A DNA stretch of 64,000 bases, taken from assembly GCA_027449865.1 (NCBI GenBank), contig DAIDKV010000009.1, forward strand, positions 1 to 64,000, read 5' to 3'. Every line of letters begins with the position of its first letter. Within the stretch, counting starts at the first letter, position 1. The position numbers and the translations under genes are program-made. Below, one piece after another: positions 1 to 64,000 of the stretch. The DNA comes from Planctomycetales bacterium (GTDB taxonomy: Bacteria > Planctomycetota > Planctomycetia > Isosphaerales > Isosphaeraceae). The notes below the pieces were generated by a model that saw only the letters and a list, made by a program, of their open reading frames with translations, was not told the DNA's origin and did no database searches.

Positions 1-105
1 CAGGATGGCCGCGCCTCGCTCTCGCACGTAGGGACGCGGGTCGTGGTCACGTAACTGAACCAGTTCCTGGCGTTGCTCTTCGGTCAAGGTGAGGCGCCGG
101 ACCAT
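1..105 (-). CDS. N-terminus of a transposase-like helix-turn-helix protein (partial)
   Basis: Only the first 35 codons are inside the window; the gene continues to the left. The start codon on the minus strand is the complement of cat at 103-105, with an AAGGAG ribosome binding site seven bases upstream. The peptide begins MVRRLTLTEEQRQELVQLRD and continues with HDPRPYVRERGAA. This resembles the opening helix of the homeodomain-like HTH proteins that accompany IS630-type transposases in planctomycetes and other environmental bacteria. The catalytic part is not visible, so whether it is an intact insertion sequence or a lone HTH fragment cannot be told. Confidence 0.5.
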   Translation of the reverse strand, partial: MVRRLTLTEEQRQELVQLRDHDPRPYVRERGAAIL

Positions 106-453
106 GGACAGCTCCTTCGCTGCTATGCACGCATTGAATGACGCCTCCGGTTGCCCTGATTCTACCGATTTTGACGGTCAAAATCCATCAGGGATCATTG
201 GTTCGGTCGAGGGTGGTGGACATGTCGCTCGTTGAGCTTCGTCCGGGTCTGGATGGCGTACGCCTCGGTATCCCGATCCGGCTCGGCCGGGTTCTCCCCG
301 TTCCCCGTCCTCGATCGGGGTGGAGACCCGGCAGACCTGACGTCTGTGATCTGACTCAACAACCCCTCCGAGACCAGTGATCGCCCGGGTAGAATGATTT
401 TTTTGGCAGCTTGGTCGTAATGCTCGTCGGACCTGATAGGGTGGTGGTGATCC
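106..453. other. intergenic region, no gene seen
   Basis: This stretch separates the leftward transposase-like gene from the rightward xisH/xisI pair, so it must carry both promoters. Short open frames are present on both strands, but none has a ribosome binding site or recognisable protein. No clear sigma-70 consensus or strong inverted repeat was seen. Confidence 0.4.
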
Positions 454-903
454 ATGCCCGCGAGAAACCTCTGCCACGATGCCGTGATTCGGGCCCTGGA
501 GTCCGACGGCTGGACGATCACGGACGACCCGCTGAAGCTGGAATACGGCGATCGAAACCTGTTCGTGGACCTTGGCGCTGAGTGTTCGACGCTGGGAGCG
601 GAGCGGGCCGGCCGGAAGATCGCCGTGGAAATCCAGAGCTTCCTCGGGCTCTCGGCCCTGCGCGACCTCGAAGAGGCTGTCGGACAATATCAGGTGTACC
701 AGGCCGTCCTCGCGGTCACGCAGCCGGAACGCCCGCTGTATCTGGCCGCTCCGCTTCGCATTCACGAGACGCTCCTGACCGAAAAGCTCGGCCAGCTCAT
801 CATCACCAGCCTGGGATTGCGCCTCCTGATTTTCGACGAGAAGAACGAGAGGGTCCACCAATGGATCGAGTCGAACGATACCGGCAAATCGTCAGGCAGG
901 TGA
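454..903 (+). CDS. xisH: XisH family protein (fdxN element excision controlling factor-like)
   Basis: A 149-residue protein matching the XisH family in length and layout. XisH was named for a factor needed for excision of the fdxN element in cyanobacterial heterocysts, and belongs to the PD-(D/E)XK nuclease-like fold. Visible core: LFVDLGAE (about residues 36-43), giving the conserved Asp, and IAVEIQSFLG (about 56-65), giving the E-x-K position. Here Gln stands where most family members as I know them have Lys, so catalysis may be lost or altered. The gene overlaps xisI by 43 bases, so the two are surely co-translated. The host is not a heterocyst former, so the cellular role is unknown. The neighbouring restriction-modification gene and transposase-like fragment point to an accessory region. 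Confidence 0.8.
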   Translation: MPARNLCHDAVIRALESDGWTITDDPLKLEYGDRNLFVDLGAECSTLGAERAGRKIAVEIQSFLGLSALRDLEEAVGQYQVYQAVLAVTQPERPLYLAAPLRIHETLLTEKLGQLIITSLGLRLLIFDEKNERVHQWIESNDTGKSSGR

Positions 904-1196
904 TCGAGAAGTATGCGGGTTGGGTCCCCTCGCACGGTGAAATCGTCAGCGAGGCGATCGTGGACCCGGAGAAGGACCATTACGAGGTCATTCATTCGGG
1001 CTGGGACGGCGAGCGCAGGGTCCACGGATCGGTGATCCATCTGGACATCATCGACGGGAAGGTCTGGATCCAGCACGACGGGACCAACCGGCCGGTCGCC
1101 GAGGCCCTGCTAGACGAGGGCATCCCGCGTGAGGAGATCGTGCTGGCCTTTCACCCGGCCCGAGTCCGCCACCTGACCGGTTTTGCCGTGAGTTGA
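861..1196 (+). CDS. xisI: XisI family protein
   Basis: A 111-residue protein starting at the ATG at 861, inside the 3' end of xisH in another frame. It begins MDRVERYRQIVRQVIEKYAG and contains the family segment YEVIHSGWDGERRVHGSVIH, then IIDGKVWIQHDGT and a C-terminal EEIVLAFHPARVRHLTGFAVS. XisI is the constant partner of XisH; the pair is widespread and multicopy in cyanobacteria and patchy elsewhere. The 43-base overlap argues for stoichiometric production and a physical complex. The molecular function of XisI is not established; recombination control or a small defence or toxin-antitoxin-like role are both possible. Confidence 0.8.
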   Translation: MDRVERYRQIVRQVIEKYAGWVPSHGEIVSEAIVDPEKDHYEVIHSGWDGERRVHGSVIHLDIIDGKVWIQHDGTNRPVAEALLDEGIPREEIVLAFHPARVRHLTGFAVS

Positions 1197-1279
1197 GGCA
1201 TGGTCGGTGGCCGGATCGATTCGGCTGGGGTAGTTTGTTGGTATCTTCGTGCCGCAGGATGCCCTTTTGTTGTCGATGA

Positions 1280-4200
1280 TTGAGGTTCCCCGCCGTGCCG
1301 GTCGAAGCCAGGCCGATTTTCCGCCCAGACGTCATTCGCCTGCCGATCCTGGGCTACACGCTTCCCGAGTCCGCCGAACGGGGACGTCCAAAGCTTCAGA
1401 ACTGGGCGCGAATTATCGAGGGTGGAGCGGTTGACGCCCACAAGGAAGCCGAGATCCTTGGCGACTTCCTCAACGACATTTTCTGCGAAATGCTGGGCTA
1501 CACGCGGTCCGTCGACCGGCCGGGCGGTCGATACACGTTCTCCCGGGAGGGGCACGTCCAGGCCAACGGAAAGTTTGCCGACGCCGTACTCGGCGAGTTC
1601 GATCGGACGTCGAAGCGATACATCGCCGCCGTGGAGGGGAAGGGTCCAAAAGATCCGCTCGACCGGCCGTTTGCCGGCCGGAAGGTCTCGGCCGTGGATC
1701 AGGCATACGACTACGCGATCAACCTTCGATGCCCCTGGATCCTGGTGACGAATATCCGCCAGACGCGGCTCTACTTCAAGGGCGCCGACAAGCAGACCTA
1801 CGAACGGTTCGACACCGAGGCCCTGGCCGCCGACGATCGCCTGCTCAAGAAATTCGTCTTTCTGCTTCATTCTGGCCGGATGGTCCCGGCGCACGGTCCC
1901 TGCCATCTCGACGCCCTGCTCAGCGACTCGGAGAAGATCGGCCGCGAGGTCACGCGGGAGTTTTACGAGCAATACGCCTTCACTCGACGTAGTACGCTCG
2001 CGAAGCTAAGACGGGCGAACCCGGGCGTCGAGCCTCGGACGGTCCTGGCCTGCTCCCAGAAACTGCTCGACCGAATCCTGTTCGTCGCCTTCTGCGAGGA
2101 TCGCGGGCTGCTTCCGCCGGAGACGATCCGACAGGCGCACGCCCACCGCGACCCGTACAATCCCCGCCCGCTCTGGGATAACTTCCGGGGGATGTTCCGG
2201 GCGATCGATATCGGCAGCCCCGAACTTGGGATTCCCCGGTACAACGGCGGCCTCTTCGCCGAGGACCCCGCCCTCGACGCCCTCAAAATCCCCGACGACG
2301 TCTTCGACTTCTTCAACGACCTCGCCGATTACGACTTCCGGCCCGCCTCGGCGATCCCGGAAGAGGAGATCATCACCGACCGCCGACTGGTCGACGTCGA
2401 GATCCTGGGCCACATCTTCGAGCAGTCGCTGGACGATCTCGAAAAGATCCTGGCCGAGCTCGAATCACCCTCGGCGCTCCTGCCCGAACTGGAGGCCGAG
2501 CCGGTCAAGGAGAAGGTCAGCCGCCGCAAGCGCGAGGGAGCGTTCTACACGCCCGATTACGTCACGCGGTACATCGTCGAGCAGGCGCTGGGGGGCGTTC
2601 TGAACGACCGGTTCGAGCGGCTCCGGGCCGAGCACGCCGGGAACGCGAAGGGGACCGTCCGTTCCGTCCTGGACGACCCGCGCGCCTACGACCGTGAGGC
2701 CCTGAGCGAGCCCCAGCGGAAGGCGTTGCTGGCGTTCTGGGAGTCGTGGCAGAACGTCCTCGAATCGATCCGCGTCGTCGACCCGGCCTGCGGCAGCGGG
2801 GCGTTCCTGATCGAGGCGTTCGACCAGCTTCACGCCGCCTATCAGCGGGCCAACGAGCGCGTCCGCGAGCTTCGGAAAGAATCCGAGGCACAGCTTTTTG
2901 ACCTCGACCGCAAGATCCTCCAGAACAACGTTTATGGCGTTGACCTGAATGACGAGGCGGTCCACATCGCTCGATTGAGCCTCTGGATCAAGACGGCCGT
3001 GAAGGGGAAGGAGCTGACGAGCCTCGATCGCTCGCTTCGAGTGGGAAACAGCGTTGTCGCGGACCCGGCCGTCGACCCCCGCGCCTTCGACTGGCGGGCC
3101 GCCTTCCCCGAGGTCTTCGATGGCGAACGCGGTGGTTTCGACGTGGTGATCGGCAACCCGCCCTATATCCGCCAGGAGTGGCTATCGCCGATCAAGCCCT
3201 ACCTGCAATCGAAGTATGCCGCCTATCACGGCATGGCGGATCTCTACGTGTATTTCTACGAGCTGGGCCTCGACCTGCTAAAGCCCGGCGGCCGGCTTTC
3301 GTTCATTGTCACAAACAAGTGGATGAAGGCCGGATACGGCGAGCCTCTTCGCGCCCTCTTCGCCCGGAAAGCCTGGGTCGAATCGGTGGTCGACTTCGGG
3401 CACGCCAAGCAGATCTTCCCCGACGCCGACGTCTTCCCGTCGATCATCGTCGCCCGATCCCCCGACGATCCGGCCAGCGCCCCCCAGACGACGAGAGTCT
3501 GCGCCATCCCGCGGGAACAACTTCGGATTGATGATTTGAGCGTGCAAATCGAAATGGAGGGAGCTACTGTCGCTCGGGCAAGGCTGACTGCGGCAGCTTG
3601 GTCCCTGGAATCGGAGGCGGTCAATAGCCTTCTCGATAAGATTCGGACCAGTGGAATACCGCTGAGCGAGTATGCCGGCCTCAAGCCGCTCATGGGCATC
3701 AAGACAGGCTTCAATGATGCTTTCCTGATAGATACCCGGACGAGAGACGCGATCATCGCGGCAGACCCTGGTAGCTGCGAGGTCATTCGGCCCTATCTTC
3801 GTGGTCAAGATATTTGTCGATGGTCGCCGGAATGGTCAAATCTCTGGATGATCGCGCTGGAGTCGAGCAGCGATCGGGATTGGTCCTGGGCCAATGCTGG
3901 CGCAGAAGCGGAGCAGGTTTTCCGAGAAACCTATCCGGGTCTGCACGGCCAGCTCAAGCCTCACGAGGAGATTTTGCGAAGAAGACAGGACCAAGGACGC
4001 TACTGGTGGGAGCTTCGGTCGTGCGCCTATTGGGACAAGCTGGCTAATCCCCGAATCACATACCAAGACATAACCTGGACGGCCAATTTCTGCTTGACTC
4101 CAGGTAATTATCTTTCGAATAACACTACATACTTTCTGCCAACTCAGGACCCCTGGCTTCTGTCGGTCCTGAACGCTCCCGTCGGATGGTGGTGCGCCTG

Positions 4201-4702
4201 GAGGTCGGCACAGCATGGAAAGGATGAAGCCCTTCGTTATTTCACCTCGTTCATGGAGTCGTATCCAGTACCCCGGGCAAGCGACGAAGCGGCTGAGTCT
4301 TGCGGAACTGCTGTCGGTCGCCTGATTGAGATTGTGCGCACTTGTTCCGGAGCCGTCCGAGATCTCCTTGACTGGCTCAGGGTCGAGCACAGCATCCCCG
4401 AGCCGACCCAGCGGCTGAAGTCGTCACTGGCGCTGGATTGCAACGCCTTCGTCGCAGAGGTCCGAAAAGTCCGCGGCAAGAAGAACCCGCTGAGCCTGGC
4501 GGCGCTGAAGAACCTGCGAGAGGAGCATGCGAGGACGATCGTCCCGGCGCAGGCCCTGGCTCGCGAGGCAATATCTCTGGAGCGGAAGATCAGCGACCTG
4601 GTCAACGAGGCGTACGGCCTGACGCCCGACGAGGTCTCGCTGATGTGGCGGACCGCCCCGCCCCGGATGCCGATCGCGGGACCCGATTCCGACGCCCAGT
4701 GA
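1280..4702 (+). CDS. Type IIG restriction-modification enzyme (Eco57I-like)
   Basis: A single 1140-residue polypeptide combining endonuclease, N6-adenine methyltransferase and target recognition. Near residues 100-120 an Asp (FADAVLG) and an E-x-K (AAVEGKG) form a PD-(D/E)XK nuclease core. Methyltransferase motif I is VDPACGSGAFLIEA (about 497-510) and motif IV is NPPY (about 624-627), followed by IRQEW. The C-terminal third has the TaqI-like specificity layout, including a PYLRGQDICRW stretch and LANPRITYQDI. The length is typical for stand-alone type IIG enzymes. The start may be TTG at 1280 or GTG at 1295; no strong ribosome binding site separates them. It follows xisHI by 83 bases. The last 130 bases are echoed as a diverged relic near 6003-6133, showing that a related gene once sat nearby. 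Confidence 0.9.
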   Translation: MRFPAVPVEARPIFRPDVIRLPILGYTLPESAERGRPKLQNWARIIEGGAVDAHKEAEILGDFLNDIFCEMLGYTRSVDRPGGRYTFSREGHVQANGKFADAVLGEFDRTSKRYIAAVEGKGPKDPLDRPFAGRKVSAVDQAYDYAINLRCPWILVTNIRQTRLYFKGADKQTYERFDTEALAADDRLLKKFVFLLHSGRMVPAHGPCHLDALLSDSEKIGREVTREFYEQYAFTRRSTLAKLRRANPGVEPRTVLACSQKLLDRILFVAFCEDRGLLPPETIRQAHAHRDPYNPRPLWDNFRGMFRAIDIGSPELGIPRYNGGLFAEDPALDALKIPDDVFDFFNDLADYDFRPASAIPEEEIITDRRLVDVEILGHIFEQSLDDLEKILAELESPSALLPELEAEPVKEKVSRRKREGAFYTPDYVTRYIVEQALGGVLNDRFERLRAEHAGNAKGTVRSVLDDPRAYDREALSEPQRKALLAFWESWQNVLESIRVVDPACGSGAFLIEAFDQLHAAYQRANERVRELRKESEAQLFDLDRKILQNNVYGVDLNDEAVHIARLSLWIKTAVKGKELTSLDRSLRVGNSVVADPAVDPRAFDWRAAFPEVFDGERGGFDVVIGNPPYIRQEWLSPIKPYLQSKYAAYHGMADLYVYFYELGLDLLKPGGRLSFIVTNKWMKAGYGEPLRALFARKAWVESVVDFGHAKQIFPDADVFPSIIVARSPDDPASAPQTTRVCAIPREQLRIDDLSVQIEMEGATVARARLTAAAWSLESEAVNSLLDKIRTSGIPLSEYAGLKPLMGIKTGFNDAFLIDTRTRDAIIAADPGSCEVIRPYLRGQDICRWSPEWSNLWMIALESSSDRDWSWANAGAEAEQVFRETYPGLHGQLKPHEEILRRRQDQGRYWWELRSCAYWDKLANPRITYQDITWTANFCLTPGNYLSNNTTYFLPTQDPWLLSVLNAPVGWWCAWRSAQHGKDEALRYFTSFMESYPVPRASDEAAESCGTAVGRLIEIVRTCSGAVRDLLDWLRVEHSIPEPTQRLKSSLALDCNAFVAEVRKVRGKKNPLSLAALKNLREEHARTIVPAQALAREAISLERKISDLVNEAYGLTPDEVSLMWRTAPPRMPIAGPDSDAQ

Positions 4703-4816
4703 CGGTCTCGGATCGGTCCCCGTGTCGGCGCCGGCTCCAGTCGGCGAGCTTCCCGGCCTGTTGAGCCTCGTTCGGTTTTGTCTCACCGGCCCTCGCCGCC
4801 TGGATTTTTTGTCTTT

Positions 4817-5350
4817 TCAGCGCGCGGATCGCTCGGCGAGCAGTTCGTCGAGCTGTCCGAACGTCTCGTCCATCGCTTCCTGCGCGCCGGTGCCGGCTGC
4901 TTCGAGCGCTTCCTTCGTGGGATACAGCTCGCTCATGACGAGCAGCGTCTTGCCGTCGCGCTCCTCGAATGTCACGGTGGTGACGGAGCCCGCGTCACCG
5001 CTTTCCTCGTTCGTCCAGACGATGCGCTTCTCAGGCACCACCTCGAGATAACTGCCGAAGAACTCCATCAGGTTCTCGGGATCGTCGCCGAACACCAGGC
5101 GGTATTTGCCGCCGGTGCGCACGTCCATCTCACACGAGCGAAGTGTGATGCCCATCGAGCGGGGCACCCACCACTTCTTGAACAACTCGGGCCTGGACCA
5201 CGCCTCGAACACAAGCCGCGCGGGCGCATCGAACGTCCGCGTGACGACGACCTCACGCTCCGACTTCTTCTGCACCGTCGTGCGCCGTGATTCACTTTCG
5301 TTTCTTGCGGCCACGGGCCTTCTCCTTTTGTTTGAGTTCGTCGATGACAC
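4817..5350 (-). CDS. SRPBCC / AHSA1-like protein
   Basis: A small cytoplasmic START-fold protein of the activator-of-Hsp90-ATPase-like (AHSA1) group. The domain runs from about residue 33 (REVVVTRTFDAPARLVFEAW) through FKKWWVPRSMG and SYLEVVPEKRIVWTNE to the C-terminal helix with MDETFGQLDELLAERS. Such proteins usually follow an ArsR-type repressor, as here. The N-terminal 30 residues are basic, read over the 3' end of the repressor gene, and may be untranslated; GTG at 5314 is a shorter alternative start. The ligand is unknown. The pair lies between two copies of a restriction-modification gene tail, which suggests that it arrived as an insert. Confidence 0.85.
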   Translation of the reverse strand: MSSTNSNKRRRPVAARNESESRRTTVQKKSEREVVVTRTFDAPARLVFEAWSRPELFKKWWVPRSMGITLRSCEMDVRTGGKYRLVFGDDPENLMEFFGSYLEVVPEKRIVWTNEESGDAGSVTTVTFEERDGKTLLVMSELYPTKEALEAAGTGAQEAMDETFGQLDELLAERSAR

Positions 5351-5657
5351 CGTCGAGCGCTTCGAAGCGCGCGTCCCACACCTGGCGGTAACGCGCGATC
5401 CACTTCATTTCCTCCTCGAGCCGGCAGGGGCCGATGCGGCACGTGCGCACGCGGCCGACCTTTTCGGTGGTCACGAGGCCGGCCCGCTCGAGCACGTCGA
5501 CGTGTTTCTTCATGCCCGTGAGGGTCATTGCGAACTTGTCGGCGAGGTCGGTGATGGAGGCGTCGCCGCGTGTGAGCTGGTCGAGGACGCCACGGCGGGT
5601 GGCGTCAGCGAGAGCGGCGAAGGAGACGTTCAGGTGTGTCGGAGAATGCTGAACCAT
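5292..5657 (-). CDS. ArsR-family winged-helix transcriptional repressor
   Basis: A 121-residue repressor beginning MVQHSPTHLNVSFAALADAT. The winged helix-turn-helix is clear: RRGVLDQLTRGDASITDLAD, then MTLTGMKKHVDVLERAGLV and the wing TEKVGRVRTCRIGP. The tail ends in a basic KARGRKKRK. No paired metal-binding cysteines are evident, which fits the non-metal ArsR subgroup that controls an adjacent SRPBCC gene. The ATG at 5657 is preferred over GTG at 5690 because a -10-like TATACT lies just ahead of it, and no Shine-Dalgarno sequence supports either. The ATG sits inside a perfect 8+8 inverted repeat (5649-5666), a likely autoregulatory operator. The reading frame overlaps the following SRPBCC gene. 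Confidence 0.88.
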   Translation of the reverse strand: MVQHSPTHLNVSFAALADATRRGVLDQLTRGDASITDLADKFAMTLTGMKKHVDVLERAGLVTTEKVGRVRTCRIGPCRLEEEMKWIARYRQVWDARFEALDGVIDELKQKEKARGRKKRK

Positions 5658-5670
5658 GTGGTTCAGTATA
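5649..5670 (-). promoter_or_regulatory. palindromic operator overlapping the repressor start and a -10-like box
   Basis: CTGAACCA (5649-5656) and TGGTTCAG (5659-5666) form a perfect inverted repeat with a two-base centre, and the repressor ATG (5655-5657) lies within it. On the minus strand TATACT (5670-5665) could be a -10 box, placing transcription start at or very near the ATG, so the mRNA would be leaderless or nearly so. Repressor binding here would block both promoter and initiation region. The promoter and operator roles are inferred from position and symmetry only. Confidence 0.5.
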
Positions 5671-5777
5671 AAGGAGCGAGCGGCGGGCACGCAAGGGGTG
5701 TCTCACCGCCGTCGGCGCCTGTCAGAGTCACCGCGCGGTCGAGCCGCATCCCATCGGAACGGATTCACCACAGAGTC

Positions 5778-5992
5778 ACAGAGAGCACAGAGAAGAAAAA
5801 AAGTTTATTAGAGTTCATGGAAAATGATTGTGTGATTTTTAGTCATCAGCTTGTGCGCGGCGTTCAAGATTCTCAAGGTTAGTCGTACAGGGAGCACAGA
5901 GAAAAAGAAGTATGCCGTATATTGTAAGAAAAACGCATGCCTGATTTACAGTGATAAGCCTGTACGCGGCGTACAAGGTTTTCAAGGTAAGT
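5778..5992. repeat. two imperfect 106-bp AT-rich tandem units
   Basis: Unit 1 spans 5778-5883 and unit 2 spans 5887-5992. Both open with an acag(a/g)gagcacagagaa motif, pass through an A-rich stretch, and close with a cttgtgcgcggcgttcaag or cctgtacgcggcgtacaag core followed by (t/a)tca-aggt(t/a)agt. The region is far richer in A and T than the surrounding DNA, which suggests foreign origin. A further partial cacagagtcacagag copy precedes unit 1. No convincing gene is encoded. Confidence 0.6.
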
Positions 5993-6002
5993 AGTTCAGA
6001 AC

Positions 6003-6133
6003 GATTACCCTGGAGCGGAAGATCCGCGACCTGGCCAACGAAGCGTACGGCCTGACTCCCGACAAGGTCTCGCTGATCTGGTAGTCCGCCCCGCCCCGAA
6101 TGCCGATCGCGCAGCAAGAGTCCGACGTCCGGT
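6003..6133 (+). pseudogene. relic 3' end of a second type IIG restriction-modification gene
   Basis: About 43 codons correspond to the C-terminal end of the restriction-modification gene at 1280-4702. The relic reads TLERKIRDLANEAYGLTPDK and then VSLIW followed by an in-frame TAG, where the intact gene reads MWRTAPP and continues. Similarity runs past this point as nucleotide matches to the position of the intact gene's TGA. The copies differ at roughly one base in eight by eye, so this is an old paralogue rather than a fresh duplication. Nothing of the rest of that gene is present. It marks the right edge of the segment carrying the ArsR/SRPBCC pair and the AT-rich units. Confidence 0.75.
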
Positions 6134-6258
6134 GATGGGGGCCGATCCGTCTTCATGGAGGAGCTGGCTCCAGGTGGCGATATCGCGTCAGGAGAGGCTT
6201 CGTCTGGATCGGGGGCTGGAGCTCCCTCCAGAGGGCGTTCCCGTTGGATGGCCGATGT

Positions 6259-6370
6259 CTCCTACCAACCCGACGCGCCAGCGAGGGTCTTCGTGTTTCT
6301 CCTACCAACCCGACGCGCCAGCGAGGGGCTTCGTGTCGGAACCCTCGCTGGCGCGTCGGGTTGGTAGGAG
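6259..6370. repeat. cluster of a 29-bp repeat: two direct copies and one inverted, forming a hairpin
   Basis: Three exact copies of a 29-base sequence beginning CTCCTACCAACCCGACGCGC lie at 6259-6287 (+), 6299-6327 (+) and 6342-6370 (-). Copies 1 and 2 repeat with a 40-base period. Copies 2 and 3 face each other across 14 bases and would form a 29-bp perfect stem. I recall similar sequences dispersed in planctomycete genomes; this was not checked. No transposase is adjacent, so it behaves like a REP-type or non-autonomous palindromic element. It lies where the following Uma2 gene has lost its start, and copy 3 contributes an in-frame stop (6365-6367). Confidence 0.8.
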
Positions 6371-6406
6371 GAGTCCGCTCCCACCGGCATCGTCCATGCA
6401 ACCGTT

Positions 6407-6964
6407 AATCGTTCTCACATCCGCCATCGGCGGCACGGTCATCCGCACACTCGTCTCATCACCTGGCTGGGTAACTACGAGACGGACACGCCGGGAGTCG
6501 GAGCCGGGGATAACAGCAGCGTCCGTCTGGATCTGGACAACGAACCTCAGCCGGACGGCTTTCTCATCATCCTGCCCGAGTGTGGCGGTCAGGTCCGGAT
6601 CAGCGACGATGCTTATATTGAGGGGGCGCCGGAACTCATCGCCGAGGTGGCCGCCAGCAGCGTCAGCTTCGATCTGGGCAAGAAGTTCGAGGTCTACCGA
6701 CGCAACGGCGTGCGCGAATATGTGGTCTGGCGGGTACTCGACGGCCAGGTGGACTGGTACGCGAACCGAGGCGGGCGCTTTGAGCCGGTTCATCCGGCGG
6801 CTGACGGAATCCTCCGCGGCGAGGTCTTTCCGGGCCTCTGGCTCCATGCGGCCGCGCTGGTTCAGAACGATCGCAAGGCGGTTCAGGCGGCCCTTCAGCA
6901 GGGTCTCGACTCTCCCGAGCACGCCCTGTTCGTGGAGAGGTTGAGGCGGGATCGACCGGCCTGA
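6407..6964 (+). pseudogene. Uma2-family nuclease, 5'-truncated
   Basis: The frame ending at 6964 encodes most of a Uma2 (formerly DUF820) PD-(D/E)XK-like protein: RHGHPHTRLITWLGNY, TPGVGAGDNSSVRLDLDNEP, then QPDGFLIILPECGGQVRI, GAPELIAEVAASS, RRNGVREYVVWRVLDGQVDW and the family C-terminal stretch through SPEHALFV. The intact family normally has about 45 more N-terminal residues. Here the frame runs upstream into a TAG at 6365-6367 inside the 29-bp repeat, with no ATG, GTG or TTG before GTG at 6647. The GTG would give only a 105-residue stub without the family's central strand. The gene is therefore probably dead, broken at its 5' end by the repeat-bearing segment. Confidence 0.75.
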
Positions 6965-7067
6965 AAGCGCCCGGCCGAAGCTCCGCGAAGCGAAGCGCGG
7001 ATGTTCGACCAGGCCGACTTCCGAAGGCTCGTCCGGGCGCCTCAACCTCCTCCGACGGCCACGGAAG

Positions 7068-9119
7068 TTAGTCTCCTCGGGATTTCTCGCCAGGGGACGA
7101 GATCCGATCGGCGGAAACAGTACGGACATGGACCGAACGGAAGGCCGGGCTGTCCGGGATTCGTCGAGAAACCGTGTCCGACGACCCGCTCCAGATGGTG
7201 ATCATGGTTCCATCCGCCTGGCGGAGCCGCAGGTTGTCCAGGTAAACCGTGTACGTGCCCGGCGGAAGTCCACCGAACACGAGTCCGTGCTTCGGCAATG
7301 GACCCGGACCATTGGCCGCCAGGCCGATGACGCGATGCTCCCAGACGAGCTTTTTCCCGTCCGTCACGGGTCCGCTACTCTGCTCGCGGCCGAGTTGATC
7401 GACGCCCGTTCCTCGCGTGAAGAGGAGCTTGGCCGCCGCCTCCGTCCCGCGGTATGGGGTGTAATACGGTCGCTTCCTCGACGGGTTTGGCGCGAAGGCC
7501 AGGTCGAATTCAATCCAGTCCGTCGCCATCCCGCGACCGTCCCAGGAGGCGAAGGGGACGATCAGCTTTTCATTCGGCTTCGCTCGGTCGGTCACCGTCA
7601 CCTCGATCGCGAGCACGTCGCCCGATGGTTTTGGCTCGCCGTGCCATCGCGACGGTGGCGGTCGGTGCGAAACAGCGGCCCCAAGCGACTCGATCCAGGA
7701 CTCCATCTTCTGGGTCAGGTCGCGGACGACCTCCGGATGGGCGGCGGAGCAGTCCTGCGTTTCGTTCGGATCCTCGGCGATGTTGTAGAGTTCCACGCGA
7801 TCGGCGAAACGGTGTAGTTTCCAGTCGGCCGTGCGGAGGGCGTCCTCGTTGCGCCAGGCCCAGTAATAACTCTCCACCGGCCTGGTCGAGGCTCGCTCGC
7901 GAAGGGCCGGCCAGATATTACGGCCGTCGAGAGGCCGGGTCGCCGGCATTTTCAAACCGGCCATGTCGATCAACGTGGGGAAGAGATCCAGGTGACCGCA
8001 GAGGCCATTCCAGGAACGGCCGCCGCTCAGTCCCCCCTTCGGCCAGTGGATGACCGTCGGGAGTCGGACTCCACCCTCGTAAATCGTGTGCTTCGCGCCT
8101 CGCAAGGGGAGACTGCTCCCGGATTCCATTGCCCCGTTGTCGCTGGTGAAGACGACAATCGTGTTTTCACGGAGCCCCTCGTGGTCGAGGGCGGAAAGAA
8201 TTGTGCCGACGTTGGTGTCCAGGGCATGCAACATCGCGGCGTGAATCCATTTGTGTTCCGTTGTCGCCTTCGGGCTGGCGGCGGGGAGCGACGCCGCCTC
8301 TTTCTCGCTGATGTGTTTCAGGTCGTCGTCCTTTGCCTGGACGGGCGCATGCACCAGATGGAAGGGAATGTAACAGAAGAAGGGTCGCTCTCGGTTCGCA
8401 TGGAGGAATTCCAGGGCATGTCGAGTGACAAGGTCGTCGGTGTAACCCTTGTCGTCGGGCTGGAACTCTCGATTGTGCCACCAACTGATTGGACCGTGTC
8501 CCTGAATGGTCCGTCGAGTGAAGTGGTCGGCACCTCCACCGTAGTACACCCAGGCTTCGTCGAAGCCGTGAGCATTCGCGCCGAGGCCGCCCTTTAGCTT
8601 CTTGTTGGGGGTGTTCCGAAAGGCCTCGGCGAAGGCCGCGCGGAACGCGGGTGTGTCGGGATCGTCTCCGTTGTGCCACTTGCCGAAGACCCCTGTTCGA
8701 TATCCGGCTGCCTGAAAGCCCTCGGCGATCGTCGTTTCCTCGGAGGATAACTCGCCCCCGACCTCGGGGCCGGTCCCCACGCGAAACGGATGCCTGCCGG
8801 TCAGCAACATGGCCCGAGTCGGCGAACAAACGCACCACCCCATGAACTGCCTCAGCTCGACACCTTCCTTGAAGAGGCGGTCAATGTGTGGTGTCGGCAC
8901 CTTTCCGCCGTGGGTGCTGAAATCCCCCCAGCCCGCGTCGTCGGCCAGAATCACGACGACATTGGGGCGCGTCTGGGCCTGGATCGAGTGAGGAATGATC
9001 AGGAGTAGGCTGGTCGCCAGAAGGGAACGGAACAAGCGTGACCCTCCAAAAAGGGGAGACGAAACGGGCTGGCTTTTGTGGGTATCGATCGTGGTCGAGA
9101 CGAGATCCCCCGCCTTCAC
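7068..9119 (-). CDS. secreted sulfatase
   Basis: A 683-residue arylsulfatase-type enzyme cleaving sulfate esters, probably from polysaccharides, outside the cytoplasm. A GTG start at 9119 is fixed by an AGGAGG seven bases upstream and overlaps the stop of the preceding gene (GTGA). A signal peptide with hydrophobic core LFRSLLATSLLLIIPHSIQA ends near residue 48. The alkaline-phosphatase-superfamily metal site starts at PNVVVILADDAGWGD. The formylglycine motif is CSPTRAMLLTGR, a C-S-P-T-R variant of C-x-P-S-R, the Cys being the residue to be oxidised. FTSDNGAMESG and the GLCGHLDLFPT segment complete the fold. After about residue 480 there is an extra beta-rich C-terminal region of around 200 residues. 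It is the terminal gene of a sigma/anti-sigma operon. Confidence 0.92.
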   Translation of the reverse strand: MKAGDLVSTTIDTHKSQPVSSPLFGGSRLFRSLLATSLLLIIPHSIQAQTRPNVVVILADDAGWGDFSTHGGKVPTPHIDRLFKEGVELRQFMGWCVCSPTRAMLLTGRHPFRVGTGPEVGGELSSEETTIAEGFQAAGYRTGVFGKWHNGDDPDTPAFRAAFAEAFRNTPNKKLKGGLGANAHGFDEAWVYYGGGADHFTRRTIQGHGPISWWHNREFQPDDKGYTDDLVTRHALEFLHANRERPFFCYIPFHLVHAPVQAKDDDLKHISEKEAASLPAASPKATTEHKWIHAAMLHALDTNVGTILSALDHEGLRENTIVVFTSDNGAMESGSSLPLRGAKHTIYEGGVRLPTVIHWPKGGLSGGRSWNGLCGHLDLFPTLIDMAGLKMPATRPLDGRNIWPALRERASTRPVESYYWAWRNEDALRTADWKLHRFADRVELYNIAEDPNETQDCSAAHPEVVRDLTQKMESWIESLGAAVSHRPPPSRWHGEPKPSGDVLAIEVTVTDRAKPNEKLIVPFASWDGRGMATDWIEFDLAFAPNPSRKRPYYTPYRGTEAAAKLLFTRGTGVDQLGREQSSGPVTDGKKLVWEHRVIGLAANGPGPLPKHGLVFGGLPPGTYTVYLDNLRLRQADGTMITIWSGSSDTVSRRIPDSPAFRSVHVRTVSADRISSPGEKSRGD

Positions 9120-10045
9120 GGTAATGCCTCCTGGATGGTGACAAACTGGAGAGAGAGGGCGTCGGCCTCGTAAGCGACCCTGGGTGAGCTGGGATTCAAC
9201 GGTGTGGCGCCGATCGAGATGACGAGATGTCGGGCCTCCGGTGGAAGCGAGAGCGAGCCTTCCAGAAGGACCCAGCCCGGCCTGGACGACTCGACGACAC
9301 GCAAGGTGTAACTTAAGGCTCGCCTGCTGATCCCGCCCCCGGAAAACCATTCCTTCTTGACGCCGGCGGCATCCTTGGCGAAGGCCGCGAGGCGGAGAGT
9401 GTATTGCTGGGTCGAGGGTGTCTCCTCCACGGCCCGGAGGGCGACATGCAACCGCAACTCTCTCCACCCGCTTCCCTGGGAATGGTCCAGTCCGGAAACA
9501 TCGACGATTCGATTGATGTGACTGTAGCGACGCCTTTCCGCGGGGCCGAAGCGGACAACGTATTCTCCCCGCGCGGCCGTCTCGCTGTGGATAATCGAGG
9601 CGCGATCGCCATTCCAGATGCCCGCGACATCCGGGAAATGGTTGAGGAGTGTGAGTTCGGGATCCTCGAAGCTCTCGGTCAGGAGCCGCTGGACCTGGAT
9701 GCGTCGATCCGGCATGATCACGGCCCAGACCAGTGGCGAGGTGACGGCGCCGATGAGAAGTCCGATCATGGCGACGGCGATCGAGTGCCAGGAGGGCCGG
9801 GTTCGTCGCCAGATCGTTCGGGAGGATGGGGCCTTTTCCTCACCGACTGCCGCCGCCACTGCCCATTGCTGGAGCTTTCGACGCTGGAGTGAGCGCCGAA
9901 GGTCGGTGTGCAGGAGAGCACGCTGAGAGAGATAAGCGCCGGCCTCCGGGTCGTTTTCCAGTCTTTCGAGCAGCGAGGCGGATTCCGGCTCGGAGAGCGC
10001 TCCATCGAGAAACATGTCAACCTGTAGACGTTCGGATTCGGTCAT
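9116..10045 (-). CDS. membrane anti-sigma-like regulator with extracytoplasmic beta-rich domain
   Basis: A 309-residue single-pass protein. Residues 1-70 form a helical, cytoplasmic anti-sigma-like region (MTESERLQVDMFLDGALSEP, ESASLLERLENDPEAGAYLS). A transmembrane helix lies at about 88-110 (IAVAMIGLLIGAVTSPLVWA). The outside part, about 115-309, is beta-rich and starts with a SFEDPELTLLNHFPDVAGIW segment, resembling planctomycete polysaccharide-binding sandwich domains. ATGA overlap with the sigma gene and GTGA overlap with the sulfatase gene make the three genes translationally coupled. The inferred role is to hold the sigma factor until an outside signal, possibly a sulfated glycan, is bound. 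No classical zinc-binding anti-sigma (ZAS) Cys/His motif is present. Confidence 0.75.
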   Translation of the reverse strand: MTESERLQVDMFLDGALSEPESASLLERLENDPEAGAYLSQRALLHTDLRRSLQRRKLQQWAVAAAVGEEKAPSSRTIWRRTRPSWHSIAVAMIGLLIGAVTSPLVWAVIMPDRRIQVQRLLTESFEDPELTLLNHFPDVAGIWNGDRASIIHSETAARGEYVVRFGPAERRRYSHINRIVDVSGLDHSQGSGWRELRLHVALRAVEETPSTQQYTLRLAAFAKDAAGVKKEWFSGGGISRRALSYTLRVVESSRPGWVLLEGSLSLPPEARHLVISIGATPLNPSSPRVAYEADALSLQFVTIQEALP

Positions 10046-10557
10046 GACATCTCCCTGGCAAGTTCCGCTTCCACGGACTCGGCCAGCAGGTTGCGGATAC
10101 GAAAGAGCATGACGCGCACCGAAGCCGCGGTGGAATTCAGGGCCACGGCCATGCTGCGGATCGAGGCATCCTTCTGGTATCGCATTTCCAGCAACTGGCG
10201 AGACTTTTCGGGAAGTCTGTCCAGGCAGCGTTCCAGCGCCTCCTGTCTCGCGCAGCGGTCTTGCTGTGTCAGGGTGAGGGCGACCTCGAATTGTCGGAGG
10301 AGGGTTTCCGAGAAGACCAGCTTTTCACGCCCCTGTTTACGATAGTAATCCATGATGCGTGACCGTGCCAGCCACAACGCCCAGGCGACGAACGGCCGTC
10401 CGTCATCGTACTCTTCGAATCTTCGGACGACCGTGAGCGCGACTTGCTGCATGACATCCTCCGCGTCATGCACGGCGCGGACGGCTGCGAATACGTAGGC
10501 CTGGACGGTTGGCTCCACCTCTAACCAAAGGCGTGTCAACCGTTCCCGATCATCCAT
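10042..10557 (-). CDS. ECF sigma factor (Rhodopirellula/Verrucomicrobium-type sigma-70)
   Basis: A 171-residue sigma factor. Region 2 contains VQAYVFAAVRAVHDAEDVMQ and FVAWALWLARSRIMDYYRKQ; region 4 contains LDRLPEKSRQLLEMRYQKDA and SIRSMAVALNSTAASVRVML. The wording matches the planctomycete/verrucomicrobial ECF subfamily typically linked to FecR- or LamG-type membrane regulators. The ATG at 10557 is chosen because family homology begins at MDDRERL; in-frame ATGs at 10575 and 10581 and an extension to 10683 are possible. Its TGA overlaps the ATG of the anti-sigma gene. It should direct transcription of this operon and perhaps of the upstream DUF1559 gene. Confidence 0.9.
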   Translation of the reverse strand: MDDRERLTRLWLEVEPTVQAYVFAAVRAVHDAEDVMQQVALTVVRRFEEYDDGRPFVAWALWLARSRIMDYYRKQGREKLVFSETLLRQFEVALTLTQQDRCARQEALERCLDRLPEKSRQLLEMRYQKDASIRSMAVALNSTAASVRVMLFRIRNLLAESVEAELAREMS

Positions 10558-10726
10558 TCCCTTTTCGGGGTACATCGTCATTGGCGGCATGGCACGGCGG
10601 AATGTACTCGGAGGATTTTCGGCAGTCCGAAGGAAGAGGGAGAATCCCAGGTCGGAGTTCCACGACCATGAGTTCGGAATCACCCATCCTTCATTTGTTG
10701 TGTTTCACCGATTCCTTCACAGGATC

Positions 10727-11791
10727 TCAGTAGCTGTTGGCGCTGATGACCTCGCCGTTGGCCACCGTGCCGAGCGACCAGTAAGTATTCAGGCTGATCG
10801 AGGACTTCACGAAATGGACGCTGCCATCGGCGAACAGAAAGTTGGCCCCGCCCGGATGGTTGCTGGTCGCGTTGGCAAAGACGGAGCCCAGGGCGTTGCT
10901 ACCTGGATGACTTGCACAACTGCCCCACTGGAATTGCTGGGACTCGGGCGGTGCGATTGTGTTGAAGAGGGTCGCGCCGGTGAGGCCCTTGGTCCAGGAC
11001 AGCCCCCTGTTGTTGGCGGTGAACGAGGGATTCTTTTGCTCGGCCAGCGCCGCGGTCGAACAGGCCTGCAACCCCATCATGATCGCCTGTAAGGCCGCCT
11101 CGGCGTCATAAACCAGGCTCCCCGTCAATGCCGAGACGCCGAAGACATCGTTGCGATACCAGTTGGAAGCCGCCATCCGATCGCCGACGAGCGCCTCTCC
11201 AAAGGCGATGGTGTTGGAGGTTCCATCCACCACGCTCGCCACATTTTTGACCATTCCGTTGTGCAGAACGGTATCGTGGGAGAAAAGACCCGTCGTTCTC
11301 ACCGCCGCGGGCTGGGTGGTCGTTCCGCAACTGCCGTTATAGCTATTGGCGCCCGCTGGGAGCCAGATATTGTCCAGTCCATCCGAGGGGCAGATGAACG
11401 TCCTGATCACCGAGTTAACGGCCGTCGCCGAGATCGAAACCGCGGGCGAGCCTCCAGGCCCCCAGACCGCCCAGGAAAAATTGATCGAGTTGTAGATGGG
11501 CGCCTGTTCCGCGTACCCGAGGAGTTGCGCGTGGATGCTCCACGGGTTGCCTCCGTAATTCGTGAGCGTGTATCGGGCCATGATCGAGCCCAGGGGGAAC
11601 GAATCCATGGCGCTATGGTAGTTGTGCAGGGCCAGACCGATCTGTTTGAGATTATTTGTACACTGGGCGCGTCGGGCGGCCTCGCGAGCGGCTTGCACGG
11701 CCGGCAAGAGCAGTGCGATCAGGACCGCGATGATGGCGATGACCACCAAAAGCTCAATCAGAGTGAACCCTCGACGATTCTGTGTGGGCAT
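10727..11791 (-). CDS. DUF1559 protein with prepilin-type N-terminus
   Basis: A 354-residue pseudopilin-like protein. The type IV prepilin leader MPTQNRRG precedes [20 protein letters not shown], and cleavage is expected after the Gly with methylation of the Phe. The DUF1559 body follows: [49 protein letters not shown], and the C-terminal HPGGANFLFADGSVHFVKSS signature. The start is set by the leader peptide; GGAGG lies upstream. DUF1559 proteins are multicopy in planctomycetes and thought to form surface or pilus-like structures. The gene lies just upstream of, and on the same strand as, the sigma/anti-sigma/sulfatase operon, and could share its control. Confidence 0.93.
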   Translation of the reverse strand: MPTQNRRGFTLIELLVVIAIIAVLIALLLPAVQAAREAARRAQCTNNLKQIGLALHNYHSAMDSFPLGSIMARYTLTNYGGNPWSIHAQLLGYAEQAPIYNSINFSWAVWGPGGSPAVSISATAVNSVIRTFICPSDGLDNIWLPAGANSYNGSCGTTTQPAAVRTTGLFSHDTVLHNGMVKNVASVVDGTSNTIAFGEALVGDRMAASNWYRNDVFGVSALTGSLVYDAEAALQAIMMGLQACSTAALAEQKNPSFTANNRGLSWTKGLTGATLFNTIAPPESQQFQWGSCASHPGSNALGSVFANATSNHPGGANFLFADGSVHFVKSSISLNTYWSLGTVANGEVISANSY

Positions 11792-12209
11792 GCCTCTGTG
11801 CCTCCGATAAAAAGGGATCGCGACGCGGGTAGAGACAGTCGGAACGAGTTGAGCGCGGACCACGACCATTCCCGCATCCATTGAAAAGGCGCGGACAACT
11901 CCTTATGGCCTTCCCGGGTGTTCGAAATCCCTCAGGGGGATTGTTCGGTCCCAGGGAGGTCTGCACGACGGAAGACGGTTGCAAGACTTGCGAGAGAAGC
12001 TTCGGGGTGTATGCCGCGTAACCCGTCGAAGTGTTAACGAGAAAATCACGAAAACCGCGAGAGTTGAGGTGGACGGTTCGTTCCGGCTCCTGGAGAACGT
12101 GGATCGACCCGCTGGCTCAGGCGGCGTACGAGCGCCTCGATGAGGCGCGGGCCATGGTGGTCCTCGGTGGGGCGAGCCCCTCCTAGAAGGATCGTTCCGG
12201 GGCGCTTGC
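11792..12209. other. intergenic region upstream of a DUF1559 gene
   Basis: Leader and promoter region of the minus-strand DUF1559 gene, downstream of the GYF/ExbD gene. Short open frames exist but show no family features. A small GGGG-CGAG-CCCC hairpin near 12170-12181 could help end transcription of the ExbD operon, though no T-run follows it on the minus strand. Nothing else was recognised. Confidence 0.4.
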
Positions 12210-13574
12210 CTATGGATTTGGGGTCGTGGGCGGTGGCGGCGGATTGCCGCCCGAGGCGCCGGGGAAGACGCTTGGCGCGGGGCCCGAGGGTGGCTTCGGT
12301 CGCGCGATCGCGATCCCCATCCCAATTTCGATGGAGGCGTCGTACGCCAGAACCGCGTTCCGGTGCGGTGTCGCGTAGTCGGCCGAGAGGAGCATGATCG
12401 TTCGCCCCGATTTCTCACGGGCCGTCCGGAGCCGCTCGGCAATCGCGCCGGCGTCGGCCGCCACTGGCTCGCCGTCGATCTTGATCGTTCCGGCCGCGTC
12501 GATCTCCACCATCACATAGATCTTTTTGAGATCTTCCATCGGCCGGGCGTTGTTCCCCTGCGTCATCGCCTCCTGTTTTTGCTCCTGCGAGGGCTTGGGT
12601 ATCTCCAGCGTCTTGTACAGGATGGTCGTTGCCGTGACCATGAAGAACAGCACGAGCTGGAACGCGACGTCGACCATCGGAGCCAGATCGAGCTCCTCCA
12701 CCGTTGTCGGGCCGCCGCGCGAGAGCGAGAAGTCCTCGTCGTCGCCGCCGTGCGATTCGATCGGCGGCCGGTCCTCGTTCCAGTCGCGAGAGGGAACCAC
12801 CGGGAGCGAGACGCTACTGCTCCCGTTCCGGCTCGCTGCCTCCGCCGAGTGCGGACTCGGGACGGTCAGGCCGTCCGCGTCGAGGATCTCGCCGGCATCC
12901 TCGTCGTCGTCGAGGATTTCGATCTCGTTGTCGGGCTCGATTCTCCCGGCAAGGTCGTCGTCCTCTTCGTACTCGTCGTTATCCTCATCCTCATCCTCAT
13001 CCTCGTCGTCCGGCCATTCCCAGGACGAGGCGTCTTGCGAAGCGGGTCGGGCGGGTTCGGGTTCGTCGAGGACCGGGAAGGTGACGTCGTCGGATTCGCC
13101 GCCCAGCTCGATCCAGGCCGGGGGCGCGACCAGTGAGGCGGGCGCCTGCGCGGCGGGGATCTCGGGACTCGACGGCTCGACCCGGAACTCGAAATCGCTC
13201 GACTCGGGCGGGACCGGCGGGGGCTTCATCGGACCCTGTCGGATCCGGGCCGGCGGCTCGTCGGGCACCCGGCGAGGCGGCGGAGCCGGCTCGGGGATCG
13301 GCGGAGCCGGCTCGGCGGTTGGGGGTGGTCCGAGATCGAAGATTTCCGGGGACGCGGCCGGAGCCGGATTGGGCTCTGGCACTAGATTGGGCTCTGGCCT
13401 GGTCGTCCATTCGGGTAGGTCGCCCAGCCGGGCCCAGGGCGCTGAGGTCCCCGCCGGGCGGACCAGGTCATCGTCGTTCAATGTTCCGGCGGCGAGGGCG
13501 GCGCGAATGGCCTCGCCGCTGAGATCCCGCTCCAGTTCCAGGCTTTCGGCGTGGAAGATGTCCCAGCTCGCCAA
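12210..13574 (-). CDS. ExbD/TolR-type protein with N-terminal GYF_2-like domain and acidic linker
   Basis: A 454-residue membrane protein. Residues 1-55 (SWDIFHAESLELERDLSGEA, later LVRPAGTSAPWARLGDLPEW) look like a GYF_2 domain. A proline-rich stretch follows, then a very acidic stretch at about 185-245 including DDEDEDEDEDNDEYEEDDD. The ExbD core begins at about 310: LDLAPMVDVAFQLVLFFMVT, with the Asp in the membrane helix that couples proton flow in ExbD/TolR. The periplasmic domain follows (KKIYVMVEIDAAGTIKIDGE), then a Pro-rich tail. Start: TTG at 13574 with GGAGG five bases upstream, which also matches where GYF_2 begins; TTG at 13586 is the alternative. It is the third gene after tolQ and exbD. 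The long cytoplasmic N-terminus is unusual for ExbD and suggests peptide-ligand control of the motor. Confidence 0.85.
   Translation of the reverse strand: MASWDIFHAESLELERDLSGEAIRAALAAGTLNDDDLVRPAGTSAPWARLGDLPEWTTRPEPNLVPEPNPAPAASPEIFDLGPPPTAEPAPPIPEPAPPPRRVPDEPPARIRQGPMKPPPVPPESSDFEFRVEPSSPEIPAAQAPASLVAPPAWIELGGESDDVTFPVLDEPEPARPASQDASSWEWPDDEDEDEDEDNDEYEEDDDLAGRIEPDNEIEILDDDEDAGEILDADGLTVPSPHSAEAASRNGSSSVSLPVVPSRDWNEDRPPIESHGGDDEDFSLSRGGPTTVEELDLAPMVDVAFQLVLFFMVTATTILYKTLEIPKPSQEQKQEAMTQGNNARPMEDLKKIYVMVEIDAAGTIKIDGEPVAADAGAIAERLRTAREKSGRTIMLLSADYATPHRNAVLAYDASIEIGMGIAIARPKPPSGPAPSVFPGASGGNPPPPPTTPNP
12981..13004. repeat. hexanucleotide microsatellite (ATCCTC)x4
   Basis: Four perfect copies of ATCCTC (GAGGAT on the coding strand) encode alternating Glu and Asp in the acidic linker of the GYF/ExbD protein. 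Copy-number change would keep the reading frame and only alter linker length by two residues per unit. Confidence 0.85.
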
Positions 13575-13701
13575 TGGCCCCTCCAAACCGTTCCTGTCTC
13601 GTTGATCGGATCGATGGCGTGACGGCCATTCTCAGACGGCTCGGACGAAAGGGGAAGCGGCCCGTCGAGGCCGCGGAGCCCGTTTCTGTTTTGTCCGCGC
13701 G

Positions 13702-14139
13702 TCAGGGGGCGCCCGAGATTTCCTGAACGCCGAGGTGGACGGTCACCCCCTCGACCTGGGCGACGGCCGCGGCGACCTCCAGCACCTCGCCGTGCGGGAC
13801 CTCGCGGTCCGCCTGAATGATGACCTTGTTTCGGCCTTCCTTCACGCCGTCGGCCGCGGCCTTGCGGGCCTGATCGAGGGTGGCCGTGGGGCCCTCGCCG
13901 TGGCCGAGCAGGAGTTTGGATTCGCCTCCGGGGCGGCTGGGTCGTGTTAACGTCAGGAACGTGGCGCTCGTTTCCTCGACACCCACCCCGTGGCGCGCCG
14001 GTGGGACGTCGACCTTCTCGCCCCCGCTCATCTGGATGGTGAAGAGCATGAACGTCATGAGCTGGAAGACGACGTCGACCATCGGTGTCATGTCGATATG
14101 CTCGTCACGATCCTGGTCCAGGTCGCGGCGAAGAAGCAT
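13702..14139 (-). CDS. exbD: ExbD/TolR biopolymer transport protein
   Basis: A 145-residue protein of normal ExbD length. A short cytoplasmic start (MLLRRDLDQDRDEHIDMTPM) leads into the single transmembrane helix VDVVFQLMTFMLFTIQM, with the essential Asp at the helix start. The periplasmic domain ends with NKVIIQADREVPHGEVLEVA, the usual ExbD/TolR C-terminal fold. ATG at 14139 is preferred over an upstream TTG at 14172 because GAGAG precedes it and the shorter form fits the family. It lies between tolQ and the GYF-ExbD gene, so this system has one motor stator protein and two different ExbD-type rods. Confidence 0.92.
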   Translation of the reverse strand: MLLRRDLDQDRDEHIDMTPMVDVVFQLMTFMLFTIQMSGGEKVDVPPARHGVGVEETSATFLTLTRPSRPGGESKLLLGHGEGPTATLDQARKAAADGVKEGRNKVIIQADREVPHGEVLEVAAAVAQVEGVTVHLGVQEISGAP

Positions 14140-14205
14140 GGGACGACTCTCGGGCGATGGAAGGGAAGCCAAAGGGCGAACGACCGGGGCCGTGCGATCC
14201 TCGAT

Positions 14206-14826
14206 TTATTCGAGAACTTCCAGGACTTCCTGAAGCTGTCGTTCGGTTCGATCGCGGAGCCGGCGTAGCCTGGCGTGAACGTCGTTGCCGATGAGCATCA
14301 TCGGGTTGGCGATCAGCAGCCCAGCGCCGGTGGCCCAGAGCGCGAGGCTGATATCCGCCGCGAGGGCCTGCGGACTGACCTTCTCGGAGCCGCCGATCCG
14401 GCCGAAGGCGCCGATCATGCTGGCGACCGTACCGAGCAGTCCGAGAAGCGGGCCCATCCGGACGATCGTCGAGATCGAGCCGAGCCGGTTCTCCATCCCG
14501 GCCACGACCTCGCTGTGGAACTCCGTCACCACAATCTGCTTGATCCGGGAGAGGCCCTTGTCGCGATTCTGGAGGGCCACGGAAATCAATTGCCCGAGCG
14601 CGGAGTGCCAGAAAACCGGAGTCTGACAGAGGTTAATCGCCTTCTCGAATTGACGAGCACGGCACAGTTCTCGCACCTGGTCGGTCAGTTCCTGAGGATC
14701 TCGAAGCGATTTCTTGGAAAGACTTCGATAGAGGAGGATGCCATTGTAAGCCCCCCAGACCGCCAGGACGGCCAGTGCTCCGTAGATCACATAGCCGAAA
14801 GCATCAATGATCTTCGTGACTTGCAT
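14206..14826 (-). CDS. MotA/TolQ/ExbB proton channel protein
   Basis: A 206-residue, three-helix inner-membrane protein. TM1 is at about 10-33 (AFGYVIYGALAVLAVWGAYN). The conserved cytoplasmic loop contains CRARQFEKAINLCQ. TM2 and TM3 carry the signature MENRLGSISTIVRMGPLLGL, LGTVASMIGAF and then ISLALWATGAGLLIANPMML. With the ExbD-type partners encoded immediately downstream it would form a proton-driven motor powering outer-membrane transport or envelope maintenance. No TonB or TolA gene is in the window. It is the first gene of a three-gene minus-strand operon. Confidence 0.92.
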   Translation of the reverse strand: MQVTKIIDAFGYVIYGALAVLAVWGAYNGILLYRSLSKKSLRDPQELTDQVRELCRARQFEKAINLCQTPVFWHSALGQLISVALQNRDKGLSRIKQIVVTEFHSEVVAGMENRLGSISTIVRMGPLLGLLGTVASMIGAFGRIGGSEKVSPQALAADISLALWATGAGLLIANPMMLIGNDVHARLRRLRDRTERQLQEVLEVLE

Positions 14827-15132
14827 GGCGGGATCCCGGCGTGCTCAGGAGACCTCGGCCTTACGCGTTGGCCGAAGGGAAATCGGGGTCTGGCGGACGA
14901 GCCACCCCTCCACCTGAAGACCATTTTGCGCTGGTGGGAGCGGGGTCGCAAGGGGGTCTGGCGAGTGTCGGTGGCTCCGATTTGTCGAGTCAAGAGGGGG
15001 CCGATTGTCAGGCTCTTCTTCCAGAGCCTTGTCACGGGCGGTCCTGCGCGAGAGAATAGGTGTTAGCCAAATCCTGGGACGGCTCCGGCACAGGAAGCGG
15101 TCCGACGATTCGTAATCTCTTCGGGTTTTGCC
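14827..15132. promoter_or_regulatory. divergent promoter region
   Basis: The 306 bases between the minus-strand tolQ gene and the plus-strand receiver-ATPase gene must contain promoters for both. The sequence is GC-rich and no confident -35/-10 pair, riboswitch or strong inverted repeat was seen. Confidence 0.4.
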
Positions 15133-15978
15133 ATGCCGCGCACGGTTTTGGTGGTCGACGATGAGCGCGACGCCAATGACATCCTGGCTCATCTGGTGCG
15201 GGCTCGTGGGTTTGAACCGATCCAGGTCCACTCGGGCCAGGAGGCGCTGACCGAGGTTTCCCGCCGCCGCCCGGATGTGATCCTGCTCGACCTGTCGCTT
15301 CCCGACATCAACGGATTCGAGGTCTGCGATCGCCTCAAGCGCAATCGCGAGACGAATCTGATTCCGGTGGTGATGGTGACGGCGCATCACGACGCAAAGG
15401 AACGCGCTGCCGGAGTTCGTGTTGGGGCCAACGGCTATCTGATCAAGCCGTTCACCCCCGAGCAGCTCCACGCCGCCCTCGACGAGGCCATCGCCTGGCA
15501 CGACGAGCACCAGGGCCGGGGAACCACCGGCGAGATCAACTTTGACGTCCGGAGCGAATTAACGTATCTGGCGCAGGTCAGCGACATGCTTGCCGACCTG
15601 TTCGCTCACACCCCGCTGACCGAGCGGCACATCAAGGATCTGAAACAGGCGATCATGGAGATGGGCGGCAACGCCATCGAGTGGGGCCACCGCAAGAACG
15701 CGGAACTTGTCCTGCGGATCACCTACCGGATCGACCCCAACGCCGTCACCCTGATCATCCAGGACCAGGGACCCGGCTTCGATCCGGGGAATATCCCCCA
15801 CGCCGCCTCCGAGGAAGACCCGATCCGCCACCTCGAACTACGCAACGAACTGGGAATTCGCGAGGGCGGATTCGGAATCATGCTCGCCCGAGGGCTCGTG
15901 GACAAATTCTGGCACAACGAGCGCGGGAATCAGGTCACGATGGTGAAATACTACGGCGAAGCTCCGGCCGAGTCGTAA
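15133..15978 (+). CDS. receiver domain fused to an RsbW-like ATPase (anti-sigma kinase type)
   Basis: A 281-residue cytoplasmic signalling protein. Residues 1-118 form a receiver domain: acidic pair DD at 9-10, phospho-acceptor Asp53 (VILLDLSLPDING), Thr in VVMVTAH and Lys105 (GYLIKPF). Residues 140-275 form a GHKL ATPase of the anti-sigma serine-kinase type: N-box MEMGGNAIEWGH, G1 DQGPGF and G2 EGGFGIMLARGL. No histidine-phosphotransfer helix is present, so it is not a histidine kinase. Fusing phosphorylation input to a partner-switching-type output suggests control of an anti-anti-sigma or anti-sigma pair that is not visible nearby. It is transcribed away from the ExbD operon and probably monocistronic, with a terminator downstream. 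Confidence 0.88.
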   Translation: MPRTVLVVDDERDANDILAHLVRARGFEPIQVHSGQEALTEVSRRRPDVILLDLSLPDINGFEVCDRLKRNRETNLIPVVMVTAHHDAKERAAGVRVGANGYLIKPFTPEQLHAALDEAIAWHDEHQGRGTTGEINFDVRSELTYLAQVSDMLADLFAHTPLTERHIKDLKQAIMEMGGNAIEWGHRKNAELVLRITYRIDPNAVTLIIQDQGPGFDPGNIPHAASEEDPIRHLELRNELGIREGGFGIMLARGLVDKFWHNERGNQVTMVKYYGEAPAES

Positions 15979-16001
15979 ATCTCACGACAGAAAAGCCGGG
16001 G

Positions 16002-16042
16002 ACAGGCTTCTTGAACGGGACGGGAGCCTGTTCCTGATTTTT
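16002..16042 (+). terminator. rho-independent-type terminator
   Basis: ACAGGCT (16002-16008) pairs with AGCCTGT (16025-16031) across a 16-base loop, followed within a few bases by a T-run (tgattttt). It lies 20 bases beyond the stop of the receiver-ATPase gene and ahead of the convergent Gly-rich gene. Confidence 0.65.
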
Positions 16043-16053
16043 CTGGGAGGCGG

Positions 16054-16107
16054 GGATTCCGGATTTCAGAGGGCGGATTCCGGATTTCCGCGAGCCGAAT
16101 CCGGATT
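16054..16107. repeat. short direct and inverted GGATTCCGG repeats
   Basis: A 14-base unit GGATTCCGGATTTC occurs at 16054-16067 and 16075-16088, followed by a related palindromic GAATCCGGATTCC at about 16095-16107. The block lies in the gap between two convergent genes. Its function is unknown; it may be a small dispersed repeat. Confidence 0.6.
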
Positions 16108-16210
16108 CCTGGACGACGCCTTCCTTCGGAGATCGCGGGTGTCCGGCAACGGAGAGCCGACGTATTCCATCGCTCTCCGTTCCACGCTCACCGGTTTTTT
16201 GTTCGCCAGA

Positions 16211-17269
16211 TCAACGAGGCGAGCCGAGCATCGACCTTCGTCGAGGCGCGGGCTGAGGCTTCTCGGCCGGCTTTTCCTTCGTCGGCTCGACGGGCCGATC
16301 GGCCTTCACCTCGGCGTCCTCTAACTCGGGCTTCTCAGCCTGGGCCGGTTCGGCCTTTGGCGAGGGGCGCTGGGTCGATTTGTGCGGGGCCGGGCGGTGG
16401 GCTGGATGTCGGGCACGTCGCGAGTGGGCCGAACGAGCCCGCCGAGGAGCGTTGACTCCGGGCGTGTCAAACGGATCTTCCGAGGCAGCGCCGACCTGCG
16501 AGGGCCTCGCGTTCGGATCGATCGGGCCGCCGGCACCCGCGTCCTCGCCCAGAGTGTTGCCGGCGCGATACACCCCGAAGCTGTTTTCCGGAGTCGGCGG
16601 TAGCGAGAGGCCCCCGTATCCGGCGGCCCCGGGGAATCCGAAACCGTTATAACCGCCGAATCCACCGTAGCCGCCGATCATACCAAACCCGCCCATTCCA
16701 CCGAACGGAGCATAGGGGCCGAATCCGTACAGTTCGGAGTACAAAAGAGATGAGGAGTTTGTTATGCCATTGTTATTGTACGGATTGTAGCCAGGTCCGA
16801 CGCCTGCAGAGGGGCCCGGCAAGACGGGGCTAATCATGGAACCATTGGGGATCACAGGACCCACCCCGACCCGGGGAACGACCGGGCTGATTCCGATCGA
16901 GGGCGTGCCCTGAGCCAGGGCCATTCCGCCGTCTCCGGCGATCGGGCCGTTCATTCCCGCGAATCCGCCGCCTCCGACCGCCCCGCCGCCAAATCCCCCG
17001 CCGCCGAATCCACCACCACCGACGGCGCCGAGCGGGGCCGAATAGGTGGTGAAGCCGTTCACGTTGTTGAAGTAGGGGTTGAGGGTCATCCGGACGTACC
17101 GGCGATCGGCCGAGACGACCGGAGTGGCCTGCAAGGCGGCACCGTTGAGGATCGTGCCGACCTGGGGCGTGTAGGCGACCTGGCCTCTTGCCGTGGAGAT
17201 GAGGCAAGTTCCCGTCGCAACGATTAGACCCAGCGCCGCGACTCTTCGGATCGGTCCGATCGTGGTCAT
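16211..17269 (-). CDS. secreted Gly-rich protein with basic/charged tail
   Basis: A 352-residue exported protein of unknown function. A signal peptide (RRVAALGLIVATGTCLISTA, cut near RGQ) precedes a short conserved segment ALQATPVVSADRRYVRMTLN, similar to a motif I associate with the end of secretin-like planctomycete proteins. A long Gly/Pro/Asn-rich low-complexity region follows (GGGGFGGGGFGGG, then YGGFGGYNGFGFPG). The C-terminal 100 residues are first basic and His-rich (RRARSAHSRRARHPAH), then alternate charged and Pro residues. The ATG at 17269 is chosen because the signal peptide starts there; the open frame extends further upstream. A cell-surface or matrix role is plausible but unproved. 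Confidence 0.65.
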   Translation of the reverse strand: MTTIGPIRRVAALGLIVATGTCLISTARGQVAYTPQVGTILNGAALQATPVVSADRRYVRMTLNPYFNNVNGFTTYSAPLGAVGGGGFGGGGFGGGAVGGGGFAGMNGPIAGDGGMALAQGTPSIGISPVVPRVGVGPVIPNGSMISPVLPGPSAGVGPGYNPYNNNGITNSSSLLYSELYGFGPYAPFGGMGGFGMIGGYGGFGGYNGFGFPGAAGYGGLSLPPTPENSFGVYRAGNTLGEDAGAGGPIDPNARPSQVGAASEDPFDTPGVNAPRRARSAHSRRARHPAHRPAPHKSTQRPSPKAEPAQAEKPELEDAEVKADRPVEPTKEKPAEKPQPAPRRRSMLGSPR

Positions 17270-17364
17270 GTGCGGGCTCGCTTTCCGGACGGGGGGCTTT
17301 CGAGGCAAGGAGGTCGGCGGTCCTCGCCCGAGCCGAGGGCCACTCCCGATCGTATCACCACGTA

Positions 17365-18357
17365 TTATGGCTTGTGGGCATCGGCTTGACCATGCGTTTC
17401 CGATTCCATCGGAGTTTTTTCCAGGGGCGAACCGCTCGGGATGATCCAGCAAGAATCGTGCGCCGACATTCCAATTCGGGGATAGTAGTCGCGAGCCTTT
17501 GGGGCGGCGAGGAGGATCAGGGTCGTTTGCGTGCCGGCCGCCTCATGGGTGCGTCGGATCAACTCACGGCCGATCCCCTTGCGCTGGAATGCCTCGTCGA
17601 CCGCGAGGTCCGACAGATAAGTGCAGTAACAGAAATCGGTGATCGCCCGCGAGATTCCGACGAGGAGGCCGTCGGCCCGGGCCGTGACGATCAGGTCGGC
17701 GTGGCGGAGCATCGAGGCGATCCGCGCCGGGTCGTTGACCGGCCGGCGCTCGGCGAGCGTCGATCGGCGCAGGACGTCGATGAACGCCTCGGCGTCCAGC
17801 TCCGGATAGGTTTCGATCGCGTAGAGGACCTCGATCGGTTCGGGCTCGTCGGGCGGCGGGGAGATCGGACGCCCGGAGCGCTCGAGCAGGGCCCTCAACG
17901 TCTTCTTGGCAGATGTCGATGCGTCGGAGGGGCCCCGGCCGATCCCCGGTTCGAGGGCGTCGCGATCGAGCGGGTCGCCGAAGGTCTGCTGATAGCCGGG
18001 GAGGGCCCGGAGGTGGCCCAGGAGCGCGGCGAGGGCGGCGTCGGTTGGATGGCCTTCCTTCACCCGCATCGGCAGGCGGACGACGTCGGGGTTCTCCGGG
18101 TGGACCTCGGGCCTCGCGGCGAGGACGAGCGGGCTCTCTTCCCCGGTCCTCCATCGGCCCAGCCATCCGGCGAGCCCGTCGCCGAACCGTCGGTCGAGCG
18201 CCCGGAGGATCGGGTCGATCGGCCGCGCGTCGGGTTTGCGGGCGATCTCGAAGAGCGGATCCGACTCCACGAACTGGAGGGTGATGGTCCGCCGGTCGTG
18301 ATCGGTGATCACGTTGAAATCGCAATGCTTGAAGACGACGGTATGGCGTTCTTGCAT
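17365..18357 (-). CDS. uncharacterised domain fused to a GNAT acetyltransferase
   Basis: A 330-residue cytoplasmic protein. Residues 1-165 (starting [20 protein letters not shown]) match nothing I recognise. Residues 185-310 form a GNAT N-acetyltransferase: [20 protein letters not shown], the acetyl-CoA strand and loop [20 protein letters not shown] (an R/Q-x-x-G-x-G/A-type loop) and [17 protein letters not shown]. This GNAT subtype is normally a stand-alone protein of about 140 residues. The substrate is unknown. Its start at 18357 is one of two in-frame choices (18393 is the other). It is followed by the Gly-rich secreted protein gene and preceded by the sigma-protease fusion, all on the same strand. 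Confidence 0.75.
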
Positions 18358-18420
18358 GGTTTCGCACCCGGCGCGACGCGTGAGCCCCGCCATTGAGTTT
18401 GAAGCAAGGCCCGGGCGTCG

Positions 18421-21400
18421 TCAATCGGCCGTCGCGGGTGGTTTCGCGGCCTCCGGAGACTTCAGCCATCGGAGAGCGGCCTCGGCGACCGTGTCGCGGC
18501 CCCGGGCCAGGTCGGGCGCGGTGCAACGGACGGAAACATCCGGCTCCAGCCCCCGGCGCTCGATCGGGCGGTCCAGGAAGCCGGTATACGCCTTCACCGG
18601 GACCACGACCTTGTAGAGGCCGTTTGTCAGCGTGTACTCCTCCTTGCGGGCCGAGGCGCCCGCCGTGGTCGAGCCGAAGAGGCGGGCCCGCCTCCTCGCG
18701 ACGAACCACGACGCCCACCCCTCGCCGGCGCTGATGCAGCGCTCGTCGATCAGCAACGCGATCGGTCCCCGGTAGAGCGGCCGATGGGCCTTCCCGTCGG
18801 CGGGAGCGAGATCGAAGTTCCGGAAGGCGGTCGCGGTGTCGAACCCGCCGCCGCTGTTCCCGCGGACGTCGAGGATCAGCCCTCGGATCTCTCCCAGGGC
18901 GTTGAGGGCCTGGTCGAGATCGGTTTTGAGCCCCTCTCGAATCCGACGGACGAGGATGTAGCCGATCCCATCATCGAGCCGGACCCACTGCACGTCGGCG
19001 CCGCCGTCCTCGATCCCCTGTCGCGGGACCGGAAGGCGAGGGATGTACCAGACCCGGGCCTCGGCCTTCAGGGCGACGCCCATCGTCCGGCCGTCGACGG
19101 TCTCGACCTCGAGCGCGAGCTTGGCGTTTCGTTCCCCTTGCCGATGGAAGAACCGGGCGGCGTCGTAGCGGAGGTATCGCTCGCTGGAATAGCCGGTGTA
19201 CTTCCTTCGATGGCTCAACCAGCGGTCCATCGCCTCGGCCGCGGGGACGCCGTTGACCGAGAGGACCGTCATCCCATTGCGGAGGCCGGCCTTCCAGGCG
19301 GATGTCCCCGGGGTGACCGCATAGAGGACCGGCCGGCCCCGGTCGTCGATCAGCGAGGCGATCCAGGGGTCCCATTGAAAGGGATCGGGCGGGGCCGGCG
19401 GGGTCGCGGTCCCGTCCGTCACGGCGGCGTGACTGTCTTCCAGGCGGGCGACCAGCTCTTCGACCAGCAGGCCGAATTCCTCCTCCGTGCGGACGGCCTC
19501 GATGCGCGGGAGCAGCTCGCGCCCGACTTTCGGCCAGTCGATTCCCTTGATCGCGAAGCTCGGATAGACCTTGCCCAGGTGGTCGTACAGGTCGCGGAAC
19601 GATTTTGCGTAGCCCTTGCGGTCGTCGGGCGAGGCCGGGGCCGCGCCGGGGGGCGTCCGGCCGGTGATCGTCTTGTAGACTGCCAGGGCGGCCCGGGATC
19701 GCGCCGGGTCGGGCCCGCGCGCGATCTCATCGAGGATCTTCGCCGCCGCGTCCCGGTCGTCCTGGAGGCCCCAGGCGATCCGATTGAGGAAATCGGCATC
19801 GGCCGGCCCGTCATGGCTCTCCTCGACGGCGACCTCGACCAGTCGGCGGATCGTGGCCTCCCGTCGGGTCGGCGGCAAGGGGGTGAGCCCGGACTCGATC
19901 GCCGTGTGGCGGATCTCTCGATCGCGATCCCGCGAGAGGTCGAGCAGGATGTCGGCCGCGACCCCGTTCCAGGGACGGCCCTCGTCCCATCCGGAGAACC
20001 GGGCGAGGAACTCGATCGTCCTCTCGCGGACGAAAGGGCTTTCGTCGCCCGCGGCGGCCCGGAACGCCGGGGCGAACGACTCGTCCATCAGCAGGTCCAG
20101 TCGCTCGCGGCCGGCGCGTTCCATCGCGTCGATTCGCTCGCGAGATGTCCCGGTCCGGAGGGCCTTCTCGATCCGTGGGAGAAGATATCCGGACTTCGCG
20201 CGGGCTCGCTCGCGCGCCCAGGCGAGATTGGCCTCGTGTCGGCCCGGGTCGTGGTCCAGGAACTTCGCCACCACGGCGGCGCGGGCGCGGATCATCTTGT
20301 CGTCGGAATCGAGATAGGGCCGCAGGAAGGCTTTCGCCTGCGCCGGGTCCTTCCGGACGGCGAGGCTGACCCATTCCCAGTCCATCGAGTTCTCGACGTG
20401 CATACACCAGTCGACCATCGCATGAACAATCGCCGGAGTCTTCGGCTCGACCCGCATCAGGCCGAAGTAGATCATGGGCGACTCGACGAAATGGACGAGC
20501 GGCCCACGGTGGTCGCTCGCGTGGTAGAGGATCTCGATCGCCCGGGGATCCTGGCGCGAGGCGCCCCAGACGAATCGTTGCCCCAGCCATCGAATGATCG
20601 GCTCCCGGTTCGCGGTCGTCCTTCGGAGCCCCTGCCGGACGACCCGGGCGGCCTCGGTGGCCGAGAGGGCCTCGGCCTTCGCCGGGACATCGGGGCTGCC
20701 CTCCGGGTCCTGGCCGAAGATTGCATCGAGCTGGCGACCCCCTTCAGGGTCATCGGGGAAGAAGCGATCGAAGTCGGGGGGCTCGTAGCGATCGGTCCGA
20801 CGCCAGGCGAGATCGGCCGGCCTCGACGCGGGGGGCGCGGGCTTCTCGGCGGGTTTTTCGGGGCCCGTGTCGCCGGGGGCCTGGAACCAGAGCGTCGCAC
20901 CGATCGCGAGCCCGACGGCGAGCGTCATGGCGAGTCCTCCGAGGGAGACGAAAGGGGCCGTCGGGGCCATCGCGAGGGCCGCTGCCCGCTCGACGGTGGA
21001 ACGGGCAAGCCCCGCCGGGAGGGCGTCGCGGATCGGCCCGAAGACCGCCATCTCCGGCGCGAGCCCCCGGCGGGCGAGCCGGTCGCGGAGCCGGTCGCGG
21101 CCCCGAGCGAGCCGGCTCTTGACCGTCCCGACCGGGCATCGGAGCCGACGAGCGGCCTCCTCGTGCGTCTTCCCTTCCAGGTCGCAGAGGACGATCGCGG
21201 CCCGATGGCGCTCGGGGAGCCGGTCGACCTCCTCGTGGACGATCGCGGCGAGCTCCGGGTCGGGCCTTGCGGGGCCCGAGCGATCGGGGATCGGGGCCCC
21301 CTGCTCCGCCTTCCGTCGCCGATCGGCCGTCCGACGGGCCCGGATCGCGGCGTGACGGGCGACGCGGTGCAGCCAGGGCGCGATCGAGTCGCCGATCCAG

Positions 21401-21654
21401 AGCGAGCTCCCGCGGCGGGCCAGGGCCAGGAAGACGGCCTGGAAGGCGTCGAGGGCGGCGTGCTCGTCGACCAGGACGGCCCGGCAGGTCCGCAGGACCA
21501 TCGGACCGTGGCGCTCGACCAGGACCGCGAAAGCGAACTCGGCGGCCTCGCCGTCGCGGCGGCTAAACCGTTCGAGCAGCTCGCCGTCGGTCAGGCCGAC
21601 GGCGCTCCCCGATCGGAGCAGGGTCGCCAGGCTCGGATCGTGGTCGGCTCGCAC
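18421..21654 (-). CDS. ECF sigma factor fused through one membrane helix to a repeat region and S41-type protease
   Basis: A 1077-residue single chain. Residues 30-105 are sigma region 2 (FAFAVLVERHGPMVLRTCRA, LDAFQAVFLALARRG). Residues 135-195 are region 4 (LPERHRAAIVLCDLEGKTHE, EAARRLRCPVGTVKSRLARG). A single transmembrane helix lies at 235-257 (FVSLGGLAMTLAVGLAIGAT). About 330-660 is helical and HEAT-like. About 685-745 resembles the helical domain before tricorn/CTP-type cores, 775-830 is PDZ-like (WKAGLRNGMTVLSVNGVPAA) and 890-1045 is an S41 peptidase with IRGLILDVRGNSGG and nucleophile Ser975 in ERCISAGEGW. The GTG start has AGGAGG and AAAGG upstream. The predicted topology is sigma domain inside, protease outside. 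No separate anti-sigma gene is adjacent. Confidence 0.88.
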   Translation of the reverse strand: MRADHDPSLATLLRSGSAVGLTDGELLERFSRRDGEAAEFAFAVLVERHGPMVLRTCRAVLVDEHAALDAFQAVFLALARRGSSLWIGDSIAPWLHRVARHAAIRARRTADRRRKAEQGAPIPDRSGPARPDPELAAIVHEEVDRLPERHRAAIVLCDLEGKTHEEAARRLRCPVGTVKSRLARGRDRLRDRLARRGLAPEMAVFGPIRDALPAGLARSTVERAAALAMAPTAPFVSLGGLAMTLAVGLAIGATLWFQAPGDTGPEKPAEKPAPPASRPADLAWRRTDRYEPPDFDRFFPDDPEGGRQLDAIFGQDPEGSPDVPAKAEALSATEAARVVRQGLRRTTANREPIIRWLGQRFVWGASRQDPRAIEILYHASDHRGPLVHFVESPMIYFGLMRVEPKTPAIVHAMVDWCMHVENSMDWEWVSLAVRKDPAQAKAFLRPYLDSDDKMIRARAAVVAKFLDHDPGRHEANLAWARERARAKSGYLLPRIEKALRTGTSRERIDAMERAGRERLDLLMDESFAPAFRAAAGDESPFVRERTIEFLARFSGWDEGRPWNGVAADILLDLSRDRDREIRHTAIESGLTPLPPTRREATIRRLVEVAVEESHDGPADADFLNRIAWGLQDDRDAAAKILDEIARGPDPARSRAALAVYKTITGRTPPGAAPASPDDRKGYAKSFRDLYDHLGKVYPSFAIKGIDWPKVGRELLPRIEAVRTEEEFGLLVEELVARLEDSHAAVTDGTATPPAPPDPFQWDPWIASLIDDRGRPVLYAVTPGTSAWKAGLRNGMTVLSVNGVPAAEAMDRWLSHRRKYTGYSSERYLRYDAARFFHRQGERNAKLALEVETVDGRTMGVALKAEARVWYIPRLPVPRQGIEDGGADVQWVRLDDGIGYILVRRIREGLKTDLDQALNALGEIRGLILDVRGNSGGGFDTATAFRNFDLAPADGKAHRPLYRGPIALLIDERCISAGEGWASWFVARRRARLFGSTTAGASARKEEYTLTNGLYKVVVPVKAYTGFLDRPIERRGLEPDVSVRCTAPDLARGRDTVAEAALRWLKSPEAAKPPATAD

Positions 21655-21727
21655 GGGGCCTTTCCTCCTCTCGCCTCATCCCCCAGAATCAAGGCGCGTC
21701 GGGGCCCGGCCGTTCCCTCTTTTCCCT

Positions 21728-22792
21728 TCAATCGCGACGGACCGGGTCCTCCAGCAGGCGGAGCGTCCCGGCGTCGGCGTCCAGCTCGACCTGGCCGCCC
21801 TCGGGGAGCGTCGCGTTCTCTGCGTTGTGTCCGACCGGGAACTTCCAGACGACCGGGACCTTCAGCGGCCCCAGCCACTCGCGCAGGACCCGGTCGATCT
21901 CGTCGGCGTCCTTGTGCCCGGCGGGGTAGAAGCTCCCGGCGACCACCCCCGAGACCTGGTCCAGCACCCCCGCCAGGTGGAGCTGCGAGAGCATCCGGTC
22001 GACCCGGTAGGGCGCCTCGTTGACATCCTCCAGGAGCAGGATCGTGCCCCGGGGATGGATCGCGTAGGGCGTCCCCATCGTCGCGCAGATCAGGGAGAGA
22101 TTCCCGCCGAGGAGCCGGCCCCGGGCCTTCCCGCCGACGAGCGCCTTCGGCCGGTGGTCGGGCGGGGTCGCGATCGCGAAGCCGGCCTCGCCGGACCTGT
22201 ACGCATCGAGGAAGACCGCCCGGCGGAACGAATCGGCCGCGAAGGCATGCTCGGGGCGATCGGCCTTCCAGAGGCTGTGCATCGGCATCGGCGAATGGAA
22301 GGTGATCAGCCGGGCCTTCGCCGCGATCGCGAGGTGCAGCGCGGTCAGGTCGGAATAGCCGATCACGACCTTCGGGTCGCGCCGGAGGGCCTCGTAATCG
22401 AGCCGGTCGATGATCCGGGTGAGGCCGACCCCGCCGGTGACGGGGAAGATCGCGCGGACCTTCGGGTCGCGGATCGCCTGGTTCAACTCGTCGGCGCGCT
22501 GGTCGTCGGTTCCGCCCAGGTAGCCCTTCCGGCGCCCCTCGATCCCCTCCGGGATCGCCACCTTGTATCCGGCCGCCTCGAGCTGGGCGGCGTAGGCGCG
22601 GATCGGCTTGACCTCGGCGGGGCCCGACGGAGCGACGAACGCGATCGTGTCGCCCGGCCGAAGGGCGCGGGGCCGGATCCAGTCGAGCGGGGCGGTCGTC
22701 TCCTGCCCGATCGCGGCGGGGGCGCCGGCGGCGACGATCGCGACCGCCGCTGAGAGGTAAAACGAGGTCGAGGGACGCGAGGAGGCGGGCAT
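21728..22792 (-). CDS. LD-carboxypeptidase (peptidase S66)
   Basis: A 354-residue exported peptidase that should cleave the L,D bond of murein tetrapeptides during cell-wall recycling or turnover. A signal peptide spans about residues 9-29 (TSFYLSAAVAIVAAGAPAAI). The S66 fold starts at LRPGDTIAFVAPSGPAEVKP. The nucleophile Ser is in VIGYSDLTALH; the Glu and His of the triad are in TILLLEDVNEAPY and FPVGHNAENATLP. The LGGNLSLICATMGTPY segment is also typical. Most family members are cytoplasmic, so the signal sequence is notable. It lies 73 bases upstream of the sigma-S41 fusion on the same strand, so another peptidoglycan- or envelope-facing hydrolase may be co-expressed. Confidence 0.9.
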   Translation of the reverse strand: MPASSRPSTSFYLSAAVAIVAAGAPAAIGQETTAPLDWIRPRALRPGDTIAFVAPSGPAEVKPIRAYAAQLEAAGYKVAIPEGIEGRRKGYLGGTDDQRADELNQAIRDPKVRAIFPVTGGVGLTRIIDRLDYEALRRDPKVVIGYSDLTALHLAIAAKARLITFHSPMPMHSLWKADRPEHAFAADSFRRAVFLDAYRSGEAGFAIATPPDHRPKALVGGKARGRLLGGNLSLICATMGTPYAIHPRGTILLLEDVNEAPYRVDRMLSQLHLAGVLDQVSGVVAGSFYPAGHKDADEIDRVLREWLGPLKVPVVWKFPVGHNAENATLPEGGQVELDADAGTLRLLEDPVRRD

Positions 22793-22852
22793 CGTGCGAG
22801 CTCCGTCGTCAAGGATGGCGTGCCGGGAACGCTCGGCTTCCGTTTGATCGTA

Positions 22853-24154
22853 TCAGGAACTGCGAGAGACCCGCGCCGTGACCTCGGCTCGACTGGGTGT
22901 CTGGACGGCCCTTCGACGGTAGGTCGCCGGCGAGACTCCCAGCCGGGCCCGGAAGACGGCGCCAAGGTACTCTTGCCGCCCAAATCCGCACCGCGTCGCC
23001 ACCGAGGCGATCGGCAGGTCGGTCCCCGCGAGCAGCTCCTGGGCCCGGTCGAGCCGGACCCGAACGATCTCGTCGTGGACCGTTCGGCCGAGCAGGAGGC
23101 GGAACCGGCGCTGGAGGGTGCTCCGAGAGACCGCCAGCTCTCGGCAGACGTCCTCGACGGCGAGCCCCTGACAGGCCCGGTCGCGGATCAGGCGGATGGC
23201 CTCGGTGACCTCGCGATCCTCCAGAGCCAGGACGTCGCTGGATCGCCGGGAGATCAGCCCGGCGGGCGGCGTGAGGACCGAGAGGCCCGATCCTCTGGGG
23301 ACCTCGCCCGCCCAGATCCGCCCGAGCAGGGCCGCGGCCTCGTAGCCGACCCGCTGATGATCGGGGACGACGCTGGAGAGGGGCGGGTCGGAGATCTCGC
23401 AGATGGGTTCGTCGTTGTCGACGCCAAGGACCGCGACCTCGTCGGGGACCCGGACGCCGACCCGCCGGCAAGCTTCCAGGATTTTCTGTCCGCCGGGGTC
23501 GTTCGCGGCCATCACGGCGCAGGGTCGCGGGAGCGACTGGACCCAGGCGGCGAGGCGGTCCTGATCGTCCTCCCAGTTTTCCCGGCCGCCGTTTTCGGCG
23601 TGATAGACGAGGCATTCGCCGCCCGATTCGGAGACAGCCTGTTGGAAGGCCTCCTGGCGCTCGTTGGACCAGTTGAGGCTGTGGTGACCGCAGAATCCGA
23701 ACCAGCGGAAGCCGCGTTCCAGGTAGTGGCCGGCCGCCAGTTTCGCGATCGCCGCGTTGTCGACGTGGACCAGCGGAAGCTCCGGACGCCGGACGACCCC
23801 CAGGACGTCCACCGCCGGGATTCCCGAGGCCACCACCGCCTCGGCGATCTGAGCGTTTTGCACCCGGGCGATGATTCCGTCGCCATCCCATTCGTTGAGC
23901 CACCGGGGGACCGACTCCTCGAGGCTCCTCGGCTCGTGGTAGATCGACCAGGGCCCACATTCCCGGGTGTAGCGCGCGATTCCGAGCAGGATATCGCGGC
24001 CCGAGGCCAGCGAGGTTTCAATCACCAGCGCCACCCTTGGCGTGCCACGTCCGAGATGCGATCTCCGGCGAACCACCCGAATTCCCCCGTCGGACACTGA
24101 CCGAATTCCTACAAACTTTGACCGAGAATCGGCTACGTCGCGATTCTCTGGCAT
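22853..24154 (-). CDS. XylR-type AraC-family transcriptional regulator
   Basis: A 433-residue DNA-binding regulator. Residues 38-300 form a LacI/PBP-type sugar-sensor domain (RVALVIETSLASGRDILLGI; AVMAANDPGGQKILEACRRV; VLGVDNDEPICEISDPPLSS, the last being characteristic of XylR). Residues 315-415 form two AraC helix-turn-helices (CRELAVSRSTLQRRFRLLLG; SVATRCGFGRQEYLGAVFRA). Family members respond to xylose or other sugars, and planctomycetes have many copies. The start is uncertain: ATG 24154 lacks a spaced ribosome binding site, while GTG 24076 has GGGGGA upstream. No sugar gene is adjacent, and the targets are unknown. Confidence 0.9.
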   Translation of the reverse strand: MPENRDVADSRSKFVGIRSVSDGGIRVVRRRSHLGRGTPRVALVIETSLASGRDILLGIARYTRECGPWSIYHEPRSLEESVPRWLNEWDGDGIIARVQNAQIAEAVVASGIPAVDVLGVVRRPELPLVHVDNAAIAKLAAGHYLERGFRWFGFCGHHSLNWSNERQEAFQQAVSESGGECLVYHAENGGRENWEDDQDRLAAWVQSLPRPCAVMAANDPGGQKILEACRRVGVRVPDEVAVLGVDNDEPICEISDPPLSSVVPDHQRVGYEAAALLGRIWAGEVPRGSGLSVLTPPAGLISRRSSDVLALEDREVTEAIRLIRDRACQGLAVEDVCRELAVSRSTLQRRFRLLLGRTVHDEIVRVRLDRAQELLAGTDLPIASVATRCGFGRQEYLGAVFRARLGVSPATYRRRAVQTPSRAEVTARVSRSS

Positions 24155-24497
24155 CCTAATATTAGTTATTGCGTCGAGGGGAATGAGAAGGCCCCTCGCT
24201 CCGAGAGAAGATCTGGAAATTGGGCAGGTCGCTCATGGGGCGGCTTCGCGATCCCGGTGCGCGCCGGGGTTCTCGTGGGCGCTCGATGATGGTCCCATTT
24301 CCGGTCGAGGTCATGCCTGGCGCCCCGTCGGCCGAGCTAACCGGCCAGATATTTGCGGGTGAGTCCCTGAGGCGAACGAGCGGTTGCGATCAGGGGCGTC
24401 CTGGCCACCGGCCCATGTCTGGCCCAGGTGGAAGAGGCCACCTGGCTCGGTGCTTTTCTCCCGTTTCCTTGTTCATTCCGTGCGGAAGGGTTGTGCC
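24155..24497. promoter_or_regulatory. divergent intergenic region with a hairpin before a DUF1559 gene
   Basis: The region separates the leftward XylR-type gene and the rightward DUF1559 gene. A perfect inverted repeat CCAGGTGG (24424-24431) and CCACCTGG (24438-24445) with a six-base loop lies 53 bases before the DUF1559 start; it could be an operator or mRNA hairpin. A GGAAGGG ribosome binding site (24484-24490) precedes the ATG. No recognisable riboswitch was seen. Confidence 0.45.
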
Positions 24498-25589
24498 ATG
24501 AGATCGAGGCTACGCAGCGGTTTCACGCTGATTGAGCTCCTGGTGGTGATCGCGATCATCGCCGTGCTGATCGCCCTGTTGCTTCCAGCCGTGCAGGCGG
24601 CACGCGAGGCGGCCCGCCGCGCGCAGTGTACGAACAACCTGAAGCAGTTCGGCATTGCGATGCACAATTATCATACCTCGAACGATACGTTCCCGATGGG
24701 GGCCTCGCTTTGCTACTACAATTATGGCGGGGGCTATCCCTGCACGACCTGGAATAACTGGTCGGCGCACGCCATGATGCTAGGTTACCTGGAGCAGACG
24801 GCGCTTTACAACGCGATTAATTTTAACATGGAAGGTCGAGGGAGCGACTACGCGAGCGCCGCGAACTCAACGGCGTACAACGCCAAGATCAAGGTGTTCA
24901 TTTGCCCTTCCGACCCGAACGGCGGGATTGTCAACGACAACTGCTATTATGGGAGTGTCGGGCCGACGACGAACGCGGGGAGCGATACGCCGCCCCGGCC
25001 GACGGCGCCGGCCTGCCCGGGCGGGTTCGCCGATCCGACCTCGGGCGTGTTTGCCTTCCGGATGTCGTACAGCATTGCGGCGATCACCGACGGGACCTCG
25101 AACACGGTGGCGTTTTCCGAGGGCCGGGCGGGTCCGACCGGGGCGGCGGCCGTTCCCGGTGCGATGATCATGGGCGCGGGGCTTTCGGGTATGGCGTACT
25201 TCCTCAATGCCAACCAGAACTCCCAGCTCGTGCTGAACGACCTTCAGACCTGCACCACGAAGTTTCTCAACCCCTCGAATCTGGGGAACATCTCGGTCGG
25301 CCACGGCCACGACTGGGGAATCGGCGGCATGGGCGCGACGCTCTTTAACACGATCGCTCCGCCGAACAGCACCAACTATCCCTGGGCGGCCTGCCGGACC
25401 GATTGTAACGGCGGCTGCGACGGGGCCAGCATGGACTATTCCAACGCCCAGAGCTATCACCCGGGCGGCGTGAATACGCTTCTGGCCGATGGCAGCGTCC
25501 GGTTCGTCAAGAGTTCCATCAATCAGTATACCTGGTGGTCGCTGGGAAGCCGCGCCGGCGGTGAGGTCATCGACGCCAGTAGCTATTGA
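24498..25589 (+). CDS. DUF1559 protein with prepilin-type N-terminus
   Basis: A 363-residue pseudopilin-like protein, the second of its family in the window. The leader MRSRLRSG precedes [20 protein letters not shown]. The DUF1559 body has [37 protein letters not shown] and the C-terminal [20 protein letters not shown] motif. Several paired Cys residues in the central part ([23 protein letters not shown]) could form disulfides outside the cell. The start is fixed by the leader and a GGAAGGG site. It is apparently monocistronic, ending at a strong hairpin between convergent genes. Confidence 0.94.
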
Positions 25590-25600
25590 GGAACGAGGGA

Positions 25601-25632
25601 GATCGGACGGTTCCACGCGGGGCCGTCCGATC
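25601..25632. terminator. 10-bp hairpin between convergent genes
   Basis: GATCGGACGG (25601-25610) pairs perfectly with CCGTCCGATC (25623-25632) around a 12-base loop, 12 bases past the DUF1559 stop and 30 bases before the end of the convergent debranching-enzyme gene. No T-run follows on either side, so intrinsic termination is uncertain; it may protect 3' ends instead. Confidence 0.5.
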
Positions 25633-25661
25633 CGGTTCCGAGGGCGAGATCGCCGGCCGCG

Positions 25662-27728
25662 CTACGCGGGACGATCGGCGGTCTTGTTCCAGGCGCGGAG
25701 AACCTCGGCGACGCTCCAGGCCTGCGCGACGCACCCCCTGGGTGTAAACGGCGGCTCGGCGTCGAAGATTTCGCTGATCGTTCCAAGGGCGCCCTCGTCG
25801 AGGTGAGGGCGGAATCCTTCGAGGAAGGCGCGGGCGCCGACGCGGTCGCCCGGATGAACCTTCAGCCAGGCATCGACGAACGGCCCGATGAGCCAGGCCC
25901 AGACCGTTCCCTGGTGGTAGGCGGCGTCGCGCGCCCGAAGGTCGCCGAAATAACGGGGCTTGTAGTCGGGATGTCCCGGCGCCAGGGAGCGGAGGCCCAC
26001 CGGCGTGAGGAGATCGCGACGAACCGCCTTCAGGACGGGCTCCCATCGCGATCGGTCGAGGATCTCGTGATCGAGGGCGATCGCGAAGAGTTGATTCGGC
26101 CGGCAGGCGGGATCGTCGCCGTTCTCGCCGTCGACCACGTCGAGCAGGTGGCCGCCGGCTTCGTACCAGAACCGGGCGTTGAAGGAAGCGCAGGCGCGAT
26201 CGGCGTGCTCGGCGTAGCGCGAGGCTTCCTCGGAGCCTCGAAGCTCGCGGACCCATCCTTCCAGCAGCTTCAGAGCGTTGTACCAGAGGGCGTTCAGCTC
26301 GACGGCCTTTCCGCGGCGGGGAGTGACGACCCATCCGTCGACCTTGGCGTCCATCCAGGTCAGTTGATAGCCCTCGGCACCCTGACACAGGAGGCCGTCA
26401 GCCGGGTCGACACCGATGCCGAACCGAGTTCCCTCGATGTGGCGATCGGCGATCTCGACGAGGTTTGGCAGGATGGTCGCGAGGGTTTCGCGATCGTCGG
26501 TGGTCTGCACGTAGCGATGGAGGGCGTGAAAGAACCACAGTGAGGCGTCGGCAGTGTGATAGAGGCCGTGGGTTTCGCCCTCGGGGAACATGTTCGGGAT
26601 CAGGCCGTCGCGGATGTAATGCGCGAAGGTACGCAGGATGAACTCGGCCTCCGTGGTCCGGCCGGTCGCGAGTGTGAGTCCTTCGAGGCTGATCATCGTG
26701 TCGCGGCCCCAGTCGGTGAACCAGTGGTAGCCGGCGATCACGGTGCGGATGTCCTCGCCAGCGGCCTGGGCGCGGGCGGCGTCCTGCACGCGGCCGGCGG
26801 GCTTGATGAGGAACTGGTCGGCGGCCAGCACCAGCTCGGCGTGGAAGCCGTCCTCTCCCGGGTGATTGTGGCGGGCGAGCTTCACCAGGCGCGAGCGTCG
26901 ACGCCGCTCGGCTCGATGCGCTTCCGGGAACGGCATCGCGCGCATCGTCTCCCACGACTCGGACGAGGCGACCAGAACCACCGGCTGTTCGCGAGAAAGC
27001 TCCGCGTGGAAGAACCCGGGGCTCCACTGGTCGCCGATGGACGGATACCCGCGCTGAGCCTCCAGTCGGAACCGGATCTCGGTGGAACGCGCCGTGTCGA
27101 GAGTGAAGGCGGGGTCTCGGCCGTCGAGAAACATCCGAAGCGGTGGGATCGGTCCGGCGACCGAGACCTCGTAGCGTCCGTCCCAGGCGGTGAAGCGGTA
27201 GGGACCGGGATGGGGCGTGTCGACGGGCGCGTCGTGCGATCGAAAATGCACGAGCGGACGAAGCTGGATCTGGACACCCGTTGCCTCACCCTCGACGACC
27301 TGATAGGCGAGGTAAACCGTGTTCTGGAGGTGCGGGATCACCAGCCTCTTCTCCAGGACAAAGTCGCCGCAATCGAACCGCCAGATGGGCAATCCGGCGT
27401 CGAGCCGGAACGAATCGATCCGGCACTCGGACCGTCGCGAAGGTCGACCGGCCAGGTTTTCGGAGCCCATCGCGACCGATCGGCCGTCGGCGTAGGTCAG
27501 CCGCTCGACAAGCTGGTTGAGCAGGATCGTCCGGCCGAGAGGGGCGGGCAAGGCGGCGATAAGCAGGCCGTGATATCTTCGGGTCGGCAACCCGCAGAGC
27601 GTTCCCGAGGCATATCCGCCAAGTCCGTTGGTGAGGATCCACTCGCGAAGGTCCTCGGCATCGGCCGGGCTTCCCTCCTCGGGCGAGAGCTGGCAGGGGT
27701 CGTCGATGGTCCGGATGAGGTTTGGCAT
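25662..27728 (-). CDS. glycogen debranching enzyme (amylo-alpha-1,6-glucosidase type)
   Basis: A 688-residue cytoplasmic enzyme hydrolysing alpha-1,6 branches in glycogen-like glucans. The N-terminal debranching domain starts REWILTNGLGGYASGTLCGL, PTRRYHGLLIAALPAPLGRT. The (alpha/alpha)6 catalytic domain has IAGYHWFTDWGRDTMISLEG, LIPNMFPEGETHGLYHTADA and PNQLFAIALDHEIL, ending in YHQGTVWAWLIGPFVDAWLK. This is the GH133-like bacterial/archaeal type and not the GlgX isoamylase type. It starts 23 bases after the stop of the trehalohydrolase gene, so the two form an operon for alpha-glucan breakdown. A CGGAG site lies eight bases before the ATG. Confidence 0.9.
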   Translation of the reverse strand: MPNLIRTIDDPCQLSPEEGSPADAEDLREWILTNGLGGYASGTLCGLPTRRYHGLLIAALPAPLGRTILLNQLVERLTYADGRSVAMGSENLAGRPSRRSECRIDSFRLDAGLPIWRFDCGDFVLEKRLVIPHLQNTVYLAYQVVEGEATGVQIQLRPLVHFRSHDAPVDTPHPGPYRFTAWDGRYEVSVAGPIPPLRMFLDGRDPAFTLDTARSTEIRFRLEAQRGYPSIGDQWSPGFFHAELSREQPVVLVASSESWETMRAMPFPEAHRAERRRRSRLVKLARHNHPGEDGFHAELVLAADQFLIKPAGRVQDAARAQAAGEDIRTVIAGYHWFTDWGRDTMISLEGLTLATGRTTEAEFILRTFAHYIRDGLIPNMFPEGETHGLYHTADASLWFFHALHRYVQTTDDRETLATILPNLVEIADRHIEGTRFGIGVDPADGLLCQGAEGYQLTWMDAKVDGWVVTPRRGKAVELNALWYNALKLLEGWVRELRGSEEASRYAEHADRACASFNARFWYEAGGHLLDVVDGENGDDPACRPNQLFAIALDHEILDRSRWEPVLKAVRRDLLTPVGLRSLAPGHPDYKPRYFGDLRARDAAYHQGTVWAWLIGPFVDAWLKVHPGDRVGARAFLEGFRPHLDEGALGTISEIFDAEPPFTPRGCVAQAWSVAEVLRAWNKTADRPA

Positions 27729-27751
27729 ATGGTAGCTCCGTCGCGGTCGAA

Positions 27752-29728
27752 TCAGGCGGTGCCGGGCGGATCGCGGTGCTCGTCGGCGTCGCTCGGCGCC
27801 GGCTGCAAAAGGAGCGCCGAGTGCGCGGGCAGGCGCCAGTTATGCGTCTCCGACTCGGGCTCGGCCGAGCCGGATCCGCCGTAGCGCGGGTCTTCGCTCG
27901 ACCAGAGGATGCGCCATCGATGGCCCTCAGGCGGGGCCAGGAGCGGTTCCGCGACAACGGGCAGGTGAAGCTCGGTCCCCAGGTTCGCCACCAGGAGGCG
28001 GTCATTCCCCTGCCCCTCGGGATCGAACCACCGGAGGGTGATCGCCTCGGGCCCGAGTACCGCGCCGTCGACTCCACCGGGGCGGCTCCCCGCTCGGATC
28101 GTGGTGTCGTCTCGGCGAAGGCGGAGCAAGTCGCGATGCAGCGTGAGAGATTCGGCATGCTCGCCGTGATCGCGTTCGGAGGGGTCGAGCTTCGAATGTT
28201 CGAATGTGGATCGATCGGCGGGATGAGCGATCCTGCGTTGCATTTCGGGCGTCGCGAGGTTGGGGAACTGGCCGAGGAATTCCTTCCGGCCGCGGTCCAT
28301 CTCGTCGGCCTTCTCGGGAGCCTGGTCGCTGAAATACTGGAAGAGTTTCGAGGCCGACCACTCCTGCCCCTGGAAGAGCAGCGGCGTGGCCGGGCCGATA
28401 AGCTGCATCGCCGTGACGGCGCGGAACCGGCCGGGCGAGGTCAGCTCGTGGAGCCGGCGGCCGGTTCCGGTGTTGGCGATCTGATCGTGGTTTTGAAGGT
28501 AGTTGACGAAGGCCCAGGGCGGGACATCCAGCGCGGGCGTTCCGCGCCTCTTGCCCTGCCGGAGGTTCCATTGCCCCTGGTAGAGCCACCCTCGCCTGAG
28601 AGCCGAGACGAGTTCCTGGGGCGTTCCGAGATAGTCGCCGAGGTAACCCTCGCGTCGGCCGGTCGTCGCGACCCGGGCGACGTGGTGGAAGTCGTCGCTC
28701 CAGAGCATGTCGTACCCGAGACCGCCGCGGTTCGGGTCGCGGAGAAACCGGGCGTGCTGCGACTCGTTCTCGCCGACGATCAGCAGACGACGACCGGCGG
28801 CGGCCTCTCGCATCCGCCTCGCGATCGCGCCGACAATGTGGTCGGGGCTGGTGTCGTAGAGCGACTGCGTGGCGTCGATCCGGGCACCGTCGAGGTGGAA
28901 CTCGTCGGCCCAGTAGGCGGCGTTGGAGGTGAAGTAGTCGCGAACGGGCCCCGAGCCCGCATCATCGAAGTTCGGCGAGTCGCCCCACTCTGACTTATGC
29001 TTCCGTGAGAAGAAGACATCGGAAAACTCGGCGAACATCTCACCGCCGGGCCCCAGATGGTTGTAGACGAGGTCCAGAATCACGGCGAGCCCCAGCGAGT
29101 GAGCCCGGTCGACGAATCGTCGGAAATCGTCGGGAGTTCCGTAGCCGCGGAACGGGGCGAAGAGGAGGACGCCGTCGTAACCCCATCCGAACTCGCCGCG
29201 GAACTCGGAGACGGGCATGACCTCGATGACCGTCACGCCGAGATCGGCCAGGTAGGCGAGTTGCTCGGTCGCCGAGGCCCAGGTTCCCTCCGGTGTGAAG
29301 GTGCCGACATGCAGCTCGTAAAGGACCTGCCCCTCGGGCGAGCGGAGACCCGGCCAGTCGCCGTCGGTCCATCGGAAGGCCGAGGGATCGACCACCTCCG
29401 AGGGGCCGTCGAGCCCTTCGGGCTGGAATCGCGAGGCGGGATCCGGCCGCGCCAGGCCGTTCGAGCCGCCAAGCCGGAAGAGATAGCGCGTCCCAACACC
29501 GGCCTCGGGGACCAGCCCGGAGAAGTAGCCCTCGGCCTCGCGGTCGAGGGAGACCGTTCGACCCTCGCCAGGTCCGGATCGCAGGATGACCTCAACCGAT
29601 CGATGACGGGTCGCCCAGACCCGGAAATGCACGCCGCCCGAGGCGACGACCTCCGCGCCGATCGGCATCCTCCGCGCCCGGCCACGTTCCCCGGCCTGAT
29701 CTCGATGCCGATTCGCCCCTGTGTCCAT
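27752..29728 (-). CDS. treZ: malto-oligosyltrehalose trehalohydrolase (GH13)
   Basis: A 658-residue alpha-amylase-family enzyme that releases trehalose from maltooligosyl trehalose. The N-terminal beta-domain opens MPIGAEVVASGGVHFRVWAT. The barrel carries the GH13 regions LDLVYNHLGPGG, the nucleophile Asp in LDGARIDATQSLYD, the acid/base Glu in LLIVGENESQHA and the transition-state Asp in YLQNHDQIANTG. YELHVGTFTPEGTWASATEQ is typical for TreZ and GlgB relatives. The ATG at 29728 has AGGGG seven bases upstream; ATG at 29668 matches the common family start. The partner TreY is not in the window, so the trehalose route is incomplete here; a branching or debranching role is an alternative. Confidence 0.85.
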   Translation of the reverse strand: MDTGANRHRDQAGERGRARRMPIGAEVVASGGVHFRVWATRHRSVEVILRSGPGEGRTVSLDREAEGYFSGLVPEAGVGTRYLFRLGGSNGLARPDPASRFQPEGLDGPSEVVDPSAFRWTDGDWPGLRSPEGQVLYELHVGTFTPEGTWASATEQLAYLADLGVTVIEVMPVSEFRGEFGWGYDGVLLFAPFRGYGTPDDFRRFVDRAHSLGLAVILDLVYNHLGPGGEMFAEFSDVFFSRKHKSEWGDSPNFDDAGSGPVRDYFTSNAAYWADEFHLDGARIDATQSLYDTSPDHIVGAIARRMREAAAGRRLLIVGENESQHARFLRDPNRGGLGYDMLWSDDFHHVARVATTGRREGYLGDYLGTPQELVSALRRGWLYQGQWNLRQGKRRGTPALDVPPWAFVNYLQNHDQIANTGTGRRLHELTSPGRFRAVTAMQLIGPATPLLFQGQEWSASKLFQYFSDQAPEKADEMDRGRKEFLGQFPNLATPEMQRRIAHPADRSTFEHSKLDPSERDHGEHAESLTLHRDLLRLRRDDTTIRAGSRPGGVDGAVLGPEAITLRWFDPEGQGNDRLLVANLGTELHLPVVAEPLLAPPEGHRWRILWSSEDPRYGGSGSAEPESETHNWRLPAHSALLLQPAPSDADEHRDPPGTA

Positions 29729-29784
29729 CTTCGACCCCTATCGTCCGGCGCGGCGAGACTCACGCGAGCGCCGCGCATGGCTCT

Positions 29785-32307
29785 TCATCGAGCTTCATGG
29801 CAAATCGGGTGCCGATTCGGGGCGATTCGGGCTCGATGGAGAGTTAACGGAAAAGGCGATGGGGCGGCGGATCGGATGATCCACCGACGAATGGCGAATC
29901 CCAACCCGAGCAAGGTCGAGACGATCGAGAGAGCCAGTCCGGCCGCCAGGCCGGGTGGCTGGTATCGCATCGCGACGATGTGCCGGCCCGGGTCTGGGAG
30001 CGGGACGACACGATGGGCGATGTCGCCCCGAAGCACCGGGGCCGGTCGCCCGTCGACCGTGGCCGACCAACCAGGCATCCAGGTGGATGCGACGACGAGC
30101 AGTCCAGGCGCCTCGGTGTCGACGCGGAAGGTCGGGCGATCGGGATCGGTCGAGATCCACGAGGCCGCGGCGAACGGCTGCCGGGGACCAGGCGGGAGGC
30201 CGGCCATGGGGTCGGTGGACATCACGACCGTCCGGCGCGGGTCGAGTTCGGCGAGCGCGGGGAGAGCCACGCCCGGTTGATCCGGGAGCACGGTCGCGCC
30301 TGGGACGACGTAGGCGCCCGGCATCGCGAACGGATTGCGCTGGATCACGAACCGGGAACCATTCGCGATTCCCTCGGCCGCGACCGGCCAGGGCGGATCC
30401 GCCTCGACACGGTCCGAGACGAGGAAGGCGACGCCCATCCGGTCGAGAACCGCGCGTCGGATGCGGCGCCAGGCGGCCCTGGCCTCGGGACTGAGCCGGC
30501 GCTCCGACATCGGCCGGACGTGTGAGGCAATCGGATAAAGGGTCTCGTAGAGTGTGGAGGCGTGATCGATCTGGAAGGTGTCGCCGATGTTGGTCTTTTC
30601 GATCCCGGCGCGGGTCGCGGGGAGATCGCCGTAGAAGGCGTCGCGGGCCTTGATCCGGACGGCGGGCCGCGGTTGTTCCCCGGCGGCGTTGAGGCGATCG
30701 ATCGCCTCGCCGATGGGGTCGGGGCCGACGAACCGCGAGGCCGGCGCGACGCGGAGCATCGACGACCCATAAGCGGTCAGCTCGGCGAGAGCCAGCAGCC
30801 CGATCGAGGCCGCGATGGCTGGACGTCGACTCGCCGCGATCGGCCGGCATCCGACCGCGATCAGGACGCCGAGGACACCCGAGGCCGCCCAGAATCGCGG
30901 GTCGCCCAGGACACGAGCCGAGGCCAGGCCGGCGCGTCCGGAAGGTGGCGATGGCGGCCGGTCAAAGTTCGTGGATGAGAGCGTCGGTCGATGGGTCGGA
31001 CGCACGAACGAGAGCGCGACCAGGAGGACGATCACGAGGGCTCCCGCGGTGCCGATCCGGCGTCCGAGCCGGCGCCAGTCCGGGGTGCTGGCGAACTGCT
31101 GGCGCCAGGTCTCCACTCCGAGGCCGACGAGCACGGCGGCGGCCAGGTTGGCGAGGAAGAGAGAGCGGGCCGCGACCCGGATCAATCCGACACCTGGGAT
31201 CGTGGAACAGGCGAGCGGATAGAGGCCCATCGGTCGGCCTCCCGCGAAGACGACGGCGATCAGAAGCAGTACGAGCCAGCCGCGGACCCGTCGGCGGTCG
31301 GGATATCGGCAGGCGCCGACAACCGCGAGGGTCATCGGCACCAGGCCAATCGAGAAGACGCTTTCCCAGTAATTATCATCGCCGAAGTAGTCGGAGGGTC
31401 CGCCCAGGGCCTCGGGGTCAAGGCACTGGAAGAGGCTCAAAATGCTGATGTGATAGCGTCTCGGGATGCCGTCGGAGCCCGGCAGGTGGCCGCGGAGCAG
31501 CCAGGGCCGGGCGAGGAGCTGAGGACCGATGTCGACACCGGCCATTCCGATCGAGATGACGAGCGATGCGAGCCAGGCGAAGGCCCGTCGAGGACCGCCC
31601 GACTTGCGGGCGAGGACGGCATCGGCGACCGACCAGCCCGAGAGGGCCAGGACGAGCAGGAGCCATTCTTGCGGGTGACCCGTGAGGAAGGTTAGCGTGA
31701 GGATCGGCGCGACCAGGAGCCCGCGTGGTTTTCTCTCGAGCAGGCCGTGAAAGGTCCAGAAGGCCCAGGGATACCAGCAGGCCGCCCAGACGTGGGGATA
31801 GTGCCCCTCGAAGGTGTGGGCGAGCAGGTAGGGCGAGGCCTGGTAGACGCCCGCCGCGACCGTGGACGCCCATCGGCCGGCGCCCGTCGATCGCAAGAGG
31901 AGGTAGGTTCCCAGACCGCCCCAGAGCAGGTGCGCGATCGTGATCCAGCCGAGCGCGGATGGGGTTTTCAGCCGCCAGACGAGCCAGGCCGGCGGGTACA
32001 GGAGACCGGCCTGCGGGTTGCCCACGAGCGGACGACCGCCGAACCCGCGCGAGTCCCAGGTGGGGATGTGGCCGAACGCCTCGATCCGGCGGGCGATCGA
32101 CTCGTGATGCGGCAGGAAGAGAAAGGTCAGGTCGTTGCCGATGGGGCGAGGGTCGCCCCGGTTGGCGAAGTCGACGCTGGGCCGGTCGGGGTCGACGATC
32201 AGGCCCGACGGATCGACGATCAGGCGCGCGAAGCCGATCGCCGCCAGGATCAGGAGCGCGGCCACCGGAAGGATGGACGTGGCAAGCCAGGTGCGCGGGG
32301 GCGTCAA
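29785..32307 (-). CDS. YfhO-family multi-pass membrane protein
   Basis: An 840-residue integral membrane protein of the YfhO type, which are GT-C-like proteins implicated in decorating cell-surface polymers. The first helix is LATSILPVAALLILAAIGFA. The hallmark amphipathic segment is LTFLFLPHHESIARRIEAFG, then IPTWDSRGFGGRPLVGNPQA, with the conserved Asp. About twelve membrane helices are predicted, with a soluble region at about 560-790 and a final helix near residue 795 (AAGLALSIVSTLLGLGFAIR). It has a TTG start with GGAG eight bases upstream. It begins 15 bases after the glycosyltransferase stop, placing it third in a flippase-glycosyltransferase-YfhO operon. The sugar transferred is unknown. 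Confidence 0.85.
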   Translation of the reverse strand: MTPPRTWLATSILPVAALLILAAIGFARLIVDPSGLIVDPDRPSVDFANRGDPRPIGNDLTFLFLPHHESIARRIEAFGHIPTWDSRGFGGRPLVGNPQAGLLYPPAWLVWRLKTPSALGWITIAHLLWGGLGTYLLLRSTGAGRWASTVAAGVYQASPYLLAHTFEGHYPHVWAACWYPWAFWTFHGLLERKPRGLLVAPILTLTFLTGHPQEWLLLVLALSGWSVADAVLARKSGGPRRAFAWLASLVISIGMAGVDIGPQLLARPWLLRGHLPGSDGIPRRYHISILSLFQCLDPEALGGPSDYFGDDNYWESVFSIGLVPMTLAVVGACRYPDRRRVRGWLVLLLIAVVFAGGRPMGLYPLACSTIPGVGLIRVAARSLFLANLAAAVLVGLGVETWRQQFASTPDWRRLGRRIGTAGALVIVLLVALSFVRPTHRPTLSSTNFDRPPSPPSGRAGLASARVLGDPRFWAASGVLGVLIAVGCRPIAASRRPAIAASIGLLALAELTAYGSSMLRVAPASRFVGPDPIGEAIDRLNAAGEQPRPAVRIKARDAFYGDLPATRAGIEKTNIGDTFQIDHASTLYETLYPIASHVRPMSERRLSPEARAAWRRIRRAVLDRMGVAFLVSDRVEADPPWPVAAEGIANGSRFVIQRNPFAMPGAYVVPGATVLPDQPGVALPALAELDPRRTVVMSTDPMAGLPPGPRQPFAAASWISTDPDRPTFRVDTEAPGLLVVASTWMPGWSATVDGRPAPVLRGDIAHRVVPLPDPGRHIVAMRYQPPGLAAGLALSIVSTLLGLGFAIRRWIIRSAAPSPFPLTLHRARIAPNRHPICHEAR

Positions 32308-32322
32308 TGGGGCGACTCCGGG

Positions 32323-33636
32323 TCATCGCGTCGCGTTGGAGACGTTCGAGGCGGAGCTTCGGAGCCGGGCCGAGCGTGCCAGCGCGGGCCGGTAGGTTGG
32401 GTGGTCACGTCGAGACGCCCGGGCGCGCTCGACCAGATCGAGGTAGTGCTCGATGTGCCGCGTTTCGGACCAGTCGCCGACCCTGCGTGCGTAGCCTCGA
32501 TCGGCGAGGGTCTTGCGGAGGTCGGGCTCGTGGACGATCCTACGCATCGCCGTGAGGAGTTCGACGTCGGACCGGTAGCCAAGGCCGCCGCCGCTCTGAA
32601 CGCCGGTCTCCTGGATGGCGCCGCCGCCCTCGTGGACGATCACCGGCGTTCGGACCGCGAAGGCTTCGAGGACCACGTAGCCGAAGGTCTCGGGGAAGAG
32701 CGAGGGAACAACGACGCCCCGAGCACCCCGGAAGAGCCGGGCCAGTCCCGAGCCGCCGAGCAGGCCCTCGAAGCGGACGTTGGGCAGGTCGTCGGCCATC
32801 GCCTTCAGTTCGGCCTCGAAGGGGCCGGTGCCCGCGATCCGAAGGTCGGCCTCGGGCAGGTAGCGGAGCATCGGGATGAGCTTCTGGAAGCCCTTCATCT
32901 TGACCAGCCGCCCGGCCGCGGCGAGGTAGGGTCGATCGGTCGGCTCGGGCGTCTCGTTTTCGACGCCGCGTGCCCAGCCGTCGGGAAGGAAGTACGGCAG
33001 GTGGACGAGCGGGACGAAGGCTCCGATCCCCCGCCGCTCGTGCTTCTCGAGGGCGTCGCGGCTGGGGAAGACGAGGGCGTCGAGGTGGCGGAGGCCCTCG
33101 CCCATCGCGCCGGTGAGCCGCCAGGCCTGGGGCGGACGCTTGCCGGCGAGGCAACAGGCGACGCAGTTCGGGCCGTCGCACGCCTTCTGGTCGTACTTCC
33201 AGAGCAGGTGCATCGGGCAGATGAGCCAGTGCTCATGAGCCGTCATGATCCGGGCCGCGCGCCGATTGGTTCCCAGGCTGAGGACGCCCGGTCCGCCGAC
33301 CAGCGAGATGTTGTGGAAGTGGACGACGTCGGTGGTTGGGTCATCCAGGAGTTGCCGGAGAGCGGCCTCCTTGAACCAGGGCTGTCCGGTCGCCTGGGTC
33401 GCGAGCGGCGAGAGAATGCCTCGACCGCTTTCGAGCGGGTGCAGGTGGAGCCCCGGCGGCGGGGTGTACTCGCGGAGCGGATGGTCGCCTCGGACGGAGT
33501 TGAAGGCATCGACACAGTAAAAGACGTGGACCTCGTGACCACGTCGGACGAGCGCCTGGCTAAGACGGTCGACATAGGCGGCATCCCCGCCGAAGCTGTG
33601 GGGGCCGAAGAAGGTCGTGATCATGCAGAACTTCAA
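32323..33636 (-). CDS. GT4-family glycosyltransferase
   Basis: A 437-residue cytoplasmic retaining glycosyltransferase, GT-B fold. The N-terminal Rossmann half begins MKFCMITTFFGPHSFGGDAA; the acceptor region has DVVHFHNISLVGG. The C-terminal donor half has AAAGRLVKMKGFQKL, LRIAGTGPFEAEL and the GT4 E-x7-E motif in PETFGYVVLEAFA. A Cys cluster, ICPMHLLW followed by KACDGPNCVACCLAGKR, is common in a subset of bacterial GT4 enzymes. The TTG start at 33636 is supported by AGGAGG six bases upstream; ATG at 33624 would remove the first strand. It lies between a flippase and a YfhO gene, so it probably builds a surface glycan. Confidence 0.92.
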   Translation of the reverse strand: MKFCMITTFFGPHSFGGDAAYVDRLSQALVRRGHEVHVFYCVDAFNSVRGDHPLREYTPPPGLHLHPLESGRGILSPLATQATGQPWFKEAALRQLLDDPTTDVVHFHNISLVGGPGVLSLGTNRRAARIMTAHEHWLICPMHLLWKYDQKACDGPNCVACCLAGKRPPQAWRLTGAMGEGLRHLDALVFPSRDALEKHERRGIGAFVPLVHLPYFLPDGWARGVENETPEPTDRPYLAAAGRLVKMKGFQKLIPMLRYLPEADLRIAGTGPFEAELKAMADDLPNVRFEGLLGGSGLARLFRGARGVVVPSLFPETFGYVVLEAFAVRTPVIVHEGGGAIQETGVQSGGGLGYRSDVELLTAMRRIVHEPDLRKTLADRGYARRVGDWSETRHIEHYLDLVERARASRRDHPTYRPALARSARLRSSASNVSNATR

Positions 33637-33695
33637 GGGCGCCCTCCTTGGGTTCGGTGCCAGGCGGCCGTCCTGGCCGCCGGGTTGAAGGCGAA

Positions 33696-35225
33696 TCAGG
33701 CGGTGTCGGCCCTTCCGGGGGGTCGAAGCACATCGTGCCAGAGCCGGGTGTGGGCGAGTCCGCCCATTGCGAGCCACATCACCAGATAGGTCGCGCCGCC
33801 GCCGACCACGGCCAGCAGAACGTGATAGCGCTGGAGCACCAGGCAGGCGGGAACCATCACGATCGAGCCGACAATCGGCCGGGCGAGGTGGTGGTGCCAG
33901 GCGGGCTGGCGGCCCTCGCGGGCGAGGCATCCGTAGCCGGTGAGCACCAGGGCGAGCCCGACGATCAGCACGCCGGCAGCGGCGCCCGGCAAGCCGAAGG
34001 TCATCCGAAGGACAGCGACGAGCGGTCCGACCGCCACGGCCGCGGCGATCAGGGCCCGGACCCCGACCGACTCGCGGTTCATCGCGATCAAGGTGGTCTG
34101 ATAGAGATACGCCAGGATGAGCAAGGGAGCGCGCCAGATTCCGACCGCGAGCAAGAGGCCGGCGCCGGCGTCGTCGGAGAAGAGCCGTACGAGAGGGTCG
34201 GCGAGGACGGTTCCACCAACCGCGACGGGAACCAGCCCCGCGACCAGAACCTCAATGAGCGAGTCGAGAGCCTCGCGACCCGCGCCCGCGGTCTGTCGCC
34301 AGAGTCGAGAGAGCGCCGGGAAGGCCGCTTGCTGGAGGATCAGACCAAAGGTGAGGATGGCCGTCGAGAGGCGATGCGGCCGGTCGTACCGGCCGACGTC
34401 GGCCCAGGAGCTGAGGAACCCGACAACCAGGTAATCCGCGAGGTTGATCATCGCCTGTGAGATCTGGATCAGGCAGACGGTCCGCCCGCGGCGAACGATG
34501 ATCGAGAGGAACCGAAAGCTGAGCCTGGGCCGAGGCAGGCGGTAGTCTTTCAGGTAGTTCCCCCAGACGATCGCGATCCCGCTCATCTCGCCGATCGCGA
34601 GCCAGAGGGGAACCATCTGAATCTGGCCGGCGTCTCGGACCATCGCGAAGACCCCGGCCGCGTAGATGCTCGTTCGGACGCCGAGGGAGAACGCGACCAG
34701 GCCCATGCGCTCGGTGCCCCGGTAGACGTAGTCGAGCCCAATGGCCGTGGTGAAGAGCATCAGGCCGTAGAGCGTGAGGATGGTCCAGCTCATCCGGTCG
34801 GGGAGCGTCAAGCCGCCGATGACCGTCAGGCCGGTGAAGAGGATCATCGCGAAGAGGGTCTTGTAAGCGAGGACCTGGTCGACCAGCGGCCGGATCAGCC
34901 TTGGGTGGCGCGAGAGTTCTCGCGTCACGATGTAGTCGCTGCTGTCTCTCAGCAGGAGCACCAGCCAGAAGACCAGGTTGAACCCGAACCCAATTCGGCC
35001 GTAGTTCTCATCGTCGAGCCGGGTGGAGAGGTAGAGCATCACCACGATCGAGGTGGTGCGGCACACCAGTTCCGCGAGGCTCATGAAAACGAAGTTCGAT
35101 GCGATCCGGCGACGGGCCGGGCCGTCGACCCGGTGCTGTCGGGCCGGCCTGGGAATCCGACGGGCGGCCGTCGGCTCCGTGGCCTTCGCCCGAGGGGGTC
35201 GCGCGTTGATGGAGGTGCTGGCCAT
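33696..35225 (-). CDS. MOP/Wzx-type polysaccharide flippase
   Basis: A 509-residue membrane protein with about 12-14 helices after a basic, Pro-rich cytoplasmic start (PRPARQHRVDGPARRRIASN). The first family segment is FVFMSLAELVCRTTSIVVML, YLSTRLDDENYGRIGFGFNL, then FWLVLLLRDSSDYIV, as in oligosaccharide flippases. It moves lipid-linked sugar units across the inner membrane. ATG at 35225 is preferred to 35267 on spacing to an AAGGAAG sequence and on family length. It is the first gene of the flippase-glycosyltransferase-YfhO operon. Confidence 0.9.
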   Translation of the reverse strand: MASTSINARPPRAKATEPTAARRIPRPARQHRVDGPARRRIASNFVFMSLAELVCRTTSIVVMLYLSTRLDDENYGRIGFGFNLVFWLVLLLRDSSDYIVTRELSRHPRLIRPLVDQVLAYKTLFAMILFTGLTVIGGLTLPDRMSWTILTLYGLMLFTTAIGLDYVYRGTERMGLVAFSLGVRTSIYAAGVFAMVRDAGQIQMVPLWLAIGEMSGIAIVWGNYLKDYRLPRPRLSFRFLSIIVRRGRTVCLIQISQAMINLADYLVVGFLSSWADVGRYDRPHRLSTAILTFGLILQQAAFPALSRLWRQTAGAGREALDSLIEVLVAGLVPVAVGGTVLADPLVRLFSDDAGAGLLLAVGIWRAPLLILAYLYQTTLIAMNRESVGVRALIAAAVAVGPLVAVLRMTFGLPGAAAGVLIVGLALVLTGYGCLAREGRQPAWHHHLARPIVGSIVMVPACLVLQRYHVLLAVVGGGATYLVMWLAMGGLAHTRLWHDVLRPPGRADTA

Positions 35226-35427
35226 TCGCGAGGCACTTCCTTGTGCGTGGTCCAGGGCTCGCAGCACAACGAGCGCTACTCGCTCGCTGACGGGTTCTCC
35301 ACTTTCATCGGATCGCCCTTCTTCCCCACCTTAATCAGATTCCCCCGGGCACGATCTCGCCTGATGAGTGTTCCTGGTTGGGCGTGGAGCATGGTAGTGA
35401 GGCCCTCGGAGGGTGTCAACGGGAGCT

Positions 35428-36510
35428 TTAGGCGGCCCGACCCCGTCGAAGGCGGTCGAGGGTAACGGCGACCACGATGATGACGCCGATGACGATGTCC
35501 TGGACGGCGTTGGGGATGCCGGCGTGGACGCAGCCATTCTGGAGAACGGCGATGATCAGGCAGCCGATAAGAGTTCCAAGGACGGTTCCCTCGCCGCCGC
35601 TGAGGCTTCCGCCGCCGATGACGACCGCGGCGATCACCTGCAGTTCGAGGCCGGCGGCGGTGGTCGGCACGCCCACGCCGCCGAGCTTGGCGAAGTCGAG
35701 CACGCCGGCGAGACCCGCCGCGAGCCCGCCAACGGCGTAAAGGATGACCTTCATGCCGGGAACGTTGATTCCGCAGAGTCGAGCGGTGGCTTCATTGGAT
35801 CCGATTGCGTAAGAATAGCGGCCAAGCAGGCTGAACTTCAGCGAGACCGCGAGAAAGAGGCTCAGGAGCAGGAGCATCCAGACGCCGGGTGAGACCATCA
35901 GCCAGCGCGGCTCGGGCTGGATCGCGACCAGTCCGCCGAACCAAGAGGGTCGCATCGATGAGGGGACGTAGATCGTGGTGCTCGACGCCAGCCAGGTCGC
36001 CAGCCCTCGATACGCCTGATACGTTCCGAGCGTGATGATGAACGGGACCACGCGAAGCCCGGCGATCAGCCCGCCGTTGATCGCGCCGCAGAGGCCGCCG
36101 GTCAGAATGCCGACCACGATCGCCATCGGGACCGCGGCGTGCCAGGCCCGGAGCGACTCGGGGAGCATCGGGTCGACCTTCTTGATGAAGAGAGCCATCA
36201 CCACGGTCACCAGCGCCACGGTCGAGCCGACCGAGAGGTCGATCCCGCCAGCGATGATGATGAGCGTCATCCCCAGCGCCGCGGTCCCGACGATCATCGT
36301 GTGGCCGGCGATCGTTCGCAGATTGTCGGGTGAGAGGAAGTGGCCCGAGCCGCGCGTCAAATACGTGAAGAACCCAGCGATCAGCGCCAGGCCCACGAAC
36401 GGGCCGACGACCGTCCACACCCATTGCAGAACGTTCCGCAGCCGGCCCGGGCCGGCCGCTCGAATCCCCTCGATATCCTCGATTTCTTCTTTCAATGTTT
36501 TATCCTTCAC
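35428..36510 (-). CDS. sugar ABC transporter permease (RbsC-like)
   Basis: A 360-residue inner-membrane permease of the ribose/autoinducer-2/galactose class with about ten helices. Family segments: GMTLIIIAGGIDLSVGSTVA, GGLCGAINGGLIAGLRVVPF, IITLGTYQAYRGLA, YAIGSNEATARLCGINV and the coupling region GGVGVPTTAAGLELQVIAAV, VIGGGSLSGGEGTVLGTLIG. The GTG start at 36510 follows the ATPase stop by three bases. A single permease gene implies a homodimer. It is last in the binding protein-ATPase-permease operon. Confidence 0.93.
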   Translation of the reverse strand: MKDKTLKEEIEDIEGIRAAGPGRLRNVLQWVWTVVGPFVGLALIAGFFTYLTRGSGHFLSPDNLRTIAGHTMIVGTAALGMTLIIIAGGIDLSVGSTVALVTVVMALFIKKVDPMLPESLRAWHAAVPMAIVVGILTGGLCGAINGGLIAGLRVVPFIITLGTYQAYRGLATWLASSTTIYVPSSMRPSWFGGLVAIQPEPRWLMVSPGVWMLLLLSLFLAVSLKFSLLGRYSYAIGSNEATARLCGINVPGMKVILYAVGGLAAGLAGVLDFAKLGGVGVPTTAAGLELQVIAAVVIGGGSLSGGEGTVLGTLIGCLIIAVLQNGCVHAGIPNAVQDIVIGVIIVVAVTLDRLRRGRAA

Positions 36511-36513
36511 GCT

Positions 36514-38031
36514 TTAATCGGTCGATGACGAGGGATCGATACCTGCGCCCCGGGTAGCGACTTCCATCACGCGGTGTTCGGTCCAGTGGTCGAGGGGGAG
36601 GGCCTCGGTCAGGGCGCCCCGGGACATCACGGCGATCCGGTCGCAGATGCCGAAGAGTTCGGGGAGGTACGAGCTGACAACGAGGATGGCCTTCCCCTGT
36701 GCGGCGAGCTCGCCGAGGAGCCGGTAGATCTGAGCTTTTGAGCCGACGTCGATGCCTCGGGTCGGTTCGTCGAGCAGGAGGACGTCGGCCCGCTGGTGGA
36801 GGAGTCGGGCGAGGGCGACCTTCTGCTGGTTGCCGCCGGAGAGGCCGCCGACCGGCTGCCCTGGGCCGGCCGCGGCGATCCGAAGGCGTTTGATCCAGTC
36901 GTTAACCTCGCGCCGGCGCTCGCCCAGGCTGAGCCAGCCGCCGCGCGCGTGTCGACGGAGGCCAGGGTAGGTCATGTTGTCCTCGATCGGGAGGTTCAGG
37001 GCGAGACCCTCGCCCTTGCGGTCCTCGCTGAGGAAGCCGACGCCCTCGTCGATCCGCCGTCGCGGTCGAGCGGAGTTGTCGTCGGAATGGGCCACGCGAA
37101 CGCGGCCGTCGACCACCGGGCCCAGGCCGAAGATCGCGCGGACCAATCGCGTTCGCCCAGCGCCGACGAGTCCGGCGAGGCCGACAATCTCGCCGCGCCG
37201 GACGGCCAGGTCGACCGGCTTGCCGCGCTCCGAGGCCCGGAAGCCCGATAGCTCCAGGATCGGCTCGCCGGGTTGGTGCGGGACGCGAGGGAAGAGCTCG
37301 CCCGGATCCCGGCCGATCATCCGGGCGATGATCGAGCGCTCGTCGGTCTCGGCGAGAGTTCCCTCGCCGACCGACCGACCGTCACGAAGGACGGTGTAGG
37401 TCTGGGCGACCCTGCGCACCTCTTCGAGGAAGTGACTGATGTAGACGATCGCCATTCCCCGGTCGCGAAGGCGGTCGATGATCGCGAAGAGGCGGTGGGC
37501 GTCGCGCTCGGAGAGCGAGCTGGTCGGTTCGTCGAACACGATCACCCGGGCTTTTGAGACCAGCGCCCGGGCGACCTCGACGAGCTGCTGCGCGCCGACT
37601 CCGAGGTCTCCTACCCTGGCCTCGGGACGGATGTCGGGATGTTCGAGGAGTTCGAGGGCCTCGGCCGCGATCCGGCGATGTTCGCGAAGGTGCAGCCAGC
37701 CGCCCGAGGAACGCTCCTGGCCGAGCAGGATGTTGGCCTCGACGGTGAGCGCCGGTGCCAGGGCGAGCTCCTGGTAGATCATCGCGACGCCTCGCGAGAG
37801 GGCCTCGCGAGGGCCTCGCGGAGCGTAGGGCTCGCCGTCGAGGGTCATCGTGCCCGAATCGGGGCGGATCGCCCCGCTCAGCACCTTCATCAGCGTGCTC
37901 TTCCCCGCCCCATTCTCGCCGATCAGCGCCCGGACCTCGCCGGCGCCGACCGTGAGCGAGACGCCGTCGAGCGCCCGAGTGGCGCCGAACGACTTGCCGA
38001 CGTCCTGCATTCGCAGTTCTTTGAAGTTCAT
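36514..38031 (-). CDS. sugar ABC transporter ATPase (RbsA-like, two nucleotide-binding domains)
   Basis: A 505-residue protein with two fused ABC domains. Domain 1 has Walker A GENGAGKST (about 38-46), signature LGVGAQQLVEVARAL and Walker B ARVIVFDEPTSSL. Domain 2 has a degenerate Walker A, GLVGAGRTRLV, the consensus signature LSGGNQQKVALARLL and Walker B DVLLLDEPTRGIDVG. This asymmetry is normal for RbsA/MglA. It lies between the genes for the binding protein and the permease and should energise import of a monosaccharide of unknown identity. Confidence 0.94.
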   Translation of the reverse strand: MNFKELRMQDVGKSFGATRALDGVSLTVGAGEVRALIGENGAGKSTLMKVLSGAIRPDSGTMTLDGEPYAPRGPREALSRGVAMIYQELALAPALTVEANILLGQERSSGGWLHLREHRRIAAEALELLEHPDIRPEARVGDLGVGAQQLVEVARALVSKARVIVFDEPTSSLSERDAHRLFAIIDRLRDRGMAIVYISHFLEEVRRVAQTYTVLRDGRSVGEGTLAETDERSIIARMIGRDPGELFPRVPHQPGEPILELSGFRASERGKPVDLAVRRGEIVGLAGLVGAGRTRLVRAIFGLGPVVDGRVRVAHSDDNSARPRRRIDEGVGFLSEDRKGEGLALNLPIEDNMTYPGLRRHARGGWLSLGERRREVNDWIKRLRIAAAGPGQPVGGLSGGNQQKVALARLLHQRADVLLLDEPTRGIDVGSKAQIYRLLGELAAQGKAILVVSSYLPELFGICDRIAVMSRGALTEALPLDHWTEHRVMEVATRGAGIDPSSSTD

Positions 38032-38111
38032 TTTGAATATGGAATTTTCAATATGTCATTAAATTATGAAATCTGTAGAATTGAGGGTGATCGGGGCGGC
38101 GGTGGCGCGGG

Positions 38112-39170
38112 TCATGGGAGCATTCCCGCGCCTTCGAGGGCGCGCATCATCCCGAAGGTGCTCGACTCGTTCGCGCAGAAGACGGCGTCGAACTGGCCTC
38201 GATACCGCGTGAGGAGACTTTCGGCCTTTTGCTGGGCCGAGTCAAAGGTGGGGCCGGCGTACTCGGAGTCGGAGACCATCTTGATCTCGGGGAACTCCTT
38301 CGCGAGGGTGTCGGTGAATCCCTTCTCGCGCTGTTCGGTGCTCTCGGAACCGACAGCATAGCGAAGAAGGATCAAGCGGCCCTTGCCGTGGAGGACCTCG
38401 CCGAGCCGGCGAGCGGCCAGAACGCCGCCATGGTAGTTGTCGGTGGCGACGTAGCTGACGGTCCTGTCGCTGTCGAGGTTGGAGTCGAAAGCGAGGACCG
38501 GGATCCCGCGGGCGATCGCCGCCTCGACCGGTTCGACCAGCGCCTGCGCGTCGAGCGGGGCGACGGCGATCCCGTCGACACCGGCGGCGACCGCGCTCTG
38601 GATCAGCTCGATCTGCTTGGTCCGGTCGTCCTCTTTTTGAGGGCCCATCCAGGTGATCTCGACGTTCCCCAGCTCCTCGGCCGCCTTCAGGGCGCCGGCG
38701 TGTACCGATTCCCAGAACTCGTGAGTGGTCCCCTTCGGAATCACGATGATCTTCCACTTCTTCGACTTCGGCCCGGAGAGGCTCGCGTTGCTCACGTTTT
38801 CCGCGCGGGCGGGGTGGATGAGCTTGTCGATCTCGGGCTGCTTGTAATTCTCGGGGGTGACGAGCGCCTCGCCGGTCGAGATCCGACGCTCGACAGGTTG
38901 CTTCTCCAGGCTCTTGACCAGTGTCTTGACGCTGGTCTCACCGATCCGGATCGGGTTCTGCACGACCAGGCCCTGAATGCGGCCCTGGCCGAGCGCGCCG
39001 ATGAGGGCCTCGCTCGCGTCGAAGCCGATCAGGACGACGCCCCTGTTCGCCGATCCGGCCGGCGCCGACGATCCGCCGGGGGCCGATCCGGCGCCCTCGT
39101 CGGATCCGCCACAACCCACCAGAACCACCGCTGCCAGCACAATCCCGATGTTCTTGCCCGGACGACTCAT
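38112..39170 (-). CDS. circularly permuted sugar-binding lipoprotein of an ABC transporter
   Basis: A 352-residue periplasmic lipoprotein. The signal peptide ends in lipobox VLVGC (Cys20), followed by a Ser/Gly/Ala linker. Residues 43-120 read GVVLIGFDASEALIGALGQG and LVVQNPIRIGETSVKTLVKS, then ALVTPENYKQPEIDKLIHP, which in ordinary RbsB-type proteins is the C-terminal part. After a short linker, residues 138-352 start KWKIIVIPKGTTHEFWESVH, normally the first strand of the mature protein, and run through FDSNLDSDRTVSYVATDN and TEQREKGF to FDAVFCANESSTFGMMRALE, stopping at GAGMLP, exactly where VGFD should follow. All ligand-contact segments are kept but their order is rotated. ATG 39170 has GGGGG eight bases upstream. 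It heads an operon with ATPase and permease genes. Confidence 0.88.
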   Translation of the reverse strand: MSRPGKNIGIVLAAVVLVGCGGSDEGAGSAPGGSSAPAGSANRGVVLIGFDASEALIGALGQGRIQGLVVQNPIRIGETSVKTLVKSLEKQPVERRISTGEALVTPENYKQPEIDKLIHPARAENVSNASLSGPKSKKWKIIVIPKGTTHEFWESVHAGALKAAEELGNVEITWMGPQKEDDRTKQIELIQSAVAAGVDGIAVAPLDAQALVEPVEAAIARGIPVLAFDSNLDSDRTVSYVATDNYHGGVLAARRLGEVLHGKGRLILLRYAVGSESTEQREKGFTDTLAKEFPEIKMVSDSEYAGPTFDSAQQKAESLLTRYRGQFDAVFCANESSTFGMMRALEGAGMLP

Positions 39171-39758
39171 CGGTTCAACCCCCGAATTCGATACGACCCT
39201 GGAATGGAGCCTCATCGTAGGGGCGCCGTTCTGGCCCCGTCAAGCAGGACGATCGCCATCCGCAGGACCAGGGCAACCCGCCCGATCGGCCCGTGTGTTG
39301 GGTTCGTTCGTCGCGTTTGGCGAGATCCCCCGGCCCATTTGGCTGCCATTCTGGCTGTCGCAAAATATGCGGCTGCCAGAGTTGGCTTCGTTTGTCGTCG
39401 GCGCTGGTCTTCGGCGCCGATCGGCGCCTGCCGGATTGGCAGCGGTGGGTTCGTTCGCGCGATTTTCGAGGGTGTCCTGGGGCTTTTCCTCATTTGCTGG
39501 GCGGCTCCGAGTGGGACCAGGCCTTCCCGAATTTGAGACGCTTCCTGCTTGGACGTCCGATCTGTTTCCGATGGTTGCTCGTTTTTCCCGAGAATGGGAG
39601 GGATGGGGTTGGATTGAGACAGATGAATCGATCGGATGAAAAAAAGGAAATCTCGGAACCCCTTGCGAAAATTCGGATTGCTGAATTCGATCGATTCTGG
39701 TTGAAATCCCGGTCGTATCTCCAGGGATGGATCCCCATGATCGCTGAAGGAGCCGACC
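39171..39758. other. divergent intergenic region with short direct repeats
   Basis: The region holds promoters for the leftward sugar transporter operon and the rightward PEP-CTERM gene. GGGTTCGTTCG occurs at 39300-39310 and 39447-39457, each followed by a similar cgcg..tt..cgag sequence, with a weaker third copy at about 39382-39397. The right part (about 39620-39720) is relatively AT-rich. GAAGGAG lies six bases before the PEP-CTERM ATG. No gene was recognised. Confidence 0.45.
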
Positions 39759-40451
39759 ATGTTGCCCCGCTTCCGATCCTTGCTCGCGTTTTCGATCGTC
39801 TTGCTTGCCCCGATGGCCGCCCAGGCTGTTCCGATCACGTACAACTTCGCCGGACAGCTTGCCCAGCCCGTCAACGGCGCGAGCCAGTTTAGCGGGTCGT
39901 TCACGATGGATTCGAACCCAAATTTCATCCCGCTGCCCGCAGTCCTCCCGGGCACCCTGACCGAGACGAGTAGCGACGTCTCGATGACGCTTCATCTGGG
40001 AAGTCAGACGTACGACTTTTCCAACACTCCAGGTCAGAGCGGCGCGGCGCTTTACGTGAACTCGCCGCTGCAAGGCTACTCGTACCCCTCCGGGTCGCCG
40101 CAGGAGAGCATCTCGCTGAATGGAGCCCTGTTCACCGGTTCGGCCGGTAGTGCGCCGTCGTTCACGGTCAACTTCCAGCAAGCCGGGGGATTTTTCTCGA
40201 CGACCGACCTGGGGAAGCTCTCGACGTCTTCCTTTTCCTCCGGGGTCCACTTCTCGGCGATGTCGGGGGGCCAGTCCACCGCCAGCAACGGAACCCTTAC
40301 GTCGATTGAGCAGGTCTCGGCGCCCGAGCCGGGTTCGCTGGCGATCTTCGGCGGGCTGGCGATCGCGGCGATGATCACCGCGCGTCGGCGTGTGGCATGT
40401 CGAACCGGAGCCGACGGCCGGCGTGAGGGCCCTCGGGCTTCTCGCGGATGA
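39759..40451 (+). CDS. PEP-CTERM sorting-domain protein
   Basis: A 230-residue secreted protein. The signal peptide is SLLAFSIVLLAPMAAQAVPI, with cleavage near QA-VP. The central region is a Ser/Thr/Gly-rich beta-type domain of unknown function. At about residues 191-212 lies the sorting signal APEPGSLAIFGGLAIAAMIT followed by ARRR: the PEP motif, a membrane helix and a basic stop, recognised by exosortase. Unusually, 19 residues (VACRTGADGRREGPRASRG) follow the basic cluster, where such proteins usually end; this tail is antisense to the end of the HlyD-type gene, with a 77-base overlap. No exosortase gene is in the window. Confidence 0.85.
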   Translation: MLPRFRSLLAFSIVLLAPMAAQAVPITYNFAGQLAQPVNGASQFSGSFTMDSNPNFIPLPAVLPGTLTETSSDVSMTLHLGSQTYDFSNTPGQSGAALYVNSPLQGYSYPSGSPQESISLNGALFTGSAGSAPSFTVNFQQAGGFFSTTDLGKLSTSSFSSGVHFSAMSGGQSTASNGTLTSIEQVSAPEPGSLAIFGGLAIAAMITARRRVACRTGADGRREGPRASRG

Positions 40452-41820
40452 AGATCCTCGGCTCGACCGAGAGGCCGGCAAAGAGCGGCGTCTCGGGCGG
40501 GTTGCCGTCGGTCAGGTCGACCCGGACCGGTAGCCGCTGCACGATCTTCACGAAGTTGCCCGTCGCGTTCTGTGGAGGCAAGAGTGCGGTGGCGGCGCCC
40601 GTGCCGGGGCTGAAGCCGGTCACCCGGCCGCGGAAGACCTTGTCGGGATATGCATCCACCCGGATCTCGACCGGATGACCGATCCGGATCGGCTCGAGCT
40701 GCGTTTCCTTGAAGTTGCAGTCGATCCAGACCTCGGAGAGCGACCGGATTGCGAGGAGCCTTTGTCCCTGCGCCACGCGGTCGCCCGGGTTCACGTTCCG
40801 GTTCGAGACAATTCCGTCGATGTCGGCGGTGATCTTGCAGTAGCTTAGCATCAGCCGGGCCTCGGCGAGTTGCGCCTCGGCTTGCTCGACCTTCGCGCGG
40901 GCCGTGGCGACATCGGGCGCGTTCTCGACGGTGTCGACGATCAGACGGTCGATATCACCGCCTGGGGCCCGGCCGCGGATCTCGTCGATAAAGCGGTCGG
41001 GCGTCTCGTAATAGCCAGGGACTTTTACCCCCAGTTGAGCCAGGTTCACCGCGAGCTGACCGAGCGACGCGAGGACCGAGGGGTGATGCTGCGACCAGTC
41101 GGCCGGGACGTCTTCCAGCGGCTTGCCGGGCGGCGGCTCTTCCGGGAGACCGAGACCCGCCCGGATGCTATGGACCTGAGCCTCGGCCTGACGAACCCTC
41201 GCCCTTGCCTGCTCCAGGTCGGTCTGGCGGACGTCGGCCTGCTCCTGAGTGACGGACTTCCGGCGCGCGAGCTCGGCGTATCGGGTTGCCTCGGTGCGAG
41301 CCAGCTCCTCGGCGGCACGCGCCTCCTTCAGCCGGGCGACTGCGCCCCGGAGCCCGGCCTCCTGGTCGTTCACCTCATCGATCGCCGCCGCCAGCTTGAA
41401 CCGGTTCGCTCTCGCCGCGGCGACCGCCGACTGCGCGCCCGCGATCGCCTGGTCGACGGCTCGTTTCGCCGCCTCGACCGACGCCTCCGCCTCGCGCACC
41501 TTGACCTTCTCCATCGTGTCGTCGAGGACGATGAGCAAATCGCCCTTGCGGACGTAATCGTTATTATCGACCCGCACTTCCGCCACGTTCTCGGTGATTC
41601 TCGGCGCCACCGCCGTCGCGTGCGAGTTGACGTAGGCGTCGTCGGTCGAGACGGTCCGCATGGCCAGCTCGAACCTCGGGTAGAGGTAATACCCGGCGCC
41701 GGCGAGAACTCCCGCGACGACGATCAGCGTGAGCAACCGGCGGGGCCATCGCTTTTGGGGCGACTCCGACGGGCGATCGTTCGCGGGTGGCTTCGGGGTG
41801 GTCTTCTCGGGATCGCTCAT
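40375..41820 (-). CDS. HlyD/EmrA-type membrane fusion protein
   Basis: A 481-residue periplasmic adaptor anchored by one helix (LLTLIVVAGVLAGAGYYLYP, about 29-48). The lipoyl-like half motifs are VSTDDAYVNSHATAVAPRIT and RKGDLLIVLDD; a long alpha-helical hairpin runs from about 105 to 330, and the second half-motif is ADIDGIVSNRNVNPGDRVAQ. The beta-barrel part has EVWIDCNFKETQLEPIRIGH. It pairs with the MFS exporter encoded immediately upstream, as EmrA with EmrB. The C-terminal end overlaps the PEP-CTERM gene on the other strand. No outer-membrane TolC-like gene is adjacent. Confidence 0.92.
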   Translation of the reverse strand: MSDPEKTTPKPPANDRPSESPQKRWPRRLLTLIVVAGVLAGAGYYLYPRFELAMRTVSTDDAYVNSHATAVAPRITENVAEVRVDNNDYVRKGDLLIVLDDTMEKVKVREAEASVEAAKRAVDQAIAGAQSAVAAARANRFKLAAAIDEVNDQEAGLRGAVARLKEARAAEELARTEATRYAELARRKSVTQEQADVRQTDLEQARARVRQAEAQVHSIRAGLGLPEEPPPGKPLEDVPADWSQHHPSVLASLGQLAVNLAQLGVKVPGYYETPDRFIDEIRGRAPGGDIDRLIVDTVENAPDVATARAKVEQAEAQLAEARLMLSYCKITADIDGIVSNRNVNPGDRVAQGQRLLAIRSLSEVWIDCNFKETQLEPIRIGHPVEIRVDAYPDKVFRGRVTGFSPGTGAATALLPPQNATGNFVKIVQRLPVRVDLTDGNPPETPLFAGLSVEPRIFIREKPEGPHAGRRLRFDMPHADAR

Positions 41821-41891
41821 GCCTCTTGTCCTGCGGGCGGCCGGGCGCCCGTCGATCGAGTCCAGATTCCGGATTCCAGATTCCAGGGGTC

Positions 41892-43493
41892 CTACTCGCC
41901 GCCGATGTGCATCCCCTCCTCGGCGACCGATCGACGCATCAACAACGTCAGCGGGATCAGCGTAAGGGCCAGGATGCCGAAGAGCCAGAAGGCGTCCAGG
42001 TACGCCATCGCGGCGGCCTGCTGCTGGCGGAGCTGGTCAATCGCGTCGAGCGCCATCACCTGAGAGCCGACCGGGTCGCCCGTCTGCTGGTAGAAGAACG
42101 AGCGGAGGCCCTGCATCGCCTCGTTGAACGGTGTGTTGAAGGGGTTGAGCGTCTCGACGAGCCGGTCGGTATGCACCGGGAGGCGACGCGCCACCATCGT
42201 CTTGCCGAGCGTCGTCCCGGCGCTCCCGCCCTCGTTCCGGAGTGCGGCGAAGATTCCGGCCGCTGGCCCGCGCAGCTCCTTCGGCAAATACACGAACGCG
42301 GCAACACTCAGCGGGGCGAACAGGCTCGCCGTTCCCACCTGCTGCACGACCCTCGGCCAGACAAGCTGCTCGGGGCTCACGCCCAGGTTCATCCGCGAAT
42401 ACCACGAGGCACCCAGCCACATCAGGACGGCGCCAAAGATGATGACCCAGCGCGCGTCGAGCTTCTTGCCGATCAAATAGCCGACAATCGCCATCGTCGG
42501 GATCGAGAACAGCCCGGCCGGCGACATCACCAGCCCCGACCAGACCGCGTTGTAGCCGAAGAGCGTCTGGAGCATCCCCGGGAGCAACACCATCGCCGCA
42601 TACGTGATCGCGAACGCGACATACGCGATCAGGCCGCTCGCCGCGAAGTTGCGATCGGCAAACGGGCGCAGATCGAGCACCGGCGACGGGTGCCGCAATT
42701 CCCAGAGGATCAGCGCGACGATCCCGACCCCGAAGCCGATCGTCAGGAACTGGACCCGGCCGAACGGGTCGCCGAACCAGTCCCACTCCTGCCCCTTGCT
42801 GAGGACGATCTCCATGAAGGCCATCGAGAGGACGATCAGCCCAAGCCCGATGAAGTCGAATCGCAATGGCTTGCTTCGAATCGTCGCCCGTTGATCCTTC
42901 AGATAGTCGGGGTCGTGGAGCAACGCATAATTGACGGCGAGCGCTAGCAGGCCAGGCGGGATGTTGATGAAGAAGATCCATTCCCACGAATAGTTATCGG
43001 CGATGTAGCCGCCGAGCGTCGGGCCCAGCACAGGGGCGACCAGTGCCGAGATCCCAAAGAACGCCTGCGCGGCGCCCTGTTTCTCGGGCGGGAAGGTGTC
43101 CACCAGGACGGCCTGAGTGACCGGCTGAAGGCCGCCTCCGCCGAGCCCCTGCAGGATCCGGAAGACGATCAGCTCGGGGAGCGACCGCGCGAACCCGCAC
43201 GCCGCCGAGGCCGCCGTGAAGATCGCGAGCGAGGCGAGGTAGTAATTCCGACGGCCGAAGTACGACGAGAGCCAGCCGGAGAGGAGCAGGACCGAGGCGT
43301 TCGCCGCCAGGTAGCTGGTGATGATCCATTCGCTGTCGCTCTCGGCCGCGGAAAGCCCGCCGGCGATGTAGCGCAGGGCGACATTCGCGATGCTCGTATC
43401 CAGCACCTCCATGAACGTCGCGATCGTCACGGCACCCGCGATGAACCAGGGGTTCACCGGGCGGGCTCTTGCATCGATTCGATCCTGGGGCAT
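41892..43493 (-). CDS. MFS multidrug exporter, DHA2 (EmrB/QacA) type
   Basis: A 533-residue, 14-helix drug:proton antiporter. TM1 holds the family motif FMEVLDTSIANVALRYIAGG; motif A lies after TM2 (SGWLSSYFGRRNYYLASLAI); motif C is GISALVAPVLGPTLGGYIAD, NYSWEWIFFINIPPGLLALA. It is co-transcribed with the adaptor gene downstream. The ATG at 43493 lies inside the end of the ABC-2 permease gene; GTG at 43457 forms a GTGA overlap with that gene's stop and is a reasonable alternative. Substrates cannot be predicted. Confidence 0.93.
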   Translation of the reverse strand: MPQDRIDARARPVNPWFIAGAVTIATFMEVLDTSIANVALRYIAGGLSAAESDSEWIITSYLAANASVLLLSGWLSSYFGRRNYYLASLAIFTAASAACGFARSLPELIVFRILQGLGGGGLQPVTQAVLVDTFPPEKQGAAQAFFGISALVAPVLGPTLGGYIADNYSWEWIFFINIPPGLLALAVNYALLHDPDYLKDQRATIRSKPLRFDFIGLGLIVLSMAFMEIVLSKGQEWDWFGDPFGRVQFLTIGFGVGIVALILWELRHPSPVLDLRPFADRNFAASGLIAYVAFAITYAAMVLLPGMLQTLFGYNAVWSGLVMSPAGLFSIPTMAIVGYLIGKKLDARWVIIFGAVLMWLGASWYSRMNLGVSPEQLVWPRVVQQVGTASLFAPLSVAAFVYLPKELRGPAAGIFAALRNEGGSAGTTLGKTMVARRLPVHTDRLVETLNPFNTPFNEAMQGLRSFFYQQTGDPVGSQVMALDAIDQLRQQQAAAMAYLDAFWLFGILALTLIPLTLLMRRSVAEEGMHIGGE

Positions 43494-45283
43494 GGATTCA
43501 GTGACTCGGAGGCGGCTGGTCTGGGACGACTGCGTATTATAGTCACCCGGTCCAGCGGCGGGCGGTCGAGCGAAAGTCGAATCCGACGCGAGAGAGCAAG
43601 CGCTGTGCCGGAGTAGATGAAGATCCCGCCGAAGGCCAGGCCGCCGAGGAGCCATCCGATCGGCGTGGGGCCCGAGGGCGTTCGGGCGATGTCCCACGCC
43701 CGGGCGATCATCGGGCCCGAGACCAGGGCCCAGGCGGGAAGCGTCGGCAGGAAGCCCAGGACCGGGTACGACGATTCCCAGCCGATCGCCCCGATCACGA
43801 ACCAGAAGGCCAGGAGCGGATAGCCGTTGAAGCACGCCAGCGCCTCGAACGTCGCGATCATCGCCCGCGAGGCGTTCGGCGAGCGGATGGAAGCGTACAT
43901 CCCGACCATCGCCACGAACCAGGTCATCAGAGCCGCCAGCGCAATCGAGATCGCCACGCCGATCGGGTGCGCCGCACGGGTGAGCAAGGATAAAACCCAG
44001 ATCGCGGCGGGGATCGCGGCCATCGCCCGGTTCCTCCGGAGCACCCCCAGGATCTTCCCGCGGACGATCTCGCGGCCGGTGATCGGCGTCAGGGTAATGC
44101 TCTCCCAGGTGGACTGGTCGCGCTCGATCGCCACCGAGGCCGACGAGGCCAGCGCCACCGCGATCAGCCAGAACGCCATCGCCCAGCCGAGGTCCACCTG
44201 GAGCGCCCAGAGGAAGCCGACCGGCGGTGGCCTCAGCCCGGCGAGGCCGTCGTATCCGGAACGCCGGAGCGTTGCGAAGATGCGCCAGCCGTCGGAAGCC
44301 CAGGTCATTTGAGCCAGCGGGAGCGAGACGAGGATCAGGAGACCGACGAGGAGACGGCGCCCTGTCCGATCCGTTCGGTGGAAATGTCGCTCCTTCCAGG
44401 TGATCGGGTCATCACCGCAAGGCGGGATGGCTCGGACGCGTGGGCTTGGGGCCCTGCCCTCCTGCTCGCGGAGGAACGTCGGCCGCAATCGCCAGGCGGC
44501 CAGGCCCAGCAGGATCGCGGCTCCGGGGAGTTGCAGCATCACCATCCGCATGACCTGATCATACATCGACGGCGCGGTCAGGCCGAGCATCGGGAAATAC
44601 AGGCGCATTCCGACGCCGGTCGGGGTCGAATCCAGCAGTCCGTCGAGGAACGGGCGGATGGCTCCGTACCAGCCGGGCCAGAACGCGAAGACCACGAAAA
44701 GAATCGCCAGCGGGAGGATTAGCCAGGCGATCGTGAGGAGATAGGCGAGGATCACCGCGTCGCGAGACCGGCGGGCGAGCGTTGAGAGCAGCGTGGCGAT
44801 CCCGATCGCGACCGCGGACATCGAGAACGTCCCGAGATAGGCCGCGATCACCTCATCGGCCGAGATCCCACCAAGCAGGCCCAGAATCGCCACGATCGGC
44901 AGGCCCATCGCGATGAAGACCACCGGCGAGGCCGATCGGCCCAGCACCTTGTCGAACAGAATTCCAGCCGAAGAGAGCCGGCTCGCCATCAGGAACGGGA
45001 GCGTCCGGCGCTGTTTTTCGTCGGCGATCGCTCCGCCAATCGTCGGTGGGATGATGACGAGCATCACAACCATCTGCGCGACCGCGAACCGAACGAATGT
45101 CTCGCGGGCGAACCGGGCGACCTCCGATGGCCGGTTTGTCTCCATCCACGCCGATTGAATCCGAACATAACCCGTGCCGATGATCCAGAGCAGGACCAGC
45201 CCGTAGATCATCCGGAACAAATAATGCCGAGGCCGACGCGCGAGCCGGACCCCCTCGGCGCGGAAGACAGGACCCATCAGCAT
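43454..45283 (-). CDS. ABC-2 type membrane protein (permease-like)
   Basis: A 609-residue membrane protein made of two similar ABC-2-like halves. Half one: a helix at about 28-45, then FAVAQMVVMLVIIPPTIGGA, IADEKQRRTLPFLMASRLSS and FDKVLGRSASPVVFIAMGLP. Half two: ALASSASVAIERDQSTWESI, TLTPITGREIVRGKILG. The phrase about access of accessory elements followed by the E-(K/R/Q)-x-x-x-T-(L/W)-x-x-(L/I) pattern is typical of ABC-2 permeases fused head to tail. No ATPase gene is adjacent, so the partner is elsewhere or the protein has another role. ATG at 45283 has GAGGG upstream; GTG at 45292 is possible. Its 3' end overlaps the MFS gene. Confidence 0.78.
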   Translation of the reverse strand: MLMGPVFRAEGVRLARRPRHYLFRMIYGLVLLWIIGTGYVRIQSAWMETNRPSEVARFARETFVRFAVAQMVVMLVIIPPTIGGAIADEKQRRTLPFLMASRLSSAGILFDKVLGRSASPVVFIAMGLPIVAILGLLGGISADEVIAAYLGTFSMSAVAIGIATLLSTLARRSRDAVILAYLLTIAWLILPLAILFVVFAFWPGWYGAIRPFLDGLLDSTPTGVGMRLYFPMLGLTAPSMYDQVMRMVMLQLPGAAILLGLAAWRLRPTFLREQEGRAPSPRVRAIPPCGDDPITWKERHFHRTDRTGRRLLVGLLILVSLPLAQMTWASDGWRIFATLRRSGYDGLAGLRPPPVGFLWALQVDLGWAMAFWLIAVALASSASVAIERDQSTWESITLTPITGREIVRGKILGVLRRNRAMAAIPAAIWVLSLLTRAAHPIGVAISIALAALMTWFVAMVGMYASIRSPNASRAMIATFEALACFNGYPLLAFWFVIGAIGWESSYPVLGFLPTLPAWALVSGPMIARAWDIARTPSGPTPIGWLLGGLAFGGIFIYSGTALALSRRIRLSLDRPPLDRVTIIRSRPRPAASESLNPCPRIESMQEPAR

Positions 45284-45349
45284 CGCGATCACCCCTCGGA
45301 TCAGGGCGGATATTTCTCGCCTTACGATTGTCCGAGGTTGGGTTCGATG

Positions 45350-45955
45350 TCAAGGGCGCTGCATTTCGAAGAGGTCGGTGCTTCGGCAGTAGTAGTCGCC
45401 GCCGAGGCGGGCGATGGTGCGGAGCTTGCGAGGGTCGATGCGTCCGGAGGGGTCTAACACCGCCTCGTCGATGTGGATCAAAAGGACCTCGCCGATGACG
45501 AGGTTGGCGGAGACCGGGCCGTCGCCGATCGGGACGACCTGGCGGACCCTGCATTCGAGGTGGACCGGCGAGGCGGAGACGCGGGGCGGGCGGACCTTCG
45601 TCGACGGCGAGAGCGCCAGGCCGGCGAGATCGGCCTCGCTTTCGCCGTGGGGGAGTTCCTTCGAGGTCGCGTTCATCGGGGCGGCGAGGTCCTCGACGGC
45701 CCCATTCAGGACGAACTCGGGGACCTCGGAGAGGTTGAGCAGCGTGTCCTTCTTCGAGCCGTCGCGGCGGTTGGTCGGGCTGAAGATGACCACCGGCGGA
45801 TTGGCGCCGAAGGTGTTGAAGAAGCTGAACGGCGCCAGGTTGATTCGGCCGTTGGCGTCGACGGTCGAGACCCAGGCGATTGGGCGCGGGCTGACCACCC
45901 CGATCAGAGCCTGGTAGACCGAGACGACGTCGGATTTCGGTACGTCGATGACCAT
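45350..45955 (-). CDS. flavin reductase-like FMN-binding protein
   Basis: A 201-residue cytoplasmic split-barrel flavoprotein. Motifs: YQALIGVVSPRPIAWVSTVD, LAPFSFFNTFGANPPVVIFS, and a TLLNLSEVPEFVLNGAVEDL segment, all typical of the flavin reductase / flavoredoxin family. It would bind FMN and pass electrons from NAD(P)H or accept them in an unknown pathway. A GGAGGG lies 11 bases before the ATG. Its neighbours (ABC-2 permease downstream, glycosyltransferase-methyltransferase upstream) do not indicate a substrate. Confidence 0.9.
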   Translation of the reverse strand: MVIDVPKSDVVSVYQALIGVVSPRPIAWVSTVDANGRINLAPFSFFNTFGANPPVVIFSPTNRRDGSKKDTLLNLSEVPEFVLNGAVEDLAAPMNATSKELPHGESEADLAGLALSPSTKVRPPRVSASPVHLECRVRQVVPIGDGPVSANLVIGEVLLIHIDEAVLDPSGRIDPRKLRTIARLGGDYYCRSTDLFEMQRP

Positions 45956-46028
45956 GCGGGAAATCCCTCCGTTTCCGGAGGGATTATAGGCAGGGACGTT
46001 GGGCGGCGTCGAATCCAGGTACGCCGGG

Positions 46029-47909
46029 TTACTTCGTCCAGATGCCCAGGACGGATTTGCCGAGCGAGTGGGCCAGGAGCGGGTCGATCCATCGCGAGCA
46101 GGGGACGAAGAAGCGGTCCCACACGGCGATTTGCGCTGGGTTCGGCATGGCGCTTTTCAGCACGAGGCGATTGCCGAGCGAGGCGAGCATGCCGACGGAG
46201 TCGAGATAATCGAGGCGGACGATCCGGAGGTTGGGTGGGGCGGCGGCGCGGAGCGTTTCGCGGGTGTATCGGCGGTGGTGGCCGATCGCCTGGTCGAAGG
46301 GCGTGAACAACCACTGGTGCGCTGGTGAGAGAACGATCAGGTGCCCGCCCGGGGCGAGTCGGTCGGCTGCCTGTTTCATCTCGTCGGCGTCGTCGGCGAT
46401 GTGCTCGAGGACGTCCATGTAGAGGATCGTGTCGAAGCGGTCGGACTCGTCGAGATCGGCGACGGTTCCGATCTTCATCCGGCAGCAGTCGGGGAGCTCG
46501 CCGTTGGAGATTGCGGCGAGGATGCGGTCGGCCAGTGCGGGGTCGGGTTCGAGGCAGGTCCATCGGTCGGCCCGGCCGTCGCAGAGGACACGGGTTGTGC
46601 CGCCGTGGCCGGCGCCGACTTCCAGGACGTTCCGGCCGAGGTAGGGCGCGACGCGACTTCGAACGTACGCCTTCCATCGGGTCGCGGCGGCGAAGAGGTC
46701 GAGCTCGGTTCCGACGTAGGTATACGGCATCGGTGGGGCTTCCCTGGGGTTCAGTTCACCTGGATTTAGACCGGCGGACGATGGCGGCGATATCGGGTTG
46801 AGGGTGTGATTCGGTGGGGTTGTCGGGGCCTGGATCGTGTGGACCGATCCGACGAAGTACGCGTAATCCCGGCGCGGGAGGAACGGCGAGCCGTGTCGTG
46901 AGCCGAGGATCATGAAGCTGAACGCGAAGGCCGCCATCACCGCCTGACCGAGCAAGATCATCAGGAGTCCGACGGCGGAGGTTGCCCAGCCGGGGATGGC
47001 CCAGTCGGTCGCGACGCGGATCACGGTCGTGGTGACGATGCCGAAGGTGGTCGCCATCGCCAGGACGGCCGAGAGGACCAGGAGGCGAACGCCGACAATG
47101 TCACTATAGACCGAGATCGCGCTCAGGCCGTGAGTGACCAGCGAGACGAAGTTCATCGACGACCGGCCGCGGAGCCGGGTGCCGCGGCTGGTTGGGATCG
47201 AGGTGTGCGGCTGTCTCGATCGGATGACGCCCGCGGCGTAGTGGTTCCAGAGTTCGGTGACGACGACCAGGCTGGTGAGCCGCCGGCGTGGGACCGCGCT
47301 GAAGTTACCCACCCGGACCTTCTGACCGGTCAAAAGCAGGTGCATGAGCCGGTAGAGAGCGTAGAAGATTCGAAAGGCGGTGGACTCGGATCGTCGCGTG
47401 CGCTCGGCGAAGACGACGCGGTTGCCGCCGGTCCGGTCGAGCTCGTCGAGCAGTCGGGGGACGTCGGAGGGGTTGTCCTCGCCGTCGCCGTCCATCACGA
47501 CGACGGCCCGGGCGGGGAGGCAGTCCTCGATGTAGGCGAGGCCGACGGTGATGGCCCGCTGGTGTCCGAGGTTGCGCCGGAGTCGGAGGATGTCGATCCG
47601 GCGGAGGGCCTCGGAACGCGCGGGGATGATGTCGTCGCCGGGCTCGATGGTGGAGCCGTCGTCGACGATCAGGACCTCGGATTCGAGCCCTCGCGAGGCG
47701 AGGGCCTCGTTGAGGCGAGGGAGCAGCAGGGCGAGCGACTCCCAGTCGTTGAAGACGGGGATGAGGACGATGACCGGGCCATTGCTGAGATCGGCGGCGA
47801 GAGAGCCATCACGGCGAGACTCGCGCGCCGTCCATCCGCCGGGATCGAGGTGCGGCGGCCTTCGATCCGCGGGAGTCCGCGCTCGCGGGGCGGTCCGTCG
47901 ACGATCCAT
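46029..47909 (-). CDS. GT2 glycosyltransferase fused to a SAM-dependent methyltransferase
   Basis: A 626-residue chain. Residues 43-250 form a GT2 domain of the dolichol-phosphate-sugar-transferase type: VIVLIPVFNDWESLALLLPR, LIVDDGSTIEP, RNLGHQRAITVGLAYIEDC and the D-x-D-like MDGDGEDNPSD. Two membrane helices lie at about 273-300 and 312-337. A Pro/Asn-rich linker (about 360-392) leads to a class I methyltransferase: motif I NVLEVGAGHGGTTRVLCDGR at about 427-446, DTILYMDVLEHIADDADEMK and the LAPGGHLIVLSPAHQWLF motif. An internal ATG at 46730 stands where a separate methyltransferase would start, with GGGAAG upstream, so two products are possible. ATG 47909 has GGAAAGG upstream. It lies 51 bases after a GT39-like gene. 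Confidence 0.85.
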   Translation of the reverse strand: MDRRRTAPRARTPADRRPPHLDPGGWTARESRRDGSLAADLSNGPVIVLIPVFNDWESLALLLPRLNEALASRGLESEVLIVDDGSTIEPGDDIIPARSEALRRIDILRLRRNLGHQRAITVGLAYIEDCLPARAVVVMDGDGEDNPSDVPRLLDELDRTGGNRVVFAERTRRSESTAFRIFYALYRLMHLLLTGQKVRVGNFSAVPRRRLTSLVVVTELWNHYAAGVIRSRQPHTSIPTSRGTRLRGRSSMNFVSLVTHGLSAISVYSDIVGVRLLVLSAVLAMATTFGIVTTTVIRVATDWAIPGWATSAVGLLMILLGQAVMAAFAFSFMILGSRHGSPFLPRRDYAYFVGSVHTIQAPTTPPNHTLNPISPPSSAGLNPGELNPREAPPMPYTYVGTELDLFAAATRWKAYVRSRVAPYLGRNVLEVGAGHGGTTRVLCDGRADRWTCLEPDPALADRILAAISNGELPDCCRMKIGTVADLDESDRFDTILYMDVLEHIADDADEMKQAADRLAPGGHLIVLSPAHQWLFTPFDQAIGHHRRYTRETLRAAAPPNLRIVRLDYLDSVGMLASLGNRLVLKSAMPNPAQIAVWDRFFVPCSRWIDPLLAHSLGKSVLGIWTK

Positions 47910-47960
47910 GTCGCTCGCCTTTCCGGTGGATGGTTCAACGAGGATTCGGGAGGTCGGATC

Positions 47961-49538
47961 TCAGCGGGAGGCGGCCACGCGCTGGGGCTCCCGATCGACG
48001 GAATTCCAGGCGGTGCGTGGTGTCGGGTTCTGGGTGGTTTCACGGCGTCGCCAGAGACGATAGGGGTGCAGGTCGGGCAGCATCTCATCGGCCGGTACGA
48101 AGCCCAGGCCGCGGAGATCGCGTTCCACGAGGTGGTCCCACCAGCACTCGCGGATATCCACCACGTAATCCGCCCGGTTGATCTCGGCGACGACGGTTCC
48201 CGGGAGCTTCTCGGGGAGTCGGCCGCCGTCGGGGTGGGCGTCGAGTTCGGCGAAGAGGGATCGTCCGGCGTAGGACCGGGCGAAGAGTGGGACGGTTGGA
48301 TCCTCGGGGCAGATCACCTTGCCGGGGACCTTCGCCAGGGCCTCGACCGCACGATTGTACCGGGGCTCCCAGCCTGGCAGCGGGTTGATCAGCGGAGCGC
48401 GGACGTAGGGGAACGAGGAGAGGAGCAACAGGATCGCCGAGAAAATCCCGGCGGTCGCGAGGAGCCCCGGCGATCTCAGGCCGCGTTCCAGCCGGGCCAT
48501 CGAGGCCGGCAGCCGGAGCGCGGCGAAGGCGATCATGGCCAGAAGGGCGGGCAGCAGGCTGTTGGCGACTCCGCCGACCTTCGCATAGGCCGCCAGGCTC
48601 GACGGGAAGGCGATCGCCAGGGTCGCGAGGACCCAGATCATTCGCGGATCGCGGCCGGATTCGCGGCGGGCGCGGATCGCCAGGAGCCAGTCGATCGCGA
48701 GAGCCAGGGCGAGGGCGCAGGGAAGCGCCAGCAATCGACCGGCGCCCGGGAGTCGGTGCCATTCGATCCGGTACGAGCCTGGGATCACGATCATGTAGTG
48801 ATAGACGGCCGGGAAGGCGAGCTTCAGGAAGAAGAGAATGCTCGCCATGGCGGCGATCGGGACCAGGGCGAGTGCGACCTCGGCTCGGGTTGGCCGGCGT
48901 CCACGGAGAACGATCGCGACCGCGGGGACAGCGGCGAATGCGGCGGCGGTTTGCTTGAGGAAGAAACCGGCGATCAGGCAAGCGGTTCCCAGGGCGATCG
49001 GGGCGATTCGGGCCCGGTCGGTTCCCCGGGCGAGCATGGCGATGGCGGCGGCCGTGAGGAACAGAGCGGGCATGTCGGGCCGGTTTTCGACGAAATACTG
49101 CATCGTCACGTGGTTCAGCCCGAGGAGCGCGGCCCAGACGAGGAAGAGGATCAGCGGCTCGCGACGGGCCCGGGTCGAGGCGGCGATCAGCGTGATCGTC
49201 GCCAGGGCTCCGATGAGCGTGACGACCCGTCCGGTCCGGTTGTTGGGTCCGACCCACCGAAACAGCTCGCCCTGAAGCCAGGGCATCAGGGCGCCGTAGA
49301 AGTGGGTGGCGTGGCCCTCGGGCCCTAGCTCGTAGACGGGCAGGCCGTGAAGGCTCCGCCAGGCTTCCATGACCTCGGTGGCCTCCCACGGACTGCGTGG
49401 CGAGGTCGCCTGGATCTGCCGGCCGATGTTGACGGCATTGACGGCGCAGATCAGGAAAGCGGCGGCAAGGAGCGGTGTCCGCAAAGCCCGACGACCGGGC
49501 TGGTCCGTCCGGCGTCCTTCCGGAGGGTTCGTCTCCAT
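47961..49538 (-). CDS. GT39-like multi-pass membrane protein
   Basis: A 525-residue protein with about 11 membrane helices. The first lies at about 22-38 (TPLLAAAFLICAVNAVNIGR), followed by an external loop with SPRSPWEATEVMEAWRSLHG, LPVYELGPEGHATHFYGALM. This resembles the first-loop region of PMT/ArnT-type GT-C transferases, although the classical acidic pair is not obvious. The C-terminal soluble region (about 400-525) includes LPGTVVAEINRADYVVDIRE. It probably transfers sugar from a lipid carrier on the outer face of the membrane, with the next gene (GT2-methyltransferase) as a candidate supplier of that carrier. Confidence 0.75.
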   Translation of the reverse strand: METNPPEGRRTDQPGRRALRTPLLAAAFLICAVNAVNIGRQIQATSPRSPWEATEVMEAWRSLHGLPVYELGPEGHATHFYGALMPWLQGELFRWVGPNNRTGRVVTLIGALATITLIAASTRARREPLILFLVWAALLGLNHVTMQYFVENRPDMPALFLTAAAIAMLARGTDRARIAPIALGTACLIAGFFLKQTAAAFAAVPAVAIVLRGRRPTRAEVALALVPIAAMASILFFLKLAFPAVYHYMIVIPGSYRIEWHRLPGAGRLLALPCALALALAIDWLLAIRARRESGRDPRMIWVLATLAIAFPSSLAAYAKVGGVANSLLPALLAMIAFAALRLPASMARLERGLRSPGLLATAGIFSAILLLLSSFPYVRAPLINPLPGWEPRYNRAVEALAKVPGKVICPEDPTVPLFARSYAGRSLFAELDAHPDGGRLPEKLPGTVVAEINRADYVVDIRECWWDHLVERDLRGLGFVPADEMLPDLHPYRLWRRRETTQNPTPRTAWNSVDREPQRVAASR

Positions 49539-49816
49539 GGCATCATCCTTGAGCAGTCCGGGTGCGGTCGCGAAGGGGCCGGATGTCCTGCGCCGGCCTG
49601 GCCCAGCGGAGCGGCCCGCGTCCGTCGTGGGGCGGGCGATCGGGCGTTGATTCGCGATGGATCGGGCCTTTGGTACGGTTGCGGTGGATCCCTCGGGGTC
49701 GGTCCAGGGTGGTCCGCTCGGTTGGGGGTCTTGTACCGGATTCGAGAGATCCCCGCAAGGGGAGTCGTCGACCCCGGCCGGGGTGGGCGAGTGGCCGGGG
49801 TCGAGAGAGTCGAGGT

Positions 49817-50920
49817 TCAGCGCTGGTAAGGGATGGGGAAGGCGGTGAGCTGGCTGTTTTGGTGGAAGGCGAAGGCGGTGGCGCCGTCGCCGGAGATCAG
49901 GAAGGGAGCGGCCTCCATCTCCCGGCTGGGAGGCGACGGCGACCGGACCAGATGGGCCGAGACGCGAGGTCGGCCGGTTCGGGAGTCGAACTCGATCGGG
50001 GCCGAGACCAGCCGGATTTTTCGAGACCGGGGCAGGCGTTCCTCGAAGACGAGGCGAGTGGAACCGTCGGGTGCGTGGACGACCTCGGGGAATCGCTGGT
50101 CGAATCGGGCGGCTTCGGTGTCGTCGGGATCGGGCGTGGTGAGTGGTCCGGCGGCGACAATCGATCGGGCGTCGTCACTCAGTTCGAGCCACCAGAGCCG
50201 CGCGGGGGCGTAGGCAGTGACACCCTTTTGGGTCTCGAGGTTGACCAGCGAGACCAGAAGCCACCGACGGAGGCTTGGTTCGGACGGCCAGAGGGGATCG
50301 AGGAGAAGCGGCTCGCGAGCGCCTGGCGTCGTGGTCCGCCATTCGATGGGGTCGGAGGGTTCGGTGCGTCCGGAGGCGTAGATGCGTCGGGACGAGTTCT
50401 CGTCGCTGATGGGGTCGTCCGAGGAAGCGAGCCGGCATCGGTAGAGGCGTCCGTCGCCCGCGGAGAAGACAATCATTCGGGGCTGGCCAGGGACCCAGCA
50501 CGGTCGGCCGTTGGCCAGCAATTCGGCCGGAACCCGGTAGAGGACCTCTCCATCCGAGGGACGGAAGACGGCCCAGCCGCCGAACTCATCGCGGCTCTGG
50601 TCGACCCATCTCCCGACGGCCTCGATTTCTCCGTCGGGACCGGGCCAGGGAGAGATACTAATGTTCGACCAGGTCTCACCCGGCGGTACGACCATCGGCG
50701 TCTTTTGTCCGCTCTTCCGGTCGATCATCACGAAATCGTGTGGGTAGGGCCAGATGGCCGGCATCGCCTGAAGGCTCACGGAATCCCGCGTGGCCGGGGC
50801 GGCGTCGCGGGGGTTGGGCCGATTCGGGAGGTGCGTTCCGGAGGCGCCAAGGCCAATCGCCAGGAGGGTCCAGACGATCGCCAGGACACCGATCCAACGA
50901 ACCAGGCTCATCAGGGTCAT
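49817..50920 (-). CDS. membrane-anchored or secreted protein of unknown function
   Basis: A 367-residue protein I do not recognise. An N-terminal hydrophobic stretch (VRWIGVLAIVWTLLAIGLGA) may be an uncleaved anchor or signal. The rest is beta-rich, with several W/Y-ended strands (GGWAVFRPSDGEVLYRVPAE; WVPGQPRMIVFSAGDGRLYR; GDGATAFAFHQNSQLTAFPI), suggesting a propeller-like repeat. No catalytic motif is evident. Its ATG overlaps (ATGA) the end of an upstream open frame. The neighbouring downstream genes build surface glycans. Confidence 0.55.
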   Translation of the reverse strand: MTLMSLVRWIGVLAIVWTLLAIGLGASGTHLPNRPNPRDAAPATRDSVSLQAMPAIWPYPHDFVMIDRKSGQKTPMVVPPGETWSNISISPWPGPDGEIEAVGRWVDQSRDEFGGWAVFRPSDGEVLYRVPAELLANGRPCWVPGQPRMIVFSAGDGRLYRCRLASSDDPISDENSSRRIYASGRTEPSDPIEWRTTTPGAREPLLLDPLWPSEPSLRRWLLVSLVNLETQKGVTAYAPARLWWLELSDDARSIVAAGPLTTPDPDDTEAARFDQRFPEVVHAPDGSTRLVFEERLPRSRKIRLVSAPIEFDSRTGRPRVSAHLVRSPSPPSREMEAAPFLISGDGATAFAFHQNSQLTAFPIPYQR

Positions 50921-51377
50921 CGTTCCGGTCCTCGATCTCTTGGGGCGCGGTCCTCTGGTCGCTCGATCGCCGCGCGTACGGTGAGCGGCATCGAGAGGTT
51001 GGAGTCAAGCGGCCCGGATGGGGGCGTCGAGACGATCCGGATGGCGGCGAGCCATGGGATCGTTTCGGGTCTCGGATCCCGCGATTCCGCCAGCAGGCTG
51101 CGAAAATCGCGCGGGGGACGATGGCCGAACCTCGGCCATCGCTCGGCCTTCAGCCCGGGGAGTGGGCCATCGGCTCGGAGGAGGGTGGAATGGTTACGAG
51201 CACGTCGAGCGCCGGGCTCGACTCGCTCGCACCACGGAAGTCGTTGTCCTCCTCTGCATTTTCCGGGCCGAAGCCAGAGCGACCCACGTCGTTCCCGCCG
51301 AGGATTGAGCAACCTGCCCCATAAAATAAGGATAGGATACGATTTAAGGGACTGAGGCCGCTGGTCCTCTCAATCAT
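50917..51377 (-). pseudogene. possible frameshifted small gene upstream of the secreted protein
   Basis: Two overlapping minus-strand frames look like one broken gene. The first (51377 to 51150) reads GRSGFGPENAEEDNDFRGAS, then PALDVLVTIPPSSEPMAHSPG and stops; the second, ending at 50917, reads LKAERWPRFGHRPPRDFRSL and IPWLAAIRIVSTPPSGPLDS and so on. Third-position G+C appears high first in one frame and then in the other, and the second stop overlaps the next gene's ATG. No family is recognised. It may equally be noncoding. Confidence 0.3.
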
Positions 51378-51698
51378 TCAACCGAGCGAGGTCGATTGGG
51401 TATCGCTGCGGGTTATGAAATGATTCTGGCCCCGGATGCCTGGAAAAGTGGCAGGTGGTCGGATGGTCCTGAGAGAGTGGGGACGGATGGGGGGCGGACA
51501 GGGTACGAGAGACCGATGCGAGCCAGGGGCGCGCTTGAATCGCGCACCGGGCTGGCTCTACAATGGTCGTATGGTTCAGGCTGCTATCGAAGTCGTCCGC
51601 GCGGGGGCGAGTGCACTTCTCCCGATCGCCGATGCCGCGTCCGGGATGTTCCCGGGCGTGTTCGAGCCACCCTTGCCCCAGAGAGGTCGAGACTTCGA
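51378..51698. promoter_or_regulatory. promoter region of the MoxR operon
   Basis: This region precedes the long plus-strand MoxR/vWA operon. Continuous open frames cross it, but they lack ribosome binding sites and family features. A GAGAGG lies about 12 bases before the MoxR ATG at 51699. No confident -35/-10 pair or hairpin was seen. Confidence 0.4.
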
Positions 51699-52733
51699 AT
51701 GTCCACGGCCGGCGACCGGATCACCCAGCTTCTCGACGAATTCCGACACTCTCGCGACGTCATGGTCGCCGAACTGAGCAAGGTCATCATCGGCCAGCGC
51801 GACGTGATCGAGCTGATCCTGGCCTCGATCTTTACCCGGGGGCACGTGCTCCTGGTGGGCGTCCCCGGGCTTGCCAAGACGCTGCTGGTCAGTTCGATTG
51901 CCCGGATTCTGGATGTCAGCTTCAAGCGGATTCAGTTCACGCCCGACCTGATGCCCTCGGACATCACCGGGACGAACGTGCTGGAGGAGCCCGAGTCGGG
52001 CCGGCGATCGTTCCGATTTGTCGCCGGGCCGATTTTCGCCAATATTCTGCTGGCCGACGAGATCAACCGGACCCCGCCCAAGACCCAGGCGGCGCTGTTG
52101 CAGGCGATGCAGGAGCGTGAGGTCACGGTCGGGCAGGAGACGCTTCACCTTCCCGAACCCTTCTTCGTGATCGCGACCCAGAACCCGATCGAGCAGGAAG
52201 GGACGTACCCGCTTCCCGAGGCCCAGCTCGACCGATTCATGTTCGATATTCGGGTCGGCTACCCGACGCTCGACGAGGAGAAAAAAATCCTTCTGGCGAC
52301 CACCAAGGGAGATTCTCCCGAATTGAAGAAGGTGCTTTCGGGCAAGGCGATCGTGAACCTTCAGAAGCTGGTGACCTCGGTGCCGGTTTCGGAGTACACG
52401 GTGGATTACGTGACCCGCCTGGTTCGCGCGACCCGGCCCTCGGACGACCTCTCGCCCCAGTTCGTCAAGGAACTGGTGGATTACGGCGCGGGTCCCCGGG
52501 CCGGTCAGAACCTGATCCTCGCCGGCAAGGCGATGGCGGCGATGGACGGCCGGTTCAGCGTCTCGCTCGACGACATCCGGAAGGTGGCCGTGCCGGTGCT
52601 GAGACACCGGGTCAGCACCAATTTTCAGGCGCAGGCCGAGGGACAGACGACCGAGACCCTGATCAAGCGGCTGGTCAGCGAGGTCAAGGAGCCCGAGCCG
52701 CCGAAGTATGAGCGGCCCGCCCGAGGCGCCTGA
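51699..52733 (+). CDS. MoxR-family AAA ATPase
   Basis: A 344-residue cytoplasmic AAA+ chaperone-like ATPase. Walker A is GVPGLAKTLLVSSIARI (Lys at about 55); the MoxR region RIQFTPDLMPSDITGTNVLE follows. Walker B is NILLADEINRTPPKTQAALL, and sensor 1 is EPFFVIATQNPIEQEGTYPL. The C-terminal lid has VSLDDIRKVAVPVLRHR. MoxR proteins act with von Willebrand A proteins encoded alongside, probably in envelope-complex assembly or metal insertion. ATG 51699 is chosen from the family start; the open frame extends upstream to 51396. It is the first gene of the operon 51699-61355. Confidence 0.95.
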   Translation: MSTAGDRITQLLDEFRHSRDVMVAELSKVIIGQRDVIELILASIFTRGHVLLVGVPGLAKTLLVSSIARILDVSFKRIQFTPDLMPSDITGTNVLEEPESGRRSFRFVAGPIFANILLADEINRTPPKTQAALLQAMQEREVTVGQETLHLPEPFFVIATQNPIEQEGTYPLPEAQLDRFMFDIRVGYPTLDEEKKILLATTKGDSPELKKVLSGKAIVNLQKLVTSVPVSEYTVDYVTRLVRATRPSDDLSPQFVKELVDYGAGPRAGQNLILAGKAMAAMDGRFSVSLDDIRKVAVPVLRHRVSTNFQAQAEGQTTETLIKRLVSEVKEPEPPKYERPARGA

Positions 52734-52773
52734 TTCGGCCCTCTTCCCGATCCTGGCGAAGGACCCCCTGCTC

Positions 52774-53358
52774 ATGGCGACCGTCCCGAAGACCGTGCCG
52801 AGGCTCGGCCCCGACGACGACGGCGGAATCCTCTCGGCCGAGGAGTTCGCCGTCGCCGACTACCTCGAGCCCTGGAAGTATGAGCGCGAGAGCGGGAGGT
52901 TGATCGTCATGCCGCCCGACGGCCCGGGTCACGATCGAGGTTCGGAGCCGTTCCGGGATTACCTGGGAGCCTATCGGCTGGCCCATCCCGATCGCGTCGA
53001 GGAAGTCGTCTCCGAGGCGTGGGTCCGGGTGGACGACGGGACGGATCGGATCGGCGACATCGGCGTCTTCCTGGTCGGCCCGAGATCGGCGATCAAGCGG
53101 CCGGATCGAGTGCCGGAGCTGATGTACGAGATCGTCAGTCCCGATCGCGAATCGCGCGAGCGCGACTACGTCAAGAAGCGGAAGGAATACCGGGCGCTCG
53201 GCGTGCTGGAGTACGTCATCATCGACCGGATGCGGCACCGGGCGACCGTTCAGTCGGCAGGCCCGAGCGGCTCCCGGAAGCGGGTCCTGCGTCCAGACGA
53301 TCTCTACGAGACGCCGCTCCTGCCTGGGTTGGCAATCCCCTTGCGTGAGATCCTCTGA
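52774..53358 (+). CDS. Uma2-family PD-(D/E)XK-like nuclease
   Basis: A 194-residue Uma2 (formerly DUF820) protein that appears intact. The core holds LSAEEFAVADYLEPWKYERE, the conserved Asp in RIGDIGVFLVGP, Glu in PELMYEIVSPDRESRERDYV and the Lys-rich helix KKRKEYRALGVLEYVIIDR. Uma2 proteins are numerous in planctomycetes and cyanobacteria; their targets are unknown. It is inserted between moxR and the DUF58 gene. ATG 52774 is preferred; an upstream ATG at 52708 overlaps moxR by 26 bases. Being embedded in a conserved operon suggests a recent insertion, or co-option. Confidence 0.85.
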   Translation: MATVPKTVPRLGPDDDGGILSAEEFAVADYLEPWKYERESGRLIVMPPDGPGHDRGSEPFRDYLGAYRLAHPDRVEEVVSEAWVRVDDGTDRIGDIGVFLVGPRSAIKRPDRVPELMYEIVSPDRESRERDYVKKRKEYRALGVLEYVIIDRMRHRATVQSAGPSGSRKRVLRPDDLYETPLLPGLAIPLREIL

Positions 53359-53410
53359 TAGGGCGCGGGCGGTCGGAAATCTTCCTCATCGATAAAGGCT
53401 CGGATCGATC

Positions 53411-54310
53411 ATGGCCGTCACCGTCGAGAGCTACCTGAAGCCCGAGGTCATCCGTCAGGTGGCCCGGCTCGATCTGCGCGCCAAGTTCATCGTCGAGGGG
53501 TTCATCGCCGGGCTACACGCCAGCCCCTTTCACGGGTTTTCGGTTGAGTTTTCCGAACATCGAAAATATACCGCCGGCGATAACATCTCCGACATCGACT
53601 GGAACGTTTACGCCAAGACGGATCGCTTCTATATCAAGAAATTCCAGGCGGAGACCAATCTGACCGGTTATCTGGTCATGGATTTGTCGGGATCGATGGG
53701 ATACACTTACCGGCAGGAGTTGACCAAGTTCGAGTACAGCATCAGCCTGGCGGCCGCCCTCTGCTACATGATGATCCACCAGCAAGACCCCGTCGGGCTG
53801 ATCGCCTTCGATCGGAAGGTCTCGCAGAGCCTGGCGCCTGGGAGCAAGCGGTCGCAGCTTGGGAATATTCTCTCGCTGCTGGCGAAGCTGAAGCCCGAGG
53901 GAACGACCGAGATCGAGGCGAGCCTGCACCAGGTCGCCGGGATGCTCCGTCATCGAAGCCTCGTCATGCTCTTCAGCGACCTGCTGGGCGAACCCGAGTC
54001 GATCCTCCGGGCGATTCATCGACTCCGGCACGCCGGCCACGACATCATCGTTTTTCACATACTCGACGAGGCCGAGGCGCAGTTTCCGTTCGAGGGGATG
54101 GTCCGCCTGGAAGACAACGAGACGCACGAGATCATTGAGGTCGATGCCGACGCGATCAAGGCCGACTACCTCGAAGAGGTGGAGCAGTTCCGGGCCAAGT
54201 ACCGGACCGATTGCGTCCGCTCGCGAATCGATTATGTTCCGCTCCACACCGGGATGCCGTTCGACAAGGCGCTGATGAGCTATCTGCTGACCCGACAGGC
54301 GCGAGCCTGA
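53411..54310 (+). CDS. DUF58 protein with vWA-like MIDAS motif
   Basis: A 299-residue cytoplasmic protein. The DUF58 signature is VEFSEHRKYTAGDNISDIDW, NVYAKTDRFYIKKFQAETNL. The metal-ion-dependent adhesion site D-x-S-x-S is in YLVMDLSGSMGY. The later fold has LVMLFSDLLGEPESIL. DUF58 genes almost always follow moxR and precede BatA-type genes, as here. It is the probable adaptor between the ATPase and membrane vWA proteins. Confidence 0.93.
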   Translation: MAVTVESYLKPEVIRQVARLDLRAKFIVEGFIAGLHASPFHGFSVEFSEHRKYTAGDNISDIDWNVYAKTDRFYIKKFQAETNLTGYLVMDLSGSMGYTYRQELTKFEYSISLAAALCYMMIHQQDPVGLIAFDRKVSQSLAPGSKRSQLGNILSLLAKLKPEGTTEIEASLHQVAGMLRHRSLVMLFSDLLGEPESILRAIHRLRHAGHDIIVFHILDEAEAQFPFEGMVRLEDNETHEIIEVDADAIKADYLEEVEQFRAKYRTDCVRSRIDYVPLHTGMPFDKALMSYLLTRQARA

Positions 54311-54355
54311 GATGAGGGCCGGCCGGAGTCGTCGAAAGGGAAGGATCGGACGGCC

Positions 54356-56611
54356 ATGGAGATGTCGTTGATCAACGCGGGACTGGCGGCGGGCGCGGCC
54401 CTGGCAGCGCTCCCGGTGATCCTGCACCTGTTCATGCGTCAGACGCCCAAGCACGTGATCTTTCCGGCGCTCCGGCTGGTCCGGGAGCGGCAGCGTCGGT
54501 CGAAGAAGCGGCTTCGGGTGAAGAACTGGCTGCTGCTGCTGGCCCGGATGGCGATTCTCGCGTTGATGGCCCTGGCGCTTTCGCGTCCGACGCTCTATTC
54601 GCAGGTTCCGCTGGGCGATCAGTCGGTGCCGACGGCTCTCGGGCTGGTCTTCGACACCAGCCTTTCAATGAAGTATCGCGACCGGGACAGGACCCGGCTC
54701 GAAGAGGCCCGGGAGCGAGCCCGGGAGATTGTCGAGAAGCTTCCGGATTCGAGCCAGGTCTTTGTCGTCGACTCGTCGGAGCCGGGCTCGACCGGCCTCT
54801 CGCCGGCTGCGGCGCTCAAGCGAATCGACGAGCTGACGATCCATCCAGTCAGCCGCCCGCTCAACGTCGCGATGGGCGAGGTTTACGACAAGATCGTCGG
54901 GGTCGACAAGCCGGCGAGGGCCGTCTACGTCCTGACCGACCTGGCGAAGACAGCCTGGGTTGCCGGACCGGCCGAGGGACTCGACAAGGTCGAGAAGCTC
55001 AAAAAGGAGAAGAAGGGACGGATGGCGACGTTCGTCCTTCGGCTCACGCCCAGGGAGATCCAGAACCTCTCGGTGGCGACGGCCGAGCCCTCCTCGAGCG
55101 TGGTCACCCAGGGAGAAGCGGTCGCCATTCGGTCGCGGATCCACTTCGAGAACTCATCGGAGGCGCCCGGTCAGCCTCCGGCGCGCCGGACCGTCGAGTA
55201 CTTCATTGATGGCGTCAAAAAAGGGGAGAAGCTCGTCGAGATCCCGCCGAAGGGCGACCTGGAAGTCGACTTCCCCTCGCCGCCTAACCTCAAGGAAGGT
55301 GAGCTGCACCGAGGCGAGATCGCCCTGCGAGGCGCCCCCGACCCATTCGAGGACGACGACCGCCGGTACTTCTCGTTCAAGGTCCGGCCGGCAATGAAGG
55401 TGCTGCTCGTCACCGACCGGCCAGGCGTCGACGACTTCTTCGTCGACTCCGCCCTGGTGCCCGATCCGTCGCCAAAGGCGCCTCAGGTCTACAAGGTCGA
55501 GCGGCGGAAGACCTCGGAGCTTCGTGATCCCGGCAAGACGGCCCTCTCGGAATACGCCTGCATCTTCCTGCTCAACGCGGCCTCGGTGGACGAGGCGTCG
55601 TGGGGGGCGCTCAGCGGTTACGTTCGTGAAGGGGGCGGGCTGGTCATCGGAGCGGGGAGCCGATGCAATCCAGCCAGCTACGATACGGCGGTCGCCGGGC
55701 AAATTCTCCCTGGCGCCCTGGATCGGATCGTGGCGCTCGAGGGGACCTCGGAGACGCACATCGGCAAGGTGGTCGACGTGACCCACCCCCTGTTCGCGAG
55801 CTACGGGCAGGACCTGGCGACCGAGCTGGCCCAGGTGCCGGTCTATCGGTACTGGTCGCTCCGGAAGCAGGACCCGCCGATCGACGGGGCGCGGACGCTG
55901 CTCTCCTACGACGACGGCACGCCCTGCCTTCTCGAACGGACGATCCAGGGTCCGAAGGCCGGCCGGGTCTTCCTCTGGACGACCCCGCTGTCTCGCACGG
56001 CGAAGTCGCGCGGGCCGGAAGCCTGGAGCGAGTTCCCAATCAAGAACTGGTCGTTCTGGGCGATGATGTGGTTCACGGTTCCGTACATGGCCGGGACAAC
56101 CGACGACACGCTGAACTTCGAGGCCGGCGGCCCTCCCGTGATGCTCCACCTTGAACCGACCATCCGGTACAAGAGTTTCACTTTACTCGGCCCCGGGCCC
56201 GACCCGAAGCCCTCGCCCATCGCCCAGCCGCCGAGCCGCGGCGAGCTCCTCGAAATCGCGATGACACCCCAGCAGCAGCAGCCAGGGCAGTGGACCGTCA
56301 AGGCACTCGCCGAGGGAGACCGGCCAGTCACCCTGGGATTCAGCTTCAACCCACCCCGCGCCGAGAGCCAGTTTGAACCGATGGAGAAGACAGACCTCGA
56401 CGCCGTCTTCGGCAAGGACGGCTATCTCTTCGCCGAGGACGCCGACAAACTCAAGGAGATCGTCGACACCGGCCGGTTCGGGACCGAACTCTTCCCATTC
56501 TTGATGTTCCTCATCCTGCTCGTCGTCACGCTGGAAAGCATCCTGGCGAATACCTTCTACAAGGAGACGCCGAAGGCCGGGGCGGGCGGGACATCCCCGA
56601 CCGCGGCCTGA
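54356..56611 (+). CDS. BatA-type membrane protein with vWA-like domain
   Basis: A 751-residue membrane protein. The N-terminal BatA region has LAALPVILHLFMRQTPKHVI, FPALRLVRERQRRSKKRLRV and NWLLLLARMAILALMALALS, two helices of the aerotolerance-regulator type. A vWA domain follows (GLVFDTSLSMKYRDRDRTRL, D-x-S-x-S). The central and C-terminal regions have VLLVTDRPGVDDFF and a GATase-like YVREGGGLVIGAGSRC; a final helix lies near 715-735 (LFPFLMFLILLVVTLESILA). ATG at 54356 or 54362. It follows DUF58 by 45 bases. The soluble part is exposed outside and may bind a substrate protein. Confidence 0.9.
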   Translation: MEMSLINAGLAAGAALAALPVILHLFMRQTPKHVIFPALRLVRERQRRSKKRLRVKNWLLLLARMAILALMALALSRPTLYSQVPLGDQSVPTALGLVFDTSLSMKYRDRDRTRLEEARERAREIVEKLPDSSQVFVVDSSEPGSTGLSPAAALKRIDELTIHPVSRPLNVAMGEVYDKIVGVDKPARAVYVLTDLAKTAWVAGPAEGLDKVEKLKKEKKGRMATFVLRLTPREIQNLSVATAEPSSSVVTQGEAVAIRSRIHFENSSEAPGQPPARRTVEYFIDGVKKGEKLVEIPPKGDLEVDFPSPPNLKEGELHRGEIALRGAPDPFEDDDRRYFSFKVRPAMKVLLVTDRPGVDDFFVDSALVPDPSPKAPQVYKVERRKTSELRDPGKTALSEYACIFLLNAASVDEASWGALSGYVREGGGLVIGAGSRCNPASYDTAVAGQILPGALDRIVALEGTSETHIGKVVDVTHPLFASYGQDLATELAQVPVYRYWSLRKQDPPIDGARTLLSYDDGTPCLLERTIQGPKAGRVFLWTTPLSRTAKSRGPEAWSEFPIKNWSFWAMMWFTVPYMAGTTDDTLNFEAGGPPVMLHLEPTIRYKSFTLLGPGPDPKPSPIAQPPSRGELLEIAMTPQQQQPGQWTVKALAEGDRPVTLGFSFNPPRAESQFEPMEKTDLDAVFGKDGYLFAEDADKLKEIVDTGRFGTELFPFLMFLILLVVTLESILANTFYKETPKAGAGGTSPTAA

Positions 56612-56695
56612 GACGATTTCTGGCGGATCTTCATTGTTAGATATTTCGTATTCATTGATAAAAATGGAACAGGATCGAGTGGGCCGGAGGGTTTC

Positions 56696-58945
56696 ATGAT
56701 CCCCGAGTTCAGCGTGAGTGTCAGTCCGATTGTGTCCTGGCCGGTGCTGATCCTGGCGTTTGGGACAGTGACCGGACTGACGCTCTGGGCCTACCAGCGC
56801 CGGCTACGCGGGACCACCGGCGGATGGCGGTGGGCGGCGCTGGCGCTCCGGCTGCTCTCGATCCTGCTCTGCCTGATGGCGGCGCTGAAGCCCTCGATCG
56901 GGCTGAAGGCCAAGGAGAAGAAACAGGCGTCGCTGATCTACATCGTCGACAAGAGCCACAGCATGACGGTCGGCGACGAGGCGGGTGGAAAGTCGCGGTA
57001 CTCAGTGGCGGTCGAGGCGATCGAGCAGGCCCGCACGCTTTCGAAGCAGCTCGAGCCCGAGCTGGAGACGCGGATTTACACGTTTGATTCGTCGCTGATC
57101 GAGCCTAAGGACGAGGACCTTTCGGCGAAATCCGAGCCGAAGGGGAAGGCCTCGGCGCTGGGCTCGGCGCTGCTGGAAGTGCGCAACCGGCAGGAGCAGG
57201 CCGACCGGCGGACGGCCCGGGTGATCGTGCTCTCGGACTTCAAGTCGAACACGGGCGTCAACCCGATGACGGCGGCCCGGCAGTTGAAAGCCAGCGGGAT
57301 TCCGGTGGTGTCGGTTGGGCTCGGAACCGAGAGCGCCTCGGCCGGCGCCCGCGACGTGATGCTCAAAAATATCGTCGCCGGGCCGACCGTCTTCGTGAAG
57401 AACAACCTGGAAGTCACCGGGACACTCCAGGCGCGCGGGTTCGCCAACCAGACGCTCGACGTCGAGCTGATGGTCGAGGGAACTCCGGTTCCGGTCGCCC
57501 AGACGAAGGTGAAGATTCCTGACGGCTCGGGAGTGGTTCCGATCAAGGGGCTGATTTACAAGCCGCAAACCGCCGGCGAGAAGCTTGTCACCCTTCGGGT
57601 GAAGCCGCAGGACGGCGAGGTGCTGAAGTCGAACAACGAGATCAGCACGTATGTCACCGTGCTGAGCGGTGGGCTGAATGTTCTGTTTCTTCAGGGGTCG
57701 AACTTCTCCTGGGACTACAAGTACATGATGCTCTCGATCGCGAGCTCGCAGGACATTCACGTCGAGGCGCTGGTGATCAAGGCCAGGGCCGAGGGGAACC
57801 GAGGCGCGGTCGATGACACCGAGTTCGCGCCGCATCGGTACGACGCGTATATCCTCAGCGACCTTCCGGCCGATTTTCTCACCGAACGGCAGCAGCGGAT
57901 GCTGGCGGAATCGGTCCGCCAGGGGGCGGGGCTGATGATGCTCGGCGGGCACAACAGCTTTGGCGAGGGAGGATGGGCGGATACGCCGATCGCCGATGTT
58001 CTGCCCGTGAAGATCGCCCTCGGCGACGGTCAGAACGAGCCGGAAGGCGGCCTCAAGTTCGTTCCGAACGCGCGTGGACTGGAGAACTACCTGCTCCAGG
58101 TCGGTTCGAACCGGACCGAGACGGCCCGGATCTGGGACATGATGAAGCCGATCCTGGGGGCGAACCGCTTCAGTGACGTGAAGCAAGGCGCGAGCATCCT
58201 GGCCGAGACGCCGGGCCCAACCCCCGAACCGCTGATGGCGACGATGGAGGTCGGACAGGGCCGATCACTCGCCTATGGTGGCGATACCTGGGTCTGGTAT
58301 CGATCGTCGGAGGAGAGCCGGCTGGCGCATCGGAAGTTCTGGCGACAGTCGGTCTTCTGGCTGGCCCACAAGGAAAACGAGGGGGACAACCAGGTGAAGG
58401 TCGCCCTCGACCGCCGCCGACTCGCCCTCGGCGAGAAGTCCGAGCTGACCGTCACGGCTCACGACTCCAAGGGCGCCGCGATCCCCGGCGTGACGTACGA
58501 GGCCCACGTCGAGCGCGAGAAGTCGGAGCCCAAGGTTGAACAGCCGATCAAGGTTCTCAACCAGGGCGACGAGGGAAAAGGCGACATCTATGCCGACAAG
58601 AAGCTTGCCCAGCCCGGGAACTACGTGCTGACCGTCGTCGCGAAGCGCGACGGCCAGGAGGTCGGCCGGGACACGGCGCGGTTCCTCGTTTTCGAGGACG
58701 ACCGCGAACTGGAGAACCCCGCCGCCGACCTGAATCTCGCCCGGCAGATCGCGCAGGTGACCGAGGGAGAATCGGTGACGCCGGAAAAGCTCGTCCCCTA
58801 TTTGAAGGGGCTGGCGAAGTCGGGATACACCGAGTCGGTCACCTACCAGGAGAAGCGGGTCTGGGACAACTGGCCATTCCTCCTGATCTTCACGGCGCTT
58901 CTGACGATGGAATGGTGGCTCCGCAAGCGGCACGGGTGGGTTTGA
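56696..58945 (+). CDS. membrane vWA protein with glutamine-amidotransferase-like fold
   Basis: A 749-residue membrane protein. Two N-terminal helices (about 15-31 and 44-64) flank a short basic loop; a vWA domain follows (LIYIVDKSHSMTVGDEAGGK, D-x-S-x-S). Beta-sandwich segments come next, then a class-I-GATase-like region, YDAYILSDLPADFLTERQQR and GLMMLGGHNSFGEGGWADTP, without a catalytic Cys. A final helix lies near the end (WPFLLIFTALLTMEWWLRKR). The ribosome binding site GGAGGG lies close to the ATG. It is preceded by an 84-base AT-rich spacer. It forms the second membrane vWA component of the operon. Confidence 0.9.
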   Translation: MIPEFSVSVSPIVSWPVLILAFGTVTGLTLWAYQRRLRGTTGGWRWAALALRLLSILLCLMAALKPSIGLKAKEKKQASLIYIVDKSHSMTVGDEAGGKSRYSVAVEAIEQARTLSKQLEPELETRIYTFDSSLIEPKDEDLSAKSEPKGKASALGSALLEVRNRQEQADRRTARVIVLSDFKSNTGVNPMTAARQLKASGIPVVSVGLGTESASAGARDVMLKNIVAGPTVFVKNNLEVTGTLQARGFANQTLDVELMVEGTPVPVAQTKVKIPDGSGVVPIKGLIYKPQTAGEKLVTLRVKPQDGEVLKSNNEISTYVTVLSGGLNVLFLQGSNFSWDYKYMMLSIASSQDIHVEALVIKARAEGNRGAVDDTEFAPHRYDAYILSDLPADFLTERQQRMLAESVRQGAGLMMLGGHNSFGEGGWADTPIADVLPVKIALGDGQNEPEGGLKFVPNARGLENYLLQVGSNRTETARIWDMMKPILGANRFSDVKQGASILAETPGPTPEPLMATMEVGQGRSLAYGGDTWVWYRSSEESRLAHRKFWRQSVFWLAHKENEGDNQVKVALDRRRLALGEKSELTVTAHDSKGAAIPGVTYEAHVEREKSEPKVEQPIKVLNQGDEGKGDIYADKKLAQPGNYVLTVVAKRDGQEVGRDTARFLVFEDDRELENPAADLNLARQIAQVTEGESVTPEKLVPYLKGLAKSGYTESVTYQEKRVWDNWPFLLIFTALLTMEWWLRKRHGWV

Positions 58946-59048
58946 CCCGGCTTGTCGTGGGCGTATCGGATATGTCATCCTGGATGGGTTGAGACAATCT
59001 CCGGAGACCGGACCCCAGCCATCCGGCGTGGACCGGGGGGGAACAGAC

Positions 59049-61355
59049 ATGTACTGGACGTCGGGCCTGGCGAGACGCGCCGGCATGGCGGCACTGCTCG
59101 TGATTGTTGCACTGGCGACGATTGCTGGTCGGCCGGCTTTGGCCGGGGTGACGGCCGAGGAGGTTGAGCGGGCGATTCGCAACGGCGTCCACTTCCTCAA
59201 GCAGCAGCAGCGGGCCGACGGCTCCTGGCCCGACATCGAGGGGGACGCGCAGACCGGGACGACCAGCCTGGTGACGCTCGCCCTGCTGACCGCCGGCGAG
59301 AAGCCCGATTCGCCGACGATCCAGAAGTCGCTGAATCTCCTGCGGTCGAGACGTCCGGATGATCTCCGGAGCACCTACGCGATCGGTCTTCAAACGATGG
59401 TCTTCGCCGCCGCCTCGCCCGAGCAGGACAAGCTCCGGATCGCGGCGAATGTCGACTGGCTGGAGCGATCTCAGATCAAGCCGGCCGACCCGGTCTACTG
59501 GCCCGGTTCGTGGACGTATAACGAATTCAAGCGAGGCAAGCAGGGAGATAACTCGAACACCCAGTACGCCCTGCTGGGCCTTCACGCCGCCAGCGAGGTT
59601 GGGGTTCACGTCAAGCCCGAGGTCTGGGCGCTGGCCCGCGAATACTGGGTCCGCTGGCAGAGGCAGGACGGAAGCTGGGCCTACAAGCCCGACTCGCCCG
59701 GGTCGTCCGCCAGCATGACCTGCGCGGGGATCTCCAGCCTGATCATCAGCGGACTCAGGCGCTACCAGGGTCAGGAAACCCTTCAGGGCGAGGTGATCCA
59801 CAACTGCGGGAAGGGCGGTCACAATCGAAACGTGCAGAAGGGGATCGACTGGATGGCCCGCAACTTCCAGGTCGGCGAGAATTTCCCCGCCGGACAGCTC
59901 TGGAAGTATTACTACCTCTACGGCCTGGAACGAGCCGGCCGGCTCGCGGGCATCCGGTACTTCGGTGGCCACGACTGGTATCGCCTGGGCGCTGAGGAAC
60001 TGGTCCAGCAGCAGGACAAGCTCGGCGGATTCTGGCGAGGCGCGCTGATCGAGCAGGACCCGATCATCTCGACCGCGTTCTCGGTGCTCTTTCTCGCCAA
60101 GGGACGGGCGCCGGTGCTGATCAACAAGCTGTTTCACGAGCCGGTCAACGACTGGAACAACGATCCGGACGACGTTCGAAATCTGGTCGACAAGGTTTCG
60201 GCCGACTGGAAGAGTCTGCTCACCTGGCAGGTCGTCGACCCGGACGCCGCGACCGTGTCGGACCTGCTTCAGGCGCCGATTGTTTTCTTCAACGGGCATC
60301 GTCCGCCGGTGCTGACCGATCCGGCGAGGAAGAGCCTGCGCGAGTATGTTCAGCAGGGAGGCTTTTTGTTTGTCGATGCCTGCTGCGGCTCTCCGGAATT
60401 CGACCGGGGCTTTCGCGATCTGATCCGCGAGATCTTCCCGGGCGATGAGTATCACCTGAAGCCGCTCCCGCCGGAACATCCGGTCTGGCGTGCCCGATGG
60501 ACGCTGGATCCGGAGAGCCATCCGCTCTGGGGGATCGAGCATGGCTGTCGAACCGTCGCGATCTACTCGCCGAGCGACCTTTCCTGTTACTGGAATCAGG
60601 TGGAGCACTATCCGAAGAACCCGGCCGTCGAGAGCGCGATGAAGATCGGCCAGAACGTGGTCGACTACGCGACCGGCCGGCAGATGCCCGACGACAAGCT
60701 CAAGGTTCGCGAGATCCACAAGTTCAAGGAAGAGCCTCCGAAACGAGGGGCGCTCCGGGTCGCGAAGCTGATGCACGCGGGCGACTGGAACATCGCGCCG
60801 CAGGCCTTGCCGAACCTGATGGACGCCCTGCGCCAGAAGCCGTTTCGGTTTGACGTGGTGCTCGCCCAGAAGGATTTGCTCCCGACCGATCCCAATCTGG
60901 TGTACTATCCGCTCGTGTATATCCACGGGCGAGGCGCGCTCTCGTTCACGAAGGACCAGCTCGAGGCTCTTCGGAATCACCTGGAGCCAAACGGAGGGAC
61001 GCTGTTCGCCGATGCGGCCTGCGGGAGCCCGGCGTTCGACGCGGCTTTTCGCAAGTTTGTCGCCGAACTTCTTCCCAATCACAAACTGGAGCCGATCCCT
61101 CGGAGCGACGAGCTCTACACCGACAAGATCGGCCTCGACCTGAGCCATTCGCGATACACCAAGGCCGCTGGCGGCGGCGAGGATTACCCGCAGCTCGAGG
61201 GAGTGAAGCTCGACGGCCACTGGGCCGTGATCTACTCGAAGCTAGACCTCGGCTGCGCGCTGGAGCGGCATTCCGGGATCGATTGCAAGGGATATACGTA
61301 TGAAAGCGCCGTCCGGATCGCCGGGAACATCGTGATTTACTCGACCCTGCCGTGA
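59049..61355 (+). CDS. secreted toroid-repeat protein with two DUF4159 domains
   Basis: A 768-residue exported protein. The signal peptide spans about residues 12-31 (AALLVIVALATIAGRPALAG). Residues 35-370 form terpene-cyclase/prenyltransferase-like alpha-alpha toroid repeats (NGVHFLKQQQRADGSWPDIE; WQRQDGSWAYKPDSPGSSAS). Two DUF4159 domains follow: FFNGHRPPVLTDPARKSLRE ... GGFLFVDACCGSPEF and VYIHGRGALSFTKDQLEALR ... GGTLFADAACGSPAF, an internal duplication. DUF4159 resembles a GATase-like fold and typically accompanies MoxR/BatA operons in planctomycetes. ATG 59049 is chosen for the signal peptide and a GGGGGGG upstream. Confidence 0.9.
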   Translation: MYWTSGLARRAGMAALLVIVALATIAGRPALAGVTAEEVERAIRNGVHFLKQQQRADGSWPDIEGDAQTGTTSLVTLALLTAGEKPDSPTIQKSLNLLRSRRPDDLRSTYAIGLQTMVFAAASPEQDKLRIAANVDWLERSQIKPADPVYWPGSWTYNEFKRGKQGDNSNTQYALLGLHAASEVGVHVKPEVWALAREYWVRWQRQDGSWAYKPDSPGSSASMTCAGISSLIISGLRRYQGQETLQGEVIHNCGKGGHNRNVQKGIDWMARNFQVGENFPAGQLWKYYYLYGLERAGRLAGIRYFGGHDWYRLGAEELVQQQDKLGGFWRGALIEQDPIISTAFSVLFLAKGRAPVLINKLFHEPVNDWNNDPDDVRNLVDKVSADWKSLLTWQVVDPDAATVSDLLQAPIVFFNGHRPPVLTDPARKSLREYVQQGGFLFVDACCGSPEFDRGFRDLIREIFPGDEYHLKPLPPEHPVWRARWTLDPESHPLWGIEHGCRTVAIYSPSDLSCYWNQVEHYPKNPAVESAMKIGQNVVDYATGRQMPDDKLKVREIHKFKEEPPKRGALRVAKLMHAGDWNIAPQALPNLMDALRQKPFRFDVVLAQKDLLPTDPNLVYYPLVYIHGRGALSFTKDQLEALRNHLEPNGGTLFADAACGSPAFDAAFRKFVAELLPNHKLEPIPRSDELYTDKIGLDLSHSRYTKAAGGGEDYPQLEGVKLDGHWAVIYSKLDLGCALERHSGIDCKGYTYESAVRIAGNIVIYSTLP

Positions 61356-61367
61356 GCGTGAGGCGCC

Positions 61368-62795
61368 CTATCGCCGGGCGGAGGTCGGTCGAGTGCCGAG
61401 GGGCTCAGCGCCGATCGCGGCGACGCGGGCGATGTAGGCCGCGGAGTCGAACTTCTTGCGGGTGCTTTCGTAGCTCATGAACCGAACGGTCCCGAAGATG
61501 GGCCGCTCGGGCCAGGGTCGGTCGTGCCGGCCGCCGATGGCCCAGGCGACTCCGGTGTAGCCGTTCGGGTCGCGGCCGTCGACCTCATATCGATCATTCA
61601 GTTCGAGCGTGACGTGGAACGCCGATTCGGCGTCGGGGCTCCATTCGAGGATCTTCTTGGCCCAGTACATTCGAAGGTAGTTGTGCATCCGGCCGGTGAG
61701 GACCATTTCTCGCTGAGCGGCGTTCCAGAGCGGGTCGTGGGTCTCGGCCTCTTCCAGTTGGCGGGCGGAGTAGACCACCGGTCTTGGGTCGTCGGCGTGC
61801 TCGGCGAGGGTACGTCGGGCCCAGTCGGGGCATCCGGCGAGTTGGTCGTACGCGGGCTCGCGGGCCACGAAATTGATCGCCAGTTCTCGGCGGACGATCA
61901 ATTCTTCCAGAAAGGCGGCGACGTCCTCGGCCGGCGCCCCGCTTTCGGAGACGGCCAGGGCGATCGTCATGGGGTTGATCTGGCCGAAGTGGAGGTGGGC
62001 CGATAGCTCGCTCGTACGATAGGGGGTTGGCTCGTTTCGCTCGGTCGCGTAGCCAGCCAGACGTTCGTCGAGGAAGCGACGGAGCCGTCGCATGGCCTCG
62101 CGCGTTCCTCCGGGGTAGTCAGAGACCTCGGGGACGCCGCCCACCTTGAGCTTCTCCAGCAAGTGAGCCGGCTCGATCGGCTCGCCGGAAATCGGGGACG
62201 AGCTCCAGGGAATTCGGGCCTCGGGGTTCGGGAGCGGCTTCAGGTATTCGGGCAAAAGGCGGTGGATCTTCGGTCGGATCGTTCGAGCGGCGTATTCGAG
62301 CGAGGGGAAATGCGAGGTGGGGACCACGACGTCGGCATCGACCAGATAGAACGGAACCCGCAGGCGGCCGGTTACACGCTCGCGCCATTGCTGCCCGACT
62401 CGCACCGGATTCTCGTCGCCAATCACCACGGCGGCACCGATTTCCTCGGCGAGCGCGGGAATGACGTCGTCGGGGCTTCCGATCCGGATCACAAACCGGA
62501 CCCCGCGGCGATTGAGATCATGGGCGCAATCGGGCATTCCTTCGAGCAGGAAGGCATAGTGGCGTCGGTTGGCGTTCGGATAACCGGCGGTCAGACCGAA
62601 CGCGGCGACGACCGGGAGCTTGAGGGCGTTGCCCAGGGCGATCGCCAGGTTGAGCGCGCCGTTGTCGACCCCGCGCTGGGCGCGCTGCATCCAGTAGAGG
62701 ACACATTGGCCCTCGGGATTGGGAAGGCCGGGTCGGAGGGCGCGAAGCCTTGGGTGCGGGGCCAGGAGTCGTTCGATTCGATCCACGAAGGGCAT
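61368..62795 (-). CDS. phrB: class II deoxyribodipyrimidine photolyase
   Basis: A 475-residue light-driven DNA repair enzyme using FADH- and an antenna chromophore to split cyclobutane pyrimidine dimers. The N-terminal Rossmann domain has VLYWMQRAQRGVDNGALNLA, typical of class II. The C-terminal FAD-binding core has TGRMHNYLRMYWAKKILEWS, LELNDRYEVDGRDPNGYTGV and AWAIGGRHDRPW, all characteristic of class II and not class I. Length is normal. It converges with the DUF4159 gene, with only 12 bases between stops, and is divergent from the inositol phosphate synthase gene. Confidence 0.96.
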   Translation of the reverse strand: MPFVDRIERLLAPHPRLRALRPGLPNPEGQCVLYWMQRAQRGVDNGALNLAIALGNALKLPVVAAFGLTAGYPNANRRHYAFLLEGMPDCAHDLNRRGVRFVIRIGSPDDVIPALAEEIGAAVVIGDENPVRVGQQWRERVTGRLRVPFYLVDADVVVPTSHFPSLEYAARTIRPKIHRLLPEYLKPLPNPEARIPWSSSPISGEPIEPAHLLEKLKVGGVPEVSDYPGGTREAMRRLRRFLDERLAGYATERNEPTPYRTSELSAHLHFGQINPMTIALAVSESGAPAEDVAAFLEELIVRRELAINFVAREPAYDQLAGCPDWARRTLAEHADDPRPVVYSARQLEEAETHDPLWNAAQREMVLTGRMHNYLRMYWAKKILEWSPDAESAFHVTLELNDRYEVDGRDPNGYTGVAWAIGGRHDRPWPERPIFGTVRFMSYESTRKKFDSAAYIARVAAIGAEPLGTRPTSARR

Positions 62796-63079
62796 CTCCG
62801 GCCTGGATCTGGGTGGGCCGAGGGCTCGTCTGAGTCGGAGAAACGCGACGGATGAGACGGGCTTTCGGCGAGGAGGTTGGGGTTATCCTAGTCTCTCGGA
62901 AAGGGTTCGGACCCGCGGGCGGTTGAACGGAGGTCGGTCGGGGGCCATAATGTTTCACACGAGTTACGCGTCGGGGTAGGATCCGTGCGACCTGCCCGGG
63001 CGATCATGCCGGGGCGGTCCAGGCCGTCCCTGAATTCCGCCGCAATCGGCCAGGCCCTTGGAACAGGCATTTTCTTCAT

Positions 63080-64000
63080 ATGGCGCGTCAACGAGTTGGG
63101 CTCTGGTTGGTGGGTGCGTTCGGCGGGGTCGGGACGACGATCACGCTGGGACTCTCGGCGATGGCGCGAGGGCTCTCCGCCCGGACGGCACTGGTGACCG
63201 AACTGCCGATGTTTGGTGGGCTCGAGATGGCCGAGCCTGGCGACTTTATTGTCGGCGGGCATGAGATCCGCCGGACTTCCTTTCGAGAGTCGGCCGAGGA
63301 ACTGCGGCGGACGTCGGCCGTCTTCTCGGCCGAGTGGATCGCCGCCTGCGGCGATGACCTCGACGCGGCGACCGCGCGGGTCCGTCCGGGGACGATCCTC
63401 GGCGCTGGGGATGCAGTCGCCCGGCTGTCGAACTGGGAGTTCGGCGCCTCGTCGCCGACCGTGGCCGAGGTGGTCGACCGGATTGCGGCGGATCTCTCGG
63501 CGTTTGTCGCGGCCGAGTCGATCGATCACCTGATCGTTCTGAACGTCTCCAGCACCGAGCCGCCGTTTCCGACCGGGCCAGTCCATCAGCGCTGGGAGTC
63601 GCTCCAGACCGCGATGGCCGATGGCGGCTCGTCGCTTTTGCCGGCCAGCTCGATCTACGCCGCCGCCGCGTTCCGGGGCGGGCACACGTACATCAACTTT
63701 ACCCCGAGCCTCGGCGCCTCGATCCCCGCGCTCCACGAGCTGGCCGAGTCGACCGGCGCGATCCACGCGGGCAAGGACGGCAAGACCGGCGAGACGTTGA
63801 TGAAGACCGTGCTGGCGCCGATGTTCGCCCATCGCAACCTGAAGGTGATGAGCTGGGTTGGGCACAACATCTTCGGCAACCGGGACGGTCTGATTCTCGA
63901 CGATCCGGCCAACAAGTCTTCGAAGGTACGGACGAAGGATCAGGTGATCACCGAGATTCTTGGCTACAAGCCCTCGTCGCTGGTGACGATTGAGTATGTC
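63080..64000 (+). CDS. ino1: inositol-3-phosphate synthase (partial, 3' end beyond window)
   Basis: The first 307 codons of a myo-inositol-1-phosphate synthase, which converts glucose 6-phosphate to inositol 3-phosphate with NAD+. The NAD-binding loop is LVGAFGGVGTTITLGL. Family motifs: FGGLEMAEPGDFIVGGHEIR, NWEFGA, LNVSSTEPPF, YINFTPSLGASIPAL, the active-site segment AGKDGKTGETLMKTVLAPMF and SWVGHNIFGNRDGLILDDPA, NKSSKVRTKDQV. No Shine-Dalgarno sequence lies near ATG 63080, but homology begins there. The divergent 284-base gap to the photolyase gene must hold its promoter. Confidence 0.94.
   Translation, partial: MARQRVGLWLVGAFGGVGTTITLGLSAMARGLSARTALVTELPMFGGLEMAEPGDFIVGGHEIRRTSFRESAEELRRTSAVFSAEWIAACGDDLDAATARVRPGTILGAGDAVARLSNWEFGASSPTVAEVVDRIAADLSAFVAAESIDHLIVLNVSSTEPPFPTGPVHQRWESLQTAMADGGSSLLPASSIYAAAAFRGGHTYINFTPSLGASIPALHELAESTGAIHAGKDGKTGETLMKTVLAPMFAHRNLKVMSWVGHNIFGNRDGLILDDPANKSSKVRTKDQVITEILGYKPSSLVTIEYV

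Follow-up and report, generated by a model that had tools for sequence, protein, structure and literature searches.

What kind of protein results when a sigma factor runs on, in one reading frame, through a membrane helix and into a protease, and how could such a sigma factor be set free to act? The gene that raises this question occupies positions 18421 to 21654 of the window (the whole 64,000-nucleotide stretch of DNA that was analysed) on the minus strand. Its 1077 amino acids comprise, in order, a sigma factor, a membrane helix, HEAT-like and PDZ-like parts and, last, an S41 peptidase, and we refer to it below as the sigma-S41 gene.

The reading frame and its neighbours

The gene reads from 21654 down to 18421 without an internal stop, and it starts at a GTG behind a good ribosome site, AGGAGG (AGGAGGAAAGGCCCC-GTG). 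Its third-position GC stays between 0.84 and 0.92 per 100-codon block and crosses the junction without a break; because codon-position GC is steady along the gene, nothing points to a change of frame or a foreign join. The join is placed after the helix, as it is in the paralogues, and neither a signal peptide nor a ribosome site of the extension's own is evident. The first-pass annotation had taken the frame to be one continuous chain rather than two genes, and the open frame, the steady codon use and the position of the join agree with it. Two genes fused through a sequencing or assembly error would fit a fusion that is seen in one genome only, a draft of 278 contigs, at a site that is empty in the sister species G001. 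However, the features just listed all speak against such an artefact, which we consider very improbable. An in-frame joining error is likewise unlikely because the sigma part recurs in 28 other chains of the genome, nearly all of them with a long extension, and because the alignment of the extension with secreted proteins sets in at residue 258, immediately behind the helix.

The same-strand neighbours of the gene are an S66 LD-carboxypeptidase gene upstream and a GNAT gene downstream. An operon logic built on these neighbours was considered and rejected: in G001 the sigma-S41 gene is missing from between S66 and GNAT, and we therefore claim no functional link with either. The GNAT gene (17365-18393) carries about 145 extra N-terminal residues that are unmatched in G001. 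Upstream of the S66 gene, at 22853-24154, lies a gene for a XylR-type regulator (a periplasmic-binding-like domain plus an AraC helix-turn-helix), and at 15133-15978 a response-regulator receiver is joined to a HATPase_c_2 (anti-sigma-kinase-like) domain.

The sigma part and the membrane helix

To which group of sigma factors does the N-terminal part belong? Pfam recognises sigma-70 region 2 at residues 45-113 (21316-21522, minus strand; E 1.4e-10) and region 4 (r4_2) at residues 139-189 (21088-21240, minus strand; E 3.7e-15), region 3 is absent, as expected of an ECF (group 4) protein, and the TIGR02937 score is 69.8 bits against a cut-off of 42.9. An ECF sigma factor with both DNA-contact regions, as first annotated, is thus confirmed. 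That planctomycete ECF proteins can bear C-terminal extensions had also been noted, and the literature describes such extensions in ECF52/53 and ECF57 (PMC8999054). ECF57 proteins, with a representative from Singulisphaera acidiphila, have long C-terminal extensions and a conserved pair of Cys residues, one in sigma 2 and one in sigma 4, which has been proposed to link both sigma domains and so to imply a conformational switch (PMC8999054). In our alignment, Cys57 is present in 28 of 29 rows and Cys157 in 29 of 29; these match the ECF57 pair as a feature, for which the review (PMC8999054) gives no exact positions. Because the Cys pair and the long extensions fit ECF57 as reviewed (PMC8999054), an ECF57-like assignment, made from these features, is the likeliest. 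The protein resembles ECF57 members such as WP_015250107.1 of Singulisphaera acidiphila in its family, Isosphaeraceae, in its long C-terminal extension and in its Cys pair, whereas the extensions described for ECF57 are rich in WD40 repeats and that of the sigma-S41 protein is a HEAT-like solenoid plus an S41 peptidase. Pfam finds no WD40-like repeats in it, although they are found in the paralogue L092; since the WD40-rich extension, a matter of prevalence and not an absolute criterion, is missing, we write "ECF57-like" and not "ECF57". No anti-sigma domain was recognised in the chain, and Pfam, searched up to E 1, gave no FecR-type anti-sigma outer domain.

Hydropathy finds one membrane-type segment only, residues 235-257 (20884-20952, minus strand), in keeping with the single transmembrane helix originally annotated: its Kyte-Doolittle value is 1.94 over 19 residues, and the rest of the chain nowhere attains 1.5. 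A similar segment follows the sigma part in 70 of 78 family rows, with more Lys and Arg on its N-terminal side, some of the eight other rows being second partial matches. In the sigma-S41 protein, the juxtamembrane linker that many paralogues share is reduced in length. The predicted topology places the sigma factor in the cytoplasm and the S41 part outside the cytoplasmic membrane; that arrangement, also the one first suggested, is consistent with the homology of the outer part to proteins that bear signal peptides.

The outer part and its source

AlphaFold models residues 255-1077 with a mean pLDDT of 75, the protease part lying mostly between 80 and 97. Ahead of the protease are some 330-370 residues of paired helices, predicted with moderate confidence to form an alpha-solenoid. 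We assign residues ~295-664 (19663-20772, minus strand) to this HEAT-like solenoid, which matches HEAT_2 weakly and is partly common to the secreted proteins L080 and L082. The helical repeats of the first-pass annotation are therefore upheld, but their length is nearer 370 residues than the roughly 300 it gave. Next come a Tricorn_C1-type helical domain at residues 682-736 (19447-19611, minus strand; Pfam, E 6.7e-6), a DSH motif with Ser741 and the predicted catalytic His742 (19429-19434, minus strand; invariant in 18 of 18), and a PDZ-like part matched at residues 778-805 (19240-19323, minus strand). Pfam leaves the PDZ-like domain of the initial description as a weak match only (PDZ_6, E 1.1e-3, below the curated cut-off), whereas the sigma-70 regions and the S41 domain are clear.

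The Peptidase_S41 domain spans residues 897-1042 (18529-18966, minus strand) and is identified by Pfam (PF03572, E 4.9e-17, 62.4 bits against a cut-off of 24), by alignment and by fold; within it lie Ser975 (codon 18730-18732, minus strand) and Glu1032 (codon 18559-18561, minus strand). Ser975 is the Ser of SAGE, as had been recognised. In a profile of 18 relatives, DSH (S741-H742), SAGE (S975) and IERRGLEPD (E1032) are all kept, His742 and Ser975 being invariant and Glu1032 nearly so. Which kind of S41 enzyme is this? In tricorn and CPAF, the catalytic set is Ser, His and Glu. A Ser-Lys dyad of the CtpA/Prc type, with Lys about 25 residues after Ser, was considered and finds no support in the alignment: when the profile is aligned to solved structures, the Lys of CtpA's TFGKG falls in a TAGAS stretch that has no Lys there. 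Because of this, we assign the peptidase, from its sequence, to the Ser-His-Glu kind (tricorn/CPAF), with His in the C1-type domain, Ser, and Glu before the PD motif; the active site is predicted to be intact, with all putative catalytic residues kept. In fold comparison, the predicted S41 domain is closest to 4ghn (Z 31.4), to CPAF (Z 23) and to S41 enzymes of Bacteroides; tricorn scores Z 14. The tricorn core, CPAF and the Bacteroides S41 proteins (4ghn, 8vcb) share the S41 fold and the His-Ser-Glu set, but they are free enzymes with low sequence identity to the sigma-S41 protein.

Where does the outer part come from? Peptidase identity to secreted proteins is ~45-60% overall, and the relatives, mostly at 54-60%, are found in records that bear the labels Phycisphaerae, Pirellulales, Sedimentisphaerales and Verrucomicrobia. 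Where the N-terminus of a relative can be read, it mostly opens with a signal-peptide-like segment followed by varied accessory parts, and in no case is a sigma factor present. The start of the outer part is also common to L080 (Sedimentisphaerales) and L082 (Neorhodopirellula pilleata), which have the same outer part, 45-49% peptidase identity and an FFPD-EGG motif at its start; unlike the sigma-S41 protein, they begin with a signal peptide and lack a sigma factor, and their solenoid is alignable in part only. Similarity to L082 starts immediately past the helix, at residue 258, and is our best evidence both for export of residues 258-1077 and for a genuine join. Because residues 258 onward match secreted signal-peptide proteins of other Planctomycetota, the sigma-plus-helix unit appears by alignment to occupy the place of the signal peptide. 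In other lineages, the S41 unit is joined to many N-terminal parts (L069, L070, L074, L075, L081), judged by eye to be carboxypeptidase-regulatory, beta-helix or LamG-like. Since its partners differ so much, the S41 unit itself appears to move between contexts.

Occurrence of the fusion and its sister fusions

A survey for the same architecture, proposed with the first-pass annotation, returned this gene alone among 45 genomes of the family and 392 sampled from the phylum. No second fusion was found among the loci examined, including 15 long S41 frames, and no other open reading frame examined has both domains, which bears out the original impression that an S41-type protease is unfamiliar as an ECF extension. 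An ECF sigma factor with an S41 extension was likewise not found in the literature surveyed, classification supplements aside, or in the genomes searched. The source genome has no separate S41 of the same family. In the sister species G001, at ~86-87% DNA identity to the source genome, blastn shows the segment 17838-21727 to be missing; the flanks at 17837 and 21728 adjoin across ~112 nt there. This empty site may reflect a gain in the source genome or a loss in G001, and the fusion is probably young. Because the fusion is a singleton with an empty sister site, selection on the sigma-S41 gene itself cannot be measured.

The sigma part, by contrast with this singleton, recurs widely. The source genome (8.48 Mb) encodes ~29 chains of a sigma-helix-X plan, namely the sigma-S41 protein and ~28 others that repeat its residues 1-250 and, with few exceptions, carry long extensions. 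Pfam analysis of 27 paralogues recognised two WD40 propellers in one and, in others, OEP (TolC-type), HlyD, AhpC/redoxin, CarboxypepD_reg arrays, M16 and the Wza-like polysaccharide-export domains Poly_export/SLBB; the remaining paralogues have no Pfam match beyond the sigma factor. By these matches, X is mostly an exported domain. In L094, L093, L105, L096 and L111 of the source genome, the sigma-helix is joined to HlyD, OEP (TolC-type), M16 peptidase and redoxin. Most of the sigma-Poly_export chain finds a match in ~12 genomes at 43-89% identity, and the sigma-HlyD fusion recurs in five genomes including the source genome; both are conserved at full length across genera. In close species pairs, dN/dS of the sister fusions is 0.10-0.15 for the sigma part against 0.34-0.41 for the extension. 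Both ends are therefore kept, and the sigma part of the conserved sister fusions is under strong purifying selection. On contig C58 of the source genome (L123:4299-7747), a sigma-helix-Poly_export gene is followed directly by a separate Poly_export gene, and by coordinates this pair recurs in three further genomes (G002, G003 and G004). Since a separate Poly_export gene adjoins it in these genomes as well, the fused copy may be a sensor.

A promoter-like site ahead of the family

Upstream of the family, GGAAC-N16-18-CWTT occurs in 14 of 83 cases against 0.8 expected from dinucleotide shuffles, and a matrix, with its own members scored leave-one-out, puts 23 of 75 upstream regions below p 0.01, with 0.75 expected. 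The family motif, GGAAC-N17-xCWTT, lies mostly ~80-90 nt ahead of the start. It stands upstream of the sigma-fusion genes L010, L012, L013, L016-L019, L025, L026, L092 and others. Classical ECF -10 elements (CGTC, TCTA) are not enriched upstream of the family. Across the whole genome there are 17 strict matches (GGAAC-N16-18-CWTTA) against 39 for a reversed control pattern; two of the 17 lie just upstream of the family members L091 and L092, which would rarely happen by chance.

The sigma-S41 gene (row L128) has a site of its own within the 73 nt that separate it from the S66 gene, found with a matrix built from its relatives' upstream regions. This ECF-type promoter-like site, GGAAC-N17-CCTTGATTCT (21685-21716, minus strand; in full GAGGGAAC-N17-CCTTGATTCT), has its -35 element ~62 nt before the GTG, deviates from the consensus, and scores p=0.0017 against 3000 random stretches. 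Because many sigma fusions, the sigma-S41 gene included, stand behind such a site, the motif supports autoregulation of part of the family and is suggestive of it for the sigma-S41 gene.

Discussion

How might the tethered sigma factor be switched? We propose, with a probability of about 0.5, that the sigma-S41 protein is a one-piece transmembrane sigma factor of the ECF57-like type whose outer domain is a captured envelope protease, that it is released by proteolysis as in IutY, and that it drives its own gene. The sigma factor would be held in the cytoplasm by the single helix, the sigma-helix unit standing in place of a secreted protein's signal peptide, and the HEAT-like solenoid and the Ser-His-Glu S41 peptidase, drawn from a secreted family, would lie outside the cytoplasmic membrane. 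There, the enzyme or the solenoid would meet an envelope substrate; upon contact, the outer part would be lost, the helix would be cut within the membrane, and the sigma factor, freed as in IutY, would drive its own gene from the GGAAC-type promoter. Weighing against this proposal are the occurrence of the exact fusion as a singleton with an empty site in the sister species, the lack of a recognised anti-sigma domain that could keep the sigma factor silent, the shortened juxtamembrane linker and the departure of this gene's promoter-like site from the consensus.

IutY of Pseudomonas putida joins a sigma domain to a periplasmic domain through one membrane segment, all in one chain, and is freed by Prc, an S41-type protease, and RseP (PMC5411451). 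The first-pass annotation is supported in its one-chain architecture of tethered sigma factor and outer domain, but what it called the reverse of the usual plan has a precedent in IutY (PMC5411451). IutY (ECF243) likewise combines a cytoplasmic ECF sigma factor, one membrane segment and an outer domain, but its outer part, an anti-sigma domain, receives its input from a TonB-dependent receptor and is cut by other proteins, the proteases Prc and RseP, whereas the outer part of the sigma-S41 protein is itself an S41 peptidase. Similarly, SCO4117 of Streptomyces coelicolor (ECF52) is a one-chain sigma factor with membrane helices and an outer domain, but it has zinc-finger anti-sigma and carbohydrate-binding parts and no protease described. 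One-chain tethered sigma factors are thus already known, and it is the S41 extension that appears to be new. Because IutY, built on the same one-chain plan, is freed by Prc and RseP, the sigma factor here is probably freed by proteolytic release too. That the S41 domain is the first cutter, freeing its own sigma factor, is speculation, attractive because Prc is also an S41 protease, though the catalytic kinds differ. No cleavage site or substrate of the sigma-S41 protein can be read from its sequence, and one genome only contains the fusion.

Other readings keep the single chain. The sigma factor could be active while tethered, in the manner of ToxR or CadC, with nothing cut and the outer protease signalling through a change of shape or partner; in its favour, no cleavage site is recognisable, and the conserved Cys pair has been proposed as a conformational switch for ECF57 (PMC8999054). 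We nevertheless think this unlikely, as IutY, the experimentally tested one-chain sigma factor of the same topology, is activated by cutting (PMC5411451), and a sigma factor that had to reach its promoters from the membrane would have a limited regulon. Somewhat less likely still is an outer part that is an enzyme-derived sensor, no longer cutting, which recognises a peptide of the envelope and passes the signal on via the solenoid. The sigma-Poly_export fusion, whose position next to a separate Poly_export gene would suit a sensor copy, offers a parallel, but the predicted catalytic residues of the sigma-S41 protein are all kept, and the source genome lacks a separate S41 of the same family. 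Finally, the sigma factor might be a mere leader on what is mainly an anchored envelope protease, with little regulatory role. Secreted relatives work without a sigma factor, the S41 part is intact by sequence, and the fusion is unique and probably young, all of which would suit this reading; the good scores for sigma regions 2 and 4, the lower dN/dS in the sigma part than in the extension of the conserved sister fusions, and the presence of the promoter-like site make it improbable, and we continue to prefer proteolytic release of a tethered sigma factor.

Beyond this gene, we put at even odds the broader proposal that, in Isosphaeraceae, sigma-plus-helix has repeatedly replaced the signal peptides of exported proteins (peptidases, Wza-like, HlyD, OEP/TolC-type and redoxins), giving one-component, membrane-tethered sigma signalling of which the protease fusion would be a recent product. 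ECF sigma factors are usually read as a sigma factor plus a separate membrane anti-sigma factor, whereas in this one lineage complete signalling proteins that span the membrane appear to be built by attaching a sigma-helix unit to envelope proteins of many kinds; the sigma-S41 gene is such a fusion, present in one of two sister species and absent from the other. How the tethered sigma factor is switched on could be tested directly through the promoter-like motif of the family and through the conserved sigma-Poly_export fusion. If the proposal is true, it would describe a general system in which the transcription factor is part of the envelope protein itself, and the wider pattern, in which sigma factors are fused with Wza-like, HlyD and OEP proteins, may be a larger point than the S41 fusion.

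Follow-up and report, generated by a model that had tools for sequence, protein, structure and literature searches.

In a stretch of 64,000 nucleotides from a Planctomycetales bacterium (contig DAIDKV010000009.1; hereafter the window), a gene for a sugar-binding lipoprotein raised the question whether its protein carries the parts of an ordinary binding protein in exchanged order, and whether such a protein is a working component of an importer or a product of misassembly or decay. An earlier note, made from the DNA letters, had read it as a circular permutation and had suggested aligning the two parts separately with RbsB-type proteins, predicting the structure and searching related genomes for the same order.

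Gene and operon organization

The frame 38112-39170 on the minus strand is free of stops, and its translation yields 352 residues, matching the description in the note. If translation began at an alternative in-frame ATG at 39215, the protein would be 15 residues longer (367 aa). The gene, the parts of its protein and the conserved neighbours are located as follows:

38112..39170, minus strand: entire gene, 352 codons plus stop, of the sugar-binding lipoprotein (CUT2 type, circularly permuted)
39111..39170, minus strand: signal peptide and lipobox, residues 1-20 (VLVGC; Cys20 is the predicted lipidation site)
39042..39110, minus strand: Ser/Gly/Ala-rich tether, residues 21-43, predicted to be disordered (AlphaFold2 pLDDT below 50 over residues 12-41)
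38808..39041, minus strand: C-module, residues 44-121, equivalent to about RbsB mature residues 209-271, with the contacts Asp51 and Gln71
38760..38807, minus strand: linker, residues 122-137, by which the ancestral C- and N-termini are connected
38115..38759, minus strand: N-module, residues 138-352, equivalent to about RbsB mature residues 4-205, with Phe152, Trp153, Asp229, Arg281 and Asn334
36514..38031, minus strand: CUT2-type ABC ATPase (AraG/XylG/RbsA-like, 505 aa, not permuted), a conserved neighbour
35428..36510, minus strand: CUT2-type permease (RbsC/AraH/GguB-like, 360 aa), a conserved neighbour

The binding protein of the window is encoded together with the CUT2 ATPase and the permease. 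The order binding protein, ATPase, permease was also observed in most of the permuted and normal-order loci with enough flanking DNA, and the operon, which the note had called intact, was found to be so. The neighbouring genes of the transporter loci gave no clue to the ligand. Survival of a C-terminal segment downstream of the gene was ruled out, since only 80 bases lie between its stop codon and the start of the ATPase gene (38031). An antisense frame (38229-39536, plus strand; 435 aa from TTG) spans the binding-protein gene and is probably a mechanical shadow ORF of GC-rich DNA. A polysaccharide flippase-like gene (PF01943) was located near the operon in several Isosphaeraceae (window 33696-35267; L084:10766-12328; L095:4261-5664).

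The C-terminal segment precedes the N-terminal part

The order of the two parts was determined by comparison with known structures, with a family profile and with E. coli RbsB. In a phmmer search against the PDB, residues 141-307 of the window protein matched residues 7-175 of 4rxt, while its residues 39-120 matched residues 215-296; 3ksm and 4wut were likewise matched in two swapped pieces. The profile PF13407, which represents type I (Cluster B) CUT2 sugar-binding proteins, matched with its positions 1-209 downstream (38750-38115; 177.9 bits) and with its positions 205-256 upstream (39059-38901; 24.2 bits), so that both parts of the family profile were found in one gene, with 200 bits in total. 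When the parts were aligned separately with E. coli RbsB (sequence from the MG1655 record), as had been suggested, the C-segment fell on mature residues 209-271 and the N-segment on mature residues 4-205. The equivalent of RbsB residues 209-271 is the segment that closes normal binding proteins. The C-segment on its own scored 69 against RbsB, with a maximum of 54 among shuffled sequences (n = 1000). Reordering of the window protein raised its alignment scores against two normal orthologs from 622 to 797 and from 613 to 795. The canonical segment order is absent from the window protein according to phmmer, PF13407 and RbsB alignment, and the C-then-N order after lipobox and linker, as read from the letters in the note, was borne out by these methods and by the reordering scores.

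Since the two segments map to RbsB residues 209-271 and 4-205, the cut was placed at RbsB residues 206-208. The new termini thus lie in a loop preceding a strand of the C-lobe, with the lobe limits and the ribose-contact positions of RbsB being those that we take from the known structure. E. coli RbsB (1DBP, 2DRI) belongs to the same fold class and shares most ligand-contact positions with the window protein; 68 of 271 aligned positions (25%) are identical after reordering. RbsB differs in being a soluble periplasmic protein of normal order, while the window protein is a permuted lipoprotein.

Ligand-contact positions

Ten ribose-contact positions of RbsB were compared. D89, R141, N190, D215, Q235 and F15 are identical in the window protein, where they correspond to D229, R281, N334, D51, Q71 and F152. 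F16 is replaced by W153, N13 by H150, R90 by S230 and F164 by P307. D51 and Q71, both located within the moved segment, are invariant in 19 orthologs, as are Cys20 and Gly21. Retention of the ligand-contact segments, as claimed in the note, was supported with respect to conserved positions and most RbsB contacts, although N13, R90 and F164 have changed. Since Arg90 of RbsB corresponds to Ser230 and Phe164 is aligned with Pro307, these residues suggest that the ligand probably differs from ribose.

Predicted fold and proposed function

Based on 19 permuted orthologs, AlphaFold2 predicted the structure with a pLDDT of 87 and a pTM of 0.80. The pLDDT fell below 50 only at residues 1-4 and 12-41, so that disorder was confined to the signal peptide and the tether, and the structure prediction proposed in the note was therefore confident over the mature protein. 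Foldseek returned sugar-binding proteins of the same class as the best PDB matches of the predicted fold. Since Foldseek follows chain order, its alignments covered mostly the N-module (about 210-226 columns in most cases); the alignment with 5ER3 extended over 312 columns and was loose, with an rmsd of 8.0.

Taken as a whole, the protein is very probably a working, circularly permuted binding lipoprotein of a CUT2 importer, with a predicted fold, a predicted lipidation and putative functions in binding and transport. The lipoprotein would be exported and then lipidated at Cys20, as predicted from the lipobox. The C-module (44-121) and the N-module (138-352) are predicted to form together the ordinary sugar-binding fold of two lobes, in which the linker of about 16 residues would bridge the ancestral C- and N-termini. 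A monosaccharide-like ligand may be clamped and passed to the permease and the ATPase encoded just downstream. Owing to the position of the new termini in a loop of the C-lobe, the membrane tether would leave lobe 2 instead of lobe 1. Alternatively, the C-module might complete the N-module of a second chain, with a domain-swapped dimer as the working form. This appears unlikely, since the prediction for a single chain was highly confident over the whole mature part, a linker of 16 residues leaves little length to contact another chain, and the natural permutant TpMglB-2 was described as monomeric (PMC4990184).

Conservation within Isosphaeraceae

The gene was found in 29 of 45 Isosphaeraceae genomes. 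It is full-length in 27 of them, cut by a contig end in one (G064) and broken in one (G027), and every one of the 29 copies has the permuted order. Neither a normal-order ortholog nor a second copy of normal order was detected in the 45 genomes at E <= 1e-25. At the threshold used, the other 16 genomes contained no copy. In G027, the copy (L052:4900-5850) is broken by a frame disruption. This broken copy and the 16 genomes without a copy indicate either that the system is dispensable or that some assemblies are incomplete. The permuted order was also present in the complete sequence of Singulisphaera acidiphila DSM 18658 (NC_019892.1) and, in a scan of named genomes, in Singulisphaera sp. GP187, Tautonia sociabilis and Aquisphaera insulae; by these named loci the searched family was recognised as Isosphaeraceae. 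Thus, the search for the same order in related genomes, which the note had proposed, yielded 27 full-length Isosphaeraceae genes.

An assembly chimera or a decaying duplicate could in principle mimic such an arrangement, and the assembly of the window consists of 278 contigs. However, the same order is shared by the complete S. acidiphila sequence and by the 27 full-length genes, which come from many independent assemblies; since NC_019892.1 carries the permuted gene, the arrangement is not a chimeric assembly. Decay is opposed by the substitution ratios. Compared with the closest ortholog, the C-module had a dN/dS of 0.051 and the N-module one of 0.045; between the two Singulisphaera genes the values were 0.049 and 0.017, respectively. 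By this measure, both segments are under purifying selection. The probability of a chimera or a decaying duplicate is so small that it may be neglected. The frame, the signal peptide with its lipobox, the operon, the conservation and the dN/dS of both parts agree with the view in the note that the permutation is intact and of a functional type rather than a sign of decay.

The permuted genes grouped as one clade (SH-aLRT 99) in a quick tree built from reordered sequences; all trees used here are of this quick kind, and many of their forks are weak. The permuted order, its conservation, the single clade, the operon setting and the selection were demonstrated on the level of sequence comparison. 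The permutation probably arose a single time, at the latest in the common ancestor of those Isosphaeraceae that carry the gene. Duplication followed by truncation is the standard model for circular permutation, and the route here was probably a tandem duplication with subsequent loss of the outer parts; among the loci with flanking DNA, no tandem-duplicate intermediate was found. Three permuted genes from records titled Bacillota and Candidatus Kuenenia (L078, L092, L093) were placed inside the Isosphaeraceae clade and are probably from mislabelled bins.

Normal-order orthologs outside the family

The N-module was searched for in 398 genomes at the level of the class and in 392 at that of the phylum. 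Normal-order orthologs were found in many families of both, and their N-modules are up to 58% identical. In the inspected orthologs beyond Isosphaeraceae, the C-module follows the N-module, apart from one group of genes described below. Normal-order relatives were also found in Verrucomicrobiota, Acidobacteriota, Gemmatimonadota and Armatimonadota. The normal-order planctomycete orthologs (of the type of L061, L062 and L109) resemble the window protein in their lipobox habit and, where the flank suffices, mostly in the same downstream ATPase and permease; they differ in having the N-module before the C-module.

These orthologs also bear on the origin of the moved segment. If the C-module had been recruited from another gene, it would merely resemble the lost C-terminus. 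The same was proposed for TpMglB-2 by Brautigam et al. (PMC4990184), since the moved part of that protein is poorly conserved. However, normal-order genomes (G044, G048, G054, G058, G045) carry matches to the C-module of about 35-49% identity directly after the N-module of the same ortholog. Recruitment is thus very improbable for the window protein, and a permutation of the ancestral chain is preferred.

Comparison with the known permutant TpMglB-2

The author of the note knew of no natural example described for this transporter class. This was incorrect: a 2016 paper presented TpMglB-2 (Tp0684) of Treponema pallidum, a glucose-binding lipoprotein of type I, as circularly permuted (PDB 5JX2; PMC4990184), and by sequence and Foldseek 5ER3 is another solved permutant. 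The crystal structure of TpMglB-2 was reported together with evidence that the protein binds glucose, changes its shape upon ligand binding and closes on the sugar, and the designations 'Type Ic' and 'Cluster Bc' were proposed (PMC4990184). No further natural case was found in the searched literature, outside of which most subscription journals and preprints lie.

Like the window protein, TpMglB-2 is a naturally permuted type I sugar-binding lipoprotein that serves an ABC importer and has gained a connection in the hinge region, and the window protein probably works in the same manner. The two differ in several respects. First, TpMglB-2 was cut in the N-lobe, the initial three strands of which now stand at the C-terminal end (PMC4990184), whereas the window protein was cut in the C-lobe. 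Second, TpMglB-2 is a relative of MglB from spirochaetes and Gram-positives. Third, the moved part is poorly conserved in TpMglB-2 and well conserved in the window protein. With respect to Type Ic, the window protein exhibits the circular permutation and lacks the C-terminal placement of three strands. Since the cut of TpMglB-2 lies in the N-lobe, the window protein stands outside that subgroup.

Membrane anchoring was suggested to have possibly favoured the permutation of TpMglB-2 (PMC4990184). A lipobox was found in 57 of 61 normal-order orthologs, and anchoring is therefore insufficient as an explanation of the permutation in Isosphaeraceae. Among the permuted orthologs, 22 of 24 contained a lipobox according to a simple pattern; the two exceptions are Singulisphaera genes with Cys-Gly-Gly at the same place. 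The median length of the tether between the Cys and the first module was 21.5 residues in permuted and 13 residues in normal-order orthologs.

Other permutations in Planctomycetota

For the calling of gene orders, the N-module was split into Na (residues 135-262) and Nb (residues 263-352). Eight genes from other planctomycetes, belonging to the same ortholog family as the window gene, have the order Nb-C-Na (L057, L059, L113, L114, L118, L127, L129 and L149, the last being the same as L058). Their cut lies at about RbsB residue 121. The same ATPase gene follows in seven of the eight loci and was not seen at L059. The Isosphaeraceae genes (P1) and the Nb-C-Na genes (P2) were defined as groups by gene order rather than by tree. 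A common origin of the two permutations was rejected, as one clade was not compatible with the data (AU p = 0.008); a single origin of the P2 genes was not rejected (p = 0.42). Judged by gene order and tree tests, Nb-C-Na is a second, independent permutation of the same ortholog family and is new here. The fold of the Nb-C-Na protein was predicted with a pLDDT of 87 and a pTM of 0.82, and its best PDB match was 5ER3.

5ER3 was released in 2015 and comes from Rhodopirellula baltica SH 1; it is the structure of a solute-binding protein that was collinear with the window protein in phmmer (query 43-294 with chain 84-335). Its planctomycete relative L041 matched 5ER3 over nearly the full length (E = 2.9e-102) and normal proteins such as 2qvc in swapped pieces; the cut of L041 lies at about RbsB residue 144. 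Sequence and Foldseek comparisons point to 5ER3 as a third planctomycete permutant, which is apparently undescribed; no paper naming 5ER3 with its organism was found in the searched literature. 5ER3 resembles the window protein in being a permuted planctomycete CUT2-type binding protein. It differs in its cut (about 144, so that the protein starts inside the C-lobe, compared to 206-208) and is much more distant in sequence. This third permuted group comprises L040-L043 and 5ER3; L041 and L042 bear a C-terminal tail rich in Glu, Pro and Ala.

The data support several permutation events that differ in their cuts. It is conceivable, and put forward tentatively, that Planctomycetota are a hot spot of CUT2 permutation, with at least three events and three cuts, all of them in lobe 2, by which the tether would be shifted from lobe 1 to lobe 2.

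Implications

Natural permutations of solute-binding proteins have rarely been described, with one case in the searched literature. Their recurrence with different cuts shows that several loops preceding strands can accept new termini in this fold, and this tolerance bears on models of binding-protein evolution and on the placement of termini in biosensors. Since permuted and normal orthologs occur in the same operon setting, with N-modules of up to 58% identity, natural pairs are available for a direct test of what a shift of the termini and the tether does. The finding is also a caution for annotation pipelines, by which such proteins are only partly recognised. If the hot-spot reading is true, some feature of import in planctomycetes, such as tether geometry or permease docking, may favour attachment at lobe 2.
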